NCBI RefSeq assembly: GCF_004803505.1
Contig: NZ_SSWH01000009.1
Span: 62,001 to 126,000 of the forward strand
Reading direction: 5' to 3'
Length of the DNA: 64,000 nt
Source: Arthrobacter echini
GTDB lineage: Bacteria > Actinomycetota > Actinomycetes > Actinomycetales > Micrococcaceae
Position numbers and translations under genes: made by a program. Shown in pieces: positions 1-64,000 of the stretch (position 1 is the stretch's first letter; each line of letters starts with the position of its first letter). A model generated the notes under the pieces. The model had not been told where the DNA came from. It did not search any database and was given only the letters and a program-made list of their open reading frames with translations.

Positions 1-2898
1 ACCGAGGATCGCCGCATCGATGGTGCCGGTGACCGGCTTGCTGTCGACGCTGGAGTAGAGATTGGCGATGATGCGGTAGTCGCCCGGAGCCGGGTTCTCG
101 AGTGTGATCGTCTCACTGGCGTTCGACGTGGCCACCTGGGTGACGGTACCGGCCGGCGTGACGAGGAACATGTCGAAGTCCGCACTCGGATCATCGGAGA
201 GCACCGAGAACTTCGCCACCGGGGTGCCCTCGGGGACGGTGACGTCCTTGACGGCGTTGGAGGCGTTGTTCCCGTTGACCAGACCACCCGGTACGAGGCT
301 GATGTCGGAGGTGTCGGCCTTCGACAGACCCTCGAGCGTCATCTTGATCGGGGCGTTGGTGCCCGAGGTGACGTCGAAGGTTCCGCTGCCATTGGCACCC
401 TCCGAGGTGAAACCGACCTCGGCGGGGGCGTTGATGGCCTGGGGACGGACGGCCACAGGAGAGGTGACCTTCTTGCCCTGGCCTTCCCAGGTGAGCGAGC
501 CCTTGGCGAACTCACCCGACGCCGCGCCCTGGTTCTCGAAGGAGACCTTGAACGTCCTGCTCTCCCCGGCTGCACTGAAGTTCAGGATCGACGGCGTGAC
601 CGTGACCTTCACTCCGGGCACGTTCGAGGTGGCGCGGTAGATGCCGGGCGTCACGGCGGTGACCGTACGGGTCACTTCGGTGCGTCCGGTCAGGTTACCG
701 AGGGCGAAGGACGGCACGTTGGTGTCCTTCGCGGCGACGCCTTCGAGGCCCTCGATCCCGAGGTCGAGCCCGGTGCCCTGGATGAAGCGGAGGTAGTCCT
801 CGGCATCCTGGTCGTAGATCAGACCCGGGCTGAGAACACTTGCCGGGTTGATGTGACCGGCGCCCACGGCCAGGACGTCGGTCTCGACGCCACCGGAGGC
901 GGTCTTCAGCGGGTAGGCCGTGGTCATCATCGCGGACTTGACGGCGGCAGGCGACCAGTTCGGCTTCTGCCCGAGGACCAGGGCACCGAGACCCGCGACG
1001 TGCGGCGATGCCATGGAGGTTCCGGACAGGAACCCGAACTGCTCCCCGTCGGAACCGACGGTGGAGACGCCTGCGAGGACGGCGACGCCGGGAGCGGTGA
1101 TGTCGGGCTTCAGGAGATCGGAGTCGGTGGCCAGCAAAGGACCGCGCGAGGAGAAGCCGGCGATCTGCGGGGTCGGAGGCAGCGGCTTCCCGGTGGTGTC
1201 CGTGGGCTTCAGGGCGACCTTGATCGACGGGTTCGCCGCGACCTTCGCCTTGAGCTCGAGGGATTCGGGGGCATTCACATGCACCGTGGGGATTGCATGC
1301 ACATCGGTGTCCGTCGACGAATCGACCAGGTTCACCAGGATCATGCCGACGCCGCCCGCGCGAGCCACTTCGTCGCTCTTGTCGGTACGGGCGATGACTC
1401 CGCGGTCACACACGACGATCTTGCCGGCCACCTTCGCCCTGTCGAGGGTGTTGGGACCGCAGAGATTCGGGTTGGCTGCTCCCGCTGCGGCGACGTTGGC
1501 TGCGATGACGACCGGGCTGGCCGGCACGCCGCTGCGCATGATGGACGCGCCGCGGTACTTGGTGCCGTCGGAGAACTCCGCCGTGCCCTGGAGCTCGTAG
1601 CTGAACGTGCTGGCGGCGACAGTGGTCATCCACGGACCGCCGTGATTGACGGTGCTCGCGGTCGGGCCCGAGTTGCCGGCCGACGCCGCGACGAAGACGC
1701 CTGCGGAGGTCGCGGACAGGAAGGCGAGCGACACCGGGTCCGTCGTCGTCGTCGTGCTGCCCGAGATCGAGTAGTTCAGGACATCCACGCCGTCGAGGAT
1801 GGCCTGGTTGATCGCGGCGATGGACGCGGAGGAGTAGCAACCGCCGGTATCAGGATTGGTGTCCTCCCAGCAGACCTTGTAGACGGAGATCTTCGCCTCG
1901 GGAGCCACGCCCGAGGACTTGCCGAAGCTGCGCCCCGCTGCCCGCTGCTCCACACCGGAGTTGCCGGCGGCGGTGCTCGCCGTGTGCGTGCCGTGATTGT
2001 CGATGTCGACCGGGGAGATGACCTCCTCGGGTGCGCGCTCCGCCGGCGGGACGTTGTCGAGGAAGGTGTCGGCGAAGTACCGGGCGGAGACGACCTTCGA
2101 GTTGCACAGGCTGCCGTCGAAGTCCTCACCGACCTGGCACTCGCCCTCGAAGGTGGTTCCGTCGCTCTTGAGCATGGCGATCGTGCCGTCCTCCGTGAGG
2201 TACGGCTCACCCACCGTCGGCTGCGTGTTGCCCTTGAGCGGCTTGACCTTCTTGCCCGCGAAGAAGGGGTTGTCCGGGGCGTAGCCGGTGTCGATTACGC
2301 CGACGACGGTTCCCTTGCCGGCGTTCTTCTTGCCGCCGAACTGGGTCTTCCATGCCCCGTTCTTGCCGTCGAGGCCGAGGAAGTCGATGCTCGAGTAGTC
2401 CGGTGCGTTCTCGACGTCGGGTGCCACGAGGAGCACGTCGTCGCTCTTGGCCAGCTGGACCGCCTGACTCGTGCTGAGATCAGCGGCGAAGCCGTTGATC
2501 GCCGCCGTGTAGGTGCGGGCGATCTCCACGTTCTCCTCGGCGGCGACGTCCTGCTGCTTCGCCTCGAGGAACTCCGAGTACTGCTGTACGTTCTCGGCTG
2601 TGGCGTCGACCTTCTCGCCCTCCTCCGGCTTGGTCGGGGCGATGCCCTCGACGCCGCCCTCGTAGGTGGCGATCGGCTTGTCGACGAGTACGACGATGTA
2701 CTTGCCGTCGGGGTACTGCGCGGGGTCCAGTTCCTTGGCCGGTGCCTTCTGGGGCGTGACCGAGGTGGACGGAGTGGGCGCTGCGAGTGCAGCAGGTGCC
2801 ACGGCGGTCGAGGTGACCAGTAGCGGCAGACCCAGAACGATCGCCGTAGCAGCACGCAGCGTGCCGCTGCCCTGCCCGGCTTTTCTCCGTTGTGTCAT
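1..2898 (-). CDS. Secreted S8 (subtilisin-like) serine protease, C-terminus off the left edge
   Basis: At least 966 residues are present and the frame is still open at base 1. The start is ATG at 2898, followed by a basic N-terminus and a hydrophobic stretch ending near Ala-Ala at residue 40, a Sec signal peptide. An inhibitor-I9-like propeptide region follows (about 65-160). The catalytic triad is visible: Asp203 in VIDTGY, His302 in NHGTHTAS and Ser628 in GTSMASPH. The long stretch between His and Ser resembles subtilases with a PA insert, and the region after Ser628 looks beta-rich (Fn3-like). Expected role is extracellular protein degradation. The upstream neighbour is divergent, so it is probably transcribed alone. 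A subtilisin-inhibitor-like lipoprotein lies 1.2 kb away. The family is certain; the substrate is unknown. Confidence 0.93.
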   Translation of the reverse strand, partial: MTQRRKAGQGSGTLRAATAIVLGLPLLVTSTAVAPAALAAPTPSTSVTPQKAPAKELDPAQYPDGKYIVVLVDKPIATYEGGVEGIAPTKPEEGEKVDATAENVQQYSEFLEAKQQDVAAEENVEIARTYTAAINGFAADLSTSQAVQLAKSDDVLLVAPDVENAPDYSSIDFLGLDGKNGAWKTQFGGKKNAGKGTVVGVIDTGYAPDNPFFAGKKVKPLKGNTQPTVGEPYLTEDGTIAMLKSDGTTFEGECQVGEDFDGSLCNSKVVSARYFADTFLDNVPPAERAPEEVISPVDIDNHGTHTASTAAGNSGVEQRAAGRSFGKSSGVAPEAKISVYKVCWEDTNPDTGGCYSSASIAAINQAILDGVDVLNYSISGSTTTTTDPVSLAFLSATSAGVFVAASAGNSGPTASTVNHGGPWMTTVAASTFSYELQGTAEFSDGTKYRGASIMRSGVPASPVVIAANVAAAGAANPNLCGPNTLDRAKVAGKIVVCDRGVIARTDKSDEVARAGGVGMILVNLVDSSTDTDVHAIPTVHVNAPESLELKAKVAANPSIKVALKPTDTTGKPLPPTPQIAGFSSRGPLLATDSDLLKPDITAPGVAVLAGVSTVGSDGEQFGFLSGTSMASPHVAGLGALVLGQKPNWSPAAVKSAMMTTAYPLKTASGGVETDVLAVGAGHINPASVLSPGLIYDQDAEDYLRFIQGTGLDLGIEGLEGVAAKDTNVPSFALGNLTGRTEVTRTVTAVTPGIYRATSNVPGVKVTVTPSILNFSAAGESRTFKVSFENQGAASGEFAKGSLTWEGQGKKVTSPVAVRPQAINAPAEVGFTSEGANGSGTFDVTSGTNAPIKMTLEGLSKADTSDISLVPGGLVNGNNASNAVKDVTVPEGTPVAKFSVLSDDPSADFDMFLVTPAGTVTQVATSNASETITLENPAPGDYRIIANLYSSVDSKPVTGTIDAAILG

Positions 2899-3118
2899 AA
2901 GAAGGTTGTGCCTCTCGTAAATGTGCGGGCCGGCCTGTGCCGTTCCCCCCGATGCCGCGGTCTCCTGGATAGGACCCCCTACCTGTGATGACGCTCACAG
3001 ACGCCGCAGCGAGGACAAACTTACCCGAGGCAACACACCTTGACCAGACACCTCCGAAAGCAATTTCCAGATTCTTCCGAGGCTCTGTACGGGTGGCCTT
3101 GCGGGTGATAATGAGAAA

Positions 3119-4024
3119 ATGCCCGATCACGAGGTCCGCCTGTCCGACGCCGAATGGCAGGACCGGAGGGATCGGCACAGCGAGCGCGTGAATCTTGTCG
3201 CTGCTCCGTACCTGGAAAGACGGTCGCGCGGGGCGAAGCATCCGGTGCAGGATTTCCTCTTCACCTACTACAGCCAGAAACCCGGCCAGCTCCTGCGATG
3301 GCACCCGGGCGCTGGAGTCGTCCTGCCGCACACTGCAGCGGCGGAGCGCGCCGACTGGAAGTACTACCGGGCGGACGACGACGGCGTCCGGGTCGATTCC
3401 CGGCGCTTCGTGCACGAGCGGCGTGAGGCCGTCGATTTCGCCCGGCTGATTCTCTCGCGCACAGCAGCACGCCCGGCGCAGTTCGGCTGCTTCGGACTCC
3501 ACGAGTGGGCCATGGCGTACCGGTCCGCCGTCAACGGGGTACGCCACGAATATCTCCGGCTGCGCCTGGGGGCGACCGGAACCGACGACGTCGTCGATGG
3601 TGCCCGCCTGCGCTGTACCCACTTCGACGCATTCCGCTTCTACGCCCCCGAGGCGGAAGCCCTCAACGAGTACACGCCGACGCGGCAGACCCAGCGCGAG
3701 CTGGAACAGCCGGGCTGCCTGCACGCCAACATGGACCTGTACAAATGGGCGTACAAACTCACGCCGCTGCTGGCCAGCGAGCTCGTCATGGACTGCTTCG
3801 AGCTCTCCTGGCGCATCCGGGAGATGGACATGCGTGCATCTCCCTACGATCTCAGCGCCTGGGGATACCCGCCCATCAGGATCGAGACCGCCGCCGGCAA
3901 GGCCGAGTACGTGCGGCTGCAGCGTGGCTTCGCGGAGGAGTCGCAGCTACTGAGAATGCGCCTGCTCCATGATCTCGAGCAGGCTCTCGCCCCGGTCCGA
4001 GCCCGGCGCCGGCACGTGTGGTAG
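3119..4024 (+). CDS. Conserved actinobacterial protein of unknown function
   Basis: A 301-residue soluble protein with no signal peptide or membrane segment. It has many aromatic and His/Cys/Asp-rich stretches, such as LHEWAMAYR (about 136-144), RCTHFDAFRF (about 165-174) and EQPGCLHANMDLYKWA (about 199-214), which look like active-site or metal-binding blocks. I recall similar actinobacterial proteins carrying a 3-methyladenine DNA glycosylase label, but I see no helix-hairpin-helix or other recognised glycosylase motif, so I do not adopt it. No Shine-Dalgarno is visible. A GATAAT box lies 6 bases before the ATG, so the transcript may be leaderless. It is divergent from the protease, with a 220-bp gap between them. 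Confidence 0.85.
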   Translation: MPDHEVRLSDAEWQDRRDRHSERVNLVAAPYLERRSRGAKHPVQDFLFTYYSQKPGQLLRWHPGAGVVLPHTAAAERADWKYYRADDDGVRVDSRRFVHERREAVDFARLILSRTAARPAQFGCFGLHEWAMAYRSAVNGVRHEYLRLRLGATGTDDVVDGARLRCTHFDAFRFYAPEAEALNEYTPTRQTQRELEQPGCLHANMDLYKWAYKLTPLLASELVMDCFELSWRIREMDMRASPYDLSAWGYPPIRIETAAGKAEYVRLQRGFAEESQLLRMRLLHDLEQALAPVRARRRHVW

Positions 4025-4084
4025 CTCTTGCCCGTTGTCCGGGTACCAGCCGCTAGGCTGGGAGCCCAGTCGAAGGGGACATCC

Positions 4085-4723
4085 ATGACGAGTACCTCCA
4101 GGGTCACCGCAGCACCGCGGCCCCGCCGCGCGACGCGTGGTCTCGCGCTTTCGTTCCTCGCCCTGTCCCTCGTGCTCCCGGCGTGCACGCCGGGAGAGCC
4201 GACCACCGAACCGACAGAGACGGAGATCTCCGTGCAGCCATCCGCCGGCACCACTGACGAACCCGGAGCATCCGCATCACCGACGACAGGAGCGACCGCA
4301 GGCCCGACCCCGGGAGCGAGCACACCACCGACGGCCGGCGGCACCCCGCCGTCGTCCCCTACGGCGTCCGCCTCCGATGGAGCGGACCATGCCCTCCTGA
4401 CCATCTCCATCAAACAGGACGCCTCCGCCGATCCGGTGCAGTACGTCCTCGAATGCGTCGACGGCGTGCCCGGTCCGGCGTCGACTCTTCCCGGCGCGCA
4501 GGCTGCCTGCGCGCGGATCGCCGCGCTCGGGCCGGACTTCTTCACCGCCCGGCCGGACAAGGACATCATCTGCACCCAGCAGTACGCCGGCCCGCAGACT
4601 GCCAGCATCACCGGGGACTTCAACGGCACCTCGGTGCTGGCCTCCTTCGCCCTGACGGACGGGTGCGAGATCTCACGCTGGAAGCAGGTCCAGGAACTCC
4701 TCGGGGCACCCGGAGCGCAGTAG
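4085..4723 (+). CDS. Lipoprotein with subtilisin-inhibitor-like (SSI) domain
   Basis: 212 residues. The start is ATG at 4085 with AAGGGG about 8 bases upstream. The N-terminus has Arg residues, a hydrophobic core and a lipobox LPAC with Cys34, so it should be lipid-anchored outside the membrane. Residues 35-100 are a Ser/Thr/Pro/Gly-rich linker. The C-terminal domain (about 103-205) has four cysteines (124, 142, 163, 194) spaced like the two disulfides of Streptomyces subtilisin inhibitors, with the SSI-style order Leu-x-Cys, Ala-Cys, Cys-x3-Tyr and a Phe before the last Cys. The likely role is a surface-tethered protease inhibitor. The inhibitor assignment rests on pattern resemblance, not alignment. 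Confidence 0.7.
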   Translation: MTSTSRVTAAPRPRRATRGLALSFLALSLVLPACTPGEPTTEPTETEISVQPSAGTTDEPGASASPTTGATAGPTPGASTPPTAGGTPPSSPTASASDGADHALLTISIKQDASADPVQYVLECVDGVPGPASTLPGAQAACARIAALGPDFFTARPDKDIICTQQYAGPQTASITGDFNGTSVLASFALTDGCEISRWKQVQELLGAPGAQ

Positions 4724-4895
4724 TTCTCCGACGGGCCGGACCCTGACCGCCCGACCGGGCCCGCATCCGATTCCCGGTAGACTTGGGACGCAGGCTCGCA
4801 CGGCGCCAGGGCCCACCGGCTTCGGCGCATCAGCGCTCCTGCATCGAGCGCTGGAGATACCCCAGCGCTTGCCGCTCACGCACAGGAGTTGCCGG

Positions 4896-5156
4896 ATGCC
4901 CCGGATCGTCGTCGACGTCATGCCCAAGCCCGAGATCCTCGACCCGCAGGGCAAGGCCATAGCAGGGGCACTCCCCCGGATCGGCCTGACCGGGTTCGCC
5001 TCGGTGCGCCAGGGCAAGCGGTTCGAACTGTCGGTGGACGGTGAGGTCACCGAGCAGATCCTGGAGCAGGCCCACCAGGCCGCCGCAACGCTGCTGTCCA
5101 ATCCCGTCATCGAGGACGTCACCCGCGTGGAGGTCATCGAGGAGGACGCGTCGTGA
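4896..5156 (+). CDS. purS: Phosphoribosylformylglycinamidine synthase subunit PurS
   Basis: 86 residues, the usual length for PurS, the small dimeric subunit that holds PurQ and PurL together during the fourth step of purine synthesis. The N-terminus RIVVDVMPK and the downstream GFASVRQGKRFEL match the family. The start is ATG at 4896, preceded by CAGGAG. The stop overlaps the GTG of purQ by 4 bases, indicating translational coupling in a purS-purQ-purL operon. The 172-bp gap upstream contains TAGACT at 4778, a possible -10 element, without a convincing -35. Confidence 0.95.
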   Translation: MPRIVVDVMPKPEILDPQGKAIAGALPRIGLTGFASVRQGKRFELSVDGEVTEQILEQAHQAAATLLSNPVIEDVTRVEVIEEDAS

Positions 5157-5950
5157 CCAGCACGAGCATCGAGACACCGCTGATCGGCGATGTGCAGCCG
5201 AGCACCAGCGGCGACGCGGACGGTCCGCTCAGCGAGGTGAGGGTCGGCGTCGTGACGTTCCCCGGATCACTCGACGATCGCGACGCGATGCGCGCGGTCA
5301 CGCTCGCCGGCGGCAGTGCGGTCCGGCTGTGGCACGGTGACCATGATCTGCAGGACGTGGACGCCGTCATCATCCCGGGTGGCTTCTCCTACGGGGACTA
5401 CCTGCGCGCCGGCGCCATCTCCAGGTTCGCACCGCTCATGGAGCAGATCACGGCGGCGGCCTCGGGCGGTACGGATGCCCTACCCGTGCTGGGCATCTGC
5501 AACGGCTTCCAGGTCCTCACCGAGGCGCACCTGCTGCCCGGCTCCATGATCAAGAACAACCACCTCCATTTCCTCTGCCGCGACCAGCGGCTGCGCGTGG
5601 AGAACGCCGACACGCACTGGACCGGCGAGTACTGGGCCGGTGAGGAAGTGGTGATCCCGCTCAAGAACCAGGACGGGCAGTTCGTGGCCGACAACCGGAC
5701 GCTCGACGAGCTCGAGGGTGAGGGTCGCGTGGTCTTCCGCTACGTCGACGAAAATCCCAACGGTTCGCGCCGCAACATCGCGGGAATCTCGAACACGGCC
5801 GGCAACGTCGTAGGCCTGATGCCCCACCCCGAGCACGCGGTGGAGGCCGGCTTCGGCCCCGACTCCTCGGCGCGCGAGGACGTAGGACTCAGGGGCGGTA
5901 CGGACGGACTCGGTGTCTTCACGTCGGTCCTCAGGAAGCTGGTGGGCTAG
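5153..5950 (+). CDS. purQ: Phosphoribosylformylglycinamidine synthase glutaminase subunit PurQ
   Basis: 265 residues. This class I glutamine amidotransferase releases ammonia from glutamine for PurL. The nucleophile Cys116 lies in GICNGFQ, and the His and Glu of the triad are in PHPEHA near the C-terminus. The GTG start at 5153 gives about 28 extra, low-complexity residues (Ser/Thr/Asp/Gly) before the usual PurQ start at VRVGVVTFPG. No better start lies between, so the extension may be real. It overlaps purS by 4 bases, and purL begins at the base after its stop codon. Confidence 0.95.
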   Translation: MTSTSIETPLIGDVQPSTSGDADGPLSEVRVGVVTFPGSLDDRDAMRAVTLAGGSAVRLWHGDHDLQDVDAVIIPGGFSYGDYLRAGAISRFAPLMEQITAAASGGTDALPVLGICNGFQVLTEAHLLPGSMIKNNHLHFLCRDQRLRVENADTHWTGEYWAGEEVVIPLKNQDGQFVADNRTLDELEGEGRVVFRYVDENPNGSRRNIAGISNTAGNVVGLMPHPEHAVEAGFGPDSSAREDVGLRGGTDGLGVFTSVLRKLVG

Positions 5951-8239
5951 ATGACGGCAGAGGCGATGGCAAGGAAGTTCAACATCGACTCCGTGGCGAA
6001 CGCTGCGGCGACACCGGGCCAGGAGCTGCCCTGGGCCGAACTGGGTCTCACGGAGGACGAGTACCGGCGCATCGAGGAGATCCTCGGCCGCCGGCCCACG
6101 GGCGCCGAACTCGCCATGTACTCGGTGATGTGGAGCGAGCACTGCTCCTACAAGTCCTCCAAGGTGCACCTGCGCCAGTTCGGGGACAAGGTCACCGACG
6201 CCATGAAGAAGCACCTGCTCGTGGGGATCGGCGAGAACGCCGGCGTCGTGGACATCGGTGACGGCTGGGCCGTGACGTTCAAGGTGGAGAGCCACAACCA
6301 CCCCTCCTTCGTGGAGCCGTACCAGGGCGCCGCGACCGGCGTCGGCGGCATTGTCCGCGACATCATCTCCATGGGCGCCCGCCCGGTGGCGATCATGGAC
6401 CCGCTGCGCTTCGGCGCGATCGACCACCCCGACACCGCGCGACTGGTCCACGGGATCGTCGCCGGGATCGGCGGCTACGGCAACTCGCTGGGCCTGCCGA
6501 ACATCGGCGGCGAAGTGGTCTTCGACTCCGTGTACCAGGGCAATCCGCTGGTCAACGCGCTCGCTGTCGGAGTGCTCCGCCACGAGGACATCAGGCTCGC
6601 CAATGCCTCCGGGGAGGGCAACAGGGTGGTCCTCTTCGGCGCGCGCACCGGCGGAGACGGGATCGGCGGCGCGTCGGTGCTCGCCTCGGAGTCCTTCGAC
6701 TCCTCGAAGCCGTCCAAGCGCCCTGCCGTCCAGGTGGGCGATCCGTTCGCCGAGAAGGTGCTCATCGAGTGCTGCCTGGAGCTGTTCAAGGCCTCCGTGG
6801 TGGAGGGCATCCAGGACCTCGGTGCGGCAGGCATCTCCTGCGCGACGTCGGAGCTCGCCTCCAACGGCGACGGCGGCATGCACGTGGAACTGACCAATGT
6901 GCTGCTGCGGGACCCGTCCCTGACCCCCGGCGAGATCCTGATGTCGGAGTCGCAGGAACGCATGATGGCCGTCGTGACCCCGGAGAACGTCGAGGCATTC
7001 GAGACGATCATGGATCGGTGGGCCGTCGAGTACTCCTGGCTGGGCGAGGTCACCGGGACCGGGCGCCTGGTCATCGAGTGGGACGGCGAGACGATCGTGG
7101 ACGTGGATCCACGCACCGTCGCGCACCACGGTCCGGTGTACGAGCGCCCCTACCACCGCCCCGCGTGGCTCGACGGAGTCCAGGCGGACGCCTTCGACGC
7201 CGAGCGGGCGGGTGATCTGCGCGCTGCGGTGCTCGAGCTCATGGCGTCCCCCAACATGTGCTCGAAGGACTGGGTGACCGACCAGTTCGACCGCTACGTG
7301 CAGGGCAACACGGCACTGGCCATGCCCGACGACGCCGGCGTCATCCGGGTCGACGAGGAGACCGGTCTCGGCGTCGCGGTCTCCACCGATGCCAATGGCC
7401 GCTATTCCTACCTGGACCCCTACGAGGGCGCACGCCTGGCCCTCGCCGAGGCCTACCGCAATGTGGCGACGTCGGGCGCCGAGCCCCTCGCCGTCTCCGA
7501 CTGCCTGAACTTCGGCTCGCCCGAGGATCCCGAGGTCATGTGGCAGTTCGCGGAGACCGTCCGCGGGCTCGCCGACGCCTGCCAGGAGCTCGGCGTGCCG
7601 GTGACCGGTGGGAACGTCTCGCTGTACAACCAGACCGGCGGCGTGGCCGTGCATCCCACACCGGTGGTCGGAGTGCTGGGCGTGTTCGACGACGTCGCAC
7701 GGCGGACGCCGTCGGGCTGGCGTGAGGACGGTCAGGCCGTCTACCTGCTCGGCACGACGGCGGACGAGCTGGACGGGTCGGAGTGGGCGAACCTGCGCGG
7801 GCATCTCGGCGGGCGCCCTCCGGCGCTGGATCTCGCGACGGAGAAGACCCTCGCGGCGATCCTCGTGAACTGCTCACGCGACGGCATGATCGACGCCGCC
7901 CACGATCTCTCCGAGGGTGGCCTCGCGGCGGCCCTGAGCGAGATGGCGCTGCGCTTCGGCGTCGGTGCACGGATCGGCCTCGACGAGCTGTGTGAGCGCG
8001 ATCGGATCGACGCCTTCACCGCCCTGTTCAGCGAGACCCAGAGTCGTGCTGTCGTCGCCGTGCCCCGGTCCGAGGAGGTGCGCTACAACGACATGTGCAC
8101 CGCGCGGAACTTCCCCACCCTGCGGATCGGCGTGGTGGACACGGAGAACCAGGCGCTCGATGTGCAGGGGTACTTCAACCTGCCGCTGGATCAGCTCCGC
8201 GAGGCACACCAGGGAACGCTGCCGAGGCACTTCGGCTGA
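5951..8239 (+). CDS. purL: Phosphoribosylformylglycinamidine synthase subunit PurL
   Basis: 762 residues, the length of the small-type PurL that works with separate PurS and PurQ. It makes FGAM from FGAR, ATP and ammonia. Characteristic blocks include [12 protein letters not shown] (about 61-72), ESHNHPSF (about 113-120), [12 protein letters not shown] (about 288-299) and the second AIRS-like half with [11 protein letters not shown] (about 553-563) and AHDLSEGGL (about 649-657). ATG at 5951 directly follows the purQ stop, so translation is coupled. It ends 41 bp before the convergent sortase gene. Confidence 0.97.
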
Positions 8240-8279
8240 TCACGGGCACCAGTGGGGAATGCGCCCGACAGGCACCTGA

Positions 8280-9107
8280 TCAGCCGGTCTTCGGCAACGC
8301 GGTGACCACGACGTTCCTGCCCCAGGGATCCTCCGTGTAGCAGCTGATGAGCACCACGCGGTTGGGTGCGACGGTCCAGATGTCGCTGTCCTTCAGGGTG
8401 TTCTTGTCGTGCGTGGTGACGGAATCGACGACGTAGGTCATGGTGCCCGTTGCCGTCGTGAGGACGAACTCCGTCCCCACGAGGGTTTCGTCGCTCAGAC
8501 GGTTGAAGGGGGCCTCTCTGCCGTCCCAGCTGTGACCGGCGATGTAGGTGGTGTTCACCGAGCCGTCGCCCGGGACGCCGTACGAGGTCAGCCAGTACGC
8601 GTCGACGGTGAGCGGCGGGACAAGCTCCTGCGAGGCGAGGTCTGCCTCACTCGGGGTGAGCGGCAGGACTGCCATGTCGATCCCCGCGGCGGGGAAGCTG
8701 AACCCGGTGGGTGCGGAGGCCGCCGGGCCGCGGTCCGGTACCGATGTAGCGGACGCGGACGCGGGTACAGGTGCCGTCGTCGGGCTCGCCGCATGCGTGG
8801 TCGGTGACGGCGTCGCGGTGACCGAGGGTGCGGACGCAGCCGGCGGGGCTTCCGCTGACTCCAACGGTAGTACCGACGCCGCGAGGGCCACGGCAGCCGC
8901 GGCGACGAGGGGTAGTGCCAGCCAACGTCTGCGCGGTGACTTCCCCGAAGACTCTCCCGCAAGTTGCGCCGAGGGCCCGTTCGGCGCCTCGTCGACGGAC
9001 GCCGGACTGCCGTGACCCGGTTCGGAACCGGTGCCGTCGGACGCTGCGCTGTCGGGGTCCTCGTTGGCGGAGGGGATGGAGGTGCCCCCCGTCGGCTGAT
9101 CCGGCAT
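8280..9107 (-). CDS. Class F-type sortase
   Basis: 275 residues from ATG at 9107, with GAAGGAG six bases upstream. An acidic, Ser/Gly/Pro-rich N-terminal tail (1-57) precedes SPRRRW and one membrane segment (about 61-80). A Pro/Ala/Thr/Ser linker runs to about 134, then the catalytic domain follows. The active site is clear: His192 in AGHSW, Cys256 in LISCYTED and Arg264 in WGRN. The compact domain and SCYTEDPWG-type motif fit actinobacterial class F sortases, which attach surface proteins to the wall. The last five residues read LPKTG, itself a sortase motif. It lies 110 bp downstream of, and on the same strand as, a likely substrate gene. Confidence 0.88.
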   Translation of the reverse strand: MPDQPTGGTSIPSANEDPDSAASDGTGSEPGHGSPASVDEAPNGPSAQLAGESSGKSPRRRWLALPLVAAAAVALAASVLPLESAEAPPAASAPSVTATPSPTTHAASPTTAPVPASASATSVPDRGPAASAPTGFSFPAAGIDMAVLPLTPSEADLASQELVPPLTVDAYWLTSYGVPGDGSVNTTYIAGHSWDGREAPFNRLSDETLVGTEFVLTTATGTMTYVVDSVTTHDKNTLKDSDIWTVAPNRVVLISCYTEDPWGRNVVVTALPKTG

Positions 9108-9217
9108 GCTCTGCTCCTTCGTCCCTGCGGTGTCCTGACTCGTGTCCTGACTGGGCGCAGTCCGGTCCGGACTTCGCGATCCTTCGATCACGAGTCCGGA
9201 CCGAGCCTGCGCCGGTG

Positions 9218-10195
9218 CTAGCGCTGTGCGCGCTCGAGGCGACGCATGCGCGCGGCGGTGGCCACCGGAACCGCGACGCCGACGGCGAGCAGCCCCGCGA
9301 TGAGCGCGAGCGCCGGGGCAGTGCTCTCCTCGGGCGCAGCGGCGGTCTGGACGTTGAGTCCCCTGTTGGTCGCTACCGGCGCCGGAGCCATCGGGGCAAC
9401 CGGAGTCGCAGCGGGAACCAGCGCCGGGGCCACGGGAGCCCCGGGCGGCACGACCGGCGCACCCGGCGCCGGGATCACCTCAGGCGTTACGGGAACCGGG
9501 ACGGGGACGACGACCGGCGGGACCGGGTCCGTGCCGATGGCGCTCGCGTCACAAGCCGCGAGGAACGCCTCGAACAGGCCGAGGAGCTGATCGGCGACGG
9601 CCTCATCCACGTTCACCTGCTCGAGGAGACCCTGCACTGCCAAGGCGGCATCTTCCAGCTCCTGCTCGGCGGCGATTACTGCGGGATCGGCGAGGGCCGC
9701 ATCGACGGCAGCTGCAGCCTCATCAGCGGCTCGCACGGCGCCCGTCTCCTGTTGTTGAGCAGCAGCCAGAACGGCGCGAGCGTCGATGACCCGCTGATCG
9801 TTCTCCGGGTCGCCATCGCCATCGCCGTCTTCCTGGTTCGCCAGGTCCACCGCTTCATCGACACCATCCTGTGCCGCAGCAACAGCTTCCTGCGCCTCCT
9901 CGGCCACCTGATAGGTGCGCTCTGCCTCTGCGATCAACGCATCGAGACCGAGCGGTGCCACAGCGGCCTCGACCTTCGCGTCGGCGACGGCAACCGCTTC
10001 GGTCGCCCGTTCCAGCTGATTCACGAAGTCGGCATTGATCCCGGCTGTGGCCAGCGCCGCATCGAACTGCGTGGACGCCTCCAGACAGGCGGCGTCGCCC
10101 GGTGCGGCATGAGCCGGTGGTATGCCGAGGAGCAGTCCTCCGGCCAGAAGGGTAGCCGTCGACCCAGCAGCGACCCACTTCTTAGAAACGATCAT
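9218..10195 (-). CDS. Secreted coiled-coil surface protein with a sortase-like C-terminal anchor
   Basis: 325 residues from ATG at 10195. The start follows GGAGAC by seven bases and is chosen because a signal peptide begins there (cleavage near AHA30). Residues 45-215 are Ala/Glu/Gln-rich and probably alpha-helical coiled coil, broken at 123-134 by an Asp/Gly-rich DGDGDGD loop that could bind calcium. Residues 222-275 are a Pro/Val spacer. The C-terminus has the order of a wall-sorting signal: GLNVQTA (279-285), a hydrophobic segment (about 294-316) and a basic tail. There is no LPxTG. The function is unknown; a wall-anchored stalk or adhesin is an inference. Confidence 0.8.
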   Translation of the reverse strand: MIVSKKWVAAGSTATLLAGGLLLGIPPAHAAPGDAACLEASTQFDAALATAGINADFVNQLERATEAVAVADAKVEAAVAPLGLDALIAEAERTYQVAEEAQEAVAAAQDGVDEAVDLANQEDGDGDGDPENDQRVIDARAVLAAAQQQETGAVRAADEAAAAVDAALADPAVIAAEQELEDAALAVQGLLEQVNVDEAVADQLLGLFEAFLAACDASAIGTDPVPPVVVPVPVPVTPEVIPAPGAPVVPPGAPVAPALVPAATPVAPMAPAPVATNRGLNVQTAAAPEESTAPALALIAGLLAVGVAVPVATAARMRRLERAQR

Positions 10196-10269
10196 TGTTC
10201 GCGTCTCCTGAAAACACGTAGTATCCCCCCGAGCCATCCCCGGCGGCGCAGCTGCGGGATCCACGGGGA

Positions 10270-10298
10270 AGCGGCGACCTCCCGAGGAGGTCGCCGCT
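10270..10298 (-). terminator. Perfect hairpin between DUF1990 gene and surface-protein gene
   Basis: Two 12-base arms (AGCGGCGACCTC and its complement) surround a 5-base loop. It lies 187 bp past the stop of the DUF1990 gene and 75 bp before the surface-protein ATG. There is no long U-tract on the minus strand, so it could be an intrinsic terminator for the upstream gene or a structure in the surface-protein leader. The remaining 290-bp gap shows nothing else I can name. Confidence 0.5.
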
Positions 10299-10485
10299 GG
10301 TGGCTGTGATACCGCTGATCGTGAGACCAAGACCTGTGCACACTCGCTGGACATGCCCTGTGACATCGCTGTACGACTCAACATAGGGCTACCGCCGCAC
10401 GACGGCAAGAGACACGACACGCCGGCGCCGGTCACAGTTCGGTATCGGACTGAGATGCTGCGCTCGGTGCGACGGAACTCCGTTC

Positions 10486-11049
10486 TCAGCCGGCAGCGAG
10501 GGTCCCGGCAGCTTCCATGTACCGCCCCAGTATGTAGCGCTGACCCAATCGGGTCACGGGAGCGGCGAGCCGGAACAGCGCATTGGCCGGCACGCTGTAG
10601 GCCGAACAGCTGAAGAGAACGCGATTGTCAGCAGTCAGTTCCGCGTAGAAGCCCTCCTCGCCCTTGACCGGATGCCCGCGCAGAGTGCCATACCCGAATC
10701 CGCCGCGCTGGCCAGGCACCGCCCGGCCTGCGCCGTCGAGCTGTGGATCCCGGGCCCACAGCACGCGGCAGGGTGCCTTGAGCCGCACCGGACCCACACC
10801 GAGACCCGAGGTGACCTTCACTCCCGGAGCTGCACGATCGGCATCGGACTGCATGGTCAGACCCGCACCACGGTGCAGCTCCCACGCCAGGATCCCTTCG
10901 GTCAGTGCGATGAAAGCCGCCGAGGGATCCTCTGCGGGGATCTCCCGGGTCTTCACCATGACGGTGAAGCCGGAGGGCCAGCCGCCCTCGAGCGTCTCGG
11001 GGTAGGGGCGGTCGGTGGCACCCTGTTCCGTATAGGTGAACTGCTCCAT
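10486..11049 (-). CDS. DUF1990 family protein
   Basis: 187 residues, soluble, without signal peptide or membrane segments. The order of blocks (TYTEQGATD near the start, AWELHRGAGL in the middle, GFGYGTLRGHPVKGEEGF about 122-139, then FSCSAYSVPAN) matches my memory of the DUF1990 family, whose biochemical role is unknown. The gene reads toward the hairpin at 10270. A separate CoA-binding-type gene lies 61 bp upstream on the same strand. The start ATG at 11049 has AGGAGCAGGT 5-10 bases upstream. Confidence 0.8.
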   Translation of the reverse strand: MEQFTYTEQGATDRPYPETLEGGWPSGFTVMVKTREIPAEDPSAAFIALTEGILAWELHRGAGLTMQSDADRAAPGVKVTSGLGVGPVRLKAPCRVLWARDPQLDGAGRAVPGQRGGFGYGTLRGHPVKGEEGFYAELTADNRVLFSCSAYSVPANALFRLAAPVTRLGQRYILGRYMEAAGTLAAG

Positions 11050-11110
11050 ACCTGCTCCTTCTACGGGGTGGAACCGCCTGCCGGTCCCGTGCTGGGCCGT
11101 GACGCCGAAT

Positions 11111-11527
11111 TCAGAGACCCAGGGCGGGCGCCTCTATGGCGGGGCATGCGTTCATGACGACGTCGAGCCCGGCGTCCGCGGCCCGCTGCGCCGCGGCCTC
11201 GTCGATCACGCCCAGCTGCAGCCATACGGCGCGCGCCCCGACCTCGATGGCCTGATCCACCACAGCACCCACTCTCCCGGAGTTCACGAAGCAGTCGACG
11301 ACGTCGATGCGCCCCGGCACATCGGAGAGGCTGGTGTAGCCCTGCTGTCCGTGGACGTCGTCGCCCTTGAGGCTCACCGGGATGATCTCCATCCCGAGCC
11401 CGTCCATGATGAAACGCGATACGCCGACGGCCACGCGGCGCGGGTTGTCGGACAACCCCACGATCGCCCAGCGGCCGTGCTCGGTCAGGAGCCTTTCGAT
11501 CACCGCGGGATCGTTCTGGTGTGCCAT
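11111..11527 (-). CDS. CoA-binding domain protein (YccU-like)
   Basis: 138 residues, a single Rossmann-type CoA_binding_2 domain. The N-terminal strand-loop WAIVGLSDNPRR (about 20-31) is the nucleotide-binding loop of this family, followed by HGQQGYTSLSDVP, VVDCFVN and ARAVWLQLGV, the usual conserved blocks. The small stand-alone proteins have no agreed function. The start ATG at 11527 is preceded by AGGAGGCACC, an ideal ribosome-binding site. It is divergent from the riboswitch-controlled importer operon. Confidence 0.85.
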   Translation of the reverse strand: MAHQNDPAVIERLLTEHGRWAIVGLSDNPRRVAVGVSRFIMDGLGMEIIPVSLKGDDVHGQQGYTSLSDVPGRIDVVDCFVNSGRVGAVVDQAIEVGARAVWLQLGVIDEAAAQRAADAGLDVVMNACPAIEAPALGL

Positions 11528-11624
11528 GGTGCCTCCTGTGCGTCCGTCCGAATTGTTACATCATCTATTACACGCCACGACGGCCCCGATTTTGTCCGCG
11601 GGTGCTTCCGGGCGTTTGATGGGA

Positions 11625-11785
11625 GCGACCATCCCGAGCGGCTGAGAGACCTGGATCGATGACGCCGCAGCAACCCTGGTTGTCCGCTTCCCCCTGAGGC
11701 CGGGCAATATCGAGGTTCGAGCCGTGGGACCACCGTTCACGGTGGCAAGGCTCGATCCGTAGGGTGCTACCGCCAGGATCGATGG
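11625..11785 (+). promoter_or_regulatory. SAM-I (S-box) riboswitch
   Basis: The leader of the importer operon carries the SAM-I core in order: GAGCGGCTGAGAGACCTGG (11636-11654), GATGACGCC (11659-11667), GCAGCAACC (11667-11675), a variable arm containing a strong CCACCGTT/CACGGTGG-type hairpin (about 11730-11744), and GGGTGCTACCGCC (11762-11774), the usual 3' end of the aptamer. It sits directly in front of the GTG of the ATPase gene. In this family high S-adenosylmethionine turns the operon off, so the importer should be induced in sulfur or methionine shortage. There is no clear terminator hairpin, so control of translation is more likely. Confidence 0.78.
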
Positions 11786-11792
11786 AGATACC

Positions 11793-12611
11793 GTGACAGC
11801 ACTTCTGACGCCGGGCGGCACACACGCCCCGCACCACAACCAGGCCCTCGGCCTTCGCTTCTCCCGACTCGGACGCAGCTTCGGGTCGCCGGAGGGAAAG
11901 CGCATCGTCCTCCAGGATGTGAGCCTCGACGTTCGAGCGGGCGAGATCCTCGCCATCCTGGGCACCAGCGGCTGCGGGAAGTCCACTCTGCTCCGGACGG
12001 CCGCCGGACTCGATGCGCCGGACAGCGGTCAGGTACTGATCGACGGCGATCCTGTGCGCGGTATCGACGAACGATGCGCCGTCGCATTCCAGGAGCCACG
12101 CCTGCTGCCCTGGCACACGTTGAGGGCGAACGTCGCGATAGGACTTCCCAGGTCCGCCAGCGCCAGCACGGGCAAGGCGAAGGTGCTCGAGTTGCTGGAA
12201 CTCGTAGGCCTTGACCCGTTCGCCGCCCTGCGTCCACGGGAGGTGTCCGGCGGTATGGCGCAGCGGGCTTCCCTGGCGCGGGCCCTCGCTCGGGATCCGG
12301 GGGTGCTCCTGCTGGATGAGCCGTTCGGCGCGCTCGATGCACTGACGCGCATCAGGATGCAGGACCTCCTCCTGGACATCCACCGCGTCCGGCCGACCAC
12401 CGTTCTGCTCGTGACGCACGACGTCGACGAGGCACTGCTGCTCGCTGATCGCATCCTTGTCCTCGGACGCGGCAGCGCTGACACGCAGGAGGGCTCGAGC
12501 ATCCTCGAACTCATTGCCGTCCCCGGCGTCCGCCCGCATGATCGCAACTCCGCTGATCTCGGCGCACTGCGCAGCACCCTGCTGTCGATGCTCGGTGTCA
12601 CCGGCCGCTAG
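11793..12611 (+). CDS. ABC transporter ATPase, nitrate/sulfonate/taurine class
   Basis: 272 residues. The Walker A GTSGCGKST (about 57-65), Q-loop FQEPRLLPW, signature VSGGMAQR, Walker B LLLDEPFGALD and switch THDVDE are all present. The FQEPRLLPW block is typical of SsuB/TauB/NrtD ATPases. The start is GTG at 11793 with GGAG five bases upstream, within a few bases of the 3' end of the riboswitch. First gene of a three-gene operon with a binding lipoprotein and a permease. The SAM-I control suggests a sulfur compound as cargo; sulfonate is a reasonable guess but the sequence does not prove it. Confidence 0.92.
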   Translation: MTALLTPGGTHAPHHNQALGLRFSRLGRSFGSPEGKRIVLQDVSLDVRAGEILAILGTSGCGKSTLLRTAAGLDAPDSGQVLIDGDPVRGIDERCAVAFQEPRLLPWHTLRANVAIGLPRSASASTGKAKVLELLELVGLDPFAALRPREVSGGMAQRASLARALARDPGVLLLDEPFGALDALTRIRMQDLLLDIHRVRPTTVLLVTHDVDEALLLADRILVLGRGSADTQEGSSILELIAVPGVRPHDRNSADLGALRSTLLSMLGVTGR

Positions 12612-12723
12612 GCCCCGACCCGTCTCCCCCGTCCTGCACGCCGCATCCTCGCGTGCACACATCCTGCCCTGCCTACCTACGCCCTGCACTGACTCAGCAC
12701 CGCCTATCCGCCGAAGGAATCCC

Positions 12724-13758
12724 ATGAAGCGCACCTCCCTGTTCCCATCCCTCGCACTCGTCACCGCCCTGTCGATCAGCCTGACCGGCTGCCTCGCCGG
12801 GGAAGACGCCTCCGTCACCTCGCCGGCCGGCGAGGACCAGAGCGCCACGGAGCTGACCATCGACTTCGCCACCTACAATCCGCTGAGCCTGGTCATCAAG
12901 GACCAGGCTTGGCTCGAGGAGGAGCTGACCGACGACGGCGTCGACGTCACGTGGGTGCAGTCCGCCGGCTCGAACAAGGCGAACGAGGCGCTGAGGGCAG
13001 GTGCCGTCGACGTCGGCTCGACCGCGGGCTCCGCAGCACTTCTGGCCCGCTCGAACGGCTCACCCATCAGAACCATCGACATCTACTCCCAGCCCGAGTG
13101 GTCGGCGCTGGTCACCGTCGATGGCACGGGAATCGACAGTATCGAGGACCTCCGCGGCGCCTCGATCGCGGCCACGAAGGGCACCGACCCGTACTTCTTC
13201 CTGATCCAGGCTCTCGAGTCCGCCGGGGTGGACCCCTCCGAGGTGACAGTGGAGAATCTGCAGCATGCCGACGGCTGGGCTGCGCTGAACAACGGATCGG
13301 TTGACGCCTGGGCCGGGCTGGACCCGATCATGGCGTCGGCGGAGCAGGAGGGGGCCGAGCTCTTCTACCGCAACATCGACTTCAACACCTACGGCTTCCT
13401 CAATGCCACCGAGGACTTCCTGACCAGTAGTCCAGAACTCGCCCAGACGGTGGTGAACGCCTACGAGAAGGCGCGTCAGTGGGCCGGCGAGAATCCCGAG
13501 GAGACCGCCCGGATCCTCGCCGAGGAAGCCGGTATCGACGTCGGGCTCGCCCGGACGGTGATCATCGAACGGACGAATCTCGACGTCGACCCCGTGCCGG
13601 GAGAAGCCCAGCGCCTGGTCCTCGAGAAAGTCGGCCCGAACTTCGTCGAGACCGGTGACGTCTCCTCCCAGGAATCCATCGACGAGGCCCTCGAGACGCT
13701 CTTCGACGACTCCTTCGCGACGAATGCCGAACCGGATGCCATCGAGGCCTCCTCGTGA
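12724..13758 (+). CDS. Substrate-binding lipoprotein of the importer (SsuA/NrtA-like)
   Basis: 344 residues from ATG at 12724 with GAAGGAA upstream. The signal peptide ends in the lipobox LTGC (Cys near 22), so the protein is tethered on the outer membrane face. The fold is that of NMT1/SsuA periplasmic binding proteins: LTIDFATYNPLSLV at the first strand, then ALRAGAVDVGSTAGSAAL, IEDLRGASIAATKG and WAALNNGSVDAWAGLDP. It lies 112 bp after the ATPase gene, and its stop overlaps the permease start by four bases. The ligand is unknown. Gene order ATPase-binding protein-permease is unusual but not rare. Confidence 0.92.
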   Translation: MKRTSLFPSLALVTALSISLTGCLAGEDASVTSPAGEDQSATELTIDFATYNPLSLVIKDQAWLEEELTDDGVDVTWVQSAGSNKANEALRAGAVDVGSTAGSAALLARSNGSPIRTIDIYSQPEWSALVTVDGTGIDSIEDLRGASIAATKGTDPYFFLIQALESAGVDPSEVTVENLQHADGWAALNNGSVDAWAGLDPIMASAEQEGAELFYRNIDFNTYGFLNATEDFLTSSPELAQTVVNAYEKARQWAGENPEETARILAEEAGIDVGLARTVIIERTNLDVDPVPGEAQRLVLEKVGPNFVETGDVSSQESIDEALETLFDDSFATNAEPDAIEASS

Positions 13759-14642
13759 GGGAGCACGCGGGGACCGCGCTGGGTGACGGGGCGGCACCTG
13801 TTCGGCAGGCTGGGCGCACGTCCGGTGGTGATCCCGCTCCCGAGCTTCCGCCCGTTTCCCGGGTCTCCAGCACATCTCCACGCGTACTCGACCGACGTCC
13901 CATGCGACTGCTGCTGTCTCTGGTGGTACCCGGGCTGCTCCTGGGTGCGTGGCAGCTGAACTCGGTGGTCGGCGTCTTCAGTCCGATCCAGCTCCCCCCG
14001 CCGTCGGCCGTCCTGGCGGCCGCCACCGAACTGGTGGAACGCGGGGAACTGTGGCTGCACGTCGCCATCTCCACCCAACGCGTTCTCATCGGTTTCACGC
14101 TCGGCGCTGCGCTGGGTCTTGCGTTCGGAGCTCTGCTGGGTCTCTCCCGGCTGGCCGATGCCCTGCTCATGACGACGATCGGCGCGCTGCGGGCCGTACC
14201 CTCGCTCGCCTGGGTGCCGCTGCTCATCCTGTGGATGAAGATCGGTGAGGACTCGAAGGTGACGCTGATCGTGATCGGCGCCTTCTTCCCGGTCTTCACG
14301 ACGCTCTTCCTGGCCCTGCGGCATGTGGATCGTCAGCTCGTCGAGGCCGGGCGGGCCTTCGGCCTCCGCGGTGTCCGGCTCCTCACCACCGTTCTGCTCC
14401 CGGCGGTGGTGCCGGCCATCTTCTCGGGGCTCCGCCTGGGACTGGCTCAGGCCTGGCTCTTCCTCGTGGCAGCGGAACTGATCGCGTCGTCGCTGGGGCT
14501 GGGTTTCCTGCTGGTCGACTCGTCGAGCAACGGACGGACCGATCGGATCTTCCTGGCGATCATCCTCCTCGCCGTCCTCGGCAAGACGACCGATGCCCTC
14601 CTCGGTGTGACCGAGCGGTGGGCGGTGCGACGCTGGACCTGA
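13755..14642 (+). CDS. ABC transporter permease, SsuC/TauC class
   Basis: 295 residues. A long polar N-terminus (about 1-50, Pro/Ser/Arg-rich) precedes about six membrane segments. The EAA loop, which contacts the ATPase, is seen as EAGRAFGLRG (about 197-206), and ALRAVPSLAWVPLLILW is the typical BPD_transp_1 block of sulfonate, taurine and nitrate permeases. The GTG start overlaps the preceding gene by four bases. A later ATG at residue 50 would remove the polar extension and is a possible alternative start. A strong terminator follows the stop codon. Confidence 0.9.
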   Translation: MREHAGTALGDGAAPVRQAGRTSGGDPAPELPPVSRVSSTSPRVLDRRPMRLLLSLVVPGLLLGAWQLNSVVGVFSPIQLPPPSAVLAAATELVERGELWLHVAISTQRVLIGFTLGAALGLAFGALLGLSRLADALLMTTIGALRAVPSLAWVPLLILWMKIGEDSKVTLIVIGAFFPVFTTLFLALRHVDRQLVEAGRAFGLRGVRLLTTVLLPAVVPAIFSGLRLGLAQAWLFLVAAELIASSLGLGFLLVDSSSNGRTDRIFLAIILLAVLGKTTDALLGVTERWAVRRWT

Positions 14643-14669
14643 ACCGCTGCCGGCACTGAGCACGTTAAA

Positions 14670-14710
14670 AGGAAACGGCAGGTGCCCCGTCCAAGCACCT
14701 GCCGTTTCCT
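14670..14710. terminator. Bidirectional intrinsic terminator
   Basis: The arms AGGAAACGGCAGGTGC (14670-14685) and GCACCTGCCGTTTCCT (14695-14710) are exact complements around a 9-base loop. The hairpin lies between the convergent permease and LysM genes, with AAAA at its left edge and no long U-run on the right. It should end transcription from both sides. Confidence 0.85.
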
Positions 14711-14729
14711 GCGTGTGATCGCTCCTGGT

Positions 14730-15746
14730 CTAGCGCGAAACCCGAACGAACTGTGCACCCGGAAGATCCGAGAGCGGGTGCTGCATCGTGAGCTGCGCAC
14801 CGTTCATGCCGCTGCTGATGACCTGTCCGCCACCGGCGTAGATGGCGACGTGGCCGCCGGTGACGACGAGGTCGCCCGGAGCAGGGGAAGACACGATCGA
14901 GCCGTAGCTCAGGAACTGCGAGGGGCCGAGATCCCCGACCGGGATGCCTGCTGCACGCAGGGCGACCTCGGCGAGCACGGTGCAGTCCTGGATGGCGCCG
15001 GCGGCCAGCTGGGCCTGGGCCGAACCGAGGATGATGCCGCCGAGGTTGCCCGCAGGAGCAGCTACCACTGCCTTGGACCCGTTGCTCTGAACGTTGATGC
15101 CGGTCGAGCTGAGCTGGAAATCGGCTGCGACAGCGGCTGCGCCGTACGAACCGGTGGCAGGAGCGGCGTACGAGGCGGCTGCGGCCACCGAGACCTGCTC
15201 GACGACGGGAGCCGGGGCAGCGACAGCGACCTGCTCCACGACGGCAGCCGGAGCCATGACAGCGACCTGCTCCACGACGGCAGCCGGAGCAGCGACAGCG
15301 ACCTGCTCCACGACGGCAGCCGGGGCAGCGACAGGAACGGATACGGTCTGGACCGGAGCCGCTACGACACCTGCGGTGGGCAGGACGATGTTCTGACCCG
15401 GCACGATGATGGAGTTGACCGAGAGACCGTTGACGCTGAGCACGGCGTTCAGGTCGACGCCGTAACGCGCGGAGATGGCGCCGAGGGTGTCTCCGGCAAC
15501 CACGGTGTGCGCGGTGGCTCCGTTCGAGGTCACGACAGCTGCAGGAGCCGTGGTGCCCTCGTCGGTGTAGGAGCCTGCGTGTGCGGTGCCCATGGCGCTG
15601 AGCGCGATGCCGGAGGTGACAGCAGCGACGGCGACGGGGCGGCCGAGGGCGGCGGCGTGTGCACGGGCGGCGCGGGACAGGCCCTGCAGCGCGATGTTTC
15701 CGTCGACGGCCGCGCGGTGGCGTGCCGGTGAAGTGTTTCGTGACAT
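14730..15746 (-). CDS. LysM-NlpC/P60 cell-wall hydrolase
   Basis: 338 residues. A long signal region ends near AHA57, a LysM domain (about 78-123, HTVVAGDTLGAISARYGV...) binds peptidoglycan, a repetitive Val/Ala/Pro/Gln linker follows (137-187), and the C-terminal domain resembles NlpC/P60 peptidases with Cys255 in QDCTVLAE and His299 in GGHVAIYAGG. It probably cuts stem peptides during wall growth or resuscitation. Cys-Thr rather than the common Cys-Ser after the Asp is a small deviation. ATG at 15746 has GAGAGG seven bases upstream. A c-di-AMP riboswitch occupies the leader, linking expression to wall and osmotic stress. Confidence 0.9.
   Translation of the reverse strand: MSRNTSPARHRAAVDGNIALQGLSRAARAHAAALGRPVAVAAVTSGIALSAMGTAHAGSYTDEGTTAPAAVVTSNGATAHTVVAGDTLGAISARYGVDLNAVLSVNGLSVNSIIVPGQNIVLPTAGVVAAPVQTVSVPVAAPAAVVEQVAVAAPAAVVEQVAVMAPAAVVEQVAVAAPAPVVEQVSVAAAASYAAPATGSYGAAAVAADFQLSSTGINVQSNGSKAVVAAPAGNLGGIILGSAQAQLAAGAIQDCTVLAEVALRAAGIPVGDLGPSQFLSYGSIVSSPAPGDLVVTGGHVAIYAGGGQVISSGMNGAQLTMQHPLSDLPGAQFVRVSR
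15186..15340 (-). repeat. 36-bp in-frame tandem repeat in the LysM protein linker
   Basis: Four nearly identical 36-bp units encode the 12-residue repeat V-x-V-x-A-P-A-x-V-V-E-Q between the LysM and peptidase domains. The high DNA identity between units suggests recent slippage or unequal exchange. Copy number would set the length of the linker that spans the wall. Confidence 0.85.
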
Positions 15747-15757
15747 GTGTGTACCTC

Positions 15758-15903
15758 TCCCATGCCTGCGGGGTGAGCTGTCGGGTTCGGATGGGAGACA
15801 CCCGGCCGCGGGCAGCGCCGGTGGGCGATGCGGTGCGACTTAACCCCGAGGACGCGAGCAGGAAGCCTGTGCGCCCGGTGGAACCGTGGTTCCCCCGTCT
15901 CTA
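15758..15903 (-). promoter_or_regulatory. c-di-AMP (ydaO-type) riboswitch
   Basis: Read on the minus strand, the leader begins with GACGGGGGAACCACGG and ends with CCGACAGCTCACCCCGCAGGC, the two conserved ends of the ydaO aptamer. Between them are GC-rich stems, including CTCGGGGTTAAGTCGCACCG, which matches the usual interior block. It ends about 12 bases before the LysM gene ATG. Members of this class commonly sit before wall-hydrolase and resuscitation genes in actinobacteria and lower expression when c-di-AMP is high. Confidence 0.88.
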
Positions 15904-16257
15904 CCTTCGTGTGTGCGGACGTGTCCCAGTCGGCGGCAGAGCTCGGCAATCCGTCCGGAAGAGCCTCACGTGGACGGAGGCACTCGAAGAGAATAACCAC
16001 CAGTCCCGGCGTTTGTCACATTCCGGTAACAGTCGCCTACTCTCCGGGCAGATCGGAGCACCGTGATCGCCGGCTGCGGTGGGCGAGGGCAGTTGCGGTC
16101 GAGCCATTCAAGTGTTGCCGTTACCGATGACGCGTGCCTCGTCGTCGGCACGCCTTGCCTGGTCGAAACCACAGAAATCACCGCAGCTCGACGTCGGGAA
16201 CGGGCGTTTCTGCCATCTCGACGGCGGCCGAGGGAACTCCGCGCTGCGGTGAGCGGA
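15904..16257. other. 354-bp intergenic stretch upstream of the LysM transcript
   Basis: No gene is supported here. The part next to the riboswitch should hold the promoter of the LysM transcript. On the minus strand CTGTTACCGGAATGTGACA (about 16010-16028) has inverted GTTAC/GTGAC-like halves that could be a regulator site, but I cannot assign it. Farther right lies the downstream end of the sigma-factor operon, without an obvious terminator. Confidence 0.4.
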
Positions 16258-17982
16258 TTAGTCCCCGCCCACCGTCGGCTCGGCTCCCGGTGCTCGCGGT
16301 TCCTCGGACGGAGCGTCGACCGGCCGCGAGTCGCGATCCTGTGGCTCCTCGAGCGTCGGAGCAACCTCGAGCGTCGCGGCCGGCGACGTGTCTTCCGCGG
16401 TGGGCCGGGGCGGATCGAGTGGAGGACCGGGGTCCACCTGGATCGGTCCGGGCTCCATCGGTCCGGGCTCCATCGGTCCGGGCTCCATCGGTCCGGGCTC
16501 CATCGGTCCGGGCTCCGTCGGTCCGGGCTCCATCGGTCCGGGCTCCGTCAGACCGGGCTCCGTCGGTTCGGGCGTGCCGGTACCCGGTTCGCTCACGCCG
16601 GGTGATTCCTCGACGAATGCGGTAGTCGCACCGGGCGCCCCCTCGACCGGCATCGGAGTCACCCGGGCGGCGTCGGGGGGAAGGTCAGCAATCGCCCCGG
16701 CCCCATGAGGGGTCGGGGACCCGGAACCAGGAGCGTCGGACGCCTGCTCAGGAGCCGCAGACGCCGGCTCGACGTCGAACCGGGCATCGAACTCGGCACC
16801 GGAGAACTCGACGTCGAAGTCGACCGAGAGGAACACCGACCAGGGGACATCCTCAGGACCGTGAGCGGTGAACAGCAGCATGCCGTCGGGTACGTCGCTC
16901 CCGACACGATCGTAAAGTTCGGCGAGCATCCAGCTGGAGAACATCTCGTCCTGACCCAAAGCCGTCTTGCTCTGCCAGCTGGCGATTCCGGCCGACGCAG
17001 CACCAAATGAGCCGCGTGCGACCTGGATTTCAGACTCGGCCGGATCGGCAGAGCTGGAACTCGCGGCAGCGGTGGCGGACCCACTCCGCGCAGCCGGATC
17101 GAGGGAACCGGGGCTCGCGGGGGCTCTGCCTGCTGCACGGCGCACACCGTGAACTCGATCAGCGCTCGCGGAACCATCGGCTGCAGCCGCAGTCCCACCG
17201 GGCGGGGTGATCTCGCTCCTGTCGACAGGCGCAGGGATGGGTGGGGGCCCGGAGGCGACGACGACACCCGTGTCGTGCGCCTGGACCCCCGCATCGAGGG
17301 CGGACCCCGGTCCCGGAGGAACCGTCCCGCTAGAGCCGGTGCCCCCGTCGCGCTCCGGTGGCGCTGCCGGGAGGGACCAGGGCGTCGAGCTGGGGGCCGT
17401 TGACGGCACCATAGGTGTCTGCGGCCGCGCGAGCGGAGCACGCTGCTGCTCGGTCGCACCGATCTCCGCGTCCACGGGTGGAGACTTCTCCACATCGGCA
17501 TCGGCGGAACGAGTCGCGGAGCGAGCAGTACCTCCGGGAACCTGGCCGGCGCGATCGACGAGTGCGTCGCGCGAGGGCCCGGCCAGGGTTCCAGGGGCGC
17601 GAGCAGCGTGGTCCTGATCGAGGGAATCGGCGCGAGCACGATCGACGCGGGCACCCGCGGCGGGCAGTGCCACGGAGTCGATGCCGCTGCCTCCACCGGC
17701 GGAGAGATGGAAGGTGTCCGCCGCGACCGCGGACATACCCACGCCCATGGACACGGCTAGCGCCCCGCCGAGGAAGGTGATCCGACGCTTGCCCCACCGG
17801 CCCGGGGCCGCGGCATCGGCAGAGAGCACCGCTGAAAGGTCGTCGGAGGCTTCCGGAGCGGATCCGGTACCCAACGCGCTGATTTCCCCGAGTACGCGGA
17901 GGAGCCCCGGGTCGGAGGTGACCCCCACCTCGTCGAGGAGGTCTTGCAGGCGATCCGGCGATGGGCTGTCCTGATCAGTCAT
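16258..17982 (-). CDS. Single-pass membrane protein overlapping an ECF sigma gene; possible anti-sigma or effector
   Basis: 574 residues. The first 65 or so residues are acidic and would be cytoplasmic. One membrane segment follows RRITF (about 69-88). The rest is a long, disordered Ala/Pro/Ser/Asp-rich outer region, with a more ordered part (about 330-400) containing GQDEMFSSWMLAELYDRVG and VFLSVDFDVEFSG. A MEPGP pentapeptide array lies near the C-terminus. ATG overlaps the sigma-factor stop by four bases (ATGA), so the two are translated together. Position and topology fit an anti-sigma factor, but no zinc (HxxxCxxC) motif is visible and the outer region is far longer than usual. Function not recognised. 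Confidence 0.75.
   Translation of the reverse strand: MTDQDSPSPDRLQDLLDEVGVTSDPGLLRVLGEISALGTGSAPEASDDLSAVLSADAAAPGRWGKRRITFLGGALAVSMGVGMSAVAADTFHLSAGGGSGIDSVALPAAGARVDRARADSLDQDHAARAPGTLAGPSRDALVDRAGQVPGGTARSATRSADADVEKSPPVDAEIGATEQQRAPLARPQTPMVPSTAPSSTPWSLPAAPPERDGGTGSSGTVPPGPGSALDAGVQAHDTGVVVASGPPPIPAPVDRSEITPPGGTAAAADGSASADRVHGVRRAAGRAPASPGSLDPAARSGSATAAASSSSADPAESEIQVARGSFGAASAGIASWQSKTALGQDEMFSSWMLAELYDRVGSDVPDGMLLFTAHGPEDVPWSVFLSVDFDVEFSGAEFDARFDVEPASAAPEQASDAPGSGSPTPHGAGAIADLPPDAARVTPMPVEGAPGATTAFVEESPGVSEPGTGTPEPTEPGLTEPGPMEPGPTEPGPMEPGPMEPGPMEPGPMEPGPIQVDPGPPLDPPRPTAEDTSPAATLEVAPTLEEPQDRDSRPVDAPSEEPRAPGAEPTVGGD
16444..16568 (-). repeat. 15-bp tandem repeat encoding EPGPM units
   Basis: Eight in-frame 15-bp units encode EPG-x-x (mostly EPGPM, with T, L and I variants) near the end of the sigma-partner protein. 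The near identity of the units and their multiple-of-three length suggest replication slippage under selection for frame. Confidence 0.9.
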
Positions 17983-18533
17983 AGCGCTTCCGATTCAGTG
18001 GTTTGCACGAGTTCCTTCAACTTCAGCAGTCCCCGCCGCTGCAACTGCTTCACAGATCCCGCCGAGCGGCCCAGGATCTCCGCGACCTGGTCGATGGGCA
18101 GTTCCGCAACGATCCGCAGCAGGAGCACCTCACGCTGCTCGTCCTTGAGCTGCGCGAGCATGCCCTGCGCGGCCGAGGTGTCGAGATTCCCCAGAGCGAC
18201 CGTTTCCGCGGAAGCAGCGACGCGGGTGTCACCACTGGCGTCATAGCCCACGAGAACCGGGGCCCGTGTCCTTCTGCGCAATTCGTCCACATAACGGGCA
18301 TGAGCCACCGAGAAGGCGAAGGAGCGAAGTCCCGGCATCCCTCCGGTGATCGAGGCCAGCTTGGCGAACACCGTGAGGAAGACCTCCTGGGTCAGGGCCT
18401 CCGGATCCTCCGAACCCCGACCGGCCAGATACCCCTGCACCGCAGGGCTCAGCGACCGATAGATGAGGGAGAGTGCCGCCGGTTCGCCGCCCTGAGCGCG
18501 AGCAAGCGCATCATCAGGCAACGGAGTGCTCAC
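17979..18533 (-). CDS. ECF-type RNA polymerase sigma factor
   Basis: 184 residues. Region 2 is seen at about 20-90 (LSLIYRSLSPAVQGYL, EALTQEVFLTVF, GLRSFAFSVAHARYVDELRRR), and region 4 at about 125-175 (LKDEQREVLLLRIVAELPIDQVAEILGRSAGSVKQLQRRGL), a helix-turn-helix that reads the -35 element. The start is GTG at 18533 with no strong Shine-Dalgarno. It is followed by an overlapping membrane-protein gene that may sense the signal. The target genes and the signal cannot be read from the window. Confidence 0.93.
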   Translation of the reverse strand: MSTPLPDDALARAQGGEPAALSLIYRSLSPAVQGYLAGRGSEDPEALTQEVFLTVFAKLASITGGMPGLRSFAFSVAHARYVDELRRRTRAPVLVGYDASGDTRVAASAETVALGNLDTSAAQGMLAQLKDEQREVLLLRIVAELPIDQVAEILGRSAGSVKQLQRRGLLKLKELVQTTESEAL

Positions 18534-18629
18534 GGCTGTTCCTTGTTCGAGCGGGAGGGCGAGACCATCGTAGCCCTTGCCCCCGGCGCCCGGGAGTCGC
18601 CCGGCGGCGAGTCGTCAGGAATGAAGAAG

Positions 18630-18669
18630 GCCGCACCGAGACCCGTTGGGGGATAAGTCTCGATGCGGC
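18630..18669 (-). terminator. Probable terminator after the nitrilase-family gene
   Basis: GCCGCAccGAGAC and GTCTCGATGCGGC form a 12-13 bp stem with a one-base irregularity around a loop of about 14 bases. On the minus strand it is followed by CTTCTTCATT, a weak U-rich stretch. It lies in the 250-bp gap between the nitrilase-family gene and the sigma gene, which are on the same strand. Confidence 0.6.
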
Positions 18670-18783
18670 GCTTACACAGGGGTAATCGCTCGTCGATCCG
18701 AAAAGGTTACGCGCGTGCGGATTCTTCTTCCTGACCGGACGAAGTACTGTCAGGGCGTTCCCGCCCCGGCTCTGCCGTCCGGG

Positions 18784-19590
18784 TCAGTGGGCGTCGACAA
18801 TGGTCTCGTTCCGGCTGAATCGACGGTTCTGCAGTACCGGCAGGAACTCGCGTACGTCGTCGACCCTCCGGCGGGTGACCTCCGTGGTGACGACACCGCG
18901 CTCCTCGTTCTCCAGGTGTGCCAGCGGGATGCCCATGGGGTCGATGATGGCGGAGTGACCGATGGTATGGCCGCCCGAGGTCCCCGCCGCTGCGACCCAC
19001 ACCGTGTTCTCGATGGCGCGTGCCTTCAGCAGTGTCTCCCAGTGCTCGATCTTGTGCTCGCCCTCGAACCAGGCGGCCGGCACGCAGAGCAGATCGGCGC
19101 CCACATCGGTCAGAGCCCGTGACAGTTCGGGGAAGCGGAGGTCGTAGCAGGTCATGAGCCCCACGCGGAGATCACCGATCTGGGCAACCTTGATGCCGCC
19201 GTCGCCGGGCTTGATGCGTGAGGACTCCTGGTAGCTGAAGGCGTCGTACAGGTGCAGCTTGCGGTAGGTGTCGACGATGCGGCCGGTCGAATCGATGAGG
19301 ACCAGTGTGTTGAAGGGCCGCGCCTCACCGCTGGGCTCGTACCCACCGGCGACGACGGCGATCGAGTTCTCGGCCGCGATGAAGGAGAGCTGCTGGACGA
19401 AGGAGGTCCAGTTGGCTTCCACGGCGTCCTGCAGGGAGCCCTGCACCGCGCCGATCGAGAACATCGACTCCTCGGGGAAGACGATCAGCGCAGACCCTTG
19501 CACACCGGCTGTCGCCGCGAGCTCACGCATGACGGCGAGGTTCGCCGGGGTGTCCCCACCGGGCCTGAACTGACCAACGCTGACCTTCAT
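18784..19590 (-). CDS. Carbon-nitrogen hydrolase (nitrilase superfamily amidase)
   Basis: 268 residues, the usual length for a single-domain nitrilase-superfamily enzyme. The catalytic triad is Glu40 in FPEES, Lys111 in YRKLHLYD and Cys148 in MTCYDLRFPEL. YDLRFPEL and the Lys-block resemble the Nit1/Nit2 omega-amidase branch, which also includes deaminated-glutathione amidase, but the substrate is not certain. It is cytoplasmic and without a signal. It is probably a single-gene transcript: divergent from the DUF427 gene and ending in the hairpin at 18630. Confidence 0.9.
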   Translation of the reverse strand: MKVSVGQFRPGGDTPANLAVMRELAATAGVQGSALIVFPEESMFSIGAVQGSLQDAVEANWTSFVQQLSFIAAENSIAVVAGGYEPSGEARPFNTLVLIDSTGRIVDTYRKLHLYDAFSYQESSRIKPGDGGIKVAQIGDLRVGLMTCYDLRFPELSRALTDVGADLLCVPAAWFEGEHKIEHWETLLKARAIENTVWVAAAGTSGGHTIGHSAIIDPMGIPLAHLENEERGVVTTEVTRRRVDDVREFLPVLQNRRFSRNETIVDAH

Positions 19591-19664
19591 GCCTGCCCCT
19601 TGTCCGTGTGTCGTCCATCCAGCCTACAGAACCGCTACCGGCTGCCGGGAGTAGCTTTGAGTCC

Positions 19665-20171
19665 ATGACGACCCCGGGGAGTGGAAAGCGTGTCCAGCCC
19701 GGCCCTGGACAGGAATCGGTGTGGGACTACCCGAGACCACCCAGGGTCGAACGCTCCTCAGCGAGGATCGAGGTGCGCTTCGGCGGGCAGCTCATCGCCG
19801 CCACCAGCTCCGCCGTGCGGGTGCTGGAGACCAGCCACCCACCGGTCCATTACCTGCCGATCGAGGATTTCCTGCCCGGCGTGCTGAAACCCGTGGACGG
19901 CTCCACGCACTGCGAGTTCAAGGGCGCTGCCGCGTACTTCGACGTCGTCGCGGGCACTGCACGCAGCCCGCGCGGCGCCTGGACGTACCCGAGGCCGGTG
20001 CGCGGTTACGAGGACCTCTCCACTCGTGCCGCGATTTACCCCGCGCAAATGGACTCCTGCACCGTGGACGGAGAACGGGTCCAGGCGCAGGAGGGTGGCT
20101 TCTACGGTGGCTGGATCACCTCGATGATCGCGGGCCCATTCAAGGGCGGCGCCGGGACCTGGGGTTGGTAG
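19665..20171 (+). CDS. DUF427 domain protein
   Basis: 168 residues from ATG at 19665. The blocks VWDYPRPPRVE, VRVLETSHPPVHYLP, CEFKGAAAYFDV and WTYPRPV...YPAQMDSCTVDGERV are those of the DUF427 family, small beta-barrel proteins of unknown role. The C-terminal extension GGFYGGWITSMIAGPFKGG is commonly attached in actinobacterial members. No Shine-Dalgarno is obvious. TAGCTT lies 10 bases before the start and could serve a very short or absent leader. Confidence 0.85.
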   Translation: MTTPGSGKRVQPGPGQESVWDYPRPPRVERSSARIEVRFGGQLIAATSSAVRVLETSHPPVHYLPIEDFLPGVLKPVDGSTHCEFKGAAAYFDVVAGTARSPRGAWTYPRPVRGYEDLSTRAAIYPAQMDSCTVDGERVQAQEGGFYGGWITSMIAGPFKGGAGTWGW

Positions 20172-20278
20172 CAGGATTTACGCAGGGTCGACGTTCAGCG
20201 TCCATGGGGCTTCCGTCCATCGGATGGTCATCAGCGTTTGCTAGTGTTCCACGCTGACCCACGACGCAAGGACTCATC

Positions 20279-21064
20279 ATGCCCAACAGGACACCAGCAC
20301 GGAAGCGGTTGCTGCTCGCTGCCGCCTTCATCGGATCGACGGCGCTCCTGGGCGCCTGCAGTGACACGGACGACGCCGACGGCGCAGCGGCCTCCGCTCC
20401 CGCGGAGTCGACAGCAGAAGCCACCCCGAGCACGACTGCGGAAGCACCGCCCGAACCCGATCTCGAGGACATTCCCGACGTGGTCGCCACGGTCAACGGC
20501 ACCGAGATCGACCGTGAGGAGTTCACCAGCGCGTACGAGATCCAGTTCGCCCAGGCCTCCACCGCAGCGCAGCTCGACGGCCAGATACTCGATCAGGAGC
20601 AGTTGAGGACGAGCGTCGCGGACAACCTCGTGAGCACCGAACTGCTGCGGCAGGAGGCGGAGGAACGAGGAATCGACGCGAGCCCCGAGGCCCTGGATGC
20701 CGCCGTCGACGACCTCCTGGAATCCAGTCAGCTCGAGACGGAGGAAGACCTCCGGGCAGCCTTCGCGGAGCAGGGCCTCGAGGACGAGGAGTTCGACACG
20801 CAGCTCGCGGACCAGGTCAAGCTCGACGCGCTGCTCGCGGAGGAGGCCGGCGATATCGCACCCACCGATCAGGAGATCCAGGACACCTACGACGCCGCGA
20901 AGGCGCAGCAGGAGGAAGCGGGCGACACGACGACGCCCATCCCGCCGCTCGAGGACGTACGCGATGGGATAGAGGAGCAGCTGGAGGGCGAGAAGCTCTC
21001 GGAGGCGGCGCAGGACCTCCTCGCCGAGCTGCGGGAGGACGCCGACATCACTGTCAACCTCTAG
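20279..21064 (+). CDS. Lipoprotein with SurA-like chaperone domain
   Basis: 261 residues. A basic start and hydrophobic core end in the lipobox LLGAC (Cys27). A Ser/Thr/Glu/Pro linker follows. From about residue 64 (DVVATVNGTEIDREEF) the protein matches the N-terminal region of SurA/PrsA-type folding helpers, then an acidic helical region with VSTELLRQEAEERGI. No parvulin catalytic domain is present, so it is probably a chaperone or a truncated relative without isomerase activity. The extreme acidity (repeated Glu/Asp) is notable. It is convergent with purA. Confidence 0.85.
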   Translation: MPNRTPARKRLLLAAAFIGSTALLGACSDTDDADGAAASAPAESTAEATPSTTAEAPPEPDLEDIPDVVATVNGTEIDREEFTSAYEIQFAQASTAAQLDGQILDQEQLRTSVADNLVSTELLRQEAEERGIDASPEALDAAVDDLLESSQLETEEDLRAAFAEQGLEDEEFDTQLADQVKLDALLAEEAGDIAPTDQEIQDTYDAAKAQQEEAGDTTTPIPPLEDVRDGIEEQLEGEKLSEAAQDLLAELREDADITVNL

Positions 21065-21083
21065 CTCGCCTGTCGCTCCGGCG

Positions 21084-21118
21084 CCTGACGTCGGTGCTCC
21101 TGCGGGCGCACCGGTCAG
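21084..21118. terminator. Possible terminator between convergent genes
   Basis: CTGAC-GT-CGGTGC pairs with GCACCGGTCAG, giving a stem of about 11 bp with a small bulge and a loop of about 10 bases. It lies in the 74-bp gap between the SurA-like gene and purA. T-runs on either side are too short to be convincing. Confidence 0.45.
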
Positions 21119-21138
21119 TTACGGGCACGCCGCTGCGG

Positions 21139-22425
21139 TCAGCCGATCAGATCGTTGATCACGATGGTCTGGTCGCGGTCCGGACCGACGCCGATCGCCG
21201 AGAACCGGGTGCCCGAGAGCTTCTCGAGTGCACGCACGTAGGCCTGCGCATTCTCCGGCAGGTCCTGCAGGGTGCGCGCCCCCGTGATGTCCTCGGTCCA
21301 GCCGTCGAAGTACTCGAAGACCGGCTCCGCGTGGTGGAAGTCGGTCTGCGTCATGGGCATCTCGTCGTGGCGCACGCCGTCGACGTCGTATGCCACGCAC
21401 ACGGGGATACTCTCGATGCCCGTCAGGACATCGAGCTTGGTCACGAAGTAGTCCGTGAAGCCGTTGACGCGTGAGGCATGCCGCGCGAGTACGGCGTCGT
21501 ACCAGCCGCACCTGCGCGGGCGGCCCGTGTTCACACCGAACTCGCCTCCCTTGGTCTGCAGGTAGAGGCCCATGTCGTCGAAGAGTTCCGTGGGGAAGGG
21601 GCCCGCGCCGACGCGCGTGGTGTACGCCTTGATGATGCCCACGGCGCGGCTGATCCTGGTGGGTCCGATCCCCGAGCCGACGGACGCGCCCCCCGCTGTG
21701 GGATTCGACGACGTCACGAACGGGTAGGTGCCGTGGTCGACATCGAGGAAGGTGGCCTGTCCCCCCTCCATCAGCACCACCTTGCCGGCATCGAGGGCCT
21801 CGTTGAGCACGAAGGTGGAGTCGATGACGAGGGGACGCAGTCGCTCGGCGAAGGAGAGGAAGTACTCGAGAACCTCCTCCACCTCGACATCACGGCGGTT
21901 GTATACCTTGACCAGCAGTTCGTTCTTCTGCTTGAGCGATCCCTCGACCTTCTGGCGCAGAATCGATTCGTCGAAGACGTCCTGGACGCGCAGACCGAGC
22001 CGGGCCACCTTGTCCATGTAGGCCGGGCCGATGCCGCGTCCCGTGGTGCCGATGGCCCGCTTTCCGAGGAAGCGCTCCGTGACCTTGTCCAGTACCTGGT
22101 GGTAGGGGGCCACGAGGTGGGCGTTGGCGGACACCCGGAGCCGGGAGGTGTCGGCCCCGCGAGCCTCCAGTCCGTCGATCTCCTCGAACAACGCCTCGAG
22201 ATTGATCACGCAGCCGTTGCCGATGATCGGGACGGCGTTGGGGCTCAGGATTCCGGCGGGAAGGAGTTTGAGCTCGTACTTCTCGCCATTGACCACCACG
22301 GTGTGCCCGGCGTTGTTCCCGCCATTGGGCTTCACGACATAGTCGACGCGCCCGCCGAGCAGATCGGTGGCCTTGCCCTTGCCCTCATCGCCCCACTGGG
22401 CTCCGACGATGACGATTGCTGGCAT
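21139..22425 (-). CDS. purA: Adenylosuccinate synthetase
   Basis: 428 residues. It joins IMP and aspartate using GTP, the first committed step to AMP. The N-terminal [11 protein letters not shown] (residues 8-18) holds the phosphate loop and catalytic Asp, and NGGNNAGHT supplies the catalytic His. [10 protein letters not shown] and RPRRCGWYD are further family blocks. ATG at 22425 has GGGGGAG about nine bases upstream; longer starts run into the leader structures. Transcribed alone from the divergent region shared with the 22624 gene, with two adjacent hairpins in its leader. Confidence 0.97.
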
Positions 22426-22445
22426 GGGATACTCCCCCATTCGGT

Positions 22446-22528
22446 ACGGCGTCGTCCGTATACGGCAGATACGACGCCGTGCATGAGAACGCCCCAACCG
22501 GCTGCGGATCTGCCGCAGCCACTGGGGC
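22446..22528 (-). promoter_or_regulatory. Two adjacent hairpins in the purA leader with complementary loops
   Basis: In the transcript direction, hairpin 1 (22528-22491) has arms GCCCCA and GGCTGCGG paired with their complements, a small internal loop and the apical loop CAGAT. Hairpin 2 (22480-22446) has perfect 10-bp arms ACGGCGTCGT/ACGACGCCGT and a 15-base loop that starts with ATCTGCC and contains the 10-bp palindrome CCGTATACGG. CAGAT pairs with ATCTG, extendable to 8 bp (CGGCAGAT/ATCTGCCG). Hairpin 2 ends 20 bases before the ATG. This could be a kissing-loop leader RNA or, for hairpin 2, a repressor operator. I do not recognise a known motif. Confidence 0.6.
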
Positions 22529-22623
22529 TCTTACCGTCCGAGTTTAGCCGAGGCACTCGACGAGCGTCGAACAGGAGGATGCGGAACGACGGCGGATCCC
22601 GACGCTCCGTGGACAATGGGGGC

Positions 22624-23226
22624 ATGGACCGCTTCGTTGGACACATTGCCGGTGTCGGCACCACCTCCGGGACACGTCTGGTGATCGGGCGGTGGGAGTC
22701 CTCGCCCTTCGGCGCCTTCACCGACGTCATGCTGGAGGATTCGGCCGGGCAGCGAACGCTGCTCGCCCCGACGCAGGAGGTGGCGGACTACGTGGGGGCA
22801 ACCTACTCGTTCGACGACGTCGTCGTCTCCCCCGTCAGCTCCACTCTCGCGTCGGACCGGCTCGTGGTCGACGCGGACGAGTTGCAGGTCTTCGTCGAGA
22901 TCGGCGGGCTCACCCTTCTCGGGCGACTGCTCGGCGTGCTCCCCCAGCGTCTGGCCACCCATCCGACCTGGCTCGCCCTGATCAATCCGGTGGCGTCGCG
23001 GCTGATCACCGGCGTTGCGACAGCAGGTTCTGCCGGTCATGGGCGCAAGGAGTACTACGGGGTCACCTCTGCCCGTGCCATCCTGGGAGCGACGGCGGCG
23101 TGGAAGGACTCGGATCTCGGTCAGTTGGCCCCTGTGAGCCCACCGGTACGCTTCGGCTTCAGCTCAGCACCACCGCGGCCGCAGCTGGTGTCGGTCACCA
23201 CGACGATCCGCCGGCCGGAGGAATGA
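22624..23226 (+). CDS. Conserved hypothetical protein
   Basis: 200 residues from ATG at 22624, cytoplasmic, no signal peptide or clear membrane segment. It begins DRFVGHIAGVGTTSGTRLVIGRW, then SPFGAFTDVMLEDSAGQRTLLAPTQEVADYV, suggesting a beta-rich fold, and ends in a Pro-rich tail. I do not recognise a family or active site. It is divergent from purA, sharing a 198-bp promoter region, and is on the strand opposite to selB, whose end lies 64 bp beyond its stop. Confidence 0.75.
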   Translation: MDRFVGHIAGVGTTSGTRLVIGRWESSPFGAFTDVMLEDSAGQRTLLAPTQEVADYVGATYSFDDVVVSPVSSTLASDRLVVDADELQVFVEIGGLTLLGRLLGVLPQRLATHPTWLALINPVASRLITGVATAGSAGHGRKEYYGVTSARAILGATAAWKDSDLGQLAPVSPPVRFGFSSAPPRPQLVSVTTTIRRPEE

Positions 23227-23290
23227 ACCGCGCAGAAAGCCCGGGACGACTACTACCGGCGCAGATGACGTAGGTTCCCCGCCTCCGGGC

Positions 23291-25075
23291 TCAGGTGATG
23301 GAACGCCGGTTCGCATCGAGCCGCCGGGTCCAGCCGCGTCCGTCGAGGTACTCGAGCAGCGGGATCACGACCCTGCGCGTGGTGTCCAGCGCTTTCCGTG
23401 CCTCGCTGGTCGTGAACGGCTGCGGCAGGGCCGCGAGCTCGCGCATTGCAAGGGCCGGTGCCCGCGGTAGCAGGACGACACCGTCGCCGATCCTCAACAG
23501 GCGCCCGCTGCGCTCAGCTGCTGCCAGCTCCCGGCTACCCAGCCCGAGCCCCTTCAGGTCATGGGCCTCCGGAGCAGCGAAGGGACCCGCGGTCAGGCGC
23601 TTCTCGAGTACGGCGATCCCCGCTTCGGCCGCACCGAGGTCCGGACGCCGACCGGGCAGGGTGATGAAACCAGCACGGTATTCGAGGCCGGCTTCCCGGA
23701 CGACCGCTTCCAGCAGCGCGCCGGCCGGCCCCAGGAGATCCCGGGCCGCTCCGTGCGACAGTCCGGCCGCCAACGGGTCCTGCTTCGCCAGGTGCTCCAC
23801 GGCGCTGCGCACTCGCCGCCGCCACCCCTCGAGCGCGGCCTCGTGCACCCACCAGTCACCGAAGGTCCTCACGCCGTCGGGCACCTCGTCCAGGTGGGAG
23901 ACACCCATCCTGCGCAACTGTTCGACCCGGACCGCCCCGCGACGAGCGATCTCCGTCAGCGCATCCCCGCCGGGCGACATGTCCGCGAGGACTGCGGCCC
24001 GCCGGGCTGCGTCACCGCGCCGGTCCAGCGCTGGTGGATCGACGTCGAGGATCTGCGCTCCCGCGAGGACCCCCCGCCCGCCGGCCGCGCGCAGTACCAG
24101 GCGGTCACCGAGTTCGAGTGGGAAGCGCCGGTCGAGAGTGAGGCGTGCGTGGTCCTCCCCGAGGGGGCGGACCCGGCACGGCACGACGGCAGTACCCACA
24201 TGAACGAACAGCTGTGCGGGAATGTCGGTGAAAGAGGTACCCGTGGTGCGCCGGACGTCGACCGTATCCACCTCCAGCCAGCTGTCCTCCGTGAGCAGAA
24301 CGTCCCCGCGGTGGATCGCTTCCGCAGAAAGTCCGGCCCTGAGATTGACCGCGACGCGGCTGGTGGGACCGATGGAGTCAGCAGCCTCGTTGCGGCTGTG
24401 CAGAGCCCGTACCGACACGACGTCGGTTCCCGCGCTGCCTGCGAGCACCAGCCGGTCACCCCGCGAGAGAGTGCCGGAGCTCAGCGTGCCCGTCACCACC
24501 GTTCCGGCGCCGCTGATCGTGAAGGACCGGTCTATCCACAACCGGACGCGGGTGTCCGGGTCCGGTGGGGGCAGGGTCGACAGCATGGCGTCCAGCGCGC
24601 GGCGCAGCTCCTCGAGCCCGGTGCCGTCCACCGCGGACACGGCGACGGCCGGTGCGTCCTTCAACCCGGTGCCCTCGAGTTCCGCCCGAACGCGCGCCAG
24701 TACCTGGCCCGAACCGCCGGGCGCCCGGTCGCTCCGCGTCAGCACCACGATTCCATGACTGATGCCGAGGGCGGCGATCGCATCGCGGTGATCACTGGAC
24801 TGCGCCTGCCACCCTTCGTCGGCGGCGACGACGAAACACACCGCCGGCGCAGGTCCCAGCCCGGCCAGCATGTTGCCGAGGAACCGCTCGTGTCCGGGTA
24901 CATCCACGAACGCCACATCCCGGCCCGACGAGAGCCGGGTCCAGGCGAACCCCAGGTCGATGGTCAGCCCACGGCGGCGCTCCTCCGCCCAGCGGTCCGG
25001 TTCCATCCCGGTGAGGGCACGTACCAGTGTGCTCTTGCCGTGGTCGACATGCCCTGCGGTCGCAACGACGAACAT
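23291..25075 (-). CDS. selB: Selenocysteine-specific elongation factor SelB
   Basis: 594 residues, the normal length. The GTPase domain starts at once with ATAGHVDHGKST (P-loop, about 6-17), then DVPGHERF (G3, about 57-64) and TRSD (G4; SelB usually has T-K-x-D, so Lys to Arg is a mild change). Translation-factor beta-barrels follow. The last 200 or so residues are winged-helix repeats that bind the SECIS RNA. ATG at 25075 is chosen because the protein then begins exactly at the GTPase; selA's stop is two bases upstream, so selA and selB are one operon. It delivers Sec-tRNA to the UGA in fdhA mRNA. Confidence 0.96.
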   Translation of the reverse strand: MFVVATAGHVDHGKSTLVRALTGMEPDRWAEERRRGLTIDLGFAWTRLSSGRDVAFVDVPGHERFLGNMLAGLGPAPAVCFVVAADEGWQAQSSDHRDAIAALGISHGIVVLTRSDRAPGGSGQVLARVRAELEGTGLKDAPAVAVSAVDGTGLEELRRALDAMLSTLPPPDPDTRVRLWIDRSFTISGAGTVVTGTLSSGTLSRGDRLVLAGSAGTDVVSVRALHSRNEAADSIGPTSRVAVNLRAGLSAEAIHRGDVLLTEDSWLEVDTVDVRRTTGTSFTDIPAQLFVHVGTAVVPCRVRPLGEDHARLTLDRRFPLELGDRLVLRAAGGRGVLAGAQILDVDPPALDRRGDAARRAAVLADMSPGGDALTEIARRGAVRVEQLRRMGVSHLDEVPDGVRTFGDWWVHEAALEGWRRRVRSAVEHLAKQDPLAAGLSHGAARDLLGPAGALLEAVVREAGLEYRAGFITLPGRRPDLGAAEAGIAVLEKRLTAGPFAAPEAHDLKGLGLGSRELAAAERSGRLLRIGDGVVLLPRAPALAMRELAALPQPFTTSEARKALDTTRRVVIPLLEYLDGRGWTRRLDANRRSIT

Positions 25076-25077
25076 CC

Positions 25078-26409
25078 TCAGCTGCCTTCCAGTCCCGGCA
25101 CGTCGCCGGGCCGCTCCAGAGCCGCCAGCACAGCCGTGGTCACCTGTTCGTCGTCGTCCTCCGGGATGCACCGCAGATCCACCAGGCAGGCACCATCATG
25201 GACCCGCGGCAGCACGGGCGGGTCCCCTGTGCGCAGCGGCAGGGCAGCACGTTCAGGAAGCCGGGCCGCCCAGCCAGGCAGCGGCACGTCGGGGCCTCCG
25301 CCGCCGCCGACCCTGCCGTCGTGTTCGACCACGGCACAACCCACGGCCCTCGCGAGCGCCTCCGTGCGTTCGCGAAGCCGCACCGGATCAGCGTGCAGCG
25401 CTGCGACCACCGGGGTCACCGGACCGGAGACCGTGGCCTCCAGCGCGGCCAGCGTCAGCTTGTCCGTCCGCAGCGCCCGGGCCAGCGGATGTCGCGCCAG
25501 CGTGTCGATCACCTCGGCGCGGCCGAGCAGGAGTCCCGCCTGCGGGCCGCCGAGGAGTTTGTCCCCGCTGACGATGACGACGTCGGCGCCGGCGTCCAAC
25601 GCACTCGCGACGTCGGGTTCGTCGGGTAGGACGTGATCGGGCTCGAGCAGGCCGCTCCCCAGATCCACCACGAGCGGGACGTGGTATCGATCGGCCAGCG
25701 TCCGGAGTCGATGCACCTCGACCCCGGAGGTGAATCCGCTGATCCGGAAGTTGCTCGGGTGGACCTTGAGCAGGCAGCCGGTCCGGTCTCCCAGCGCTGC
25801 TTCGTAGTCACGCAGGTGCGTCCGGTTGGTGGTGCCCACCTCACGCAGACGCGCGCCGGTCGATTCGATCAGCTCGGGAAGCCTGAAGCCTGCGCCGATC
25901 TCGACCAGTTCCCCGCGGCTGATCACCACCTCGCCCGGACCCGCCAGCACCGTGGTGGCCAGCAGCAGGGCGGCTGCGCCGTTGTTGACCACAAGCGCAC
26001 TCTCCGCTGCCGGGCAGGCGCGCAACAACGCCTGCCGTGCGCCGATCCCGCGTCCGGACCGGGTCCCGGTGGCCAGATCCAGTTCCACGTCGACGTAGCC
26101 GGCCGCGGTGAGCAGAGCCTCCCGGGAGACCTGCGACAAAGGGGCACGGCCGAGATTCGTATGGACGATGACGCCCGTGGCGTTCAGCACCGTCCTCAGG
26201 GACGTGGCCCGCCGGGAGGACACAGCGGCCAGGATCTGCGGTTCGACATCCTCCGGCGCGATCTCACCCGAGCGCGCCCGGTCCTGGACCTGCTGGACGA
26301 GGGAGCTGATGACGTCGCTGCCAAGACGGGCCCGGGCGAGTCGGAGCTCCGGGTGGGAGAGCAGCCTGTCGGTCCGCGGAATGAGTCGACGCGGATCGTG
26401 TGTGCCCAC
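25078..26409 (-). CDS. selA: L-seryl-tRNA(Sec) selenium transferase SelA
   Basis: 443 residues from GTG at 26409. AAGGAGG lies just upstream, though closer than usual, so the exact start is less sure; longer starts would run into the tRNA gene. SelA converts Ser-tRNA(Sec) to Sec-tRNA(Sec) with selenophosphate. The PLP lysine is Lys284 in SGDKLLGGPQAG, matching Lys295 of E. coli. NATGVIVHTNLGRAPLS, NNGAAALLL and the EIGAGFRLPELIE block are also typical. It sits 29 bp after the mature 3' end of the selenocysteine tRNA on the same strand, perhaps co-transcribed. Confidence 0.95.
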   Translation of the reverse strand: MGTHDPRRLIPRTDRLLSHPELRLARARLGSDVISSLVQQVQDRARSGEIAPEDVEPQILAAVSSRRATSLRTVLNATGVIVHTNLGRAPLSQVSREALLTAAGYVDVELDLATGTRSGRGIGARQALLRACPAAESALVVNNGAAALLLATTVLAGPGEVVISRGELVEIGAGFRLPELIESTGARLREVGTTNRTHLRDYEAALGDRTGCLLKVHPSNFRISGFTSGVEVHRLRTLADRYHVPLVVDLGSGLLEPDHVLPDEPDVASALDAGADVVIVSGDKLLGGPQAGLLLGRAEVIDTLARHPLARALRTDKLTLAALEATVSGPVTPVVAALHADPVRLRERTEALARAVGCAVVEHDGRVGGGGGPDVPLPGWAARLPERAALPLRTGDPPVLPRVHDGACLVDLRCIPEDDDEQVTTAVLAALERPGDVPGLEGS

Positions 26410-26438
26410 AGCCCTCCTTCGGGGATACCAACGGCAAG

Positions 26439-26533
26439 TGGCGGAGGCGGACGGGAATCGAACCCGCCAGACCGAGCTACTCGGTCTCACCGGTTTTGAA
26501 GACCGGGGGGCACACCAGGACCCAGACGCCTCC
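26439..26533 (-). tRNA. selC: Selenocysteine tRNA, anticodon UCA
   Basis: 95 nt including an encoded CCA. It starts GGAGGCGTCTGGG and ends CCGCCTCCGCCA; the anticodon loop reads CUUCAAA between CCGGU/ACCGG, giving UCA. The long variable arm (GAGACCGAG/CTCGGTCT) and long acceptor plus T stem are the hallmarks of bacterial tRNA(Sec). The eighth acceptor pair looks mismatched (U-C), the only irregularity. It lies between divergent selA and selD, so all four sel genes are contiguous. Confidence 0.95.
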
Positions 26534-26575
26534 AGGATGATGCTAACACCGCTGAGCATGCCTAGACTGGCTGCC

Positions 26576-27592
26576 ATGGAAGCACGGGCCCCTGGTGTGG
26601 ATCAGCAACAACTCGCAGCAGTACGACTCACCGGCTTCGCCCACGGCGGAGGATGCGCCTGCAAGATCCCTCCCGGCGAACTCGAGGACGTTGTCAGCGG
26701 GTTGACCGGGCAGAGGCACCCCAGCGTTCTGGTAGGGCTCGACGGCGGCGACGACGCCGGCGCTGTCCTGGTCCGTGACGATCTCGCGGTGCTGTCGACC
26801 GCGGACTTCTTCACCCCGGTCGTCGACGACGCCTATGACTGGGGCCGGATCGCGGCAGCGAACGCCCTGTCCGACATCTACGCCATGGGTGGAAGTCCCG
26901 TCACCGCCATCAACCTCGTGGGCTGGCCACGGGGCGTGCTGCCCATGGAGCTACTGGCCGAGGTTCTACGCGGCGGACTCGACGTGGCCGCGGAGGCCGG
27001 CTGCCCGGTGACCGGAGGGCATTCGGTCGATGACCCGGAGCCGAAGTACGGAATGGCGGTCACGGGGATCGGCGACCCCACCAAGCTGCTCCGCAACGAT
27101 GCCGCCCGTCCCGGTCTCCCCCTGACACTCACCAAGCCGATCGGGCTGGGCCTGCTGAACAACCGGCACAAGACCACCGGGGAAATCTTTCCCGAGGCCA
27201 TCGCGACCATGGTGGAACTGAACCGCGACGCATCCGAAGCAGCGGTACAGCACGGGGTGCGGGCCGCGACGGATGTCACCGGTTTCGGTCTCCTGGGGCA
27301 TCTCCACAAGATGTGCCGGGCCTCCGGAGTGGGCGCGGTCATCGATCACGACGCGGTGCCGTTGGTCACCGGGGCCCGAGAAGCACTGCGCGACGGCTTC
27401 ATCTCGGGTGGGACCCGACGCAACCTGGACTGGGTCCGCCCCCATCTGCGGACCGCGGCGGGAGTCTCGGAGGAGGACCTGTTGTTGCTCGCCGACGCCC
27501 AGACCTCCGGGGGATTGCTCGTGGTGGGCGAGCTGCCGGGCCATCCCGTCGTGGGACACACCACCGAGATACCGGGCATCGACATACGCTGA
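26576..27592 (+). CDS. selD: Selenide, water dikinase (selenophosphate synthetase) SelD
   Basis: 338 residues. It makes selenophosphate from selenide and ATP. The active site HGGGCACK has Cys27, Cys29 and Lys30, matching Cys17 and Lys20 of E. coli; it is a Cys, not Sec, enzyme. The AIR-synthase-like halves follow, with DDAGAVLV, GHSVDDPEPKYGMAVTG and TDVTGFGLLGH. ATG at 26576 is taken because it begins the conserved part. TAGACT lies only seven bases upstream, so the mRNA may be leaderless. Convergent with the nrfD-like gene, ten bases apart. Confidence 0.95.
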   Translation: MEARAPGVDQQQLAAVRLTGFAHGGGCACKIPPGELEDVVSGLTGQRHPSVLVGLDGGDDAGAVLVRDDLAVLSTADFFTPVVDDAYDWGRIAAANALSDIYAMGGSPVTAINLVGWPRGVLPMELLAEVLRGGLDVAAEAGCPVTGGHSVDDPEPKYGMAVTGIGDPTKLLRNDAARPGLPLTLTKPIGLGLLNNRHKTTGEIFPEAIATMVELNRDASEAAVQHGVRAATDVTGFGLLGHLHKMCRASGVGAVIDHDAVPLVTGAREALRDGFISGGTRRNLDWVRPHLRTAAGVSEEDLLLLADAQTSGGLLVVGELPGHPVVGHTTEIPGIDIR

Positions 27593-27602
27593 CGGAAGGG
27601 CT

Positions 27603-28685
27603 TCAGTCGCTCGTCGTGATCGAATCGTGGACGATGCCTGCCCGCCGTCGTGCAGCGAGCCGGTTCTTCTGCGGTTCGATGGTGTACCGCGGATCTTCGG
27701 TGGATCTCAGGCCCGCGCGCAGGATCCCGAAGCGTGTCAGGACCGAGGCGCCCAGGAGCGCTACTCCCGACAGGGCCGCGGTGAGCCGGTGCCTCCCGCC
27801 CAGCAGCACACCGACGCCCCCGATCACAGCCAGCCGCTCACTCCAGGCGAGCATCCGTCCCGGTGCGTCCTGATGCAGGGTCTCTGCGACGACCGGATCC
27901 ATGTTCCGCTCCATCACCCTGGTGGCGATCAGTTCTCCGGCAACCCCCAGCAACGCCATCGTCCGCGCCGGCCCGGCCTCCTTCACGGGAGTGGTGATCA
28001 TGGCAAGGCCCGCGGCGGCGAGGCTGGCCGACCCGACGAAGACCAGAGGCAGATCCTCCCGCGCGGCGTTCCAGGTCGGATTCGCGGTGTCCGAGAGAAG
28101 GACCGCGGTGTAGACCGACAGGGGGGCCGCGAACACGGCCGCTTCTACTCCCGCCGGACCCTCGAGGCCCCGCAATACTCGGCGGAGCGGCCCGAGCGGG
28201 AGCCTGGAACCGGTCATCCGGTCGATCTCCGATGCAGCACATACTCCAGCACCCGTGCCGAACGCCGCCAGGATCCACGAGCCGACGCTCATGGGAGAGG
28301 TGAGCTTGATGGTACGGAGCATGTTCAAGAACCGCTCGGGACGGCCGAGATCCACCACCAGCGCCGCCGCTCCGGCCCCGGTTGCTGCCAGCGCAGCCAG
28401 CCTACTGTTGCGGCGCAGGATCAGGCGCCCGGTCATCTGACCACCGAGGCCGAGGAGCGCAGAACCGCCTGCTACCCCGCCGAGGAAGAGATAGACGGCG
28501 ATGGGGTTCCCCCATGGCGGAGGTTTGACCACTGAACGGCCGTAGTAGGACGTGAAAGCGACGTCGGGGACCACCGATGGTTCCACACGCCCCTGACCCG
28601 AACCACCCCGACGGCGCTTGCCGTCCCGCTTCCGGCTGTGGGGCGGTTCAGGCGGCCTGTAGTCGTCGAAGTCGGAGACCGTCAA
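27603..28685 (-). CDS. NrfD-like membrane subunit of formate dehydrogenase
   Basis: 360 residues. A polar N-terminus of about 60 residues precedes eight or so hydrophobic segments. LFLGGVAGGSALLG (about 67-80), DLGRPERFLNMLR and SPMSVGSWIL are typical of the NrfD/PsrC quinone-linked membrane anchors. It should pass electrons from the iron-sulfur subunit to menaquinone. The start is TTG at 28685, overlapping the TGA of fdhB by four bases (TTGA), consistent with translational coupling. No haem-ligand pattern like that of FdnI is evident, so this is an NrfD-type rather than cytochrome-b-type anchor. Confidence 0.9.
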   Translation of the reverse strand: MTVSDFDDYRPPEPPHSRKRDGKRRRGGSGQGRVEPSVVPDVAFTSYYGRSVVKPPPWGNPIAVYLFLGGVAGGSALLGLGGQMTGRLILRRNSRLAALAATGAGAAALVVDLGRPERFLNMLRTIKLTSPMSVGSWILAAFGTGAGVCAASEIDRMTGSRLPLGPLRRVLRGLEGPAGVEAAVFAAPLSVYTAVLLSDTANPTWNAAREDLPLVFVGSASLAAAGLAMITTPVKEAGPARTMALLGVAGELIATRVMERNMDPVVAETLHQDAPGRMLAWSERLAVIGGVGVLLGGRHRLTAALSGVALLGASVLTRFGILRAGLRSTEDPRYTIEPQKNRLAARRRAGIVHDSITTSD

Positions 28686-29677
28686 TTCCGGCCCCCTACC
28701 AGGAAGGCTGCGGCGGCGCCCACCAGCATGCCGGCGGCGGCGACACCGGCCCGCTTGTACATGCGCGGCAGGTCCTTCGTAGGAACCTGGGGATCCGGCG
28801 GCAACCCGTACACCTCCGGTTCGTCCAGCAGCAGGAACACCGAGCCGGTGCCTCCCACGCCGTCGGAATCATTGGCTCCGTAGAGCCGCGCTTCCGTCAA
28901 CCCCTGCGCATGCAGTTCCGCCACCCGCTCCTTCGCAGCAGTGACCATGTTCTCGCGTTCGCCGTACTTGATCGACGTCGTCGGGCAGGCCTGCGCGCAG
29001 GCCGGGGTCTGATCGTCGACCATCCGGTCGTAGCACAGCGTGCACTTCTGGGCGACGCCGCCGTTGCGCGTGGGTGCCTGTTCTCCGGGGGTGAAGTCGC
29101 GGTCGGTCTTCGGTCCTGCCGTGCCGTTGCTCCGCCGCTCGATCACACCGAAGGGGCAGCCAGCCACGCAGGTTCCACAGCCGTTGCAGACGTCGTCCTG
29201 CACTACCACGGTGCCATGTTCCGTCCGGAACAGCGCTCCGGTGGGGCAGACATCGAGGCACCCCGCATTGGTGCAGTGCTTGCACACGTCCGACGACATC
29301 AACCACCGGAACTCATCGGTGTCCGGCGGGGCTGTATCCGCATTCGACAGGTCCGGCGCCCTGTCCTGCCCGGGCGGGCCGATCCTGGGTATGCCGAGGC
29401 TGACGAGAGCCTTACCCGACTCACGGGCACGATCGATCTGCTCACGGCCCTGCTCGACGAACGCGACGTGGCGCCAGGTGTCCGCGCCGAGCTCGCCGGT
29501 GTTGTCATAGGAGGACTCGAGCAACTGATAGTCCGAGTCCACAGGATTGCGGTTCCATTCCTTGCACGCGACTTCGCACGCCTTGCACCCGATGCAGATC
29601 GACGTGTCGGTGAAGAAACCCTTCCGGGGGTGCCCGCTGTGCCTGAGGTGATCCGGGGATTCGGTCAATGGGTCCAT
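28682..29677 (-). CDS. fdhB: Formate dehydrogenase iron-sulfur subunit
   Basis: 331 residues. Four cysteine clusters bind four [4Fe-4S] centres: CIGCKACEVACKEWN (about 27-41), CKHCTNAGCLDVCPTG, CNGCGTCVAGCPFG and CTLCYDRM...CAQACPTT. This is the FdnH/FdhB arrangement that wires the catalytic subunit to the membrane. A C-terminal hydrophobic helix (about 308-328) would anchor it. ATG at 29677 directly follows the fdhA stop, with GGAGGAG seven bases upstream. No Tat signal is seen on either soluble subunit. Confidence 0.95.
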   Translation of the reverse strand: MDPLTESPDHLRHSGHPRKGFFTDTSICIGCKACEVACKEWNRNPVDSDYQLLESSYDNTGELGADTWRHVAFVEQGREQIDRARESGKALVSLGIPRIGPPGQDRAPDLSNADTAPPDTDEFRWLMSSDVCKHCTNAGCLDVCPTGALFRTEHGTVVVQDDVCNGCGTCVAGCPFGVIERRSNGTAGPKTDRDFTPGEQAPTRNGGVAQKCTLCYDRMVDDQTPACAQACPTTSIKYGERENMVTAAKERVAELHAQGLTEARLYGANDSDGVGGTGSVFLLLDEPEVYGLPPDPQVPTKDLPRMYKRAGVAAAGMLVGAAAAFLVGGRN

Positions 29678-32600
29678 TCAGTTCTCCTCCTTGGTGCCCT
29701 CGCCCGACACCGGATCTGATCCGGTGAGCTTCTGATTGCCCGTTTCCGGTGTCAGCCCCGCGCGGGACTGGTAATCGGAGACCAGGGTGAGGAGCTCAGC
29801 GCCCTGCGGCCGACGACCCGGGACGATGGTGCACGAACCCACCTTGGACTCCTGGATCTGTACGTTGGGATCCAGCGTCACGCCGACCAGGTCGTTGACG
29901 GCGTCGCCGGAGACCACAGCGTCCTGTCCCACGCCCCAGTGGTACGGCAAGCCGATCTGGTGAACGGTGTGCCCACCCACCTTCAACGGTTTCACCCGAT
30001 CGGTCACCAGTACCTTCGCCTCGATCGCCGAACGCGGCGAGATGATGGTGGCCCATCCGTAGGGCTCCAACCCTCGTTCGGCCGCCAGCTCCGGAGAGAC
30101 CTCGCAGAACATCTCCGGCTGCAACTCGGAGAGATACGGTAACCACCGGCTCATCCCACCGGCCGTGTGATGCTCGGTCAGGCGGTACGTGGTGAACACG
30201 TAGGGGTAGACATCCGAACCTCGGGTACCCGCACTGGGCGCGCTGAGATTGTCCTCGCGCGGGAACACCACCCGGGTGGGATTCTGCTGCTGCCCGTAGA
30301 GCGGATTGGAGACCGGGGACTCCTGAGGCTCGTAGTGTGTCGGCAGCGGGCCGTCGACCATACCCTTCGGGACGTAGAGCCATCCTTTGCCGTCGGACTG
30401 CATGATGAACGGGTCGTCGCCGGCGAGCGCAGCAACTCCTCTGGCGTCACGATCCGGGACAGTACCGGGAGCGAGGTCCACGGGGAAGTCGGGCACGTCG
30501 TCCCCGGTCCACCGCTTCTGCTCCTCGTCCCACCAGACGTACTTCTTGCGTTCACTCCACGGCTTGCCCTCGAGGTCCGCCGAAGCCCGGTTGTACAGGA
30601 TGCGCCGGTTGGCCGGCCAGGACCAACCCCACTCGGAGGCGACGGGACCCTGTTCCTGGCCGGGTCTGCGATCGGCGGCGTGATTGACACCGTCGGCATA
30701 GACACCGGTGTAGATCCAGCATCCGCCGGCGGTGGAGCCGTCGGCGCGCATCTGCGTATACGAGGACAGTGGAGTTCCTGCCTCGGGCCCCGTCAGATGG
30801 CACCCGTTGATCTCGGCGAGGACCGCTTCGGGGTCGGGTTCATCGTGCTCGTCGAGTGGATAGTCCCAGGTCAGATCCTGCAACGGGCGGTCCCGCTCGT
30901 CCGTCGAATCGGCCAGTTTCGCTCGGATCCGCTTGCCCAGCTCGAAGAAGAACTTCAACTCGCTCTGGCAGTCGCCCGGCGGCCGCACAGCCTGGTGCCG
31001 CCACTGCAGCAGCCGCTGGGTCTGTGTGAACGAGCCTGCCTTCTCCACGTGGGTGGCTCCCGGTAGGAAGAAGACCTCGGTACCGATATCCTCCGTCTTC
31101 AGTTCACCCGTGGCGATCTCCGGCCCGTCCTTCCACCAGGTAGCGGTTTCGATCAGGTTGAAGTCCCGCACCACGAGCCACTTCAGGTGCGACATCCCCA
31201 GCCGCTGCAGCTTGCCGTGAGCAGATCCGATGGCCGGATTCTGGCCGAAGACGAAGTAACCCTCGACCTCGTCGTCGAGCATGCGCATGACCGTCTGGTA
31301 GGTCCCGTGGGGACCGTTGATGCGGGGCATGTACTGGTACGCCCACTCGGAGTCCTCTGTGGCGGCATCACCCCACCAGGCCTTGAGCAGGCTGACCGTA
31401 TAGGCGTCCGCGTTCGCCCAGAACCCCTTTCCGTCCGGGGAGAAGACCTCCTTCAGGTACTCGTCGAGGCTTCCCATCTCGGCCTTCGGCATCGGCAGGT
31501 AGCCCGGCAGCAGATTGAACAGCGTCGGGATGTCCGTCGAGCCCTGGATGCTGGCATGACCGCGCAGGGCCATGATTCCTCCACCCGGCCTGCCCACATT
31601 ACCCAGCAGAAGCTGCAGGATCGCCGCGGTACGGATGTACTGCGCGCCCACGGTGTGATGGGTCCAGCCCACGGCATACGCGAAACACGTGGTGCGCTCC
31701 CGACCGGAATTCTCGGTGATGGCCCGCGCCACATAGTCGAAATCCTCGACCGGTATGCCGCACGCCTCGTGGACCATTTCCGGGGTGTAGCGGGAATAGT
31801 GGCGTTTGAGGATCTGGAACACCGTCCTCGGATGCTCCAGGGTGAGGTCCTGTACGAACTCGCCGTCCATCGCCGGCCCGCCACTGCCGTACTGGTCGCC
31901 GGCCGCGCGGGACGACGTGTCGGAGCCGTGTTCGGAGCCGCCGTCGCCACCCTTCCCGGCTGATTTGTCCTCGTACGCCCAGGAGGACAGATCATACTGG
32001 CCGGTCTCGGGATCGTAGCCGGAGAACAACCCGTCCAGGTCCTCGGTGTCACGGAAATCCTCTCCCACCACGGTTGCCGCATTCGTGTAGGCGAGCACGT
32101 AGTCCTTGAACCACAGGTCCTTGCTGAGGACGTAGTTGATCAGGGCGCCGAGCAGGACGATGTCGGATCCGGCGCGGATGGGGACGTGCTTACTGGCAAC
32201 GGCACTGGTGCGCGTGAATCGGGGATCCACGTGGATGACCTTCGCGCCCCTGGCTTTGGCCTCAGCGACCCACTGGTATCCCACCGGGTGGCATTCGGCC
32301 ATGTTGGAACCCTGGATGACGATGCAGTCGGCGTTCGCCATGTCCTCGAGCGTCTGTGTGGCTCCGCCCCGACCAAATGAGGTTCCCAGACTGGGAACCG
32401 TGGCGGAGTGTCAAATACGCGCCTGGTTCTCCAACTGCACGGCTCCGGCTGCCGTGAAGAGCTTCTTGATCAGATAGTTCTCCTCGTTGTCCAGCGTCGC
32501 CCCACCCAGGCCGGCAATGCCCATGGTGCGCCGCAGGGCGCGACCCTGCTCGTCGGTGTCCTCCCAGGTGTTGCGACGCGCCTCGATGAACCGGTCGGCC

Positions 32601-32977
32601 ACCATGTCAGTGGCGGTCTCCAGATCCAGGTGCTGCCAATCCTTGGCGTAGGGCGCCCGATAGAGGACGGACATCTGCCTGCTGGGTGCATTGACCAGTT
32701 GCTCGCTGGCCGACCCCTTCGGGCAGAGCCTGCCCCTGGAGATCGGTGAATCGTAGTCGCCCTCGATCTGGACGACTTTCTCGTCCTTGACGAAGACACG
32801 CTGCCCGCACCCCACAGCACAGTAGGGGCAGACGCTCTGCACCACGCGGTCCGCGGTGGACGTTCGTGCTGTGATGTCGCGGGTCTTCTGCGACGTCACA
32901 GCTTCGCCGCGACCGAGTGGATCGCCGGAGCGAAGCTGCCGAACAACTGGCCATTCCAAGAAGCTGAACCTCGACAT
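29678..32977 (-). CDS. fdhA: Selenocysteine formate dehydrogenase catalytic subunit (UGA read through at codon 189)
   Basis: 1099 residues when the UGA at 32413-32411 is read as selenocysteine (Sec189). The N-terminal cluster is Cys50, 53, 57 and 85 (CPYCAVGCG ... GRLCPKG). Sec189 stands in QARIUHSATVPSLGTSFGRG, aligned with RVUHGPTV...LAPTFGRG of FdnG-type enzymes, where Sec binds molybdenum or tungsten and His190 assists. The bis-pterin cofactor domains and the C-terminal domain (VFTTYRLTEHHTAGGMSRW...) follow. The true stop is also UGA (29680-29678), so context must separate the two. There is no twin-Arg motif at the N-terminus, suggesting the complex faces the cytoplasm. TAGGGT lies close upstream; no Shine-Dalgarno is clear. 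Confidence 0.96.
32375..32413 (-). promoter_or_regulatory. Bacterial SECIS element in fdhA
   Basis: Counting the UGA as bases 1-3, GGUU falls at 15-18 and the apical loop AGUCU has G23-U24, the same offsets as the SelB-binding bulged U17 and G23-U24 of E. coli fdhF. The apical stem GGTTCCCA/TGGGAACC is an 8-bp perfect inverted repeat around GTC; an outer stem CTCCGCC/GGCGGAG closes a larger loop a little beyond. Confidence 0.9.
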
Positions 32978-33166
32978 ACCGTGACCCTAGCGCACCGCGT
33001 GGGGCAAGAACAGACAGAACCAGGTGGATGAGCAGATTGACGAATACCTCCCGCGGTGCAATGCATTCCGCGGTGGCGGACGCGATCGCCTCACAGTCGA
33101 TCCACCACGGGTGGTTCGACCTCTCAGGATCTGCAAGTCCTCCGGTGTGCGAGGCGGTGTAGTGGG

Positions 33167-34039
33167 TCAGCCGGCCGTGCCGGCTACCCGCTCGCGGGCG
33201 ACTGTGTAGTGCGGCCAGTAGCGCCAACGCGCGGGGAGCATCGGTATCGCGAGGCGCACCACACGGCGGACGACGGCGAAGGCCACCTGCTCCCGCCGCC
33301 GCCAGGGCAGGGCGTAGGCATCCCGGAGCGCCGGTGGCAGGAGGCCTGCCGCCAGGAGCGCGGGCACTCTCCGTAACGGGAGCGCAACGAGCGGTGGATC
33401 GGGCGCCAGGAGCTGTCCGCCGATGAGCCGCGCGGTCGCACCGACGTCGAGCACTGTGCGGATCTGCTCAGCGACATACCGCTCGAGGGCTGCGTGGTTC
33501 GCGGGCAGGATCTCCTCGGTCACCCCGAACAGCCGGGCGAACTGCCTCATGTCGCGGTAGTAGGCATCGCGCTCGTCGGAGCTGATCGGCCGGAGGAAGA
33601 TCTCCGTCGCCTCCAGTGCCGTCCGGACCAGGGTTGCGAAGACCCACAGGGACAACGCCGGATCGCTCGCACTGTAGGGCGTTCCCGCTCTGACCGACCC
33701 GCTGGAATCCGGAAGAGTCCCCTGGACCGGGCGGTGCCTGAGCGCTACGTTCCCTGATGCGGCACGGACCTGCGCCCGGTCCCCGAAAGTGACCGTCAGG
33801 ACGGCGTCGAGCGTTCCACGCAGGCGCCTCAGCGGGTCGGCCGCGAAACCGCTGTGGGAGCGAACACCTTCTCCCACGAGCGGATGAGCCACCTGGAGCA
33901 ACAGCGCAGCAGGGCCACCGGCGAGGATGACGCGCTCGCGAGCGATCCGCCAGGCCGCGGAATCCGGACCGAAGAGACCGGCATCGCCGGCCTCACCCGG
34001 TCCCGGGCGGGGCGGGAAGAACTGCCCCAATCGCTTCAA
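33167..34039 (-). CDS. Oxygenase MpaB family protein (DUF2236)
   Basis: 290 residues, soluble. The DUF2236/MpaB blocks are present: ARERVILAGGPAALLLQVAHPLVGEGVRSHSGFAADPLRRLRGT in the first 70-110 residues (with the His of AHPLV as a likely haem or metal ligand) and RDMRQFARLFGVTEEILPANHAALERYV near the middle. Members range from fungal oxygenases to rubber-oxygenase relatives; here the substrate is unknown. The annotated start is TTG at 34039, four bases after the stop of the glycosidase gene, so it seems to be the second gene of that operon. The start codon is uncertain. Confidence 0.82.
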   Translation of the reverse strand: MKRLGQFFPPRPGPGEAGDAGLFGPDSAAWRIARERVILAGGPAALLLQVAHPLVGEGVRSHSGFAADPLRRLRGTLDAVLTVTFGDRAQVRAASGNVALRHRPVQGTLPDSSGSVRAGTPYSASDPALSLWVFATLVRTALEATEIFLRPISSDERDAYYRDMRQFARLFGVTEEILPANHAALERYVAEQIRTVLDVGATARLIGGQLLAPDPPLVALPLRRVPALLAAGLLPPALRDAYALPWRRREQVAFAVVRRVVRLAIPMLPARWRYWPHYTVARERVAGTAG

Positions 34040-34043
34040 GCGC

Positions 34044-36695
34044 TCAGCCGACCCTGTTCGTGCTGCGTCGTGGGAGCCAGATGATCAGGGCCACGATCGC
34101 GGCGAGGAGCAGCAGGCCGCCGACGACGATCGCGGTGATCGCTCCGGCGCTGAGTGCGCCGTCGTTGGAGGATGCTGCCTCACTCGAGTCGTCCGAGCTG
34201 CTGTCCCCGTCGGCATTCGAGGCTGCGGCGCCGCCGGCCAGGGCGATGCAGGTACCGGTAGCGTCCTGCTGTTCACAGGTGAAGTTGACCGTCTCGGTCA
34301 GGGGCACGCTGTTGGAGGCACCACCGACGTGGACGGTGTAATCGCCCTCGGCCTGCTTCCAGTCGCCCTCGTCCCATTCCTGCAGCTGGTCGGATTCGGA
34401 CTTGAAGTAGCTGAAGGGGTGGTTGGAGGCGTTGGAGTCGAGCACGACACTCACGTCCCTGCTCTCGCCTGGCTCGAGCACGTCCTTGCTGAACCCGACC
34501 AGGCGCTTGCTCGGCTCCTGCGCCTCCTCCGGCAGGGTGAGGTAGACCTGTGAGGCCTCCGCGCCGGCGACGTCACCGGTGTTGGTCACCCGGTACTGCA
34601 CGGTCATCACCGTCTGGTCCGGGCTCGGGTGCTCGATCTGGTCGACCCGCAGCTGGTCGTACTCGAAGTCCGTGTAGGACAGCCCGTGGCCGAAGGCGAA
34701 CGCCGGCTCGACGTCGTTCTTCTCGTACCACCGGTACCCCATCGCCAGGTCCTCCTCGTAGTAGGTGACCAGCTGGGGCGGGCACTCCTGCGCATCGGCA
34801 TCGGCGTCGTCGCCGACCCCGAAGCCGCTCGGAACGCCCTGCCCGCCACAGGTGCCGGTCTCCTGGCGGATGCCGGGGTACTGCCGCTCGGTCTCCCAGG
34901 CGGCCTCCCTTTCGCTGGTCGGCCAGGTGACCGGGGACTTCCCGGACGGGTTGAGCCTGCCGAAGAGGATCCCGGCGACCACATCGCCGTCGTCCTGCCC
35001 GGGGAACCAAGCCGCCACGATGGCCCTGGTCTTGTCGGACCAGTCGGTGAGCACGGAGGTGCCGGTCTTGAGCACGACGACGTTGTTCGCGTTCGCGTCG
35101 GCGACCGCGTTGAGCAGCTCCAGCTGCTGGACCCCGTTGACCTCCGACAGGGCGAAGGTTTCCAGGTCCTGCGACTCGCGAGGAGTGGTACCGAGCATCA
35201 TGATGACGAGGTCGGATTCCTCGGCCAGCTCCACCGCCGAGGCGATGTCGGCGCCGTCGTTGTAGGTCACGGTCGCCTCCGAACCGAGTCGTTCCAGTTC
35301 GTTCCTGATGCCCTCCTCCGGGGTGACCGTCTCCTGCGTCGCGGTCATCACGAGCTCGCTCGGGCTACCGTTCCTCGGTGGCATGGACGCCTGGCCTGCG
35401 AACCAGTCCGGCCCGATGAGCGCGACCGAACCGATGTCCCCGCTCTCCACACTGCCGCCCAGCGGAAGGGTGTCCTCGGTGTTCTGCAGCAGGACCACCC
35501 CGCCCTCGGCGAGTGTGCGTGCCGTGTCCCGGTGCGCCTCCAGATCGTCCTCCCCGAAGGAGTCCAACGGATCATCGAAATTGCCGAACGTGAACATCTG
35601 CACATAGCGCGGGCGCAGGACCCGGTCGATGTCCGCGGGGACGATATGGCCTTCGCGGATATGCTCCTTCAAAGCATCCGCCGTGTAGTAGATCGGCTCG
35701 AAGTCCAGCTCCCAGCCCACACCGGCATTCAGGGAATTCAGCGTGTTGTGCATCGCCCGACGGTCCGCCTCGATCCACCCGGTGAAACCCCACGTGTCCA
35801 GGGTCTGCCTCAGGAGTGTCTCGTTACCGCAGGCCCAGCGACCATTGACCATGGGGAACGAGCACATCACCGCGGCGACCTCGGCGTCCTTGACCGCCAT
35901 CTCGAACGGCAGCAGATACAACTCATGCATCGCCCGCGCCGGAACATGCACCGCCGAGGTCCAACGCTCCACGTCGTACTCGTTGTCGTTGAGGGCATAA
36001 TGCTTCATCATCGCCTGGGTACCCTCGGACTGGGTGCCACGGATCTGCGCGCTCTGGATCGTACCGGCGAGGAAGGGATCCTCACTGGGATACTCCTGCG
36101 CGCGCCCGGCGAACGGGTTCCGCAGCAGATTCAGCCCAGGCCCCAGCAGCACCGGATGCGCGAAGGACTTCGCCTCCGCCCCCAGGACCGCACCCCACCC
36201 CTCGACGGCGGTCGTGTCGAAACTCGCCGCATTCAGCGGAGCCGACGGACCACCGGTCTTGATCGGCTCCGGAGAACAATCACCGCCCCTGATCCCGGTA
36301 CCCTGATTGACCTCCCGCATCGTGGGAATCCCCAGGGACTCGATACCCTCGATATGCCGCCCGATGCGCGTGAAGCCGCACTCGGCCTGCTCCCCGCCCT
36401 CGGCGAGATACGTGCCCTCGATGTCGTTCTCCTCGGGCAGATTCTGCATCTGCTGGATCTTCTGGTCCAGCGTCATCGCCGACAGCAGCTCATCCGCCCG
36501 CTCCTGCGGTGTCAGCTCCGAATCCATCCACGGCTGATCCGACGGATCACTCTGCCGCACCGGACTGATCAACGCCCCAGGCGCGGCCAGCGCAGCGCTC
36601 ATCGACCCGCCCACGAGCCCGACGCTGAGGACCGCAGCACCCACCACCGCCGCATATCTGTTCCCGAAGTAACGCATTGAAGACTTCCTTAGCAT
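34044..36695 (-). CDS. Secreted glycoside hydrolase family 3 (beta-glucosidase-like)
   Basis: 883 residues. A signal peptide ends near AALA (about 37). The GH3 TIM-barrel domain spans about 60-380, and the nucleophile Asp is probably that in GWIEADRRAM, where most relatives have SDWGA. The second alpha/beta domain (about 395-660, GGVVLLQNTEDTLPLGG) and Fn3-like domain (about 720-800, VTNTGDVAGAEASQVYL) follow. A Ser/Asp linker, one membrane helix and RRSTNR tail close the protein, so it is anchored outside the cell. It probably trims plant or fungal beta-glycans. ATG at 36677 is an alternative start. It is divergent from a beta-helix lipoprotein. Confidence 0.92.
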   Translation of the reverse strand: MLRKSSMRYFGNRYAAVVGAAVLSVGLVGGSMSAALAAPGALISPVRQSDPSDQPWMDSELTPQERADELLSAMTLDQKIQQMQNLPEENDIEGTYLAEGGEQAECGFTRIGRHIEGIESLGIPTMREVNQGTGIRGGDCSPEPIKTGGPSAPLNAASFDTTAVEGWGAVLGAEAKSFAHPVLLGPGLNLLRNPFAGRAQEYPSEDPFLAGTIQSAQIRGTQSEGTQAMMKHYALNDNEYDVERWTSAVHVPARAMHELYLLPFEMAVKDAEVAAVMCSFPMVNGRWACGNETLLRQTLDTWGFTGWIEADRRAMHNTLNSLNAGVGWELDFEPIYYTADALKEHIREGHIVPADIDRVLRPRYVQMFTFGNFDDPLDSFGEDDLEAHRDTARTLAEGGVVLLQNTEDTLPLGGSVESGDIGSVALIGPDWFAGQASMPPRNGSPSELVMTATQETVTPEEGIRNELERLGSEATVTYNDGADIASAVELAEESDLVIMMLGTTPRESQDLETFALSEVNGVQQLELLNAVADANANNVVVLKTGTSVLTDWSDKTRAIVAAWFPGQDDGDVVAGILFGRLNPSGKSPVTWPTSEREAAWETERQYPGIRQETGTCGGQGVPSGFGVGDDADADAQECPPQLVTYYEEDLAMGYRWYEKNDVEPAFAFGHGLSYTDFEYDQLRVDQIEHPSPDQTVMTVQYRVTNTGDVAGAEASQVYLTLPEEAQEPSKRLVGFSKDVLEPGESRDVSVVLDSNASNHPFSYFKSESDQLQEWDEGDWKQAEGDYTVHVGGASNSVPLTETVNFTCEQQDATGTCIALAGGAAASNADGDSSSDDSSEAASSNDGALSAGAITAIVVGGLLLLAAIVALIIWLPRRSTNRVG

Positions 36696-36969
36696 TCAGG
36701 TGCACCGGAACAAGCCGACCGACATCCGATGACAGCCCTCCGTCCCGTCTTGTCGCTTCAACCTACAGCCGCGAACAACACCCACGGGACCCAACGCCCG
36801 ACTTTCCCGGCATCGGTATGATCCGGGCATCATGTGGTACACGGCCCACGCGCTCCGTCACCGGCCTGCAGGGTCCCATCGTTTGCGACCCTAGACTGGG
36901 ACAGGTCGTACGGTCGGGGCACCGTGGTGCACCACCCCTCTGCCTGGCCCCTGGAAGGAATGGAGCCTG

Positions 36970-38520
36970 ATGCCGGTCTCTCGGCGCGCTTTCCTCACCG
37001 GTGCCGCTGTCCTGGGGATCGGCGCTGTCAGCGCCTGCGAGAGTGCCCCCTCCACCTGGCAGTCGCGGCTGCTCGGCGTCGCGAAGGACGGCACGCTGAC
37101 CTATCACGAGCCGAACGGCTACCGGCTTCCGGACTTCGGCGCCGTCGGCTATCGCGGTGGCCAACAGCTCCCGACGGTCGAGACCGTCCGGACCGTCGGC
37201 CCGATCGAGGGGGACAACACCGCGCACCTGCAGTCGGCGATCGACGAGGTGGCCGGTATGCCCCTGGGCCCCCAGGGATTCAGAGGAGCCCTGGAACTGC
37301 GTCCGGGAACGTACAGGATCAAAGGCACGCTCAGGGTTGCCGGGAACGGCGTCGTCCTGCGGGGCGCGGGAGACGGTGAGGACCCGGAGACGAACACCGT
37401 CCTGCGGGCCGTCGGGAACTCACCCTCGGCGCGTGACGTCATCGTGGTCGGCACCAGGGGCTCATGGAACGGCCAGGACCCGGATACCCGCACGAAGGTG
37501 ACCGATGAGCTCGTGCCGCTCGGGTCCACCTCGCTCACCGTGGCCGATCCCGGCTCCCTGGGAGAGGGTGACCTGGTCGTCATCGTTCATCCGGACGACC
37601 CCACCTGGCTGAAAGCCATCGACCGTGGGGGCACCGAGGATGATCCGTCATGGAAGCCGGACGACGTGCCGATCATGTACCTGCGGCGCGTCGTCGAGGT
37701 GTCCGGAGACCGCATCACCATCGATGCCCCGCTCTACCAGGCTCTCGACCGGTCCCTCACCCGCTGCTACCTGTACCGGTGGGACGAGGCAGGGCTGAGC
37801 ACGGACATCGGTGTGGAGAAGCTGCGGATAGACATCAAGGCCAGCGGCACGAAGGACAGGAAGCACGCCGCCAACGGCATCAGGCTGATGAATCTGCGCG
37901 ATGCGTGGGTCCGCGACTGCACCGTCCTGCGCTTCGCCAAAGCAGGCATCTACACCACCTACACGACGCAGGCCACCGTAGCTGGTTGCCATGCCCTCGA
38001 GCCCGCATCACCGATTCGCCCCGGCTACCGGTACAACTTCGACGCCGAACAGGGCTCGCAGCAGATCCTGTTCACCGACTGCCATGCCACCCAGGGGCGT
38101 CATTCCTTCGTGGCGAACGGTGGCAGCAGCACGTCGGGCATCGTGTTCCACCGCACGACCGCAACCGGTAGCCGGGCATCGTCCGAGGGTCATCGGCGCT
38201 GGTCACAGGGCCTGCTGTTCGACAACCACGAGGAGATCCGCCCCCGCGTGGACACGACGATCCTGCTGGGCAGCAGGGGTGACTACGGCAGCGGCCATGG
38301 CTGGTCGGCGGTCAATTCCGTTGCCTGGAACACCAGGGCCTCCGCCCGGTTGGTGGTCCAGCGACCTCCCACGGCCCAGAACTTCGCCATCGGCTGCGGC
38401 GGCCGGGTCACCGGCAACGGACCGGTCGACGCCCCCACCGGCTACCGCGAGGGCACCGGCCGTCCCGGCCTGGAGCCCGCATCCCTCTACGAGGCCCAGC
38501 ACGCGGCATCGACCCGCTGA
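36970..38520 (+). CDS. Tat-type lipoprotein with right-handed beta-helix (pectate-lyase-like) fold
   Basis: 516 residues. SRRAFLTGAAVLG near the start is a Tat motif, and VSAC (Cys near 22) a lipobox, so it is probably exported folded and lipid-anchored. Domain start YRLPDFGAVGYRGG and DNTAHLQSAIDEV resemble Pectate_lyase_3 proteins. Repeated short strands such as GALELRPGTYRIKGTLRVAGNGVVLRGAG and ANGIRLMNLRDAWVRDCTVLRFAKAGIYT make the helix. It likely binds or cleaves a polysaccharide; the catalytic residues are not obvious. It is divergent from the family 3 glycosidase, which hints at a shared polysaccharide-use role. Confidence 0.85.
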   Translation: MPVSRRAFLTGAAVLGIGAVSACESAPSTWQSRLLGVAKDGTLTYHEPNGYRLPDFGAVGYRGGQQLPTVETVRTVGPIEGDNTAHLQSAIDEVAGMPLGPQGFRGALELRPGTYRIKGTLRVAGNGVVLRGAGDGEDPETNTVLRAVGNSPSARDVIVVGTRGSWNGQDPDTRTKVTDELVPLGSTSLTVADPGSLGEGDLVVIVHPDDPTWLKAIDRGGTEDDPSWKPDDVPIMYLRRVVEVSGDRITIDAPLYQALDRSLTRCYLYRWDEAGLSTDIGVEKLRIDIKASGTKDRKHAANGIRLMNLRDAWVRDCTVLRFAKAGIYTTYTTQATVAGCHALEPASPIRPGYRYNFDAEQGSQQILFTDCHATQGRHSFVANGGSSTSGIVFHRTTATGSRASSEGHRRWSQGLLFDNHEEIRPRVDTTILLGSRGDYGSGHGWSAVNSVAWNTRASARLVVQRPPTAQNFAIGCGGRVTGNGPVDAPTGYREGTGRPGLEPASLYEAQHAASTR

Positions 38521-38566
38521 GGACCGGCGCAGGCCGGCACCTGCCCGGCAGCACCACACGATCCGG

Positions 38567-38983
38567 CTAGGAGAGCTGGGCGCTGGCCTCCGGATCGGAG
38601 TCGCGCAGCAGAGCCGCTACCCGCTCCGCCTCGTCCATCTCGCCGATGGACGCTGCTGCCCGGCCCAGGGCGTAGAGCGCGCGCAGGAAGCCACGATTCG
38701 GCTCGTGCGAATAGGGCACCGGACCCGTCCCACGCCAGCCACTGCGCCGGAGCGCATCGAGACCGCGATGGTAGCCGGTGCGGGCGAACGCGTAGGACTC
38801 GATGGTCCGGCCCTCGGCGTAGGCCTCGTCGGCCAGGACGGCCCAGACGAGCGACGACGTCGGATGGGCCGCTGCGAGATCGAGCGCCTCGTCCCCGGCG
38901 GCCAGGCGCTCCACGACCTCGGGCTCCTCGGGCAGCAGGGTCGGGTCGGGACCCAGCAGATTCTTCCTGAACTCGTCGGACAC
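38567..38983 (-). CDS. DUF3151 family protein
   Basis: 138 residues, all helical and soluble. LLGPDPTLLPEEPEV at the start, HPTSSLVWAVLADEA and YAFARTGYHRGLDALRRSGWRG...PNRGFLRALYALGRAA are the family blocks. It is commonly found right after class II aldolase in actinobacteria, as here, where its ATG lies three bases after the fba stop. The function is unknown; the tetratricopeptide-like helices suggest a binding role. Confidence 0.9.
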   Translation of the reverse strand: MSDEFRKNLLGPDPTLLPEEPEVVERLAAGDEALDLAAAHPTSSLVWAVLADEAYAEGRTIESYAFARTGYHRGLDALRRSGWRGTGPVPYSHEPNRGFLRALYALGRAAASIGEMDEAERVAALLRDSDPEASAQLS

Positions 38984-38986
38984 GGC

Positions 38987-40006
38987 TCAGAGCTTCTTGC
39001 CGGCGGAACCGAGGGAGGTGGCGGCGCTGACCACACGGGCTGCCATCCCGGCTTCGGCCGCAGCGCCCCAGACGCGCGGGTCATAGGTCTTCTTGTTGCC
39101 GACCTCGCCGTCGATCTTCAGGACGCCGTCGTAGTTCTTCAGCATGTGGTCGGCCACCGGACGCGTGAACGAGTACTGCGTGTCGGTGTCGATGTTCATC
39201 TTGACGACGCCGTAGGAGACGGCGTCGGCGATCTCCTGTTCCGAGGAACCGGAGCCGCCGTGGAACACGAGGTCGAACGGCTTGTCCTTGCCGATCTTCT
39301 GACCCACCTTCTGCTGGATCTCCTCGAGGATCTCCGGCCGCAGCTTGACCCCGCCGGGCTTGTACACCCCGTGGACATTGCCGAACGTCAGGGCGGTGAT
39401 GTACCGGCCGTGCTCACCGGCGCCGAGTGCGTCGATGGTGGCCAGCGCGTCGTCGACCGTGGTGTAGAGCTTGTCGTTGATGGCGTTCTCGACGCCGTCC
39501 TCCTCGCCACCGACCGTGCCGATCTCGACCTCGAGGATCATCTTGGCCGCGGTCATGCGGGGCAGGATCTCGCGGGCGATGCGCAGATTCTCCTCGAGGG
39601 TCTCCGCCGAGCCGTCCCACATGTGCGAGTTGAAGATGGGATCGCGGCCGTTCTTCACGGCGTCCTCGGAGGCCGCGAGCAGGGGTAGCACCAGGTCGTC
39701 GAGCTTGTCCTTGGGGCAGTGGTCGGTGTGCAGGGCGATGTTGACGTCGTACTTCCTCGCCACCTCCTTGGCGAAGGCCGCGAAGCCGAGCGCGCCGGTC
39801 GCCATGTGTTTCACGCTCGCGCCGGACCAGTAGGCGGCGCCGCCCGTGGAGACCTGCACGATGCCGTCGGACTCCGCCTCGGCGAAGCCGCGCATCGCCG
39901 CGTTGAGGGTCTGGGAGGAGGTCACGTTCACAGCGGGGAAGGCGAAGCCGTCCGCCTTCGCGCGGTCGAGCATCTCGGCGTAGACATCAGGGGTGGCAAT
40001 AGGCAT
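38987..40006 (-). CDS. fba: Class II fructose-bisphosphate aldolase
   Basis: 339 residues. It cleaves fructose 1,6-bisphosphate in glycolysis and runs backward in gluconeogenesis, using zinc. HTDHCPKD (zinc His and catalytic Asp, about 97-104), EVEIGTVGGEEDG, and FHGGSGSSEQEI are class II signatures. ATG at 40006 has AGAAGGAG eight bases upstream. It lies between an RNA methyltransferase and DUF3151, all on the minus strand; the 71-bp gap upstream may hold its own promoter. Confidence 0.97.
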   Translation of the reverse strand: MPIATPDVYAEMLDRAKADGFAFPAVNVTSSQTLNAAMRGFAEAESDGIVQVSTGGAAYWSGASVKHMATGALGFAAFAKEVARKYDVNIALHTDHCPKDKLDDLVLPLLAASEDAVKNGRDPIFNSHMWDGSAETLEENLRIAREILPRMTAAKMILEVEIGTVGGEEDGVENAINDKLYTTVDDALATIDALGAGEHGRYITALTFGNVHGVYKPGGVKLRPEILEEIQQKVGQKIGKDKPFDLVFHGGSGSSEQEIADAVSYGVVKMNIDTDTQYSFTRPVADHMLKNYDGVLKIDGEVGNKKTYDPRVWGAAAEAGMAARVVSAATSLGSAGKKL

Positions 40007-40077
40007 GCTGTGAACTCCTTCTGGGTAGGTGCTTGCTTCATCCTAGCGAGCGGACCTGCACGGCGCAGTCGGCCCCG

Positions 40078-40737
40078 TCAGGGGTGCTGGTCGAAGACAT
40101 GCTGGCGCACCCAGCCGTGCATGGCGATCGCCGCCGCCGCCGAGGCATTGATAGAACGGGTCGAACCGAACTGCGCGATGGACAGCGTCGCCTGGGCCGC
40201 CTCGTGCATCTCCGGCGTCAGACCCGGACCCTCCTGCCCGAACACGAGCACGCAGCGCGTGGGCAGCTCGTACGTCTCCAGCGGCACCGAGTCGGGGAAG
40301 TTGTCGATCCCTATCACCGCCAGCCCCGCCGCTGCGGCCCACGCGGTGAAGTCGGCCACGCTCGGGTGGTGGCGCACGTGCTGGTAGCGGTCGGTGACCA
40401 TGGCGCCGCGCCTGTTCCACCGGCGTCGCCCGATGATGTGGACCTCTCCGGCCAGAAAGGCGTTGGCCGTGCGCACCACCGAACCGATGTTCAGATCGTG
40501 CTGCCAGTTCTCGATGGCGACATGGAAGCCGTGCCGGCGTTCGTCGAGATCCGCCACGATCGCCTCGTGCCTCCAGTAGCGGTACCCGTCGACGACGTTG
40601 CGGGTGTCCCCGGCAGCCAGCAGCGCGCGGTCCCAGTGCTCGCCGTCGGGCCAGGGTCCCTCCCACGGGCCGACGCCCACCGGCTGCGGCGCGGCCTCGT
40701 CGGCGGTGGCGCCGGGCGCGGTCAGGGATTCGTTCAC
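40078..40737 (-). CDS. TrmH/SpoU-family RNA 2'-O-methyltransferase
   Basis: 219 residues from GTG at 40737. The three SpoU motifs appear as NIGSVVRTANAF (about 95-106), LVFGQEGPGL (about 171-180) and QFGSTRSINASAAAAIAMHGW (about 195-215), which form the trefoil-knot SAM site. The N-terminal 50 residues are low complexity. The target nucleotide (tRNA or rRNA) cannot be told from this. It is divergent from the HAD hydrolase and upstream of fba on the same strand. Confidence 0.92.
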   Translation of the reverse strand: MNESLTAPGATADEAAPQPVGVGPWEGPWPDGEHWDRALLAAGDTRNVVDGYRYWRHEAIVADLDERRHGFHVAIENWQHDLNIGSVVRTANAFLAGEVHIIGRRRWNRRGAMVTDRYQHVRHHPSVADFTAWAAAAGLAVIGIDNFPDSVPLETYELPTRCVLVFGQEGPGLTPEMHEAAQATLSIAQFGSTRSINASAAAAIAMHGWVRQHVFDQHP

Positions 40738-40815
40738 CGTCCAAGGGTACGGCTCTGAGGGTGGAAGACTGGACGTTGCGGTTGCCGCAGGTCCCACCCC
40801 CTCGAAAGGAAGCTC

Positions 40816-41595
40816 ATGCGCGAGAACGAACACATCGAGTGCTGGCTCACCGACATGGACGGCGTGCTGGTGCACGAGGACCATGCGATCCCCGGCGCCG
40901 CCGAACTGATCGAGCGCTGGGTGTCCACCTCGAAGCGCTTCCTCGTCCTGACCAACAACTCCATCTACACTCCCCGTGATCTCGCGGCACGCCTGAAGGC
41001 TTCCGGGCTGGAGATCCCGGAGGAGAACCTCTGGACCTCGGCGCTCGCCACTGCGCAGTTCCTGTCCGAGCAACTGCCGGGCGGCAGGGCGTTCGTGATC
41101 GGCGAGGCAGGGCTCACGACGGCGCTGCACGAGGCCGGTTTCGTCCTCACCGACACCGATCCCGACTACGTGGTGCTCGGGGAGACCCGGACGTACTCCT
41201 TCGAGGCGATCACCAAGGCCGTGCGCCTGATCCTCGACGGCGCACGGTTCATCGTCACGAATCCCGATGTCACGGGTCCTTCCAAGGAGGGACCCATGCC
41301 GGCGACCGGTGCCGTGGCGGCAATGATCACCGCAGCCACCAGCCGTGACCCCTATATCGTGGGCAAACCCAATCCGATGATGTTCCGCTCGGCCATGAAC
41401 CGGATCGAGGCCCACTCGGAGACGACGGCGATGATCGGGGACCGTATGGACACCGACATCGTCGCGGGGATGGAGGCTGGACTGCACACGGTCCTCGTGC
41501 TCAGCGGGATCACTCAGCAGAAGGACATCGACACCTTCCCGTTCCGGCCCGGCCAGGTCTGCACGTCGGTCGCGGACCTGGTCGAGCAGGTCTGA
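40816..41595 (+). CDS. HAD-superfamily phosphatase, NagD-like (class IIA)
   Basis: 259 residues. Motif I is DMDGV (Asp13, Asp15), motif II is TNNS, and GDRMDTDI is motif IV. The cap sits between motifs II and III, the NagD/PGP layout, acting on sugar or nucleotide phosphates. KPNPMMFRSAMNRI is typical of the group. Cytoplasmic. ATG at 40816 has GAAAGGAAG a few bases upstream. Nothing nearby defines the substrate. Confidence 0.9.
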   Translation: MRENEHIECWLTDMDGVLVHEDHAIPGAAELIERWVSTSKRFLVLTNNSIYTPRDLAARLKASGLEIPEENLWTSALATAQFLSEQLPGGRAFVIGEAGLTTALHEAGFVLTDTDPDYVVLGETRTYSFEAITKAVRLILDGARFIVTNPDVTGPSKEGPMPATGAVAAMITAATSRDPYIVGKPNPMMFRSAMNRIEAHSETTAMIGDRMDTDIVAGMEAGLHTVLVLSGITQQKDIDTFPFRPGQVCTSVADLVEQV

Positions 41596-41614
41596 GTCCG
41601 GGCTGCCGGGGGTG

Positions 41615-42613
41615 CTAGAACGCACTCTTCCACGCACCACCGGTGGGCAGCGGCGCGTACTCCCTCTCCACAGCGGTGATGATCGGCTGATAGATCGCCG
41701 AGTTCCACTGGGGACTCGCGTGGGCGGGTAGCGCCCCCTCGGTCACGTAGTCGGTGGCCGCCACGTTGTCGGGCAGTGCCCGCGCCCACCCGGTCGGTGC
41801 CGTCGAGTAGTCCACCACCTCGTCGTCCGGGTTGCCCGCGAAGACGATCCTGGTGTCCCCGAGGGACAACCGGAATCTCGACACGTCGAAGTGGTAGATG
41901 TAGGACGATTGCGACTGGACCAGCTCCGTGCTGGGGGCCAGGGGCGAGAGCTGTTCGAGGGACTGCTGGAGGATCTGGCCCCAGGTGCGCTCGTTCTTGT
42001 GGGCGATCCGCTCGCCCAGCTCGTAGGTTCCGCGAAGGCTGATCGGGACTCTCACGCCGGCCTCGTAGAGCCGGACGACGCCGTTGAACATCCGCTGGTC
42101 CCGAACGTCGAAGCGACTGGACGGGGAGGAGTCGAGGAAGATCAGTTCCACCGGGATACCGCGGTCCTGCAGGCGGGCTGCCACCTCGACCGCCACCATG
42201 CCACCGAAACTGTGACCGTAGAAGTACAGCTTCTCGAGCTGGAAGTTCGCGACGAAACGGTTCATGGTCGCGACGATGGCATTGATGTCCAGACCGCGGT
42301 TCGAGTACCCCATGGCGGCGAGCTGTCCGCGGCGGGAGAGCGCCGGGCGCAACGAATCCAGGATCCAGAGCCCTTCCTCCCAGCTGGTCTTGAACCCGGG
42401 GAAGAGAACCCAGCGGGCCCTGGGGAAACGCCGGCGCGCGCGGTCGTCGTCGAGTGACAGGATCCGGTTCTGCTGGCGCTGATTCTGGATCACTCGCGTG
42501 ATCACGAGGTCCGTACCGATGACTGCCGCGGCCGCCGAACCGATGAGGAAGGACCTGCGCGAGGAGGCATGGAGATCCCTCGCCTGCTGCAGCGCCCCGT
42601 CGTCGTCGATCAT
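41615..42613 (-). CDS. Membrane-tethered alpha/beta hydrolase
   Basis: 332 residues. SSRRSFLIGSAAAAVIGTDLVIT (about 17-39) is a signal anchor with an RR motif that could be Tat-dependent. The nucleophile elbow GHSFGG places Ser135, and later NPDDEVVDYS and the C-terminal His-containing segment could complete the triad. The N-terminal half WVLFPGFKTSWEEGLWIL resembles esterase/thioesterase-type folds. The substrate is unknown. It lies 28 bp after pyrE on the same strand, perhaps co-transcribed. Confidence 0.82.
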   Translation of the reverse strand: MIDDDGALQQARDLHASSRRSFLIGSAAAAVIGTDLVITRVIQNQRQQNRILSLDDDRARRRFPRARWVLFPGFKTSWEEGLWILDSLRPALSRRGQLAAMGYSNRGLDINAIVATMNRFVANFQLEKLYFYGHSFGGMVAVEVAARLQDRGIPVELIFLDSSPSSRFDVRDQRMFNGVVRLYEAGVRVPISLRGTYELGERIAHKNERTWGQILQQSLEQLSPLAPSTELVQSQSSYIYHFDVSRFRLSLGDTRIVFAGNPDDEVVDYSTAPTGWARALPDNVAATDYVTEGALPAHASPQWNSAIYQPIITAVEREYAPLPTGGAWKSAF

Positions 42614-42641
42614 GTACCGTTCCGCTTCACGCTGCCCCTCG

Positions 42642-43217
42642 TCAGGGAAGACCCAGCTCCTCCTTGCCGAATGCGAAGAGATACGGCACGGCGGCCTCGG
42701 ACTCGATGCGCTCCCTGGAGCCGGTGTCCCTATCGACGATCACCGCGACCGCCCGGACGTCACCGCCCGCACGCCGCACGCCGTCGACCGCCGTCAGTGC
42801 GGAACCGCCTGTCGTGGACGTGTCCTCGAGGACGACCACGGCGCGACCGGCCACGTCGGGTCCTTCGACCTGGCGCACCATACCGTGCGTCTTCTGGGTC
42901 TTGCGCACCACGAAGGCGTCGACCGGGCGCCCGGCACGCGCTGCCGCATGCATCACGGCCGTCGCCACCGGGTCGGCGCCCATCGTGAGTCCGCCGGCAG
43001 CCTCGAAGGCGATGCCGGCGTCGTCCAGCATCTGCAGCATGACCCGCCCCACGAGGACTGATGCCTCGTGGTGGAGCGTGATACGGCGGAGGTCTATGTA
43101 GTAGTCGGCTTCGAGACCGCTGGAGAGCGTGACGCGCTCATGCACGACGGCGAGTTCCCTGATCAGCTCGAGGAGCCGGGCACGGTCGGCGCTCTGGGCG
43201 GAGATCTCGGCGGTCAT
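42642..43217 (-). CDS. pyrE: Orotate phosphoribosyltransferase
   Basis: 191 residues. It joins orotate and PRPP to make OMP in pyrimidine synthesis. The PRPP loop VVVLEDTSTTGGSAL (about 126-140) and FVVRKTQKTHG (about 103-113, catalytic Lys loop) are clear. The N-terminal SSGLEADYYIDLRR fits the family. The length is a little short but typical for actinobacteria. It is separate from other pyr genes here and divergent from the DUF559-type gene, with a palindromic repeat element between them. Confidence 0.96.
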   Translation of the reverse strand: MTAEISAQSADRARLLELIRELAVVHERVTLSSGLEADYYIDLRRITLHHEASVLVGRVMLQMLDDAGIAFEAAGGLTMGADPVATAVMHAAARAGRPVDAFVVRKTQKTHGMVRQVEGPDVAGRAVVVLEDTSTTGGSALTAVDGVRRAGGDVRAVAVIVDRDTGSRERIESEAAVPYLFAFGKEELGLP

Positions 43218-43330
43218 CCGGTCAGTCTAGCGAGCGGGCAGGTGCTCCGGCGCTCCCTGCCAGCACCGTCGGCGGTGCTGACCTGGAATCCGGCCGGGCC
43301 TTCGCCGTCAGGCCTCGGCGTCGGTCGGCA

Positions 43331-43415
43331 ATCCGGGGGCTTTGAGCCCGCAGTGGGCCGATCCAGCGGCGTGTCGCCGTCCGACACGCGTCTGACTGGT
43401 TCGACGTCCCCGGAT
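43331..43415. repeat. Intergenic palindromic element, copy A
   Basis: 85 bp bounded by ATCCGGGG at the left and CCCCGGAT at the right, with a central hairpin GGCGTGTCG/CGACACGC. It lies in the divergent region between pyrE and the 43489 gene. A separate small hairpin CAGCACCG-TCGG-CGGTGCTG (43261-43280) lies beside it. No flanking target duplication is obvious. Confidence 0.75.
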
Positions 43416-43488
43416 CAGCACCGCTGCAGTTGTCCACGTATGAGCCCGTTCTCACCCGGAACCGTCCTGTGGGCGGTGGAATCGACGC

Positions 43489-44316
43489 ATGGACGCCGTC
43501 ACTGCCCTTAGACTCGCGGGTGCGGTGGCCAGGACGGGCCGGCTCCTCGAACGAGGGGTCACGAGCCGGGAGATCTCGCGCCAGATCCGGTCCGGGGCAA
43601 TCCTCCGGCTGCGGCAGGGCGTTCTCGCTCTCCCGGACGCACCGCCCGATCTCGTCACCGCGACCCTGCACCATGCCCGCCTCACGTGCGCCTCGGCGGC
43701 ACAGTACTACGATCTGTGGCTCCTCCATCGGCCGACGATCCACCATCTGTACTGCCATGCCCGCGCGCAGGAGGACTGGACGAACCACCACCGACCCCTG
43801 TCCGTACCCGTGCACGCTTCCCTGCCGCTGGTGGGCAGGGTCGACGCCCTCATCCACGCCCTCCACTGCCTCCCTCCGCTCGATGCCGCTGTCATGGTCG
43901 AAAGCGCCCTGCGCCGCAGCGACACCGTGCGGTCCTTCATTCTCGATCGGCTGCAGGGAAATCGCAATGGTCCGGCCCGGGCGGCTCTCGACCTCGTGAC
44001 CGGAACAGCGGAATCGGCACTGGAGGTCGTCGCCCGCGTTCTCTTCTCGCGCGCGGGACTCCATGTGGAAGCCCAGGTGCAGCTCGACGGCGTGGGCCGG
44101 GTGGACTTCGTGCTGGAGGGTTTCCTCGTGGTGGAGGTCGACGGCGACGCGTACCACTCCGACCGCGCGTCACGCAGGCGGGACAGACGGCGGGACAACA
44201 TGAGCATCGTCGGCGGCTACCTCGTGCTGCGCTACGGCTACGAGGACGTCATGTTCCATCCGGGAGAGGTCCTGGCGCAGGTGCTCGCAGTCCTCTCGGG
44301 CCGGCCGCTCCGCTGA
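43489..44316 (+). CDS. AbiEi-like N-terminus plus DUF559 nuclease-like domain protein
   Basis: 275 residues. The N-terminal part RLLERGVTSREISRQIRSGAILRLRQGVLAL (about 18-48) looks like the winged-helix that starts many AbiEi-type antitoxins. The C-terminal domain has VDFVLEGFLVVEVDGDAYHSDRASRRRDRRRDNMSIVGGYLVLRYGYEDVM (about 205-254), the core of DUF559, related to Vsr-type endonucleases, with the acidic residues expected of the active site. Such proteins are common, highly variable and functionally unclear in actinobacteria. A DNA-end or defence role is only a guess. It stands between two palindromic elements. Confidence 0.75.
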   Translation: MDAVTALRLAGAVARTGRLLERGVTSREISRQIRSGAILRLRQGVLALPDAPPDLVTATLHHARLTCASAAQYYDLWLLHRPTIHHLYCHARAQEDWTNHHRPLSVPVHASLPLVGRVDALIHALHCLPPLDAAVMVESALRRSDTVRSFILDRLQGNRNGPARAALDLVTGTAESALEVVARVLFSRAGLHVEAQVQLDGVGRVDFVLEGFLVVEVDGDAYHSDRASRRRDRRRDNMSIVGGYLVLRYGYEDVMFHPGEVLAQVLAVLSGRPLR

Positions 44317-44344
44317 ACCGATCGTCCTCGCGCAGTCCGTACAC

Positions 44345-44376
44345 TGCCCGTTCGGGATCCTGCCCGTTCGGGATCC
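44345..44376. repeat. 16-bp tandem duplication
   Basis: TGCCCGTTCGGGATCC occurs twice in a row (44345-44360 and 44361-44376), running into the left end of palindromic element copy B. It may reflect slippage or an insertion-related duplication. Confidence 0.9.
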
Positions 44377-44461
44377 GAGGTCTTCGAAGCCACACCGGCC
44401 TGTTCGGACAGCGTGTCGCGGACCGACACGCCGTCCAGGGTCGGCAGAACCCCCACAATCC
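44373..44461. repeat. Intergenic palindromic element, copy B
   Basis: About 89 bp between the DUF559-type gene and the family 1 glycosidase. It begins ATCCGAGGTCTTCG and holds the central hairpin GTGTCGCGGACCGACAC, 17 bases identical to copy C. The right end (AACCCCCACAATCC) is more diverged than in A, C and D. The left 60 bases match copy C at most positions. Confidence 0.75.
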
Positions 44462-44579
44462 GAACGGTCACACGGAGCTTCCGAGGCACCGAGCTGCCCC
44501 GGCCATTGCCGGGTACCAGCGCTCGTCGCGGCGGGTCGTAAGCTCGTAGCCCACCTCCTGGAAGGACCAGTGACGACCG

Positions 44580-46007
44580 ATGCCGCAGCACCCATCCCGT
44601 ACCGACGACACCAGCTACGCGAGGACGTGGCCCGAGGGCTTCCTGTGGGGCTCGGCCACCGCTGCGGCGCAGGTCGAGGGCGCCGGCCACAGCGGCGGCA
44701 AGGAGGACTCCATCTGGGATGCCTTCGCCCGCCTGCCCGGCGCCACCGCCGACGGTGAAACCCCGGAGGACGCCGTGCAGCACTACCAGCGCATGCCGGA
44801 GGACGTGGCGATCATGAGGCAGTTGGGACTGAATTCCTACCGATTCTCGACGAGCTGGTCCCGTGTGCGTCCGGGCGACCGGGCTCCGAACGCCGTAGGC
44901 CTCGATTTCTACTCGCGCCTCGTGGACGAGTTGCTCGATGCGGGGATCCTCCCCTGGTTGACGCTCTATCACTGGGACCTCCCGCAGGCGCTCGAGGAGA
45001 AGGGCGGCTGGGCCAACCGCGACACCGCCTACCGCTTCGTCGAGTACGCCGATGATGTCTACTCAGCACTCGGGGACCGCGTTCAGCACTGGACCACCTT
45101 CAACGAACCGTTCTGCTCGTCGCTGCTCGGTTACGCCGCCGGCGTTCACGCTCCCGGCCGTCAGGAGCCATGCGCAGCCGTCGCAGCCATACACCATCAG
45201 CATCTCGCCCACGGCCTGGCGGTCGATGGGCTGCGTTCCCGTGGCGCCCGGCATCTCGGGATCACCCTCAATCTCAGCAACTCGATCCCGCGCGACGCCG
45301 CGGACCCCATCGACCTCGACGCCGCGCGCCGTTTCGACTCGCTGCAGAACCGGGTCTTCCTCGATCCGATCCTCCGGGGCGCCTACCCGGACGACACCCT
45401 CGCCGACCTCGAACAGTTCGGACTGCGGGAGCTCATCCGGCCCGGGGACCTGGACATCATCGGCACTCCGATCGACTTCCTCGGCGTGAACCACTACCAC
45501 GACGACCTCGTCAGCGGTCACCCCACGGACGAGGACGGCGACTCTCACGCGGGCGGCGCGCCGCGCCCGACGTCGTCGCCCTGGATCGGTTCGGAGGACC
45601 TCGCCTTCCCCAGCCGGGGCCTGCCGCGCACCGCCATGAACTGGGAGGTCAATCCGGACGGTCTGCGGACGCTCCTCGTGCGCCTCGGCGAGGAGTACGA
45701 GGGCCTCCCGCCGCTCTACGTCACCGAGAACGGTGCGGCGTACGACGACGTCGTCGCTCCCGACGGAGCGGTCCACGATCCCGAGCGGACAGCGTTCATC
45801 CTGGACCACGTCGCAGCCGTCGGGGACGCGATCGACCAGGGCGCCGACGTGCGCGGCTACTTCGTCTGGTCCCTGCTCGACAACTTCGAGTGGTCCTGGG
45901 GCTACGGCAAGCGCTTCGGGGTGGTGCGCGTCGACTACGGGACCTGCGAGCGCACGGTCAAGGACAGCGGTCTGGCCTACGCACGGATGATCGCCGCGAC
46001 GAGATGA
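44580..46007 (+). CDS. Glycoside hydrolase family 1 beta-glucosidase
   Basis: 475 residues, the usual GH1 length. Acid/base Glu176 is in TFNEP and the nucleophile Glu383 in YVTENG; GSATAAAQVEG at the start and WSLLDNFEWSWGY near the end are the substrate-binding blocks. It is cytoplasmic, with no signal, so it would cleave imported cellobiose-type sugars; there is no sugar transporter beside it. ATG at 44580 is chosen; a GTG at 44570 is in another frame. GGAAGGA lies about 13 bases upstream. Palindromic elements flank it on both sides. Confidence 0.95.
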   Translation: MPQHPSRTDDTSYARTWPEGFLWGSATAAAQVEGAGHSGGKEDSIWDAFARLPGATADGETPEDAVQHYQRMPEDVAIMRQLGLNSYRFSTSWSRVRPGDRAPNAVGLDFYSRLVDELLDAGILPWLTLYHWDLPQALEEKGGWANRDTAYRFVEYADDVYSALGDRVQHWTTFNEPFCSSLLGYAAGVHAPGRQEPCAAVAAIHHQHLAHGLAVDGLRSRGARHLGITLNLSNSIPRDAADPIDLDAARRFDSLQNRVFLDPILRGAYPDDTLADLEQFGLRELIRPGDLDIIGTPIDFLGVNHYHDDLVSGHPTDEDGDSHAGGAPRPTSSPWIGSEDLAFPSRGLPRTAMNWEVNPDGLRTLLVRLGEEYEGLPPLYVTENGAAYDDVVAPDGAVHDPERTAFILDHVAAVGDAIDQGADVRGYFVWSLLDNFEWSWGYGKRFGVVRVDYGTCERTVKDSGLAYARMIAATR

Positions 46008-46044
46008 CCCTCACCGGACGCTGCCATGGCCTGCGTGGTACCGC

Positions 46045-46128
46045 ATCCGGGGTCTTCGAAGGCGTGCCGGGCTGTTCGGGCGGCGTGTCGCGGACCGACA
46101 CGCTGAAGGTGACGCCGAAGTCCCCGAG
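46045..46128. repeat. Intergenic palindromic element, copy C
   Basis: 84 bp between the family 1 glycosidase and nadE. The left end is ATCCGGGGTCTTCG, the centre GTGTCGCGGACCGACAC, and the right end CCGAAGTCCCCGAG, so the whole element is an imperfect palindrome. It could fold into a long hairpin and may also terminate the glycosidase transcript. Confidence 0.78.
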
Positions 46129-46205
46129 ACCGGAACGCACGCCCCTCGGAATGGCTCCTGCGGGGTTGTAACGGCGAGGAAATCCGGCCCGAGTAGCCTA
46201 GGAGC

Positions 46206-47033
46206 ATGCGTGAGACACAGGCACAGATCATCCGGGCCATGGGCGTCAAGCCGACCATCGACCCCTCGGCGGAGATCCGCCGCAGGGTCCGGTTCCTGAA
46301 GGACTACGTCGATGCCACGGGGACGCGCGGGTTCGTCCTGGGTATCAGTGGCGGCCTCGACTCCACGCTCGCCGGCAGACTCGCCCAGCTCGCCGTCGAC
46401 GAATTGCGCGCCGAAGGAATGGACGCCGACTTCATCGCAGTACGGCTTCCCTACCAGGTGCAGCACGACGAGGACGACGCGCAGGCTGCCCTGGCCTTCA
46501 TCCAGCCGCGGACGTCGCAGGTGTTCAATGTGGGACCAGCCGTCGACGGCATCCAGCAGGAGTACACCGCCGCGACGGGCGAGCCGATCTCCGACTTCAC
46601 CAAGGGCAATGCGAAGGCGCGGGTGCGCATGGTGGCCCAGTACGCGATCGCGGGGCAGCAGAATCTCGTGGTCGTCGGGACGGATCACGGTGCCGAGTCC
46701 GTCACGGGCTTCTTCACGAAGTTCGGCGACGGCGGAGCCGACATCCTCCCGCTCCACGGCCTGAACAAGCGCCAGAACCGCGCGCTGCTCAGGGAACTCG
46801 GCGCACCTGCGGCGCTCGCCGACAAGGTCCCCACCGCCGATCTCCTGGACGTTTCTCCCGGGCGGAGCGACGAGCAGGAGCTCGGACTCGGCTACGACCA
46901 GATCGACGACTACCTCGAGGGACGCGAGGTGCCCGTGGAGGTCGCCGAGGCGATCGAGCACCGCTACCGCATCTCACGGCACAAGCGCACGCTACCCGTG
47001 ACCGTCTCCGATTCCTGGTGGCGGGAGGAGTAA
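46206..47033 (+). CDS. nadE: Ammonia-dependent NAD+ synthetase
   Basis: 275 residues, the size of the single-domain NH3-dependent enzyme (no nitrilase domain). The P-loop [13 protein letters not shown] (about 43-55) binds [29 protein letters not shown] (about 158-183) is the family block. It converts deamido-NAD to NAD in the last step of the pathway. AGGAG lies only two to three bases before the ATG at 46206, and TAGCCT lies close too, so a very short leader is possible. It is followed by xth after 23 bp. Confidence 0.96.
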
Positions 47034-47056
47034 CCGCCGTTGGTACCGTAGGAAGC

Positions 47057-47866
47057 GTGAAGATCGCGACCTGGAACGTCAACTCCCTCCGTGCCCGAGC
47101 AGACCGCGTCGAGGCCTGGCTCGGGCGCTCCGACGTCGACGTCCTGGCCATCCAGGAGACGAAGTGCAAGGACGAGAACTTCCCCTGGGACCTGTTCGAG
47201 AACAGCGGCTTCGAGGTGGCGCACTTCGGCTTCAGCCAGTGGAACGGCGTGGCCATCGCATCCCGCGTGGGGCTCGAGGACGTGATGCGCACCTTCCCCG
47301 ACCAGCCCGCGTTCGGCAAGCCGGGCCAGGACGCCGTGCAGGAGGCCCGTGCCATCGGCGCCACCTGCGGGGGTGTGCGCGTATGGAGCCTCTACGTGCC
47401 GAACGGGCGGGCACTTGATGATCCGCACATGCCCTACAAGATCGAGTGGTTGAGCACCCTTCGCGCTCACGCGCAGCAGTGGGTCGCGGAGGAGCCTCGA
47501 GCCCAGATCGCTCTCATGGGTGACTGGAACGTCGCACCGCAGGACGAGGACGTGTGGGACATCGACCTCTTCGTCAACGGCGGGTACACCCATGTCAGCC
47601 CCCCGGAGCGGGAGGCCTTCCAGTCGTTCCTCGACTCCGGCTTCGCGGATCTGGCGCGCCCTTTCACGCCGGGACCGGGGCTCTACACATACTGGGACTA
47701 CAAGCAGCTGCGATTCCCCAAGAAGGAGGGTATGCGCATCGACTTCGTACTGGGCTCCCCCGCCCTGGCCGAGCGCACCACGGGAGCCTTCGTGGACCGT
47801 GAGGAACGCAAGGGCAAGGGTGCATCGGACCACGCGCCCGTCGTCGTGGAACTCAGCGGGTGGTGA
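47057..47866 (+). CDS. xth: Exodeoxyribonuclease III
   Basis: 269 residues from GTG at 47057, chosen because the protein then starts KIATWNVNSLRAR. It is an AP endonuclease and 3' exonuclease in base-excision repair. IQETK (metal Glu), LYVPNGRALDD, GDWNVAPQDEDV and the final SDHAPVVVEL (catalytic Asp-His) are all present. The GTG is 23 bp past nadE, and the end overlaps the next gene by seven bases, so the three are likely one transcript. Confidence 0.96.
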   Translation: MKIATWNVNSLRARADRVEAWLGRSDVDVLAIQETKCKDENFPWDLFENSGFEVAHFGFSQWNGVAIASRVGLEDVMRTFPDQPAFGKPGQDAVQEARAIGATCGGVRVWSLYVPNGRALDDPHMPYKIEWLSTLRAHAQQWVAEEPRAQIALMGDWNVAPQDEDVWDIDLFVNGGYTHVSPPEREAFQSFLDSGFADLARPFTPGPGLYTYWDYKQLRFPKKEGMRIDFVLGSPALAERTTGAFVDREERKGKGASDHAPVVVELSGW

Positions 47867-48708
47867 CCATTTCCGGCAGCGCCCAGGTGTTCCCCTACGT
47901 CTCCCATCTTCGCGTCTACGAGCCGCTCGAGGCGTTCTCGGATGCGCAGCAGCTGGCGATCCTCGCCCAGCGCACGCGGGAACGCAGCGAGACGGATGCG
48001 ATCGAGCACGAGCAGTCCCTGCGCCGCATCCTGCGGACCATCTCGGATCCGTTCCCCCACCACGAGCCGGACCTCATGCGCATCACCCATTTCCCCACGT
48101 CGAACGGCTCGACGACGCCCTATTACTGCCCCAACCAGCTCGCCGTCCGGACGGCACTGGCGGCGGAGTCGCTCGACCAGAGCCTGCGCGGCCCGCTGAT
48201 CGACGTCCTGGTGCCGGAGGTCGCCCGCGAGGCACATCAGGCCCGGCTCGATCCGGAGACCTTCGCCGACTCCGTCGCCAAACTGCACACCCGGTCGGCC
48301 ACCTGGGGGGTCCCCTTCGCCTGGTTCGCGCTGATCCACGAGGACGATCTCACCGAGGTGGTCGAGGACGAGGATCGCGTGACGACGGTGCGGATCACCG
48401 CGAGGATCGGCGACTGCATCGACCGCGGAAAGCGCTCGATCGCGCACCTCGCCGTTGCCGCACCCGAGATGGATCTGTTCGACGAGATCACCGAGCTCGT
48501 CGAGTGGCTCGGGATCTTCCGGCGGGACGCCGTGGTGGAGGTGGACTACGGCCCGGTGGCCGAGCGCGTGTTCCCTGACGACTCCCCCTCGGACGTCAGG
48601 CTGGGCATCGAGAGTCTCGCCGAGGCGGACATGCTGGGCGCTGCGGCCGCCTACCGCCGCCTGGCATCACGGTGGATCCCCATCCGCCAGCTCGCCCGCG
48701 CCTCCTGA
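47860..48708 (+). CDS. Conserved actinobacterial protein of unknown function
   Basis: 282 residues, soluble, starting inside the end of xth (GTG at 47860 or 47863). It begins AQVFPYVSHLRVYEPLEAF and contains PFPHHEPDLMRI, YYCPNQLAVRTALA, WGVPFAWFALIHEDDL and VEVDYGPVAERVF. I do not recognise an enzymatic motif; the strong conservation-looking blocks suggest a real protein family. The coupling to xth and nadE may be positional only. A good candidate for a domain search. Confidence 0.82.
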   Translation: MVTISGSAQVFPYVSHLRVYEPLEAFSDAQQLAILAQRTRERSETDAIEHEQSLRRILRTISDPFPHHEPDLMRITHFPTSNGSTTPYYCPNQLAVRTALAAESLDQSLRGPLIDVLVPEVAREAHQARLDPETFADSVAKLHTRSATWGVPFAWFALIHEDDLTEVVEDEDRVTTVRITARIGDCIDRGKRSIAHLAVAAPEMDLFDEITELVEWLGIFRRDAVVEVDYGPVAERVFPDDSPSDVRLGIESLAEADMLGAAAAYRRLASRWIPIRQLARAS

Positions 48709-48739
48709 CGTCCTCGCCCACGAGGATTCCGGTCCAGTC

Positions 48740-49231
48740 TCAGTGACGGGTGCAGTGATGCTCGAGCCAGTCCTCCACCGGCTCCATGGCCTCCCGGAAC
48801 GCCTTCTCGTCGAAAGTACCCGAGCCCGACGGCGGAGCCTCCGCTGAGTGCGCGAGCGTGGTGAAGTCGTCGTGCAGGTCGGCGGGGAGCTTGTCCCGGA
48901 GCTCGAGGAGCTGCTGCTCGAGCTCCATCAGCTGCTGCCGGTCCGCACCGGCACGCAGACTCAGCGGCGCCAGCGTGGCCGTGCTCAGCCCTCCTGCCAC
49001 GAGCACGCAGTGTCCGGACGCCTCGGCGTCCCCGGTGCTCCGTATCCCATCCTGGTCGGCTCCTGCGGGGCGGTTCCGCTCTCCCCTCGGGGAACCGGTG
49101 GCTTCCGGCGATGGATGCACGTGCGCGGGCATCGTGAGCATCGTCTCCGCCGGCGTCGTCGATTCCCGGCTGCACCCCGTGAGAGACACGGCGACCACGC
49201 AGAGGCCGGCCACGGAATACAGGAGTCTCAC
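48740..49231 (-). CDS. Putative lipoprotein of unknown function
   Basis: 163 residues from GTG at 49231, chosen because GAGAGGG lies five bases upstream and the protein then starts RLLYSVAGLCVVAVS, a compact signal ending in the lipobox LTGC (Cys20). Mature residues 21-60 are Pro/Thr/Glu/Gly-rich. The remainder is acidic and helical, with a coiled-coil-like LMELEQQLLELRDKL (about 104-118) and two cysteines (about 72 and 160) that may pair. No family recognised. It is convergent with the 47860 gene. Confidence 0.72.
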   Translation of the reverse strand: MRLLYSVAGLCVVAVSLTGCSRESTTPAETMLTMPAHVHPSPEATGSPRGERNRPAGADQDGIRSTGDAEASGHCVLVAGGLSTATLAPLSLRAGADRQQLMELEQQLLELRDKLPADLHDDFTTLAHSAEAPPSGSGTFDEKAFREAMEPVEDWLEHHCTRH

Positions 49232-49415
49232 TGGAACCCTCTCGTCTCGATGCAGCCGAACCATGCCTGACCCACGCGTCCTACTCCGGAGATGCTGCGG
49301 CACCGGGCGCCGGGTGCGGCCTCCGCTGCTGGAACACCACCCGCCGAGATCCTACGGGGCCAACCCCCGGGTTGGCTGGAAGGCGGAGGCGGTCGCGCTA
49401 CCGGGGCCCGGCACG

Positions 49416-49452
49416 AAAAAACCCCGCGTTCCATGGGGAACAACGGGGTTTT
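49416..49452. terminator. Intrinsic terminator after the tRNA cluster
   Basis: AAAAAACCCCG, then a loop with an inner TTCC/GGAA pairing, then CGGGGTTTT. The A-run at one side and T-run at the other make it work in both directions; it ends three bases before the 3' end of tRNA-Phe on the minus strand. Confidence 0.9.
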
Positions 49453-49455
49453 CAG

Positions 49456-49531
49456 TGGTGGCTCCGACCGGCGTCGATCCGGTGACCTTTCGATTTTCAG
49501 TCGAACGCTCTACCAACTGAGCTACAGAGCC
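49456..49531 (-). tRNA. tRNA-Phe, anticodon GAA
   Basis: 76 nt with encoded CCA. It starts GGCTCTGTAGCTCAGTTGG; the anticodon loop is CUGAAAA with GAA, and the T arm CCGGATCGACGCCGG is normal. First from the terminator in a three-tRNA minus-strand cluster. Confidence 0.97.
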
Positions 49532-49601
49532 TTGCGACCATCATGCCGATGATCACCGTATCCAGCCCGACCGGCTCCCCGGGGGGACCCAGTCGCCTGA
49601 G

Positions 49602-49675
49602 CGACCCTGACGGGACTTGAACCCGCGACCTCCGCCGTGACAGGGCGGCGCGCTAACCAACTGCGCTACAGGGCC
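49602..49675 (-). tRNA. tRNA-Asp, anticodon GUC
   Basis: 74 nt without an encoded CCA. It starts GGCCCTGTAGCGCAGTTGG; the anticodon stem-loop CCGCCCTGTCACGGCGG gives GUC, and the T arm CGGGTTCAAGTCCCG is standard. The acceptor stem has one G-U pair. Confidence 0.96.
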
Positions 49676-49763
49676 TTGCTAACTTCATGTGCCGTTTTGC
49701 ACGAGCTTCAGCCTACCAGCACTTCGTCCTTCAGTTCGACCGCCCGCGAGGGCTGCTCGTGCG

Positions 49764-49836
49764 TACCCCCAACGGGATTCGAACCCGTGCCGCCGCCGTG
49801 AAAGGGCGGTGTCCTAGGCCGCTAGACGATGGGGGC
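49764..49836 (-). tRNA. tRNA-Glu, anticodon UUC
   Basis: 73 nt, no encoded CCA. It starts GCCCCCATCGTCTAGCGG; the anticodon loop CUUUCAC gives UUC, and the T arm ACGGGTTCGAATCCCGT is normal. The first acceptor pair is G-U. It is the promoter-proximal gene of the Glu-Asp-Phe cluster. Confidence 0.96.
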
Positions 49837-49974
49837 CCGGACCTACAGAACTATAGGTCCACATGATGGCTTACACAAAATCACCACCCCTCACATCGTT
49901 CCGCACGCAACTTCGTAGGGCGACCCTGCCATGCCGAGGGCAGCAGCACGGCTGCACTCTGTACGATCAGGGGC

Positions 49975-50346
49975 GTGCCTTTCGAGATGAGCCTGCCCGA
50001 GTTCGAGGAGGCGGTCGACGACGCGATCGACCGTATTCCGGACGACCTCGCCCAGGCCATGGACAATGTGGGCATCTTCGTGGTGGAGGAGTACGAACCC
50101 GGACCGGGTGAGCCAGCGGACACGCAACTGCTCGGACTCTACGAGGGAACTCCGCTGACCGAACGTGACGGCTGGTGGGACGCCGGCTCGCTGCCGGATC
50201 GCATCAGCATCTTCCGAGGACCGCTGATGAGGCTGTGCGGCTCACGGGAAGAACTCGTGGAGGAGATCCTGGTGACCGTCGTCCACGAGATAGCCCATCA
50301 CTTCGGCATATCCGACGAGCGCCTCCATGAGCTCGGGTGGGGCTGA
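49975..50346 (+). CDS. Small zincin-like metallopeptidase family protein
   Basis: 123 residues. HEIAHHFGISDERLHELG near the C-terminus is a metzincin-style HExxHxxG(x)nH motif and matches the small DUF1025/zincin_1 family common in actinobacteria. The N-terminus SLPEFEEAVDDAIDRIPDDLAQAMDNVGIFVVEE is typical. It is cytoplasmic. Proteolytic activity has not been shown for most members. GTG at 49975 gives the longest form; ATG at 49987 is an equally plausible start since neither has a good Shine-Dalgarno. Confidence 0.88.
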   Translation: MPFEMSLPEFEEAVDDAIDRIPDDLAQAMDNVGIFVVEEYEPGPGEPADTQLLGLYEGTPLTERDGWWDAGSLPDRISIFRGPLMRLCGSREELVEEILVTVVHEIAHHFGISDERLHELGWG

Positions 50347-50353
50347 GCATCCG

Positions 50354-51373
50354 CTAGCGGCCCGGAGCGATCATGGGCCCGAAGGAGTCACGGGTCTCGA
50401 GTCGGGGATCCGCCTTGTCCGGCACCACGAGCACCGGTCCGCGTGCGTGGTGCAGGACGCCCTGGCTGGTCGAGCCCAGGAGCATGCCGGTGAAGCCACC
50501 GCGTCCGCGCGTGCCGACGACGAGCAGTTCCGAGGTCGCGGATGCCTCGATGAGTACCTCTGCCGGAGCTCCGTCGACGAGGTTCACCTGGATGTCGACG
50601 TCCGGGAAGTGGCTCTTCAGCCATTCCTGGCCGGCCTTGAGCTGCACGGCGAGATCGGCGTGGAGTGCCTCCCTGTCCACCGGTGCGGGAACCCAGGAGA
50701 GTGATCCGCTGAATGGCGCCACCGAACAGATCACCCGCAGGGCCAGCCCTCTCGACCTGGCCTCCTCGGCGGCGACCAGGGACGCCATCCGTGCCTGCTC
50801 CGAGCCGTCCACGCCGACCACCACGATCGGCTCGACGGCGCCGGGGGCTGTCGGAGCGCCCTTGCCCGTATCCGCTCCGAGCTCCGGATGCCCGAGGCGG
50901 GCGCCGGAACAGATCGGGATGATCGCCGTCGGGCATTTGGCGTGCGCGGGCAGTGCGCTGCTCACCGACCCGAGCAGGCGACCGACGAAGCCACCACGGC
51001 CGCGCGACCCGACCACCATGAGCTCGGCCTGCTCGGAGAGGTCCAGGAGTACCCCCGCCGCGTCCCCTGTCTCGATCCTGGGCTGGACGTCCAGGTCCCT
51101 GCCCTCCAGATGCGACAGAGCGGCATCCAGGACCGTTCGTGCGCTGTCCCTGATGACGTCGTCGTCGACCGTTGCGTAGCCGGCGTCCATGCTCGACGCC
51201 GCGAACACGGGGACGGTGTAGGCCGTGACCACGTACAACGGAGTCCGGCGTTCCTCCGCCTCGGCGGCCGCCCATAGCAGGGCGCACGTGCTCTGGTCCG
51301 AGCCGTCCACTCCCACGACGATCCCATGCTGCTCCGGCGTCCGTGACGATCCTGCTACATACCCGTTGCCCAC
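50354..51373 (-). CDS. Tandem universal stress protein
   Basis: 339 residues from GTG at 51373, with GGGAGG six bases upstream. Two Usp domains in series (about 15-160 and 180-330), each opening with IVVGVDGS and closing with the ATP loop VVGSRGRGGFVGRLLGS and VVGTRGRGGFTGMLLGS followed by a Ser-Gln/Ser-Ala and hydrophobic strand. The G-2x-G-9x-G-S/T pattern indicates ATP binding. It likely acts in starvation or hypoxia survival, but the signal is not visible. The 254-bp region upstream has TATATA (minus strand, about 51472) and no known regulator box. Confidence 0.92.
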   Translation of the reverse strand: MGNGYVAGSSRTPEQHGIVVGVDGSDQSTCALLWAAAEAEERRTPLYVVTAYTVPVFAASSMDAGYATVDDDVIRDSARTVLDAALSHLEGRDLDVQPRIETGDAAGVLLDLSEQAELMVVGSRGRGGFVGRLLGSVSSALPAHAKCPTAIIPICSGARLGHPELGADTGKGAPTAPGAVEPIVVVGVDGSEQARMASLVAAEEARSRGLALRVICSVAPFSGSLSWVPAPVDREALHADLAVQLKAGQEWLKSHFPDVDIQVNLVDGAPAEVLIEASATSELLVVGTRGRGGFTGMLLGSTSQGVLHHARGPVLVVPDKADPRLETRDSFGPMIAPGR

Positions 51374-51627
51374 GACAGGCCTCCCTCGGTCGCGTGTGCC
51401 CACCGCCTCTCGCGGCCGGTCCCCCATTTGTACTGCACAGCCGATGATCGGTCTATTCAGTGACCGAAAAGTTATATAGGCTGCAATGACCCGTAGCGGG
51501 GGCCGTCCAGCTGGATGTGATACCGCTATGTAGTGCTCTTGGTTGACCCGTTCGCAATCAAGAGTCCGTGCGGCCCGGAAGAGGCGCCGGGCCGCACGGG
51601 ACCATGGCTTTCCTGTGGAGGTACCAG

Positions 51628-52281
51628 GTGAATCACCTGCCGTTCAACGCTGCCCGCGGTGATTCGGCTGCGCCCGGATCAGCAGAGCAGACGACCACCG
51701 TGGTTGTCGGCTCGGGTCTTTCCGGCCTCGCGGTCGCCAGTGAACTGAGCCGACGCGGAGTCGAGTCGATCGTCGTCGAAGCCCTGGAGTGCTCGGATTC
51801 CGGCACCATGCGTACGGTGATGACCGACGCCACCTCCCTGTCCGAACGCAACGAACTCATGCGGCTCCTGCGCGGCTATGCCTCGTCCCATGAACTCGAC
51901 ATCCGCCAGAGCACCGTTGCGGAGCAGTTGAGCATCATCGGCCACCCCTCGCTGATCACCTCGTCGATAGGGCGCAAGCAGTGGGCCGTGCAGACGCGCG
52001 ACGGCGTCCTGCTCGCCGATCACATCGTGCTCACCAAGTACCCGCTGAACGAACTGCGCCGATTCCTCCGGTCCCTCGGAGTCACGATCGGCAAGAATCT
52101 GAAGGCGACACTGGGCCCGATAGGCCTTCACCTGATCGGGGTCGGCGAACCGCTGACCCCTACGACGCGCGAGATCGTGCGGCAGGCCAAACTGGTCAGC
52201 GACACCATCGCCGCAGAGGGCCCGGCGCCGCTCAACTGCCTCGTGCCGCCCGAGGCAGGTACCGCTCCGCTGACTGCCTGA
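51628..52281 (+). CDS. Short FAD/NAD-binding Rossmann protein
   Basis: 217 residues from GTG at 51628, with GGAGG six bases upstream, clearly the ribosome-binding site. VVVGSGLSGLAVASELSRRG (about 24-43) is a GxGxxG dinucleotide fold, followed by IVVEALECSDSG. The rest (LMRLLRGYASSHELDIRQSTVAEQLSI, then DGVLLADHIVLTK) looks like a flavin-dependent oxidoreductase missing its substrate half, and it ends with LGPIGLHLIGVGEPLTPTTREIV. At about half the normal length it could be a regulator, a partner subunit or a decayed enzyme; the intact start and frame argue for function. Confidence 0.75.
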   Translation: MNHLPFNAARGDSAAPGSAEQTTTVVVGSGLSGLAVASELSRRGVESIVVEALECSDSGTMRTVMTDATSLSERNELMRLLRGYASSHELDIRQSTVAEQLSIIGHPSLITSSIGRKQWAVQTRDGVLLADHIVLTKYPLNELRRFLRSLGVTIGKNLKATLGPIGLHLIGVGEPLTPTTREIVRQAKLVSDTIAAEGPAPLNCLVPPEAGTAPLTA

Positions 52282-52289
52282 GGCCGGTA

Positions 52290-52910
52290 CTACCTGTTTC
52301 GGAGCCGCCTGCGTGCCGAGAAGGCCAGGACGCCGACGATCACCACGAGGGCAGCGATCATCAGCACGATGCTCCAGGGGAAGTCGCTGACCCCGGCCGT
52401 CGGGGTGACCTCGGCCGGATCCTCCTGCACGTCGACCGGCTCGGGCGTGGAGATCGAGTCCAGTGCCGCCGTCGAGCCCTGCTGCGCCGTGAAGGAGAAA
52501 ACCCCTTCGATGGGGTGGGAGTCCGAGCTCACCACCCGCCAGGAGACGGTGTAGTCGCCCGCCGGCGCACCGGCGCGCAGGGACTGCGTGGCCGTGCGGT
52601 CGACGATCTCCACGGGGCCCTCCGCCCAGTCCTCACCGGACTCGTCGAGAACCTGAATCTGCGCACCGATCCCGGAGGGCACGTTGCTGAAGCTCAGCTC
52701 CAGGCTCGGCGGGAGTACCTCGACGGCGGCCCCGTCCGCCGGATCGGTGCCGGTCAGCTCGTCGTGCGCGCTCGCCGCGCCACCCGCGCCGAGGAGCATC
52801 GCCAGCGCCAGGAACATGGCGCAGCAGCAGGAGAGCAGTACCCGGACAGGACGACGGCGCGCGCTCGCGGGAGACGACGCGCGCGGTGGGCGAAGCAGGA
52901 GATCAACCAT
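52290..52910 (-). CDS. CopC-domain copper-binding exported protein
   Basis: 206 residues. A signal peptide ends at ASA (about 48) and the mature protein begins AHDELTGTDPADGA, where the N-terminal His is a copper ligand in CopC proteins. The beta-sandwich (LELSFSNVPSG..., YTVSWRVVSSDSHPIEGVFSF with the second His) matches the CopC/YobA family. One C-terminal membrane helix (about 180-200) and a basic tail anchor it. It likely carries copper for oxidases or takes part in copper tolerance. No CopD is next to it. ATG at 52910. Confidence 0.92.
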   Translation of the reverse strand: MVDLLLRPPRASSPASARRRPVRVLLSCCCAMFLALAMLLGAGGAASAHDELTGTDPADGAAVEVLPPSLELSFSNVPSGIGAQIQVLDESGEDWAEGPVEIVDRTATQSLRAGAPAGDYTVSWRVVSSDSHPIEGVFSFTAQQGSTAALDSISTPEPVDVQEDPAEVTPTAGVSDFPWSIVLMIAALVVIVGVLAFSARRRLRNR

Positions 52911-53061
52911 GCTGCCAACCCTACGCGGAAGACCTGGGCCGCGGCCCTACCGCTCAGCGTTCCCGCAGCCGTCCCGGCCGGTCGTCGCGGACTCCGGCTC
53001 GCGAACGGGCCGCGATACGCTGTACGACGACGATCACCGCCCCTTCCGCCCGAGGATTCCG

Positions 53062-54513
53062 ATGCTCAAGACTGATTCCGCGCTGGATCGCTACTTCTCC
53101 ATCACGGAGCGGGGATCCACGTTCTCCCGCGAGGTGCGCGGGGGCCTGGCGACGTTCTTCGCCATGAGCTACATCGTGGTCCTCAACCCCCTCATCCTCG
53201 CGGGAGCCGACGCGGCCGGCACGGAACTGGGCCGCCCCCGCGTCGCCGCAGTGACCGCCCTCGTGGCCGGTATCCTCACCATCGCCATGGGCGCCTGGGC
53301 CAAGTACCCGTTCGCACTGGCCACCGGTCTCGGGGTCAACGCGTTCGTCGCCATCACGGTCGCGACCAATCCGGGACTCACCTGGCCGGACATCATGGGG
53401 CTCGTGGTGCTCGCCGGTCTGACCATGTTCGTCCTCGTGCTCACCGGCTTCCGGACGGCCGTCTTCAATGCCGTCCCGGAGAGCCTCAAGACGGCGATCG
53501 TCGTGGGCATAGGCCTGTTCATCGCGCTGATCGGTCTGGTGAACTCCGGCTTCGTGCGCCGCATCCCCGACACGGCGAACACCACGGTGCCGGTGGGCCT
53601 CGGCTTCGGCGGGGTGCTGATCGGCTGGCCCACGCTCGTCTTCGTGTTCGGCCTCGTCCTCACCATGGCCCTCGTGGTCCGCAAGGTGCGCGGCGGCATC
53701 CTCATCGGCGTGCTCGGCGCCACCGCCCTCGCCGTGATCCTCGAGGCCGTGTTCGACGTCGGCCCCGGTGTGGCGCCGGGGCAGGACCCGAACCCGGCGG
53801 GCTGGTCCCTCGTGGTGCCCGAACTGCCCGCCGGTACCTGGGTGGGCGTTCCCGATCTCACGCTGGTGGGCAACGTGAATCTCTTCGGGGCTTTCGGCCA
53901 CCTCGGGGCTACCGCCGCTCTCCTGCTGACCTTCACCATCCTGCTCAGCATCTTCTTCGACGCCATGGGCACCATGGTGGGGCTGGCGAACGAGGCGAAC
54001 CTGGTGGACGCCAAGGGCAACATCCCCGGCGTCGACCGCGTCCTGGTGGTCGACGCCCTCGGCGCCGTCGCCGGCGGCGCCGGATCGGTGTCCTCGAACC
54101 AGATCTACGTGGAGTCCGGGGCAGGCATCGGGGAGGGAGCCAGGACGGGTCTTGCCAACGTGGTGACCGGGACCCTGTTCCTCCTCGCGATGTTCTTCAC
54201 CCCGCTCATCAGCCTCGTACCGTTCGAGGCCGTGGCGCCGGCCCTCGTCGTCGTCGGCTTCATGATGGTGGCACAGATCGGGAGGATCGACTTCGACGAC
54301 TGGGGCGTCGCGATCCCGGCCTTTTTGACCTTCACCCTCGTGCCGTTCACGTATTCGATCGCGAACGGTATCGGTGCCGGCTTCATCGCGTTCGTGCTGA
54401 TCCGCTCCGTCCAGGGCCGCGGGCGCGAGGTTCATCCCCTGATGTGGGTGGTCGCAGTAGCGTTCGTGGTCTTCTTCGGCCTCGGGCCCATCGAGGAACT
54501 GCTCGGCATCTGA
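53062..54513 (+). CDS. NCS2-family purine permease (AzgA/PbuG-like)
   Basis: 483 residues, about 12-14 membrane segments. RGGLATFFAMSYIVVLNPLIL (about 26-46), KYPFALATGLGVNAFVA, and FFDAMGTMVGLANEAN (about 297-312) are blocks of the hypoxanthine/guanine/adenine branch of the nucleobase transporters. ATG at 53062 is the first codon after a clean start; a longer reading frame into the CopC gene is an artefact. It would import purine bases for salvage. Divergent from copC and convergent with the SDR gene. Confidence 0.94.
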   Translation: MLKTDSALDRYFSITERGSTFSREVRGGLATFFAMSYIVVLNPLILAGADAAGTELGRPRVAAVTALVAGILTIAMGAWAKYPFALATGLGVNAFVAITVATNPGLTWPDIMGLVVLAGLTMFVLVLTGFRTAVFNAVPESLKTAIVVGIGLFIALIGLVNSGFVRRIPDTANTTVPVGLGFGGVLIGWPTLVFVFGLVLTMALVVRKVRGGILIGVLGATALAVILEAVFDVGPGVAPGQDPNPAGWSLVVPELPAGTWVGVPDLTLVGNVNLFGAFGHLGATAALLLTFTILLSIFFDAMGTMVGLANEANLVDAKGNIPGVDRVLVVDALGAVAGGAGSVSSNQIYVESGAGIGEGARTGLANVVTGTLFLLAMFFTPLISLVPFEAVAPALVVVGFMMVAQIGRIDFDDWGVAIPAFLTFTLVPFTYSIANGIGAGFIAFVLIRSVQGRGREVHPLMWVVAVAFVVFFGLGPIEELLGI

Positions 54514-54535
54514 GCGGGGTGGCGGGACCCGCCGG

Positions 54536-55327
54536 TCAGCGGGCGGACCAGCCGCCGTCCATGACGTAGGACGATCCGGTGACCATCGCGGCGTCGTCGC
54601 CCGCGAGCCAGGCGACGACGGAGGCGACCTCCTCGGGCTCCACGAGCCGCTTGATGACCGCCTCGGTGAGTAGGATCCTGGTCATCACCTCCTCCTCGCT
54701 GATCGAGTGCAACCGGGCCTGGTCCGCGAGCTGGTGCTCCACCAGGGGCGTACGGACGTAGCCGGGATTGACGCAGTTGCTCGTGACACCGTGCTCACCG
54801 CCCTCCAGCGCGGTGACCTTGGACAGGCCCTCGAGGCCGTGCTTGGCCGTGACGTAGGCGGATTTGTAGGGTGAGGCGCGCAGACCGTGGACGGAGGAGA
54901 TGTTGATGATGCGCCCGAAACCGCGCTCGTACATCCCCGGCAGGACGGCGCGGATCAGCAGGAACGGGACCTCGACCATGAGTTGCTGGATGCGACGGAA
55001 ATCGGCCGGGCTGAAGTCCTGGATGGGACTGACCACCTGGATCCCGGCATTGTTGACGAGGATATCGGCCCGGAGGGAGAGCTCCTCGAGGGACGCGGTA
55101 TCGAGGAGATCCACCGTCCAGGAGTCTCCATCGAGCTCCTCGGCAAGACTCCGGGCAGCGTCCCCGTCCCGGTCGGCGACCACCACGGTGGCGCCGCGTG
55201 CCGCCAGTGCCCGCGCGCAGGCCGCGCCGATACCACTGGCGCCGCCGGTGATCACGGCGCGGCGTCCGCTGAGTTCGGTCCCTGCCATTCTGGGCTGCTC
55301 GAACCGGGACTCGAGATCAGTATTCAC
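54536..55327 (-). CDS. Short-chain dehydrogenase, probable 3-hydroxybutyrate dehydrogenase
   Basis: 263 residues from GTG at 55327, with GAGGAGAC six to twelve bases upstream. The NAD motif is TGGASGIG (about 23-30), then NNAGIQ, and the catalytic SSVHG plus YVTAKHG (Ser, Tyr, Lys). LVEPEEVASVVAWLAGDDAAMVTG and the FSPADFRRIQQLMVEVPF block are very close to the D-3-hydroxybutyrate dehydrogenase subgroup, which oxidises 3-hydroxybutyrate to acetoacetate. Substrate assignment is by family resemblance. It is convergent with the purine permease gene. Confidence 0.9.
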   Translation of the reverse strand: MNTDLESRFEQPRMAGTELSGRRAVITGGASGIGAACARALAARGATVVVADRDGDAARSLAEELDGDSWTVDLLDTASLEELSLRADILVNNAGIQVVSPIQDFSPADFRRIQQLMVEVPFLLIRAVLPGMYERGFGRIINISSVHGLRASPYKSAYVTAKHGLEGLSKVTALEGGEHGVTSNCVNPGYVRTPLVEHQLADQARLHSISEEEVMTRILLTEAVIKRLVEPEEVASVVAWLAGDDAAMVTGSSYVMDGGWSAR

Positions 55328-55423
55328 GGTGTGTCTCCTCGCTCGGGGAACGGCTCGTTCCTCGAGTATCACCGCGGAAAGGCAGATGGACCAGTACCCA
55401 CCTCGGCACCTGTGGATCGGCGA

Positions 55424-56236
55424 TCAGTCGGTGAGCGGCTGCGCGCCCGCCGCGAAGGTCCGTACCCGCGTGTCCTTCCAGAGGTGTGCGGGCATTCCCC
55501 CACCGAGCAGCTCCCGCGCCAGGCCCGGATCCTCACCGAGGGGCGCGTCGCTGCCGGCGATGATGACGTTCCCGAAGCGCCGCCCCTTGAGCATCGCGGG
55601 ATCGGCGATGATCGCGGTGTGGGTGAACTCCGCGCCGATGGTCGCCGCTTCCCGCCTGGCCGTCGCGAGATCGGGTCTGTCCCCGCAGTTGACGATGTAG
55701 ACGCCGTCGGGCCCGAGCACCCGCCGGACCGCGCGCGTGAACTCCCTCGTGGTCAGCGCTGCCGGTGTGGTGCTGCCGGAGAACACGTCCCGGATCACCA
55801 GATCGCGGCTGTCCTCGCTCAGGGACTCCGTGACGGCACGTGCCTCTCCGACGCGGATACGCAGGAGCGGCGCCCGCGGCAGGTCGAACCACTGACGTAC
55901 CAGGTCCGCGAGGCGCCCGTCGAGTTCGACGACGACCTGCCGGGACTGCGGATGCGACGTCGTGAAGCGCCGTGCGAGGGAGCAGGCGCCTCCGCCGAGG
56001 TGGAGTGCGCGCAGCCTGTCCGAAGCCGCCCACCGAGAGTCCACCAGGGAGGCGATCCAGCGCATGTACTCGAAGTCCAGTCGTAGCGGATCCACGAGGT
56101 CGATGTGGGAACTGGGCACTCCGTTGATGCGCAGGACCCAGCCGTTCGGATCGTAGGGATCGGGTTCGAGCTCGCACGTGCCGGTATCGATGGCGAACTC
56201 GCCGATCTCAGGATGTGGGCCTGTGGATCTCGCCAT
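55424..56236 (-). CDS. Spermidine synthase-like methyltransferase-fold protein
   Basis: 270 residues, soluble. The first part forms a beta start (EFAIDTGTCELEPDPYDPNGWVLRINGVPSSHIDL) and the next has the fold's SAM/decarboxy-SAM-like loop ALHLGGGACSLARRF (about 77-91), VVELDGRLADLVRQW, and RDLVIRDVFSG. Polyamine-synthase proteins usually have an Asp where this has Arg-Asp-Val, and the typical aminopropyl acceptor residues are not clear. Actinobacteria hold many such spermidine-synthase-like proteins of unknown activity, so I do not name it speE. Confidence 0.85.
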   Translation of the reverse strand: MARSTGPHPEIGEFAIDTGTCELEPDPYDPNGWVLRINGVPSSHIDLVDPLRLDFEYMRWIASLVDSRWAASDRLRALHLGGGACSLARRFTTSHPQSRQVVVELDGRLADLVRQWFDLPRAPLLRIRVGEARAVTESLSEDSRDLVIRDVFSGSTTPAALTTREFTRAVRRVLGPDGVYIVNCGDRPDLATARREAATIGAEFTHTAIIADPAMLKGRRFGNVIIAGSDAPLGEDPGLARELLGGGMPAHLWKDTRVRTFAAGAQPLTD

Positions 56237-56320
56237 CAGGGCCGGGTTCCGGGGGTGGAGGGCATGAATCCCATGCTATGCGTGTCCAGGAAAGCCCTGA
56301 CCTCGGAGCGGACGTGCGTG

Positions 56321-56405
56321 ATCCGGGGATTTTCGATCCGAAATACGGCGTGTCCCTGCCGACACGCCGCCCAGCATGCAGGACCTCAGGCCGAAGACCC
56401 CGGAT
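56321..56405. repeat. Intergenic palindromic element, copy D
   Basis: 85 bp, starting ATCCGGGGATTTTCG and ending CGAAGACCCCGGAT, with the central hairpin GGCGTGTC-CCTGCC-GACACGCC. It lies 10-13 kb from the other copies, between the spermidine-synthase-like gene and the thiamine-binding-like gene. Reading the minus strand gives the same left end as copy C (ATCCGGGGTCTTCG), confirming it belongs to the family. Confidence 0.78.
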
Positions 56406-56476
56406 ACGGTACGTCCAGCAGCACAGCTCCGGCCGGATGAACACCAGGGATCACGGCGATGAGAAGGCGCCGGTGG

Positions 56477-56833
56477 TCAGGAGTGGCCCTCGTACTGCTC
56501 CTGCTGATCCAGGGCCGCTTCGAGCCGGTCGACCTTGCCGGTGAGCTCGCCCGTGTGCCCGGGGCGGATGTCCGCCTTCAGCACCAGTGAGACGCGGCTG
56601 CCGTATCGGCCCACCGCGTCGGTAGCGTTCTTGACCACGGCCATCACCTCGTCCCAGTCACCCTCGATGGTGGTGAACATGGCGTCCGTGCGGTTGGGCA
56701 GGCCGGACTCGCGCACGACGGCGACGGCAGCGGCGACGGCGTCGTGCACCGACCCCTCGGGATTCTCGCGTGAGCTCTCGGGATTTCTACCGGAGGAGGA
56801 GCCGGACGGGGCGACGCTGAAGGCTACGAGCAT
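56477..56833 (-). CDS. Thiamine-binding-like protein (MTH1187/YkoF family)
   Basis: 118 residues, from ATG at 56833. The compact sequence LVAFSVAPSG (start) and YVRESGLPNR-type block (VVRESGLPNRTDAMFTTIEGDWDEVMAVVKNA) match the small DUF77/MTH1187 proteins that bind thiamine-like ligands. Residues 20-45 carry a Gly/Ser/Asn/Glu-rich insertion. It is 32 bp beyond the Nramp gene on the same strand and could be part of its operon. Ligand binding not proven. Confidence 0.85.
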   Translation of the reverse strand: MLVAFSVAPSGSSSGRNPESSRENPEGSVHDAVAAAVAVVRESGLPNRTDAMFTTIEGDWDEVMAVVKNATDAVGRYGSRVSLVLKADIRPGHTGELTGKVDRLEAALDQQEQYEGHS

Positions 56834-56865
56834 GCCCCCAGTCTGGCATGCGGGCGACTCCGCGG

Positions 56866-58140
56866 TCAGCCCCCCGTGACGGCCTTGACCAACTCGTTCA
56901 GGCCGAGCACGAGGAACACCACGGTGGTGATGGCCAGGAACACGTTGGAGAACCACCTGTTCCGCCACTGCTGCGCCAGGCGCGAGCTGTTGAGCAGCAC
57001 CAGCAGCGTGATGGCGAGGAAGGGCATGAACAGTGAACCGAGCACCCCGTACAGCAGGATCAGGAAGAACGGACGCCCGAGGAGCAGCAGCAGCATGGGC
57101 GGAATGGTCAGCCAGAGCATGTAGGCGCGCGCGGGCGTGCTGTGGGACCCGGGGGCGTCGTCGTCGGAGAGATCGTTCGCCTGCTTGCGGAAGTTGGCCC
57201 AGAAGTCGGCGAACATGAGGCTGACACCGTGCCACACTCCCAGGAGCGAGGAGAACGACGACGCCCAGAAGCCGATGAGGAATACTTTCGCCCAGATCAC
57301 CCCGTAGCGGTCCTCGAGTACCGTGCCCATGTCGAGGAGCCCGCGGTCCCCGCTCTGGAGCGCGATGTTCGCGGTGAAGAGCAGTTCCGCTCCGAGGATC
57401 AGCATGCAGATCACGAAGATGCCGGTCATGGTGTAGGCCACGGAATTGTCCACCCGCATGACTCTCATCCATTTGGGTGTGTTCCAGCCCTTCTCGCGGA
57501 GCCAGTAGCCGTAGGCGGCGAGCGTGATGGTTCCGCCCACACCGCCGGCCAGACCCAGGACGTAGAAGACCGACCCGGCGGGCAGGGTGGGTACCAGGCC
57601 GCTGAGCATCGAGGGGATGTTCGGCAGCGCCAGAATGGCAGAGCCCACCACGGAGATGAACATGATGCCGACCATCACGGTCATGACCTTCTCGAAGAGT
57701 CCGTAGCGGCCGAACCACACGAGCGTCAGACCGATCAGACCCGAGGCGACGGCGAAGATGCTCAAAGGCACGGCGGGAAACAGGGCCTGCAGGGGCAGTG
57801 CGGTCGAGCTCATCGCCGTCGCCCCGTACACGAAGCCCCAGATGATGATGTAGGGGCCGAAGTACCAGCTGGTCCAGGCACCGAGCGTCCGCCAGCCCTG
57901 GAAGATCGTCTTGCCCGTTGCGAGGTACCAGCGGCCCACGCCCTCGACGAGGATGATCTTCAGGACGCAGCCGATCACCGCAGCCCACAGGAGTGCGTAG
58001 CCGTAGCGGCTTCCGGCTACCAGTGTGGCCACGAGATCGCCCGCGCCGACGCCGGTCGCTGCAGCGAGCAGACCGGGCCCGACCAGTCTCCACCTCGGTT
58101 TCTCGAGCTCGTCGACGCCTGTACTTCCGCGATCCGCCAC
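56866..58140 (-). CDS. Nramp-family divalent-metal transporter lacking the DPGN motif
   Basis: 424 residues from GTG at 58140, with GAGGGGG six bases upstream. About eleven membrane segments. The start WRLVGPGLLAAATGVGAGDLVAT is the family's first helix, but the metal-binding DPGN is replaced by GAGD. The second helix block (ATGKTIFQGWRTLGAWT) and AAYGYWLREKGW, VFLIGFWASSFSSLLGVWHG match Nramp-related proteins. The Asp and Asn that ligate manganese are missing, so transport of the usual metals is doubtful; it may carry another ion or act as a receptor. Followed by a thiamine-binding-like gene. Confidence 0.85.
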   Translation of the reverse strand: MADRGSTGVDELEKPRWRLVGPGLLAAATGVGAGDLVATLVAGSRYGYALLWAAVIGCVLKIILVEGVGRWYLATGKTIFQGWRTLGAWTSWYFGPYIIIWGFVYGATAMSSTALPLQALFPAVPLSIFAVASGLIGLTLVWFGRYGLFEKVMTVMVGIMFISVVGSAILALPNIPSMLSGLVPTLPAGSVFYVLGLAGGVGGTITLAAYGYWLREKGWNTPKWMRVMRVDNSVAYTMTGIFVICMLILGAELLFTANIALQSGDRGLLDMGTVLEDRYGVIWAKVFLIGFWASSFSSLLGVWHGVSLMFADFWANFRKQANDLSDDDAPGSHSTPARAYMLWLTIPPMLLLLLGRPFFLILLYGVLGSLFMPFLAITLLVLLNSSRLAQQWRNRWFSNVFLAITTVVFLVLGLNELVKAVTGG

Positions 58141-58212
58141 GGCCAGCCCCCTCGGAGTCCTGTTGGTGCGTAGAGCCTAGCAAGGACGATGACGCAGAGC
58201 ACGGGGATCCGC

Positions 58213-59397
58213 TCAGGAGGTCCTGCCCACCTCGCGGCGGCGCAGCCATTCGCTCGCCGGAGCGGTGGACACACCGTGGATCACCACGGACAGCGTGATG
58301 GCCAGCGTCGCGTGGACGAAGAGATCATGGTTGCCGGTCAGCCGCTCGGCGAGGGTCGCGTAGAAGAGCGCCGAGACGCCGATGGGACCGAACCAGCCCA
58401 GGAAGACGGTCTCCGGGACACTGTGCACCCGGCGTAGGAGCGGACGCAACGCCAGGAGCGCCACGGCCCGGCGGAGCAGGAGTGCTACGAGGAGCACCAC
58501 AGGCGCAGCCCACCCGAGGGCAGACCACTCACCGAACGGCAGCGCGAGGCCGAGCAGGATGAAGATCGGCAGGAGGAAGAATCTGTTCACCACGTCCTCC
58601 ACCCTGTCCTCCTCGTCCTCGTCCTGCTGCGGAATGACCTGACCGAACACAGCGGCTGCCACGAAGACGGCGAGGACCGCGTCGGTCCCGAGCAGTTTTC
58701 CCGCGCCCAGGAGCAGGAGAGCGAACGGCAGGAGGAAACCCAGGTAGGAGTTGTCCTCCATGAGGCCCTTGTCCTTCGCGACAAGGAAGATCCTCGCCAG
58801 GACGTAGCCCACGAGCGCCCCGAACAGGGCGGCACCGAGGATCTCGCGGAGGAATACGCTCAGCAGCAGTTCCCGGCCCGCTGTCTCCGGCGAGGTCGTG
58901 AGGAGCACGGGCAGGAGCACGAAGAGATAGCCGAGGCCGTCATTGAGTCCGCTCTCCGAGGAGATGTCGTACCGCACACGCGAGGGAATCTTCGCCTTCG
59001 CGAGCGAACCGGTGACGATCGGCGTGGTGACCACGGGATCCGTCGGCGTGATGATCGCGCCGAGTGTCAGAGCCACGAGGAACGGCACCCCGAGCAGCGC
59101 CCAGAGGATCCCCGTGGCGACGGCGAACATGACCAGCATCCCGAGGACGATGCTCGAGACGACCCAGCGGCGGTTCCTCCGCCAGTAGCCGTGCGGCAGG
59201 CGGAGGGCGACGCCGGCGAGCCCGACGGCGAGCGTGATCCGGGTTGCCTGCTCCAGCAGCTCGCCGGTCGGCACGCCGAAGTCCTCGATCCGCACGACGC
59301 CGAGGACGGCGGGGCCGAGGAGCACGCCCGTGGCGAGCGCCAGCACCGGCCCCGGAAGGCTGATGCGCTGCAGCAGGGACGAGAGGAGCGCCAGCAC
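58213..59397 (-). CDS. Cation/proton antiporter (CPA family)
   Basis: 394 residues from GTG at 59397, about 12 membrane segments. GAIITPTDPVVTTPIV (about 119-134) is the TD(P) helix of CPA1-type antiporters, and ISSESGLNDGLGYLFVLLP (about 150-168) holds the transport acidic residues. IPQQDEDEEDRVEDVV is an acidic cytoplasmic loop. It likely exchanges Na+ or K+ for H+. The first membrane segment seems to begin earlier; a CTG at 59442 (giving DINLVLTLFAG upstream) may be the real start, since no ATG/GTG is available. Confidence 0.88.
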   Translation of the reverse strand: MLALLSSLLQRISLPGPVLALATGVLLGPAVLGVVRIEDFGVPTGELLEQATRITLAVGLAGVALRLPHGYWRRNRRWVVSSIVLGMLVMFAVATGILWALLGVPFLVALTLGAIITPTDPVVTTPIVTGSLAKAKIPSRVRYDISSESGLNDGLGYLFVLLPVLLTTSPETAGRELLLSVFLREILGAALFGALVGYVLARIFLVAKDKGLMEDNSYLGFLLPFALLLLGAGKLLGTDAVLAVFVAAAVFGQVIPQQDEDEEDRVEDVVNRFFLLPIFILLGLALPFGEWSALGWAAPVVLLVALLLRRAVALLALRPLLRRVHSVPETVFLGWFGPIGVSALFYATLAERLTGNHDLFVHATLAITLSVVIHGVSTAPASEWLRRREVGRTS

Positions 59398-59710
59398 GAG
59401 GATGGTTCCCGCGAACAGGGTGAGGACCAGATTGATGTCCAGGGCCGGGACCGCCTTCCGTGAGAATCCAAGGGGCAGGGAATGCTCTTCACACTAGCGC
59501 CGGGGCCTGCCCGCACTACACGTGAAGGATGTGTACGACCCGGTTGCAGAAGCAGTGCTCCACAGGTATCGGGCTCATGACCGAACGCTGCCGATATCAG
59601 CTCCGACCTCTAGGCTTGGTCCAGTACGCCTTCGGCCTTCAACGGTGCAGCCCGGCGAATACTGCCATACGTTCTCTGATGGGTGCTCCTTGTCCGCTTC
59701 GCCTCCGAGG
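59398..59710. other. 313-bp divergent region between antiporter and MFS genes
   Basis: No gene is supported. An open frame from 59522 continues into the MFS gene but its N-terminal 63 residues look non-native. The left 45 bases may code for the start of the antiporter. CTCTAGGCTTGG (about 59609) could hold a -10 for the MFS gene; no clear -35 or operator is seen. Confidence 0.4.
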
Positions 59711-60907
59711 GTGTCCTCCACCCCGTTCCCCTACATCGGCCTGCTCTCGCTCGCGGGTGCCATCTTCGTCTCCGTGACGAGCGAGTTCCTGCCCACCGGG
59801 CTCCTGCTCGCGATGGCGGACGATCTCGGGGTGAGCCGGTCGACAGCGGGCTACCTCGTGACGATCTTCGCCGGGACCGTCGTCGTCGCCACGACGCCGC
59901 TCGCCGCCGTGACCCAGCGCGTTTCGCGCAAGTCCCTGCTCGTCGTCGTACTCCTGGTCATCGCGGTGGCGAACATCCTGGCGGCGATCGCGCCGACCTA
60001 TGCCGTGCTGGTGGCAGCGCGTGTCCTCGGCGGGCTGGCGCACGGGTTGTTCTGGGCCGTGGTGGCCGCCTACGCCGCGCACCTCGTCCCCGCCCACCAG
60101 TTGGGGAAGGCGGTCTCCATCACCGCGGGAGGCGGCACGGCGGCGTTCGTGCTCGGCGTCCCGGTGGGTACGGCGATCGGCACCGCGCTGGGGTGGCGCA
60201 CGGCCTTCACCATCATCGGGATCGTCGTCCTCGTCCTCGTCGTGGTGATCGTGAAGTTCCTGCCGCCGGTCGAGCACCGCGTGGAGCGCGCGGCGGGCGA
60301 GGAGCGCGTGCCGCTGCGCCGGGATCCGAGCATGAAGGCCGTCCTGCTGTTGTGCGCGGTGATCCTCATCGTCCTCACGGGGCAGAATCTGTTCTACACC
60401 TACATCGCCCCCTGGCTGACCGACGTCTCCACGTTCCCCGTGGAAGGAGTGGCGCTGGTCCTGTTCCTCTACGGTGGCGCGGGGATCATCGGCCTGCTCA
60501 TCGCCGGCTACGCCACCGACCGCTTCCCGCGGAACGCCTTCGTCGCCGTGGTGCTGGTGGTCATGCTCGCCGTCCTGACGCTCGCCGTCGGCTCGTCCAG
60601 CTCGGTGGTGGTGCTCATCGCGGTGACCGTATGGGGAGCCGCCTTCGGGGCCATCCCGGCCATGCTGCAGACCAGGATGCTGCGCACGGCCTCCGTCCGG
60701 ATCCGTGATCTCTCCGCGGCCCTCCAGACCACGGCCTTCAACATCGGGATCGCCGGTGGCGCGCTGTTCGGCGGGCTCCTGCTCGATTCCGTGGGTCTCG
60801 CGATCCTCCCCTTCGTCCTGATCATCATGCTGGGTGCGGGACTGGCCCTGAGTCTGATCACCGATACCGCGGCCGGGCGCCGAGAGCGCCGTCGGCTCCG
60901 GCCGTGA
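59711..60907 (+). CDS. MFS exporter, AraJ/sugar-efflux-like
   Basis: 398 residues from GTG at 59711, 12 membrane segments. SEFLPTGLLLAMADDLGVSRSTAGYLVTIFA near the start and GLAHGLFWAVVAAYAAHLVPAHQLGKAVSITAGG are the DHA1-type blocks of the AraJ/YdhP group, which export sugars or drugs. The central loop (about 185-210) is charged. A TTG at 59690 or the GTG at 59711 are the candidate starts; none has a strong Shine-Dalgarno. It ends 13 bases before the alcohol dehydrogenase ATG, so the two are probably one operon. Confidence 0.9.
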   Translation: MSSTPFPYIGLLSLAGAIFVSVTSEFLPTGLLLAMADDLGVSRSTAGYLVTIFAGTVVVATTPLAAVTQRVSRKSLLVVVLLVIAVANILAAIAPTYAVLVAARVLGGLAHGLFWAVVAAYAAHLVPAHQLGKAVSITAGGGTAAFVLGVPVGTAIGTALGWRTAFTIIGIVVLVLVVVIVKFLPPVEHRVERAAGEERVPLRRDPSMKAVLLLCAVILIVLTGQNLFYTYIAPWLTDVSTFPVEGVALVLFLYGGAGIIGLLIAGYATDRFPRNAFVAVVLVVMLAVLTLAVGSSSSVVVLIAVTVWGAAFGAIPAMLQTRMLRTASVRIRDLSAALQTTAFNIGIAGGALFGGLLLDSVGLAILPFVLIIMLGAGLALSLITDTAAGRRERRRLRP

Positions 60908-60920
60908 CTACAGTTGCCTG

Positions 60921-61964
60921 ATGCGCGCTGTCTGGTTCGACCGCTTCACCGAACGTCCCGACCTCCGCGACGTTCCAGACCCCGTGCCCACACCGCGCGG
61001 CGTCGTCGTCCGTGTCGAGGCGACGGGGCTGTGCCGCAGCGACGTGCACGGCTGGCTGGGGCACGACGGCGGCATCGCCCTACCGCACGTCCCCGGCCAC
61101 GAGCTCGTGGGTACCATCACGTCAACAGGTGATCAGGTGAAGCGTTTCCGGATCGGTGACCGCGTGACCACGCCGTTCGTCTGCGCCTGCGGGCGCTGCC
61201 CCGAATGCGCGGCCGGCAACGGCCAGGTCTGCCGCAACCAGACCCAGCCGGGCTTCACCCACTGGGGCTCCTTCGCCGAACAGGTGGCCCTGCACGACGC
61301 CGACACGAATCTGATTCCCGTCCCGGCCTCCTTCGACGCCGGGGCTGCCGCGCTGCTGGGCTGCCGCTTCGCGACGTCCTACCGTGGGCTGGTCCACCAA
61401 GGGCAGCTCGAAGCCGGTCAGTCGCTGCTGGTGGTCGGGTGTGGCGGCGTGGGCCTGAGCACCGTGATGATCGGCGGGGCACTCGGCGCCGAGGTGATCG
61501 CTGTGGATGTCGACGACACCGCGCTGGAGCGTGCACGGCGGTTCGGGGCGGTCCGCGCCGTGAACTCCTCCGACCGGTCGGTGGAGGAGACGGTGCATGC
61601 GGTGCGCAATGCGGCGCCGGCCGGCATCGACGTCTCCGTGGACGCCCTGGGGCGCGAGCAGACCGCCGCGCTCGGCATCCTGTCCCTGCGCCCGCGAGGC
61701 CGTCATGTGCAGATCGGCCTGTTCCCCGCGGACCCGGTGATCCCCATGGGGGCGGTCATCGGCGGGGAGCTCGCGATCCTCGGCAGCCACGGCATGCCGG
61801 CGCACGACTACCCGGGACTGCTGGAGCTGATCGCCGAGGGCCGTTTGCGACCCCAGGACCTCATCGAGCGGACCATCCCGCTGGCCGCTGCCCCGGACGC
61901 GCTCGTCGCCATGGCCGGCGACCGATCCGTCGGCGGGGTGACCGTCGTCGACCCGCGCCTGTAA
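60921..61964 (+). CDS. Zinc-dependent alcohol dehydrogenase family protein
   Basis: 347 residues. Catalytic zinc residues are Cys38 (GLCRSDVH), His60 and Glu61 (GHE), and structural-zinc cysteines 90, 93, 96 and 104 (CxxCxxCx7C). The NAD motif is VVGCGGVGLSTVMIGG. The C-terminal ILGSHGMPAHDYPGLLELIAEGRL is like the Adh of actinobacterial alcohol/polyol metabolism. The substrate is unknown. It lies 13 bp after the MFS gene. A different M20 amidohydrolase lies on the opposite strand just after. Confidence 0.93.
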   Translation: MRAVWFDRFTERPDLRDVPDPVPTPRGVVVRVEATGLCRSDVHGWLGHDGGIALPHVPGHELVGTITSTGDQVKRFRIGDRVTTPFVCACGRCPECAAGNGQVCRNQTQPGFTHWGSFAEQVALHDADTNLIPVPASFDAGAAALLGCRFATSYRGLVHQGQLEAGQSLLVVGCGGVGLSTVMIGGALGAEVIAVDVDDTALERARRFGAVRAVNSSDRSVEETVHAVRNAAPAGIDVSVDALGREQTAALGILSLRPRGRHVQIGLFPADPVIPMGAVIGGELAILGSHGMPAHDYPGLLELIAEGRLRPQDLIERTIPLAAAPDALVAMAGDRSVGGVTVVDPRL

Positions 61965-61978
61965 AACCCGGCCACTGG

Positions 61979-63244
61979 TCAACCGACCGTCGCGGACCGG
62001 AAAAGCGCCTCCAGCAGATCGACGGCGATGACCAGGGCGTCCTCGTCCACATCGAAACGGCGGTGGTGGTGCGGGGCCGGGTTCGAGGCCCCCACGAAGA
62101 TGTACGTGCCCAGGCCGCCCGCCTCCTGCACCTCGCGGATGAGCAGGTGTGCGTCGTCGCTGCCCCCACCCGAGGGTCCACTGGGCGTGAACGTCGAGAT
62201 GGCTGCGACGCCGTCGACCGCACGTGCCACCTCGGCGAGCAGGGTCTCGTCCGGCTGGGACATGGCTGCCCGCCCGTACACCGTGGTCGAGGCCTCCACC
62301 CCGTACATCCGCGCGGCACCCTGCACGGCGTTCTCCGCCCGCTGGTTCAGGTCCTCGAGCACGGCGTTCGACGTCGAGCGGGTCTCGTAGGTGATCGTGG
62401 CGAGCGCCGGAATGATGTTGGCGCTGCCGTCCGCGTGGAACGTACCCACATTGACGCGCGTGTCCGCCTCCGCGAACCGCGTCAGCCCGAGGATGGCGAG
62501 CGTGGCCTGGGCGGCGGCGGCGAGCGCATGGCGACCCTTCTCCGGCGCCGCGGCAGCATGCGCCGCCTCGCCTTCGAAGCGTGCCGTCCACTTGGTGGTC
62601 GCCATCGCGTCCGTGACACCGCCGACGACGGTCCCGGTCGGCAGGTCACCGCCGAGATGGACGGCCAGCATCCGGTCGACACCGCGCGTCACACCCGCGT
62701 CGATCATCGGCTGCGCCCCGCGCACGCCCTCCTCCGCGGGCTGGAACATGATGCGCACCGTGCCGGGGAAGTCGCGGTCACGCAGCCGGTCGGCCAGTGC
62801 GACGCCGATGGCGGCGTGCCCGTCGTGCCCGCACGCGTGCATGAATCCCGTGGTGGACCGGAAGCCGCCGGCCACCGGAGCGTGCTCGTCGCTGGTCTCC
62901 TCGTCCACCGGCAGCGCATCGATGTCCACCCGCAGACCCCACACGGGGCCGGGCCTGTTCCCCGCGAGTTCGGCGACGATGGCCGTTCCGTGCTGCTGGA
63001 AGTACGCGACGTCGTCGGGCGGGGTCCCGGCATCCACGGCGCGCTGCCCCCACGCGTCCATCTCGGCCTGGGTGGGCGGGAGCGCGATGCGGCTGACGTC
63101 GATGGCCGCAGTCCCGGTGGTGGCGCGGACGCCCACAGCAGCCAGTTCTGTCAGGATGACCGACGCAGTCCGGTATTCGAGGAAGCCGGGCTCGGGGTGG
63201 GCGTGGAACCGGCGACGGAGGGCGATGATCTTCTCGGGCTGCAT
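61979..63244 (-). CDS. M20-family amidohydrolase
   Basis: 421 residues. IIALRRRFHAHPEPGFLEYRT (about 6-26) opens the peptidase fold. HACGHDGHAAIG (about 135-146) holds the metal ligands, and MFQPAEEGVRGA (about 169-180) the catalytic Glu-Glu. This is the amidase branch (AbgA, hippurate and IAA-amino acid hydrolases) rather than a di-zinc dipeptidase, as the Cys of HACGHDGH indicates. An insertion at about 50-72 (DVSRIALPPTQAEMDAWG) is longer than usual, as in AbgA-type subunits. The substrate is unknown. Convergent with the Adh gene. Confidence 0.92.
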   Translation of the reverse strand: MQPEKIIALRRRFHAHPEPGFLEYRTASVILTELAAVGVRATTGTAAIDVSRIALPPTQAEMDAWGQRAVDAGTPPDDVAYFQQHGTAIVAELAGNRPGPVWGLRVDIDALPVDEETSDEHAPVAGGFRSTTGFMHACGHDGHAAIGVALADRLRDRDFPGTVRIMFQPAEEGVRGAQPMIDAGVTRGVDRMLAVHLGGDLPTGTVVGGVTDAMATTKWTARFEGEAAHAAAAPEKGRHALAAAAQATLAILGLTRFAEADTRVNVGTFHADGSANIIPALATITYETRSTSNAVLEDLNQRAENAVQGAARMYGVEASTTVYGRAAMSQPDETLLAEVARAVDGVAAISTFTPSGPSGGGSDDAHLLIREVQEAGGLGTYIFVGASNPAPHHHRRFDVDEDALVIAVDLLEALFRSATVG

Positions 63245-63358
63245 CCTCAGAGCCTACGCAGGAGGCCGGCGGGGTGCCGCTCAGGGCGGCATCGTGAAGT
63301 AGCCTGCTTGAGCCGGGCCTGGATCACGTCGCCCACCCCGTCGACGCAAGGAGGAATG

Positions 63359-64000
63359 ATGGAGACCGTGGCGATCCGGTCCGTTCAGGATCTCCGCGAT
63401 CTGGTACCCCGTCCTGGACGGGACAGACGGGTCATGATCGGTCTCGTCGGAGCACCCGGTGCAGGCAAGTCGGCCATTGCCGCAGAGATTGCAGCCCTCG
63501 AGCCCGCTCTTCACGCCCTGGTACCCCTGGACGGTTTCCACCTGGCCGATCAGGCCCTGATCGGCCTCGGTCTGCTGGACCGGAAAGGTGCACCGGAGAC
63601 CTTCGACGCCTACGGCTACGCGGCGCTGCTGTCCCGACTACGTACCGGCCCGGCGGAGACGGTTTACGCGCCGACCTTCGAGCGCGATCTGGAACAGCCG
63701 CTGGCCAACGCACTGCCCATTGCATCGTCGTCGTCCCTCCTCATCACCGAAGGCAACTATCTGCTCCTCGATGCGCCGGGCTGGCAGGAGGCCCGAAGCC
63801 AGCTCGACGAGGTGTGGTTCCTCGACGTCGACCCCGAGATCCGTCGCAGCAGACTCATCGAGCGGCACGTCCGGTTCGGCAAATCTCTCCGCGCGGCCAC
63901 CGCGTGGGTGCAGCGCGTGGACGATCCGAACGCTGCGCTCGTCGCGGCCTCGCGGGAGCGGGCCGACCTCGTCCTCGACGTCACGGGCTGGACCATCGCC
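63359..64000 (+). CDS. Nucleoside/nucleotide kinase family protein, 3' end off the window
   Basis: At least 214 residues, still open at base 64000. The start is ATG at 63359 (a second ATG is directly before it), with AAGGAGG four bases upstream. The P-loop GAPGAGKS (31-38) and LDGFHLADQALIGLGLLDRKGAPETFDAYGY (about 60-90) are those of the phosphoribulokinase/uridine-kinase group that includes PanK-like and fructose or nucleoside kinases, and ERDLEQPLAN and ITEGNYLLL follow. The precise substrate cannot be told. It is divergent from the M20 gene. Confidence 0.88.
   Translation, partial: METVAIRSVQDLRDLVPRPGRDRRVMIGLVGAPGAGKSAIAAEIAALEPALHALVPLDGFHLADQALIGLGLLDRKGAPETFDAYGYAALLSRLRTGPAETVYAPTFERDLEQPLANALPIASSSSLLITEGNYLLLDAPGWQEARSQLDEVWFLDVDPEIRRSRLIERHVRFGKSLRAATAWVQRVDDPNAALVAASRERADLVLDVTGWTIA

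Follow-up and report, generated by a model that had tools for sequence, protein, structure and literature searches.

A selenocysteine-decoding gene set and its formate dehydrogenase client in a block absent from most members of the genus

In Corynebacterium aurimucosum, selA, selB, selC and selD are clustered with formate dehydrogenase genes, in a gene order that is called highly conserved among bacteria using selenocysteine (Sec) (PMC2830990). The locus analysed here lies in a 64-kb stretch of DNA (the window) from a soil-type actinobacterium and resembles this sel-fdn region in its clustered sel genes and in a catalytic fdh gene with an internal UGA. C. aurimucosum belongs to another family, however, and the empty-site evidence given below concerns the window only. 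Arthrobacter crystallopoietes BAB-32 is listed among the recent recipients of the Sec trait; for most donors and recipients, the same account places the sel genes, selD included, and the gene for the formate dehydrogenase alpha subunit very close to each other or in a single operon (PMC5029168). The BAB-32 locus (L037) has the same gene set as the window, with FdhA 85% and SelA 79% identical, but belongs to another genus and occupies another genomic site.

In Alpha-, Beta- and some Gammaproteobacteria, fdhA encodes the sole selenoprotein and stands beside selA-selB-selC, and joint transfer has been proposed (PMC1794560). The window shares this placement of fdhA beside sel genes; those bacteria belong to another phylum, and selD, which is described as evolving apart in them, is inside the block here (PMC1794560). 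Joint presence or absence is also reported for two Amycolatopsis species (PMC4048454). In Actinomycetospora chiangmaiensis, selenite nearly abolished the build-up of formate, formate removal was selenium-dependent, and SelA, SelB, SelD and formate dehydrogenase subunits were detected at low abundance in the proteome (PMC7176365). Like the window, this species has a cluster for a membrane-bound enzyme, FDH1, together with selA and selB; unlike the window, it has three Sec-type formate dehydrogenases, and selD is not assigned to the FDH1 cluster as described (PMC7176365).

We report a well-supported further example of this known type of locus. Our overall reading, which we hold with good confidence, is that a Sec-decoding set and its client, a respiratory-type formate dehydrogenase, make up a block that was most simply gained once, as one piece.

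Gene content of the block and its frequency among relatives

The window covers positions 62001-126000 of contig 41 in a 3.18-Mb genome of 41 contigs that is 99.99% complete. An earlier note on this DNA had placed sel genes and a UGA-containing formate dehydrogenase at 23291-32977, and curated NCBIfam models, ARAGORN and Rfam all agree with this assignment (Table 1). Between 23291 and 32977, the minus strand first carries selB, selA and tRNA-Sec; selD follows on the plus strand, and the nrfD-like gene, fdhB and fdhA come last, again on the minus strand. The fdh genes had been described as an operon facing the sel genes, which is correct for selD only, as tRNA-Sec, selA and selB lie on the same strand as fdh. 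The catalytic subunit had likewise been called split; the in-frame UGA at 32413-32411 is there, but fdhA is a single frame interrupted by it rather than two separate halves. With the UGA read through, FdhA has 1099 residues, and the UGA is residue 189. The motif GGGCACK in the translation of selD identifies its product as the Cys form.

Table 1. Features of the block and its surroundings, in window coordinates
Feature	Positions	Strand	Basis
Left flank, uncharacterised gene adjoining purA	22624-23226	+	Match present in 37 of 38 genomes of the genus
Block, missing from most members of the genus	23236-33164, approximate ends	.	Nucleotide matches to block-less G057 and G203
selB, selenocysteine-specific elongation factor	23291-25075	-	NCBIfam TIGR00475, 282.7 bits (cut-off 242.25), and winged-helix domain PF09107; start about 25075, read from translation
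selA, selenocysteine synthase	25078-26409	-	NCBIfam TIGR00474, 412 bits (cut-off 267.9); start about 26409, a GTG, not certain
tRNA-Sec, anticodon TCA	26439-26533	-	ARAGORN; Rfam RF01852, 77.2 bits over 26443-26533
selD, selenophosphate synthetase, Cys form	26576-27592	+	NCBIfam TIGR00476, 384.3 bits (cut-off 125)
NrfD-like membrane subunit	27603-28685	-	PF03916 (Pfam only), 65.9 bits
fdhB, iron-sulfur subunit	28682-29677	-	Pfam Fer4 domains; best NCBIfam match, FDH-beta, below cut-off (166.8 of 334.7)
fdhA, catalytic subunit, predicted Sec at residue 189	29678-32977	-	TGA read through: NF041513 formate_DH_Act, 1943.4 bits (cut-off 1400), model positions 3-1067 of 1067; also TIGR01553, formate dehydrogenase N alpha subunit, 925.1 bits (cut-off 814.2)
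Upper hairpin of presumed Sec insertion element	32381-32399	-	Fold and silent-site entropy; 11 nt past UGA
UGA, very likely codon for selenocysteine	32411-32413	-	TGA/TGC split between Sec-type and Cys-type genes
Right flank, mpaB-like oxygenase-family gene	33167-34039	-	PF09995

The note had also held that all the parts needed to make and use Sec are in the locus. This is true of making and reading Sec, save for the housekeeping seryl-tRNA synthetase. The enzyme itself also needs FdhD, which is encoded outside the block in this genome and is present as well in the block-less genome G057, so the block is complete for Sec and not for an active enzyme.

The tRNA-Sec gene and the divergent selD start only 42 nt apart (26534-26575), with TAGACT found 7 nt before the selD ATG. 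From reading this sequence, the two promoters may overlap and selD may be leaderless. Consensus scans found no promoter (0.7 in shuffled sequence) and one terminator (3.5 in shuffled sequence). Elsewhere in the window, a c-di-AMP riboswitch (RF00379, 43.7 bits, 15750-15930, minus strand) lies directly upstream of an open reading frame at 14730-15746 (minus strand), and another open reading frame at 16258-17982 (minus strand) has a run of MEPGP/TEPGP repeats near its C-terminus.

The compact layout had been singled out as what makes the locus stand out. It is in fact usual among relatives: named genomes were scanned with SelA, and in the best 80 of 141 relatives, kept with flanks of 10 kb, all six protein genes fall inside those flanks in 71, with selD and fdh standing 0.5 to 4 kb away in some of them. 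Some of these loci are one genome reached twice (for example L037/L175 and L035/L176). Of the other nine, seven are cut by contig ends and two come from Brevibacterium (L089, L104). All 80 loci have a called tRNA-Sec; in the 77 for which the distance was measured, it shares the strand of the selA match and lies between -7 and 87 nt before it. With similar clusters in print (PMC2830990, PMC5029168), the locus type is ordinary, its arrangement being common in relatives and already described, and the claim that it is unusual is not supported.

The two Brevibacterium loci have selA and selB with no selD or fdh in the 10-kb flanks; their genomes hold a Sec-type fdhA about 20 kb from selA by coordinates, if the contigs are the same. 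A 9.6-kb contig titled Acidobacteriaceae (L094) carries selD, selA and selB about 65-79% identical to those of the window, and represents either a transfer or a misplaced contig.

In a survey of 395 genomes of the family, at least 88 are listed with selB, out of 89 tallied above the cut-off, 94 with a Sec-type fdhA and 87 with both; the selB tally is an undercount because only a few candidates per genome were scored. Members of the Micrococcaceae are mostly aerobic. These roughly 90 carriers in 395 genomes sit uneasily with a review according to which selenoproteins are rarely kept by aerobic bacteria (PMC13188914). The note had named relatives that keep the sel genes without fdhA as a sign against a block with a single client. 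Among the listed selB carriers, 87 of 88 have a Sec-type fdhA, and in the sole genome with selB only (G321) selB lies at the edge of a contig and fdhA was not found; this assembly is 82% complete and broken into about 500 contigs.

Seven genomes were listed with fdhA only (G281, G021, G148, G167, G234, G314 and G335). G281 was rejected as a case of Sec-type fdhA without selB, as its locus holds selB, selA, selD and tRNA-Sec. In G021 fdhA is near a contig end, G148 is in about 430 contigs, completeness is 62-79% for G167, G314 and G335, and selB pieces below the cut-off occur in G234 and G314. Eight genomes of the family have a Cys-type FdhA alone, with no listed selB. Sec-type and Cys-type formate dehydrogenases occur together in seven genomes (G018, G084, G121, G174, G186, G197 and G225), which could show when either form is used.

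Two kinds of irregular fdhA were also observed. In genus g22 (G049, G073, G093, G110, G140 and G155), FdhA matches the model in two same-frame pieces, and about 35 model positions near 340-374 are missing or unlike. In G379, where selB is present, fdhA is in two overlapping pieces in different frames (G379:C1:2755339-2758552), suggesting either a defective copy or a misassembly.

It is plausible, judging from four redox families, that FdhA is the only Sec client in this genome. The matches to these families (AhpC-TSA 6, CMD 1, DsbA 3 and thioredoxin 4) contain no in-frame stop within the matched stretches, so the many other selenoproteins that the note had regarded as contrary to its idea did not appear in the families searched. 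An FdhA search of the genome gave one strong match, with the TGA; three weak hits, which fall on two further proteins, contain no stops. FdhA could instead be one of several selenoproteins and the block a general supply of Sec: the search covered four redox families, with stops counted only inside the matched stretch, and Actinomycetospora has more than one Sec-type formate dehydrogenase, namely three (PMC7176365). Given that all 14 redox-family matches are free of in-frame stops, that the strong FdhA match is single, and that FDH alpha is named as the sole selenoprotein in Sec-trait donors and recipients of this kind (PMC5029168), we regard this alternative as rather unlikely.

Empty site and history of the block

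The note had proposed comparing related genomes for presence or absence of the whole block. It is missing from 36 of 38 genomes of the genus; a selB above the cut-off and an fdhA match occur only in the window's genome and in G352. Nucleotide matches to the block-less genomes G057 and G203 stop at window positions 23230 and 23235 and resume at 33165, so the block measures about 9.9 kb. Thirty loci were fetched for a test of the flanks, of which 28 lack the block. The mpaB-like right flank lies at most 1.5 kb from the left-flank gene in 16 of the 28, and at most about 200 nt from it in 14; in 12 of the 28 the right flank was unseen in the fetched stretch, two of these stretches being short. In a tree of three flank genes from 16 genomes the two carriers group together (support 1.0), and the empty pair, G203 and G057, stands next to them (1.0). 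The luteolus and gallicola genomes have the left-flank gene next to purA, and no block lies within 1.5 kb of it; purA and the left-flank gene are both missing from the flanks of the blocks that these genomes do carry.

As for marks of an integrative mobile element, seven genes and the tRNA fill the block, and no integrase or transposase was found in it. The repeats shown, 20 direct families (of at least 60) and 25 inverted pairs (of 122), include none that match closely at its ends, and there is no GC shift at the block.

In the window's lineage the entire block seems to have arrived as a single piece. The roughly 9.9 kb would have been gained once, between the purA-linked and mpaB-like genes, in an ancestor of the window's strain and its nearest block-bearing relative. 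A single gain is the simpler account because the 36 of 38 genomes without the block would otherwise require many losses. The block could nevertheless be ancestral at this site in the genus and have been lost repeatedly, the pattern then reflecting loss and not gain. Identities to the nearest genera are in the same order for PurL (85-86%) and FdhA (84-86%), as vertical descent gives, and the 12 block-less loci in which the flanks are not adjacent in the fetched stretch fit such a history as well. Apart from the number of losses, repeated loss is opposed by the 14 loci with flanks within about 200 nt, by the grouping of the two carriers as one clade beside an empty pair, and by the luteolus and gallicola blocks, which sit elsewhere than the purA-linked left-flank gene of those genomes. 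We therefore find repeated loss improbable and retain a single gain as the preferred reading.

The note had suggested that the locus moves or is lost as one unit; the empty site in the genus speaks for this, and the gene trees agree only in part. FastTree topologies and AU tests were based on 24 taxa, taken from the 30 genomes of the PurL set by leaving out two that are block-less, three without a PurL match and L054, in which fdhA is cut by the locus edge. The PurL tree groups the four Kocuria (0.998) and the sampled Micrococcaceae (1.0), as no block gene does, and it is rejected by all four block genes (AU p ≤ 8.8e-5). Seven Arthrobacter-like sequences, including the window's, group as one clade in each of the four block genes (0.993 to 1.0) and not in PurL. 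Brevibacterium daeguense joins this clade in selB (0.996), selD (0.858) and fdhA (0.983), not in selA, whereas the donor named in print is Microlunatus (PMC5029168), which is outside our tree set.

The concatenated block tree is not rejected at 0.05 by any gene (selA 0.053, selB 0.211, selD 0.125, fdhA 0.077), an acceptance that is partly circular because the tree contains each gene's own data. Cross-tests between single genes reject at 0.05 in 11 of 12 cases, all but the fit of selA data to the selB tree, and fdhA fits the PurL tree better than the selA tree. Counted in splits, the distance from fdhA is 8 for selD, 12 for selB, 20 for PurL and 26 for selA. Split counts and cross-tests together suggest that selB, selD and fdhA are alike in history, with selA fitting least well; a shared history of the block genes is supported in part.

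Transfer of the Sec trait has already been proposed for a related species (PMC5029168). One may further speculate that the block is a case of a general, integrase-free cassette for code expansion, in which the decoding machinery travels jointly with an obligatory client from one actinobacterium to another through homologous recombination, at varying host sites, and the two never persist apart. We offer this generalisation tentatively and consider it doubtful.

The UGA codon of fdhA

The codon was compared across 97 loci with a nearly full-length fdhA, 82 of which have exactly one stop and 15 none. The 82 Sec-type sequences reduce to 79 distinct ones, counting the window's own. TGA stands at one column in all 79, and TGC occupies the same column in 15 of 15 Cys-type genes. 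The UGA is followed by a hairpin, with a 61-nt fold at -24.5 kcal/mol (z -2.60). In Sec-type fdhA, mean entropy is 1.28 bits over 524 four-fold columns, and the eight lowest-entropy windows of 973 (17 codons each, 0.54 to 0.69) start 1 to 10 codons before the UGA, every one of them covering the hairpin. Cys-type genes show nothing unusual in the 17 codons past the same position (1.05, with a mean of 1.17), and their lowest windows are in other parts of the gene. Constraint on the silent sites of the hairpin in Sec-type genes only points to selection on the RNA, and not on the protein alone.

The UGA at 32413-32411 is, from these comparisons, very likely a selenocysteine codon, and Sec would be inserted at residue 189 of FdhA. 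The plain code does end the frame at codon 189, yet a true stop or a sequencing error in a broken fdhA is exceedingly improbable in view of the TGA/TGC split, the constrained hairpin and the complete decoding set adjoining the gene.

Proposed mechanism and implications

The order in which SelD, seryl-tRNA synthetase, SelA and SelB act has been set out before (PMC2830990) and can be applied to the block. SelD would supply selenophosphate, the seryl-tRNA synthetase of the host would charge tRNA-Sec, and SelA would convert Ser-tRNA to Sec-tRNA. SelB would then bring Sec-tRNA to UGA 189 of fdhA, marked by the downstream hairpin. We infer that the enzyme is active, its Sec residue acting at a metal centre that would oxidise formate, and that the iron-sulfur subunit would relay electrons to the NrfD-like membrane subunit, from which they would most likely reach the quinone pool.

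Formate dehydrogenase N faces the periplasm and is exported by the Tat pathway. No twin-arginine motif was found in the window's FdhA, so its active site probably faces the cytoplasm. A simple Tat pattern was matched in 1 of the 97 loci, where it may lie ahead of the true start.

The two close relatives that carry the block and the sister pair whose site is empty provide a natural comparison. Since this comparison falls within one genus, it would allow a test of what acquiring a 21st amino acid costs and what it brings.
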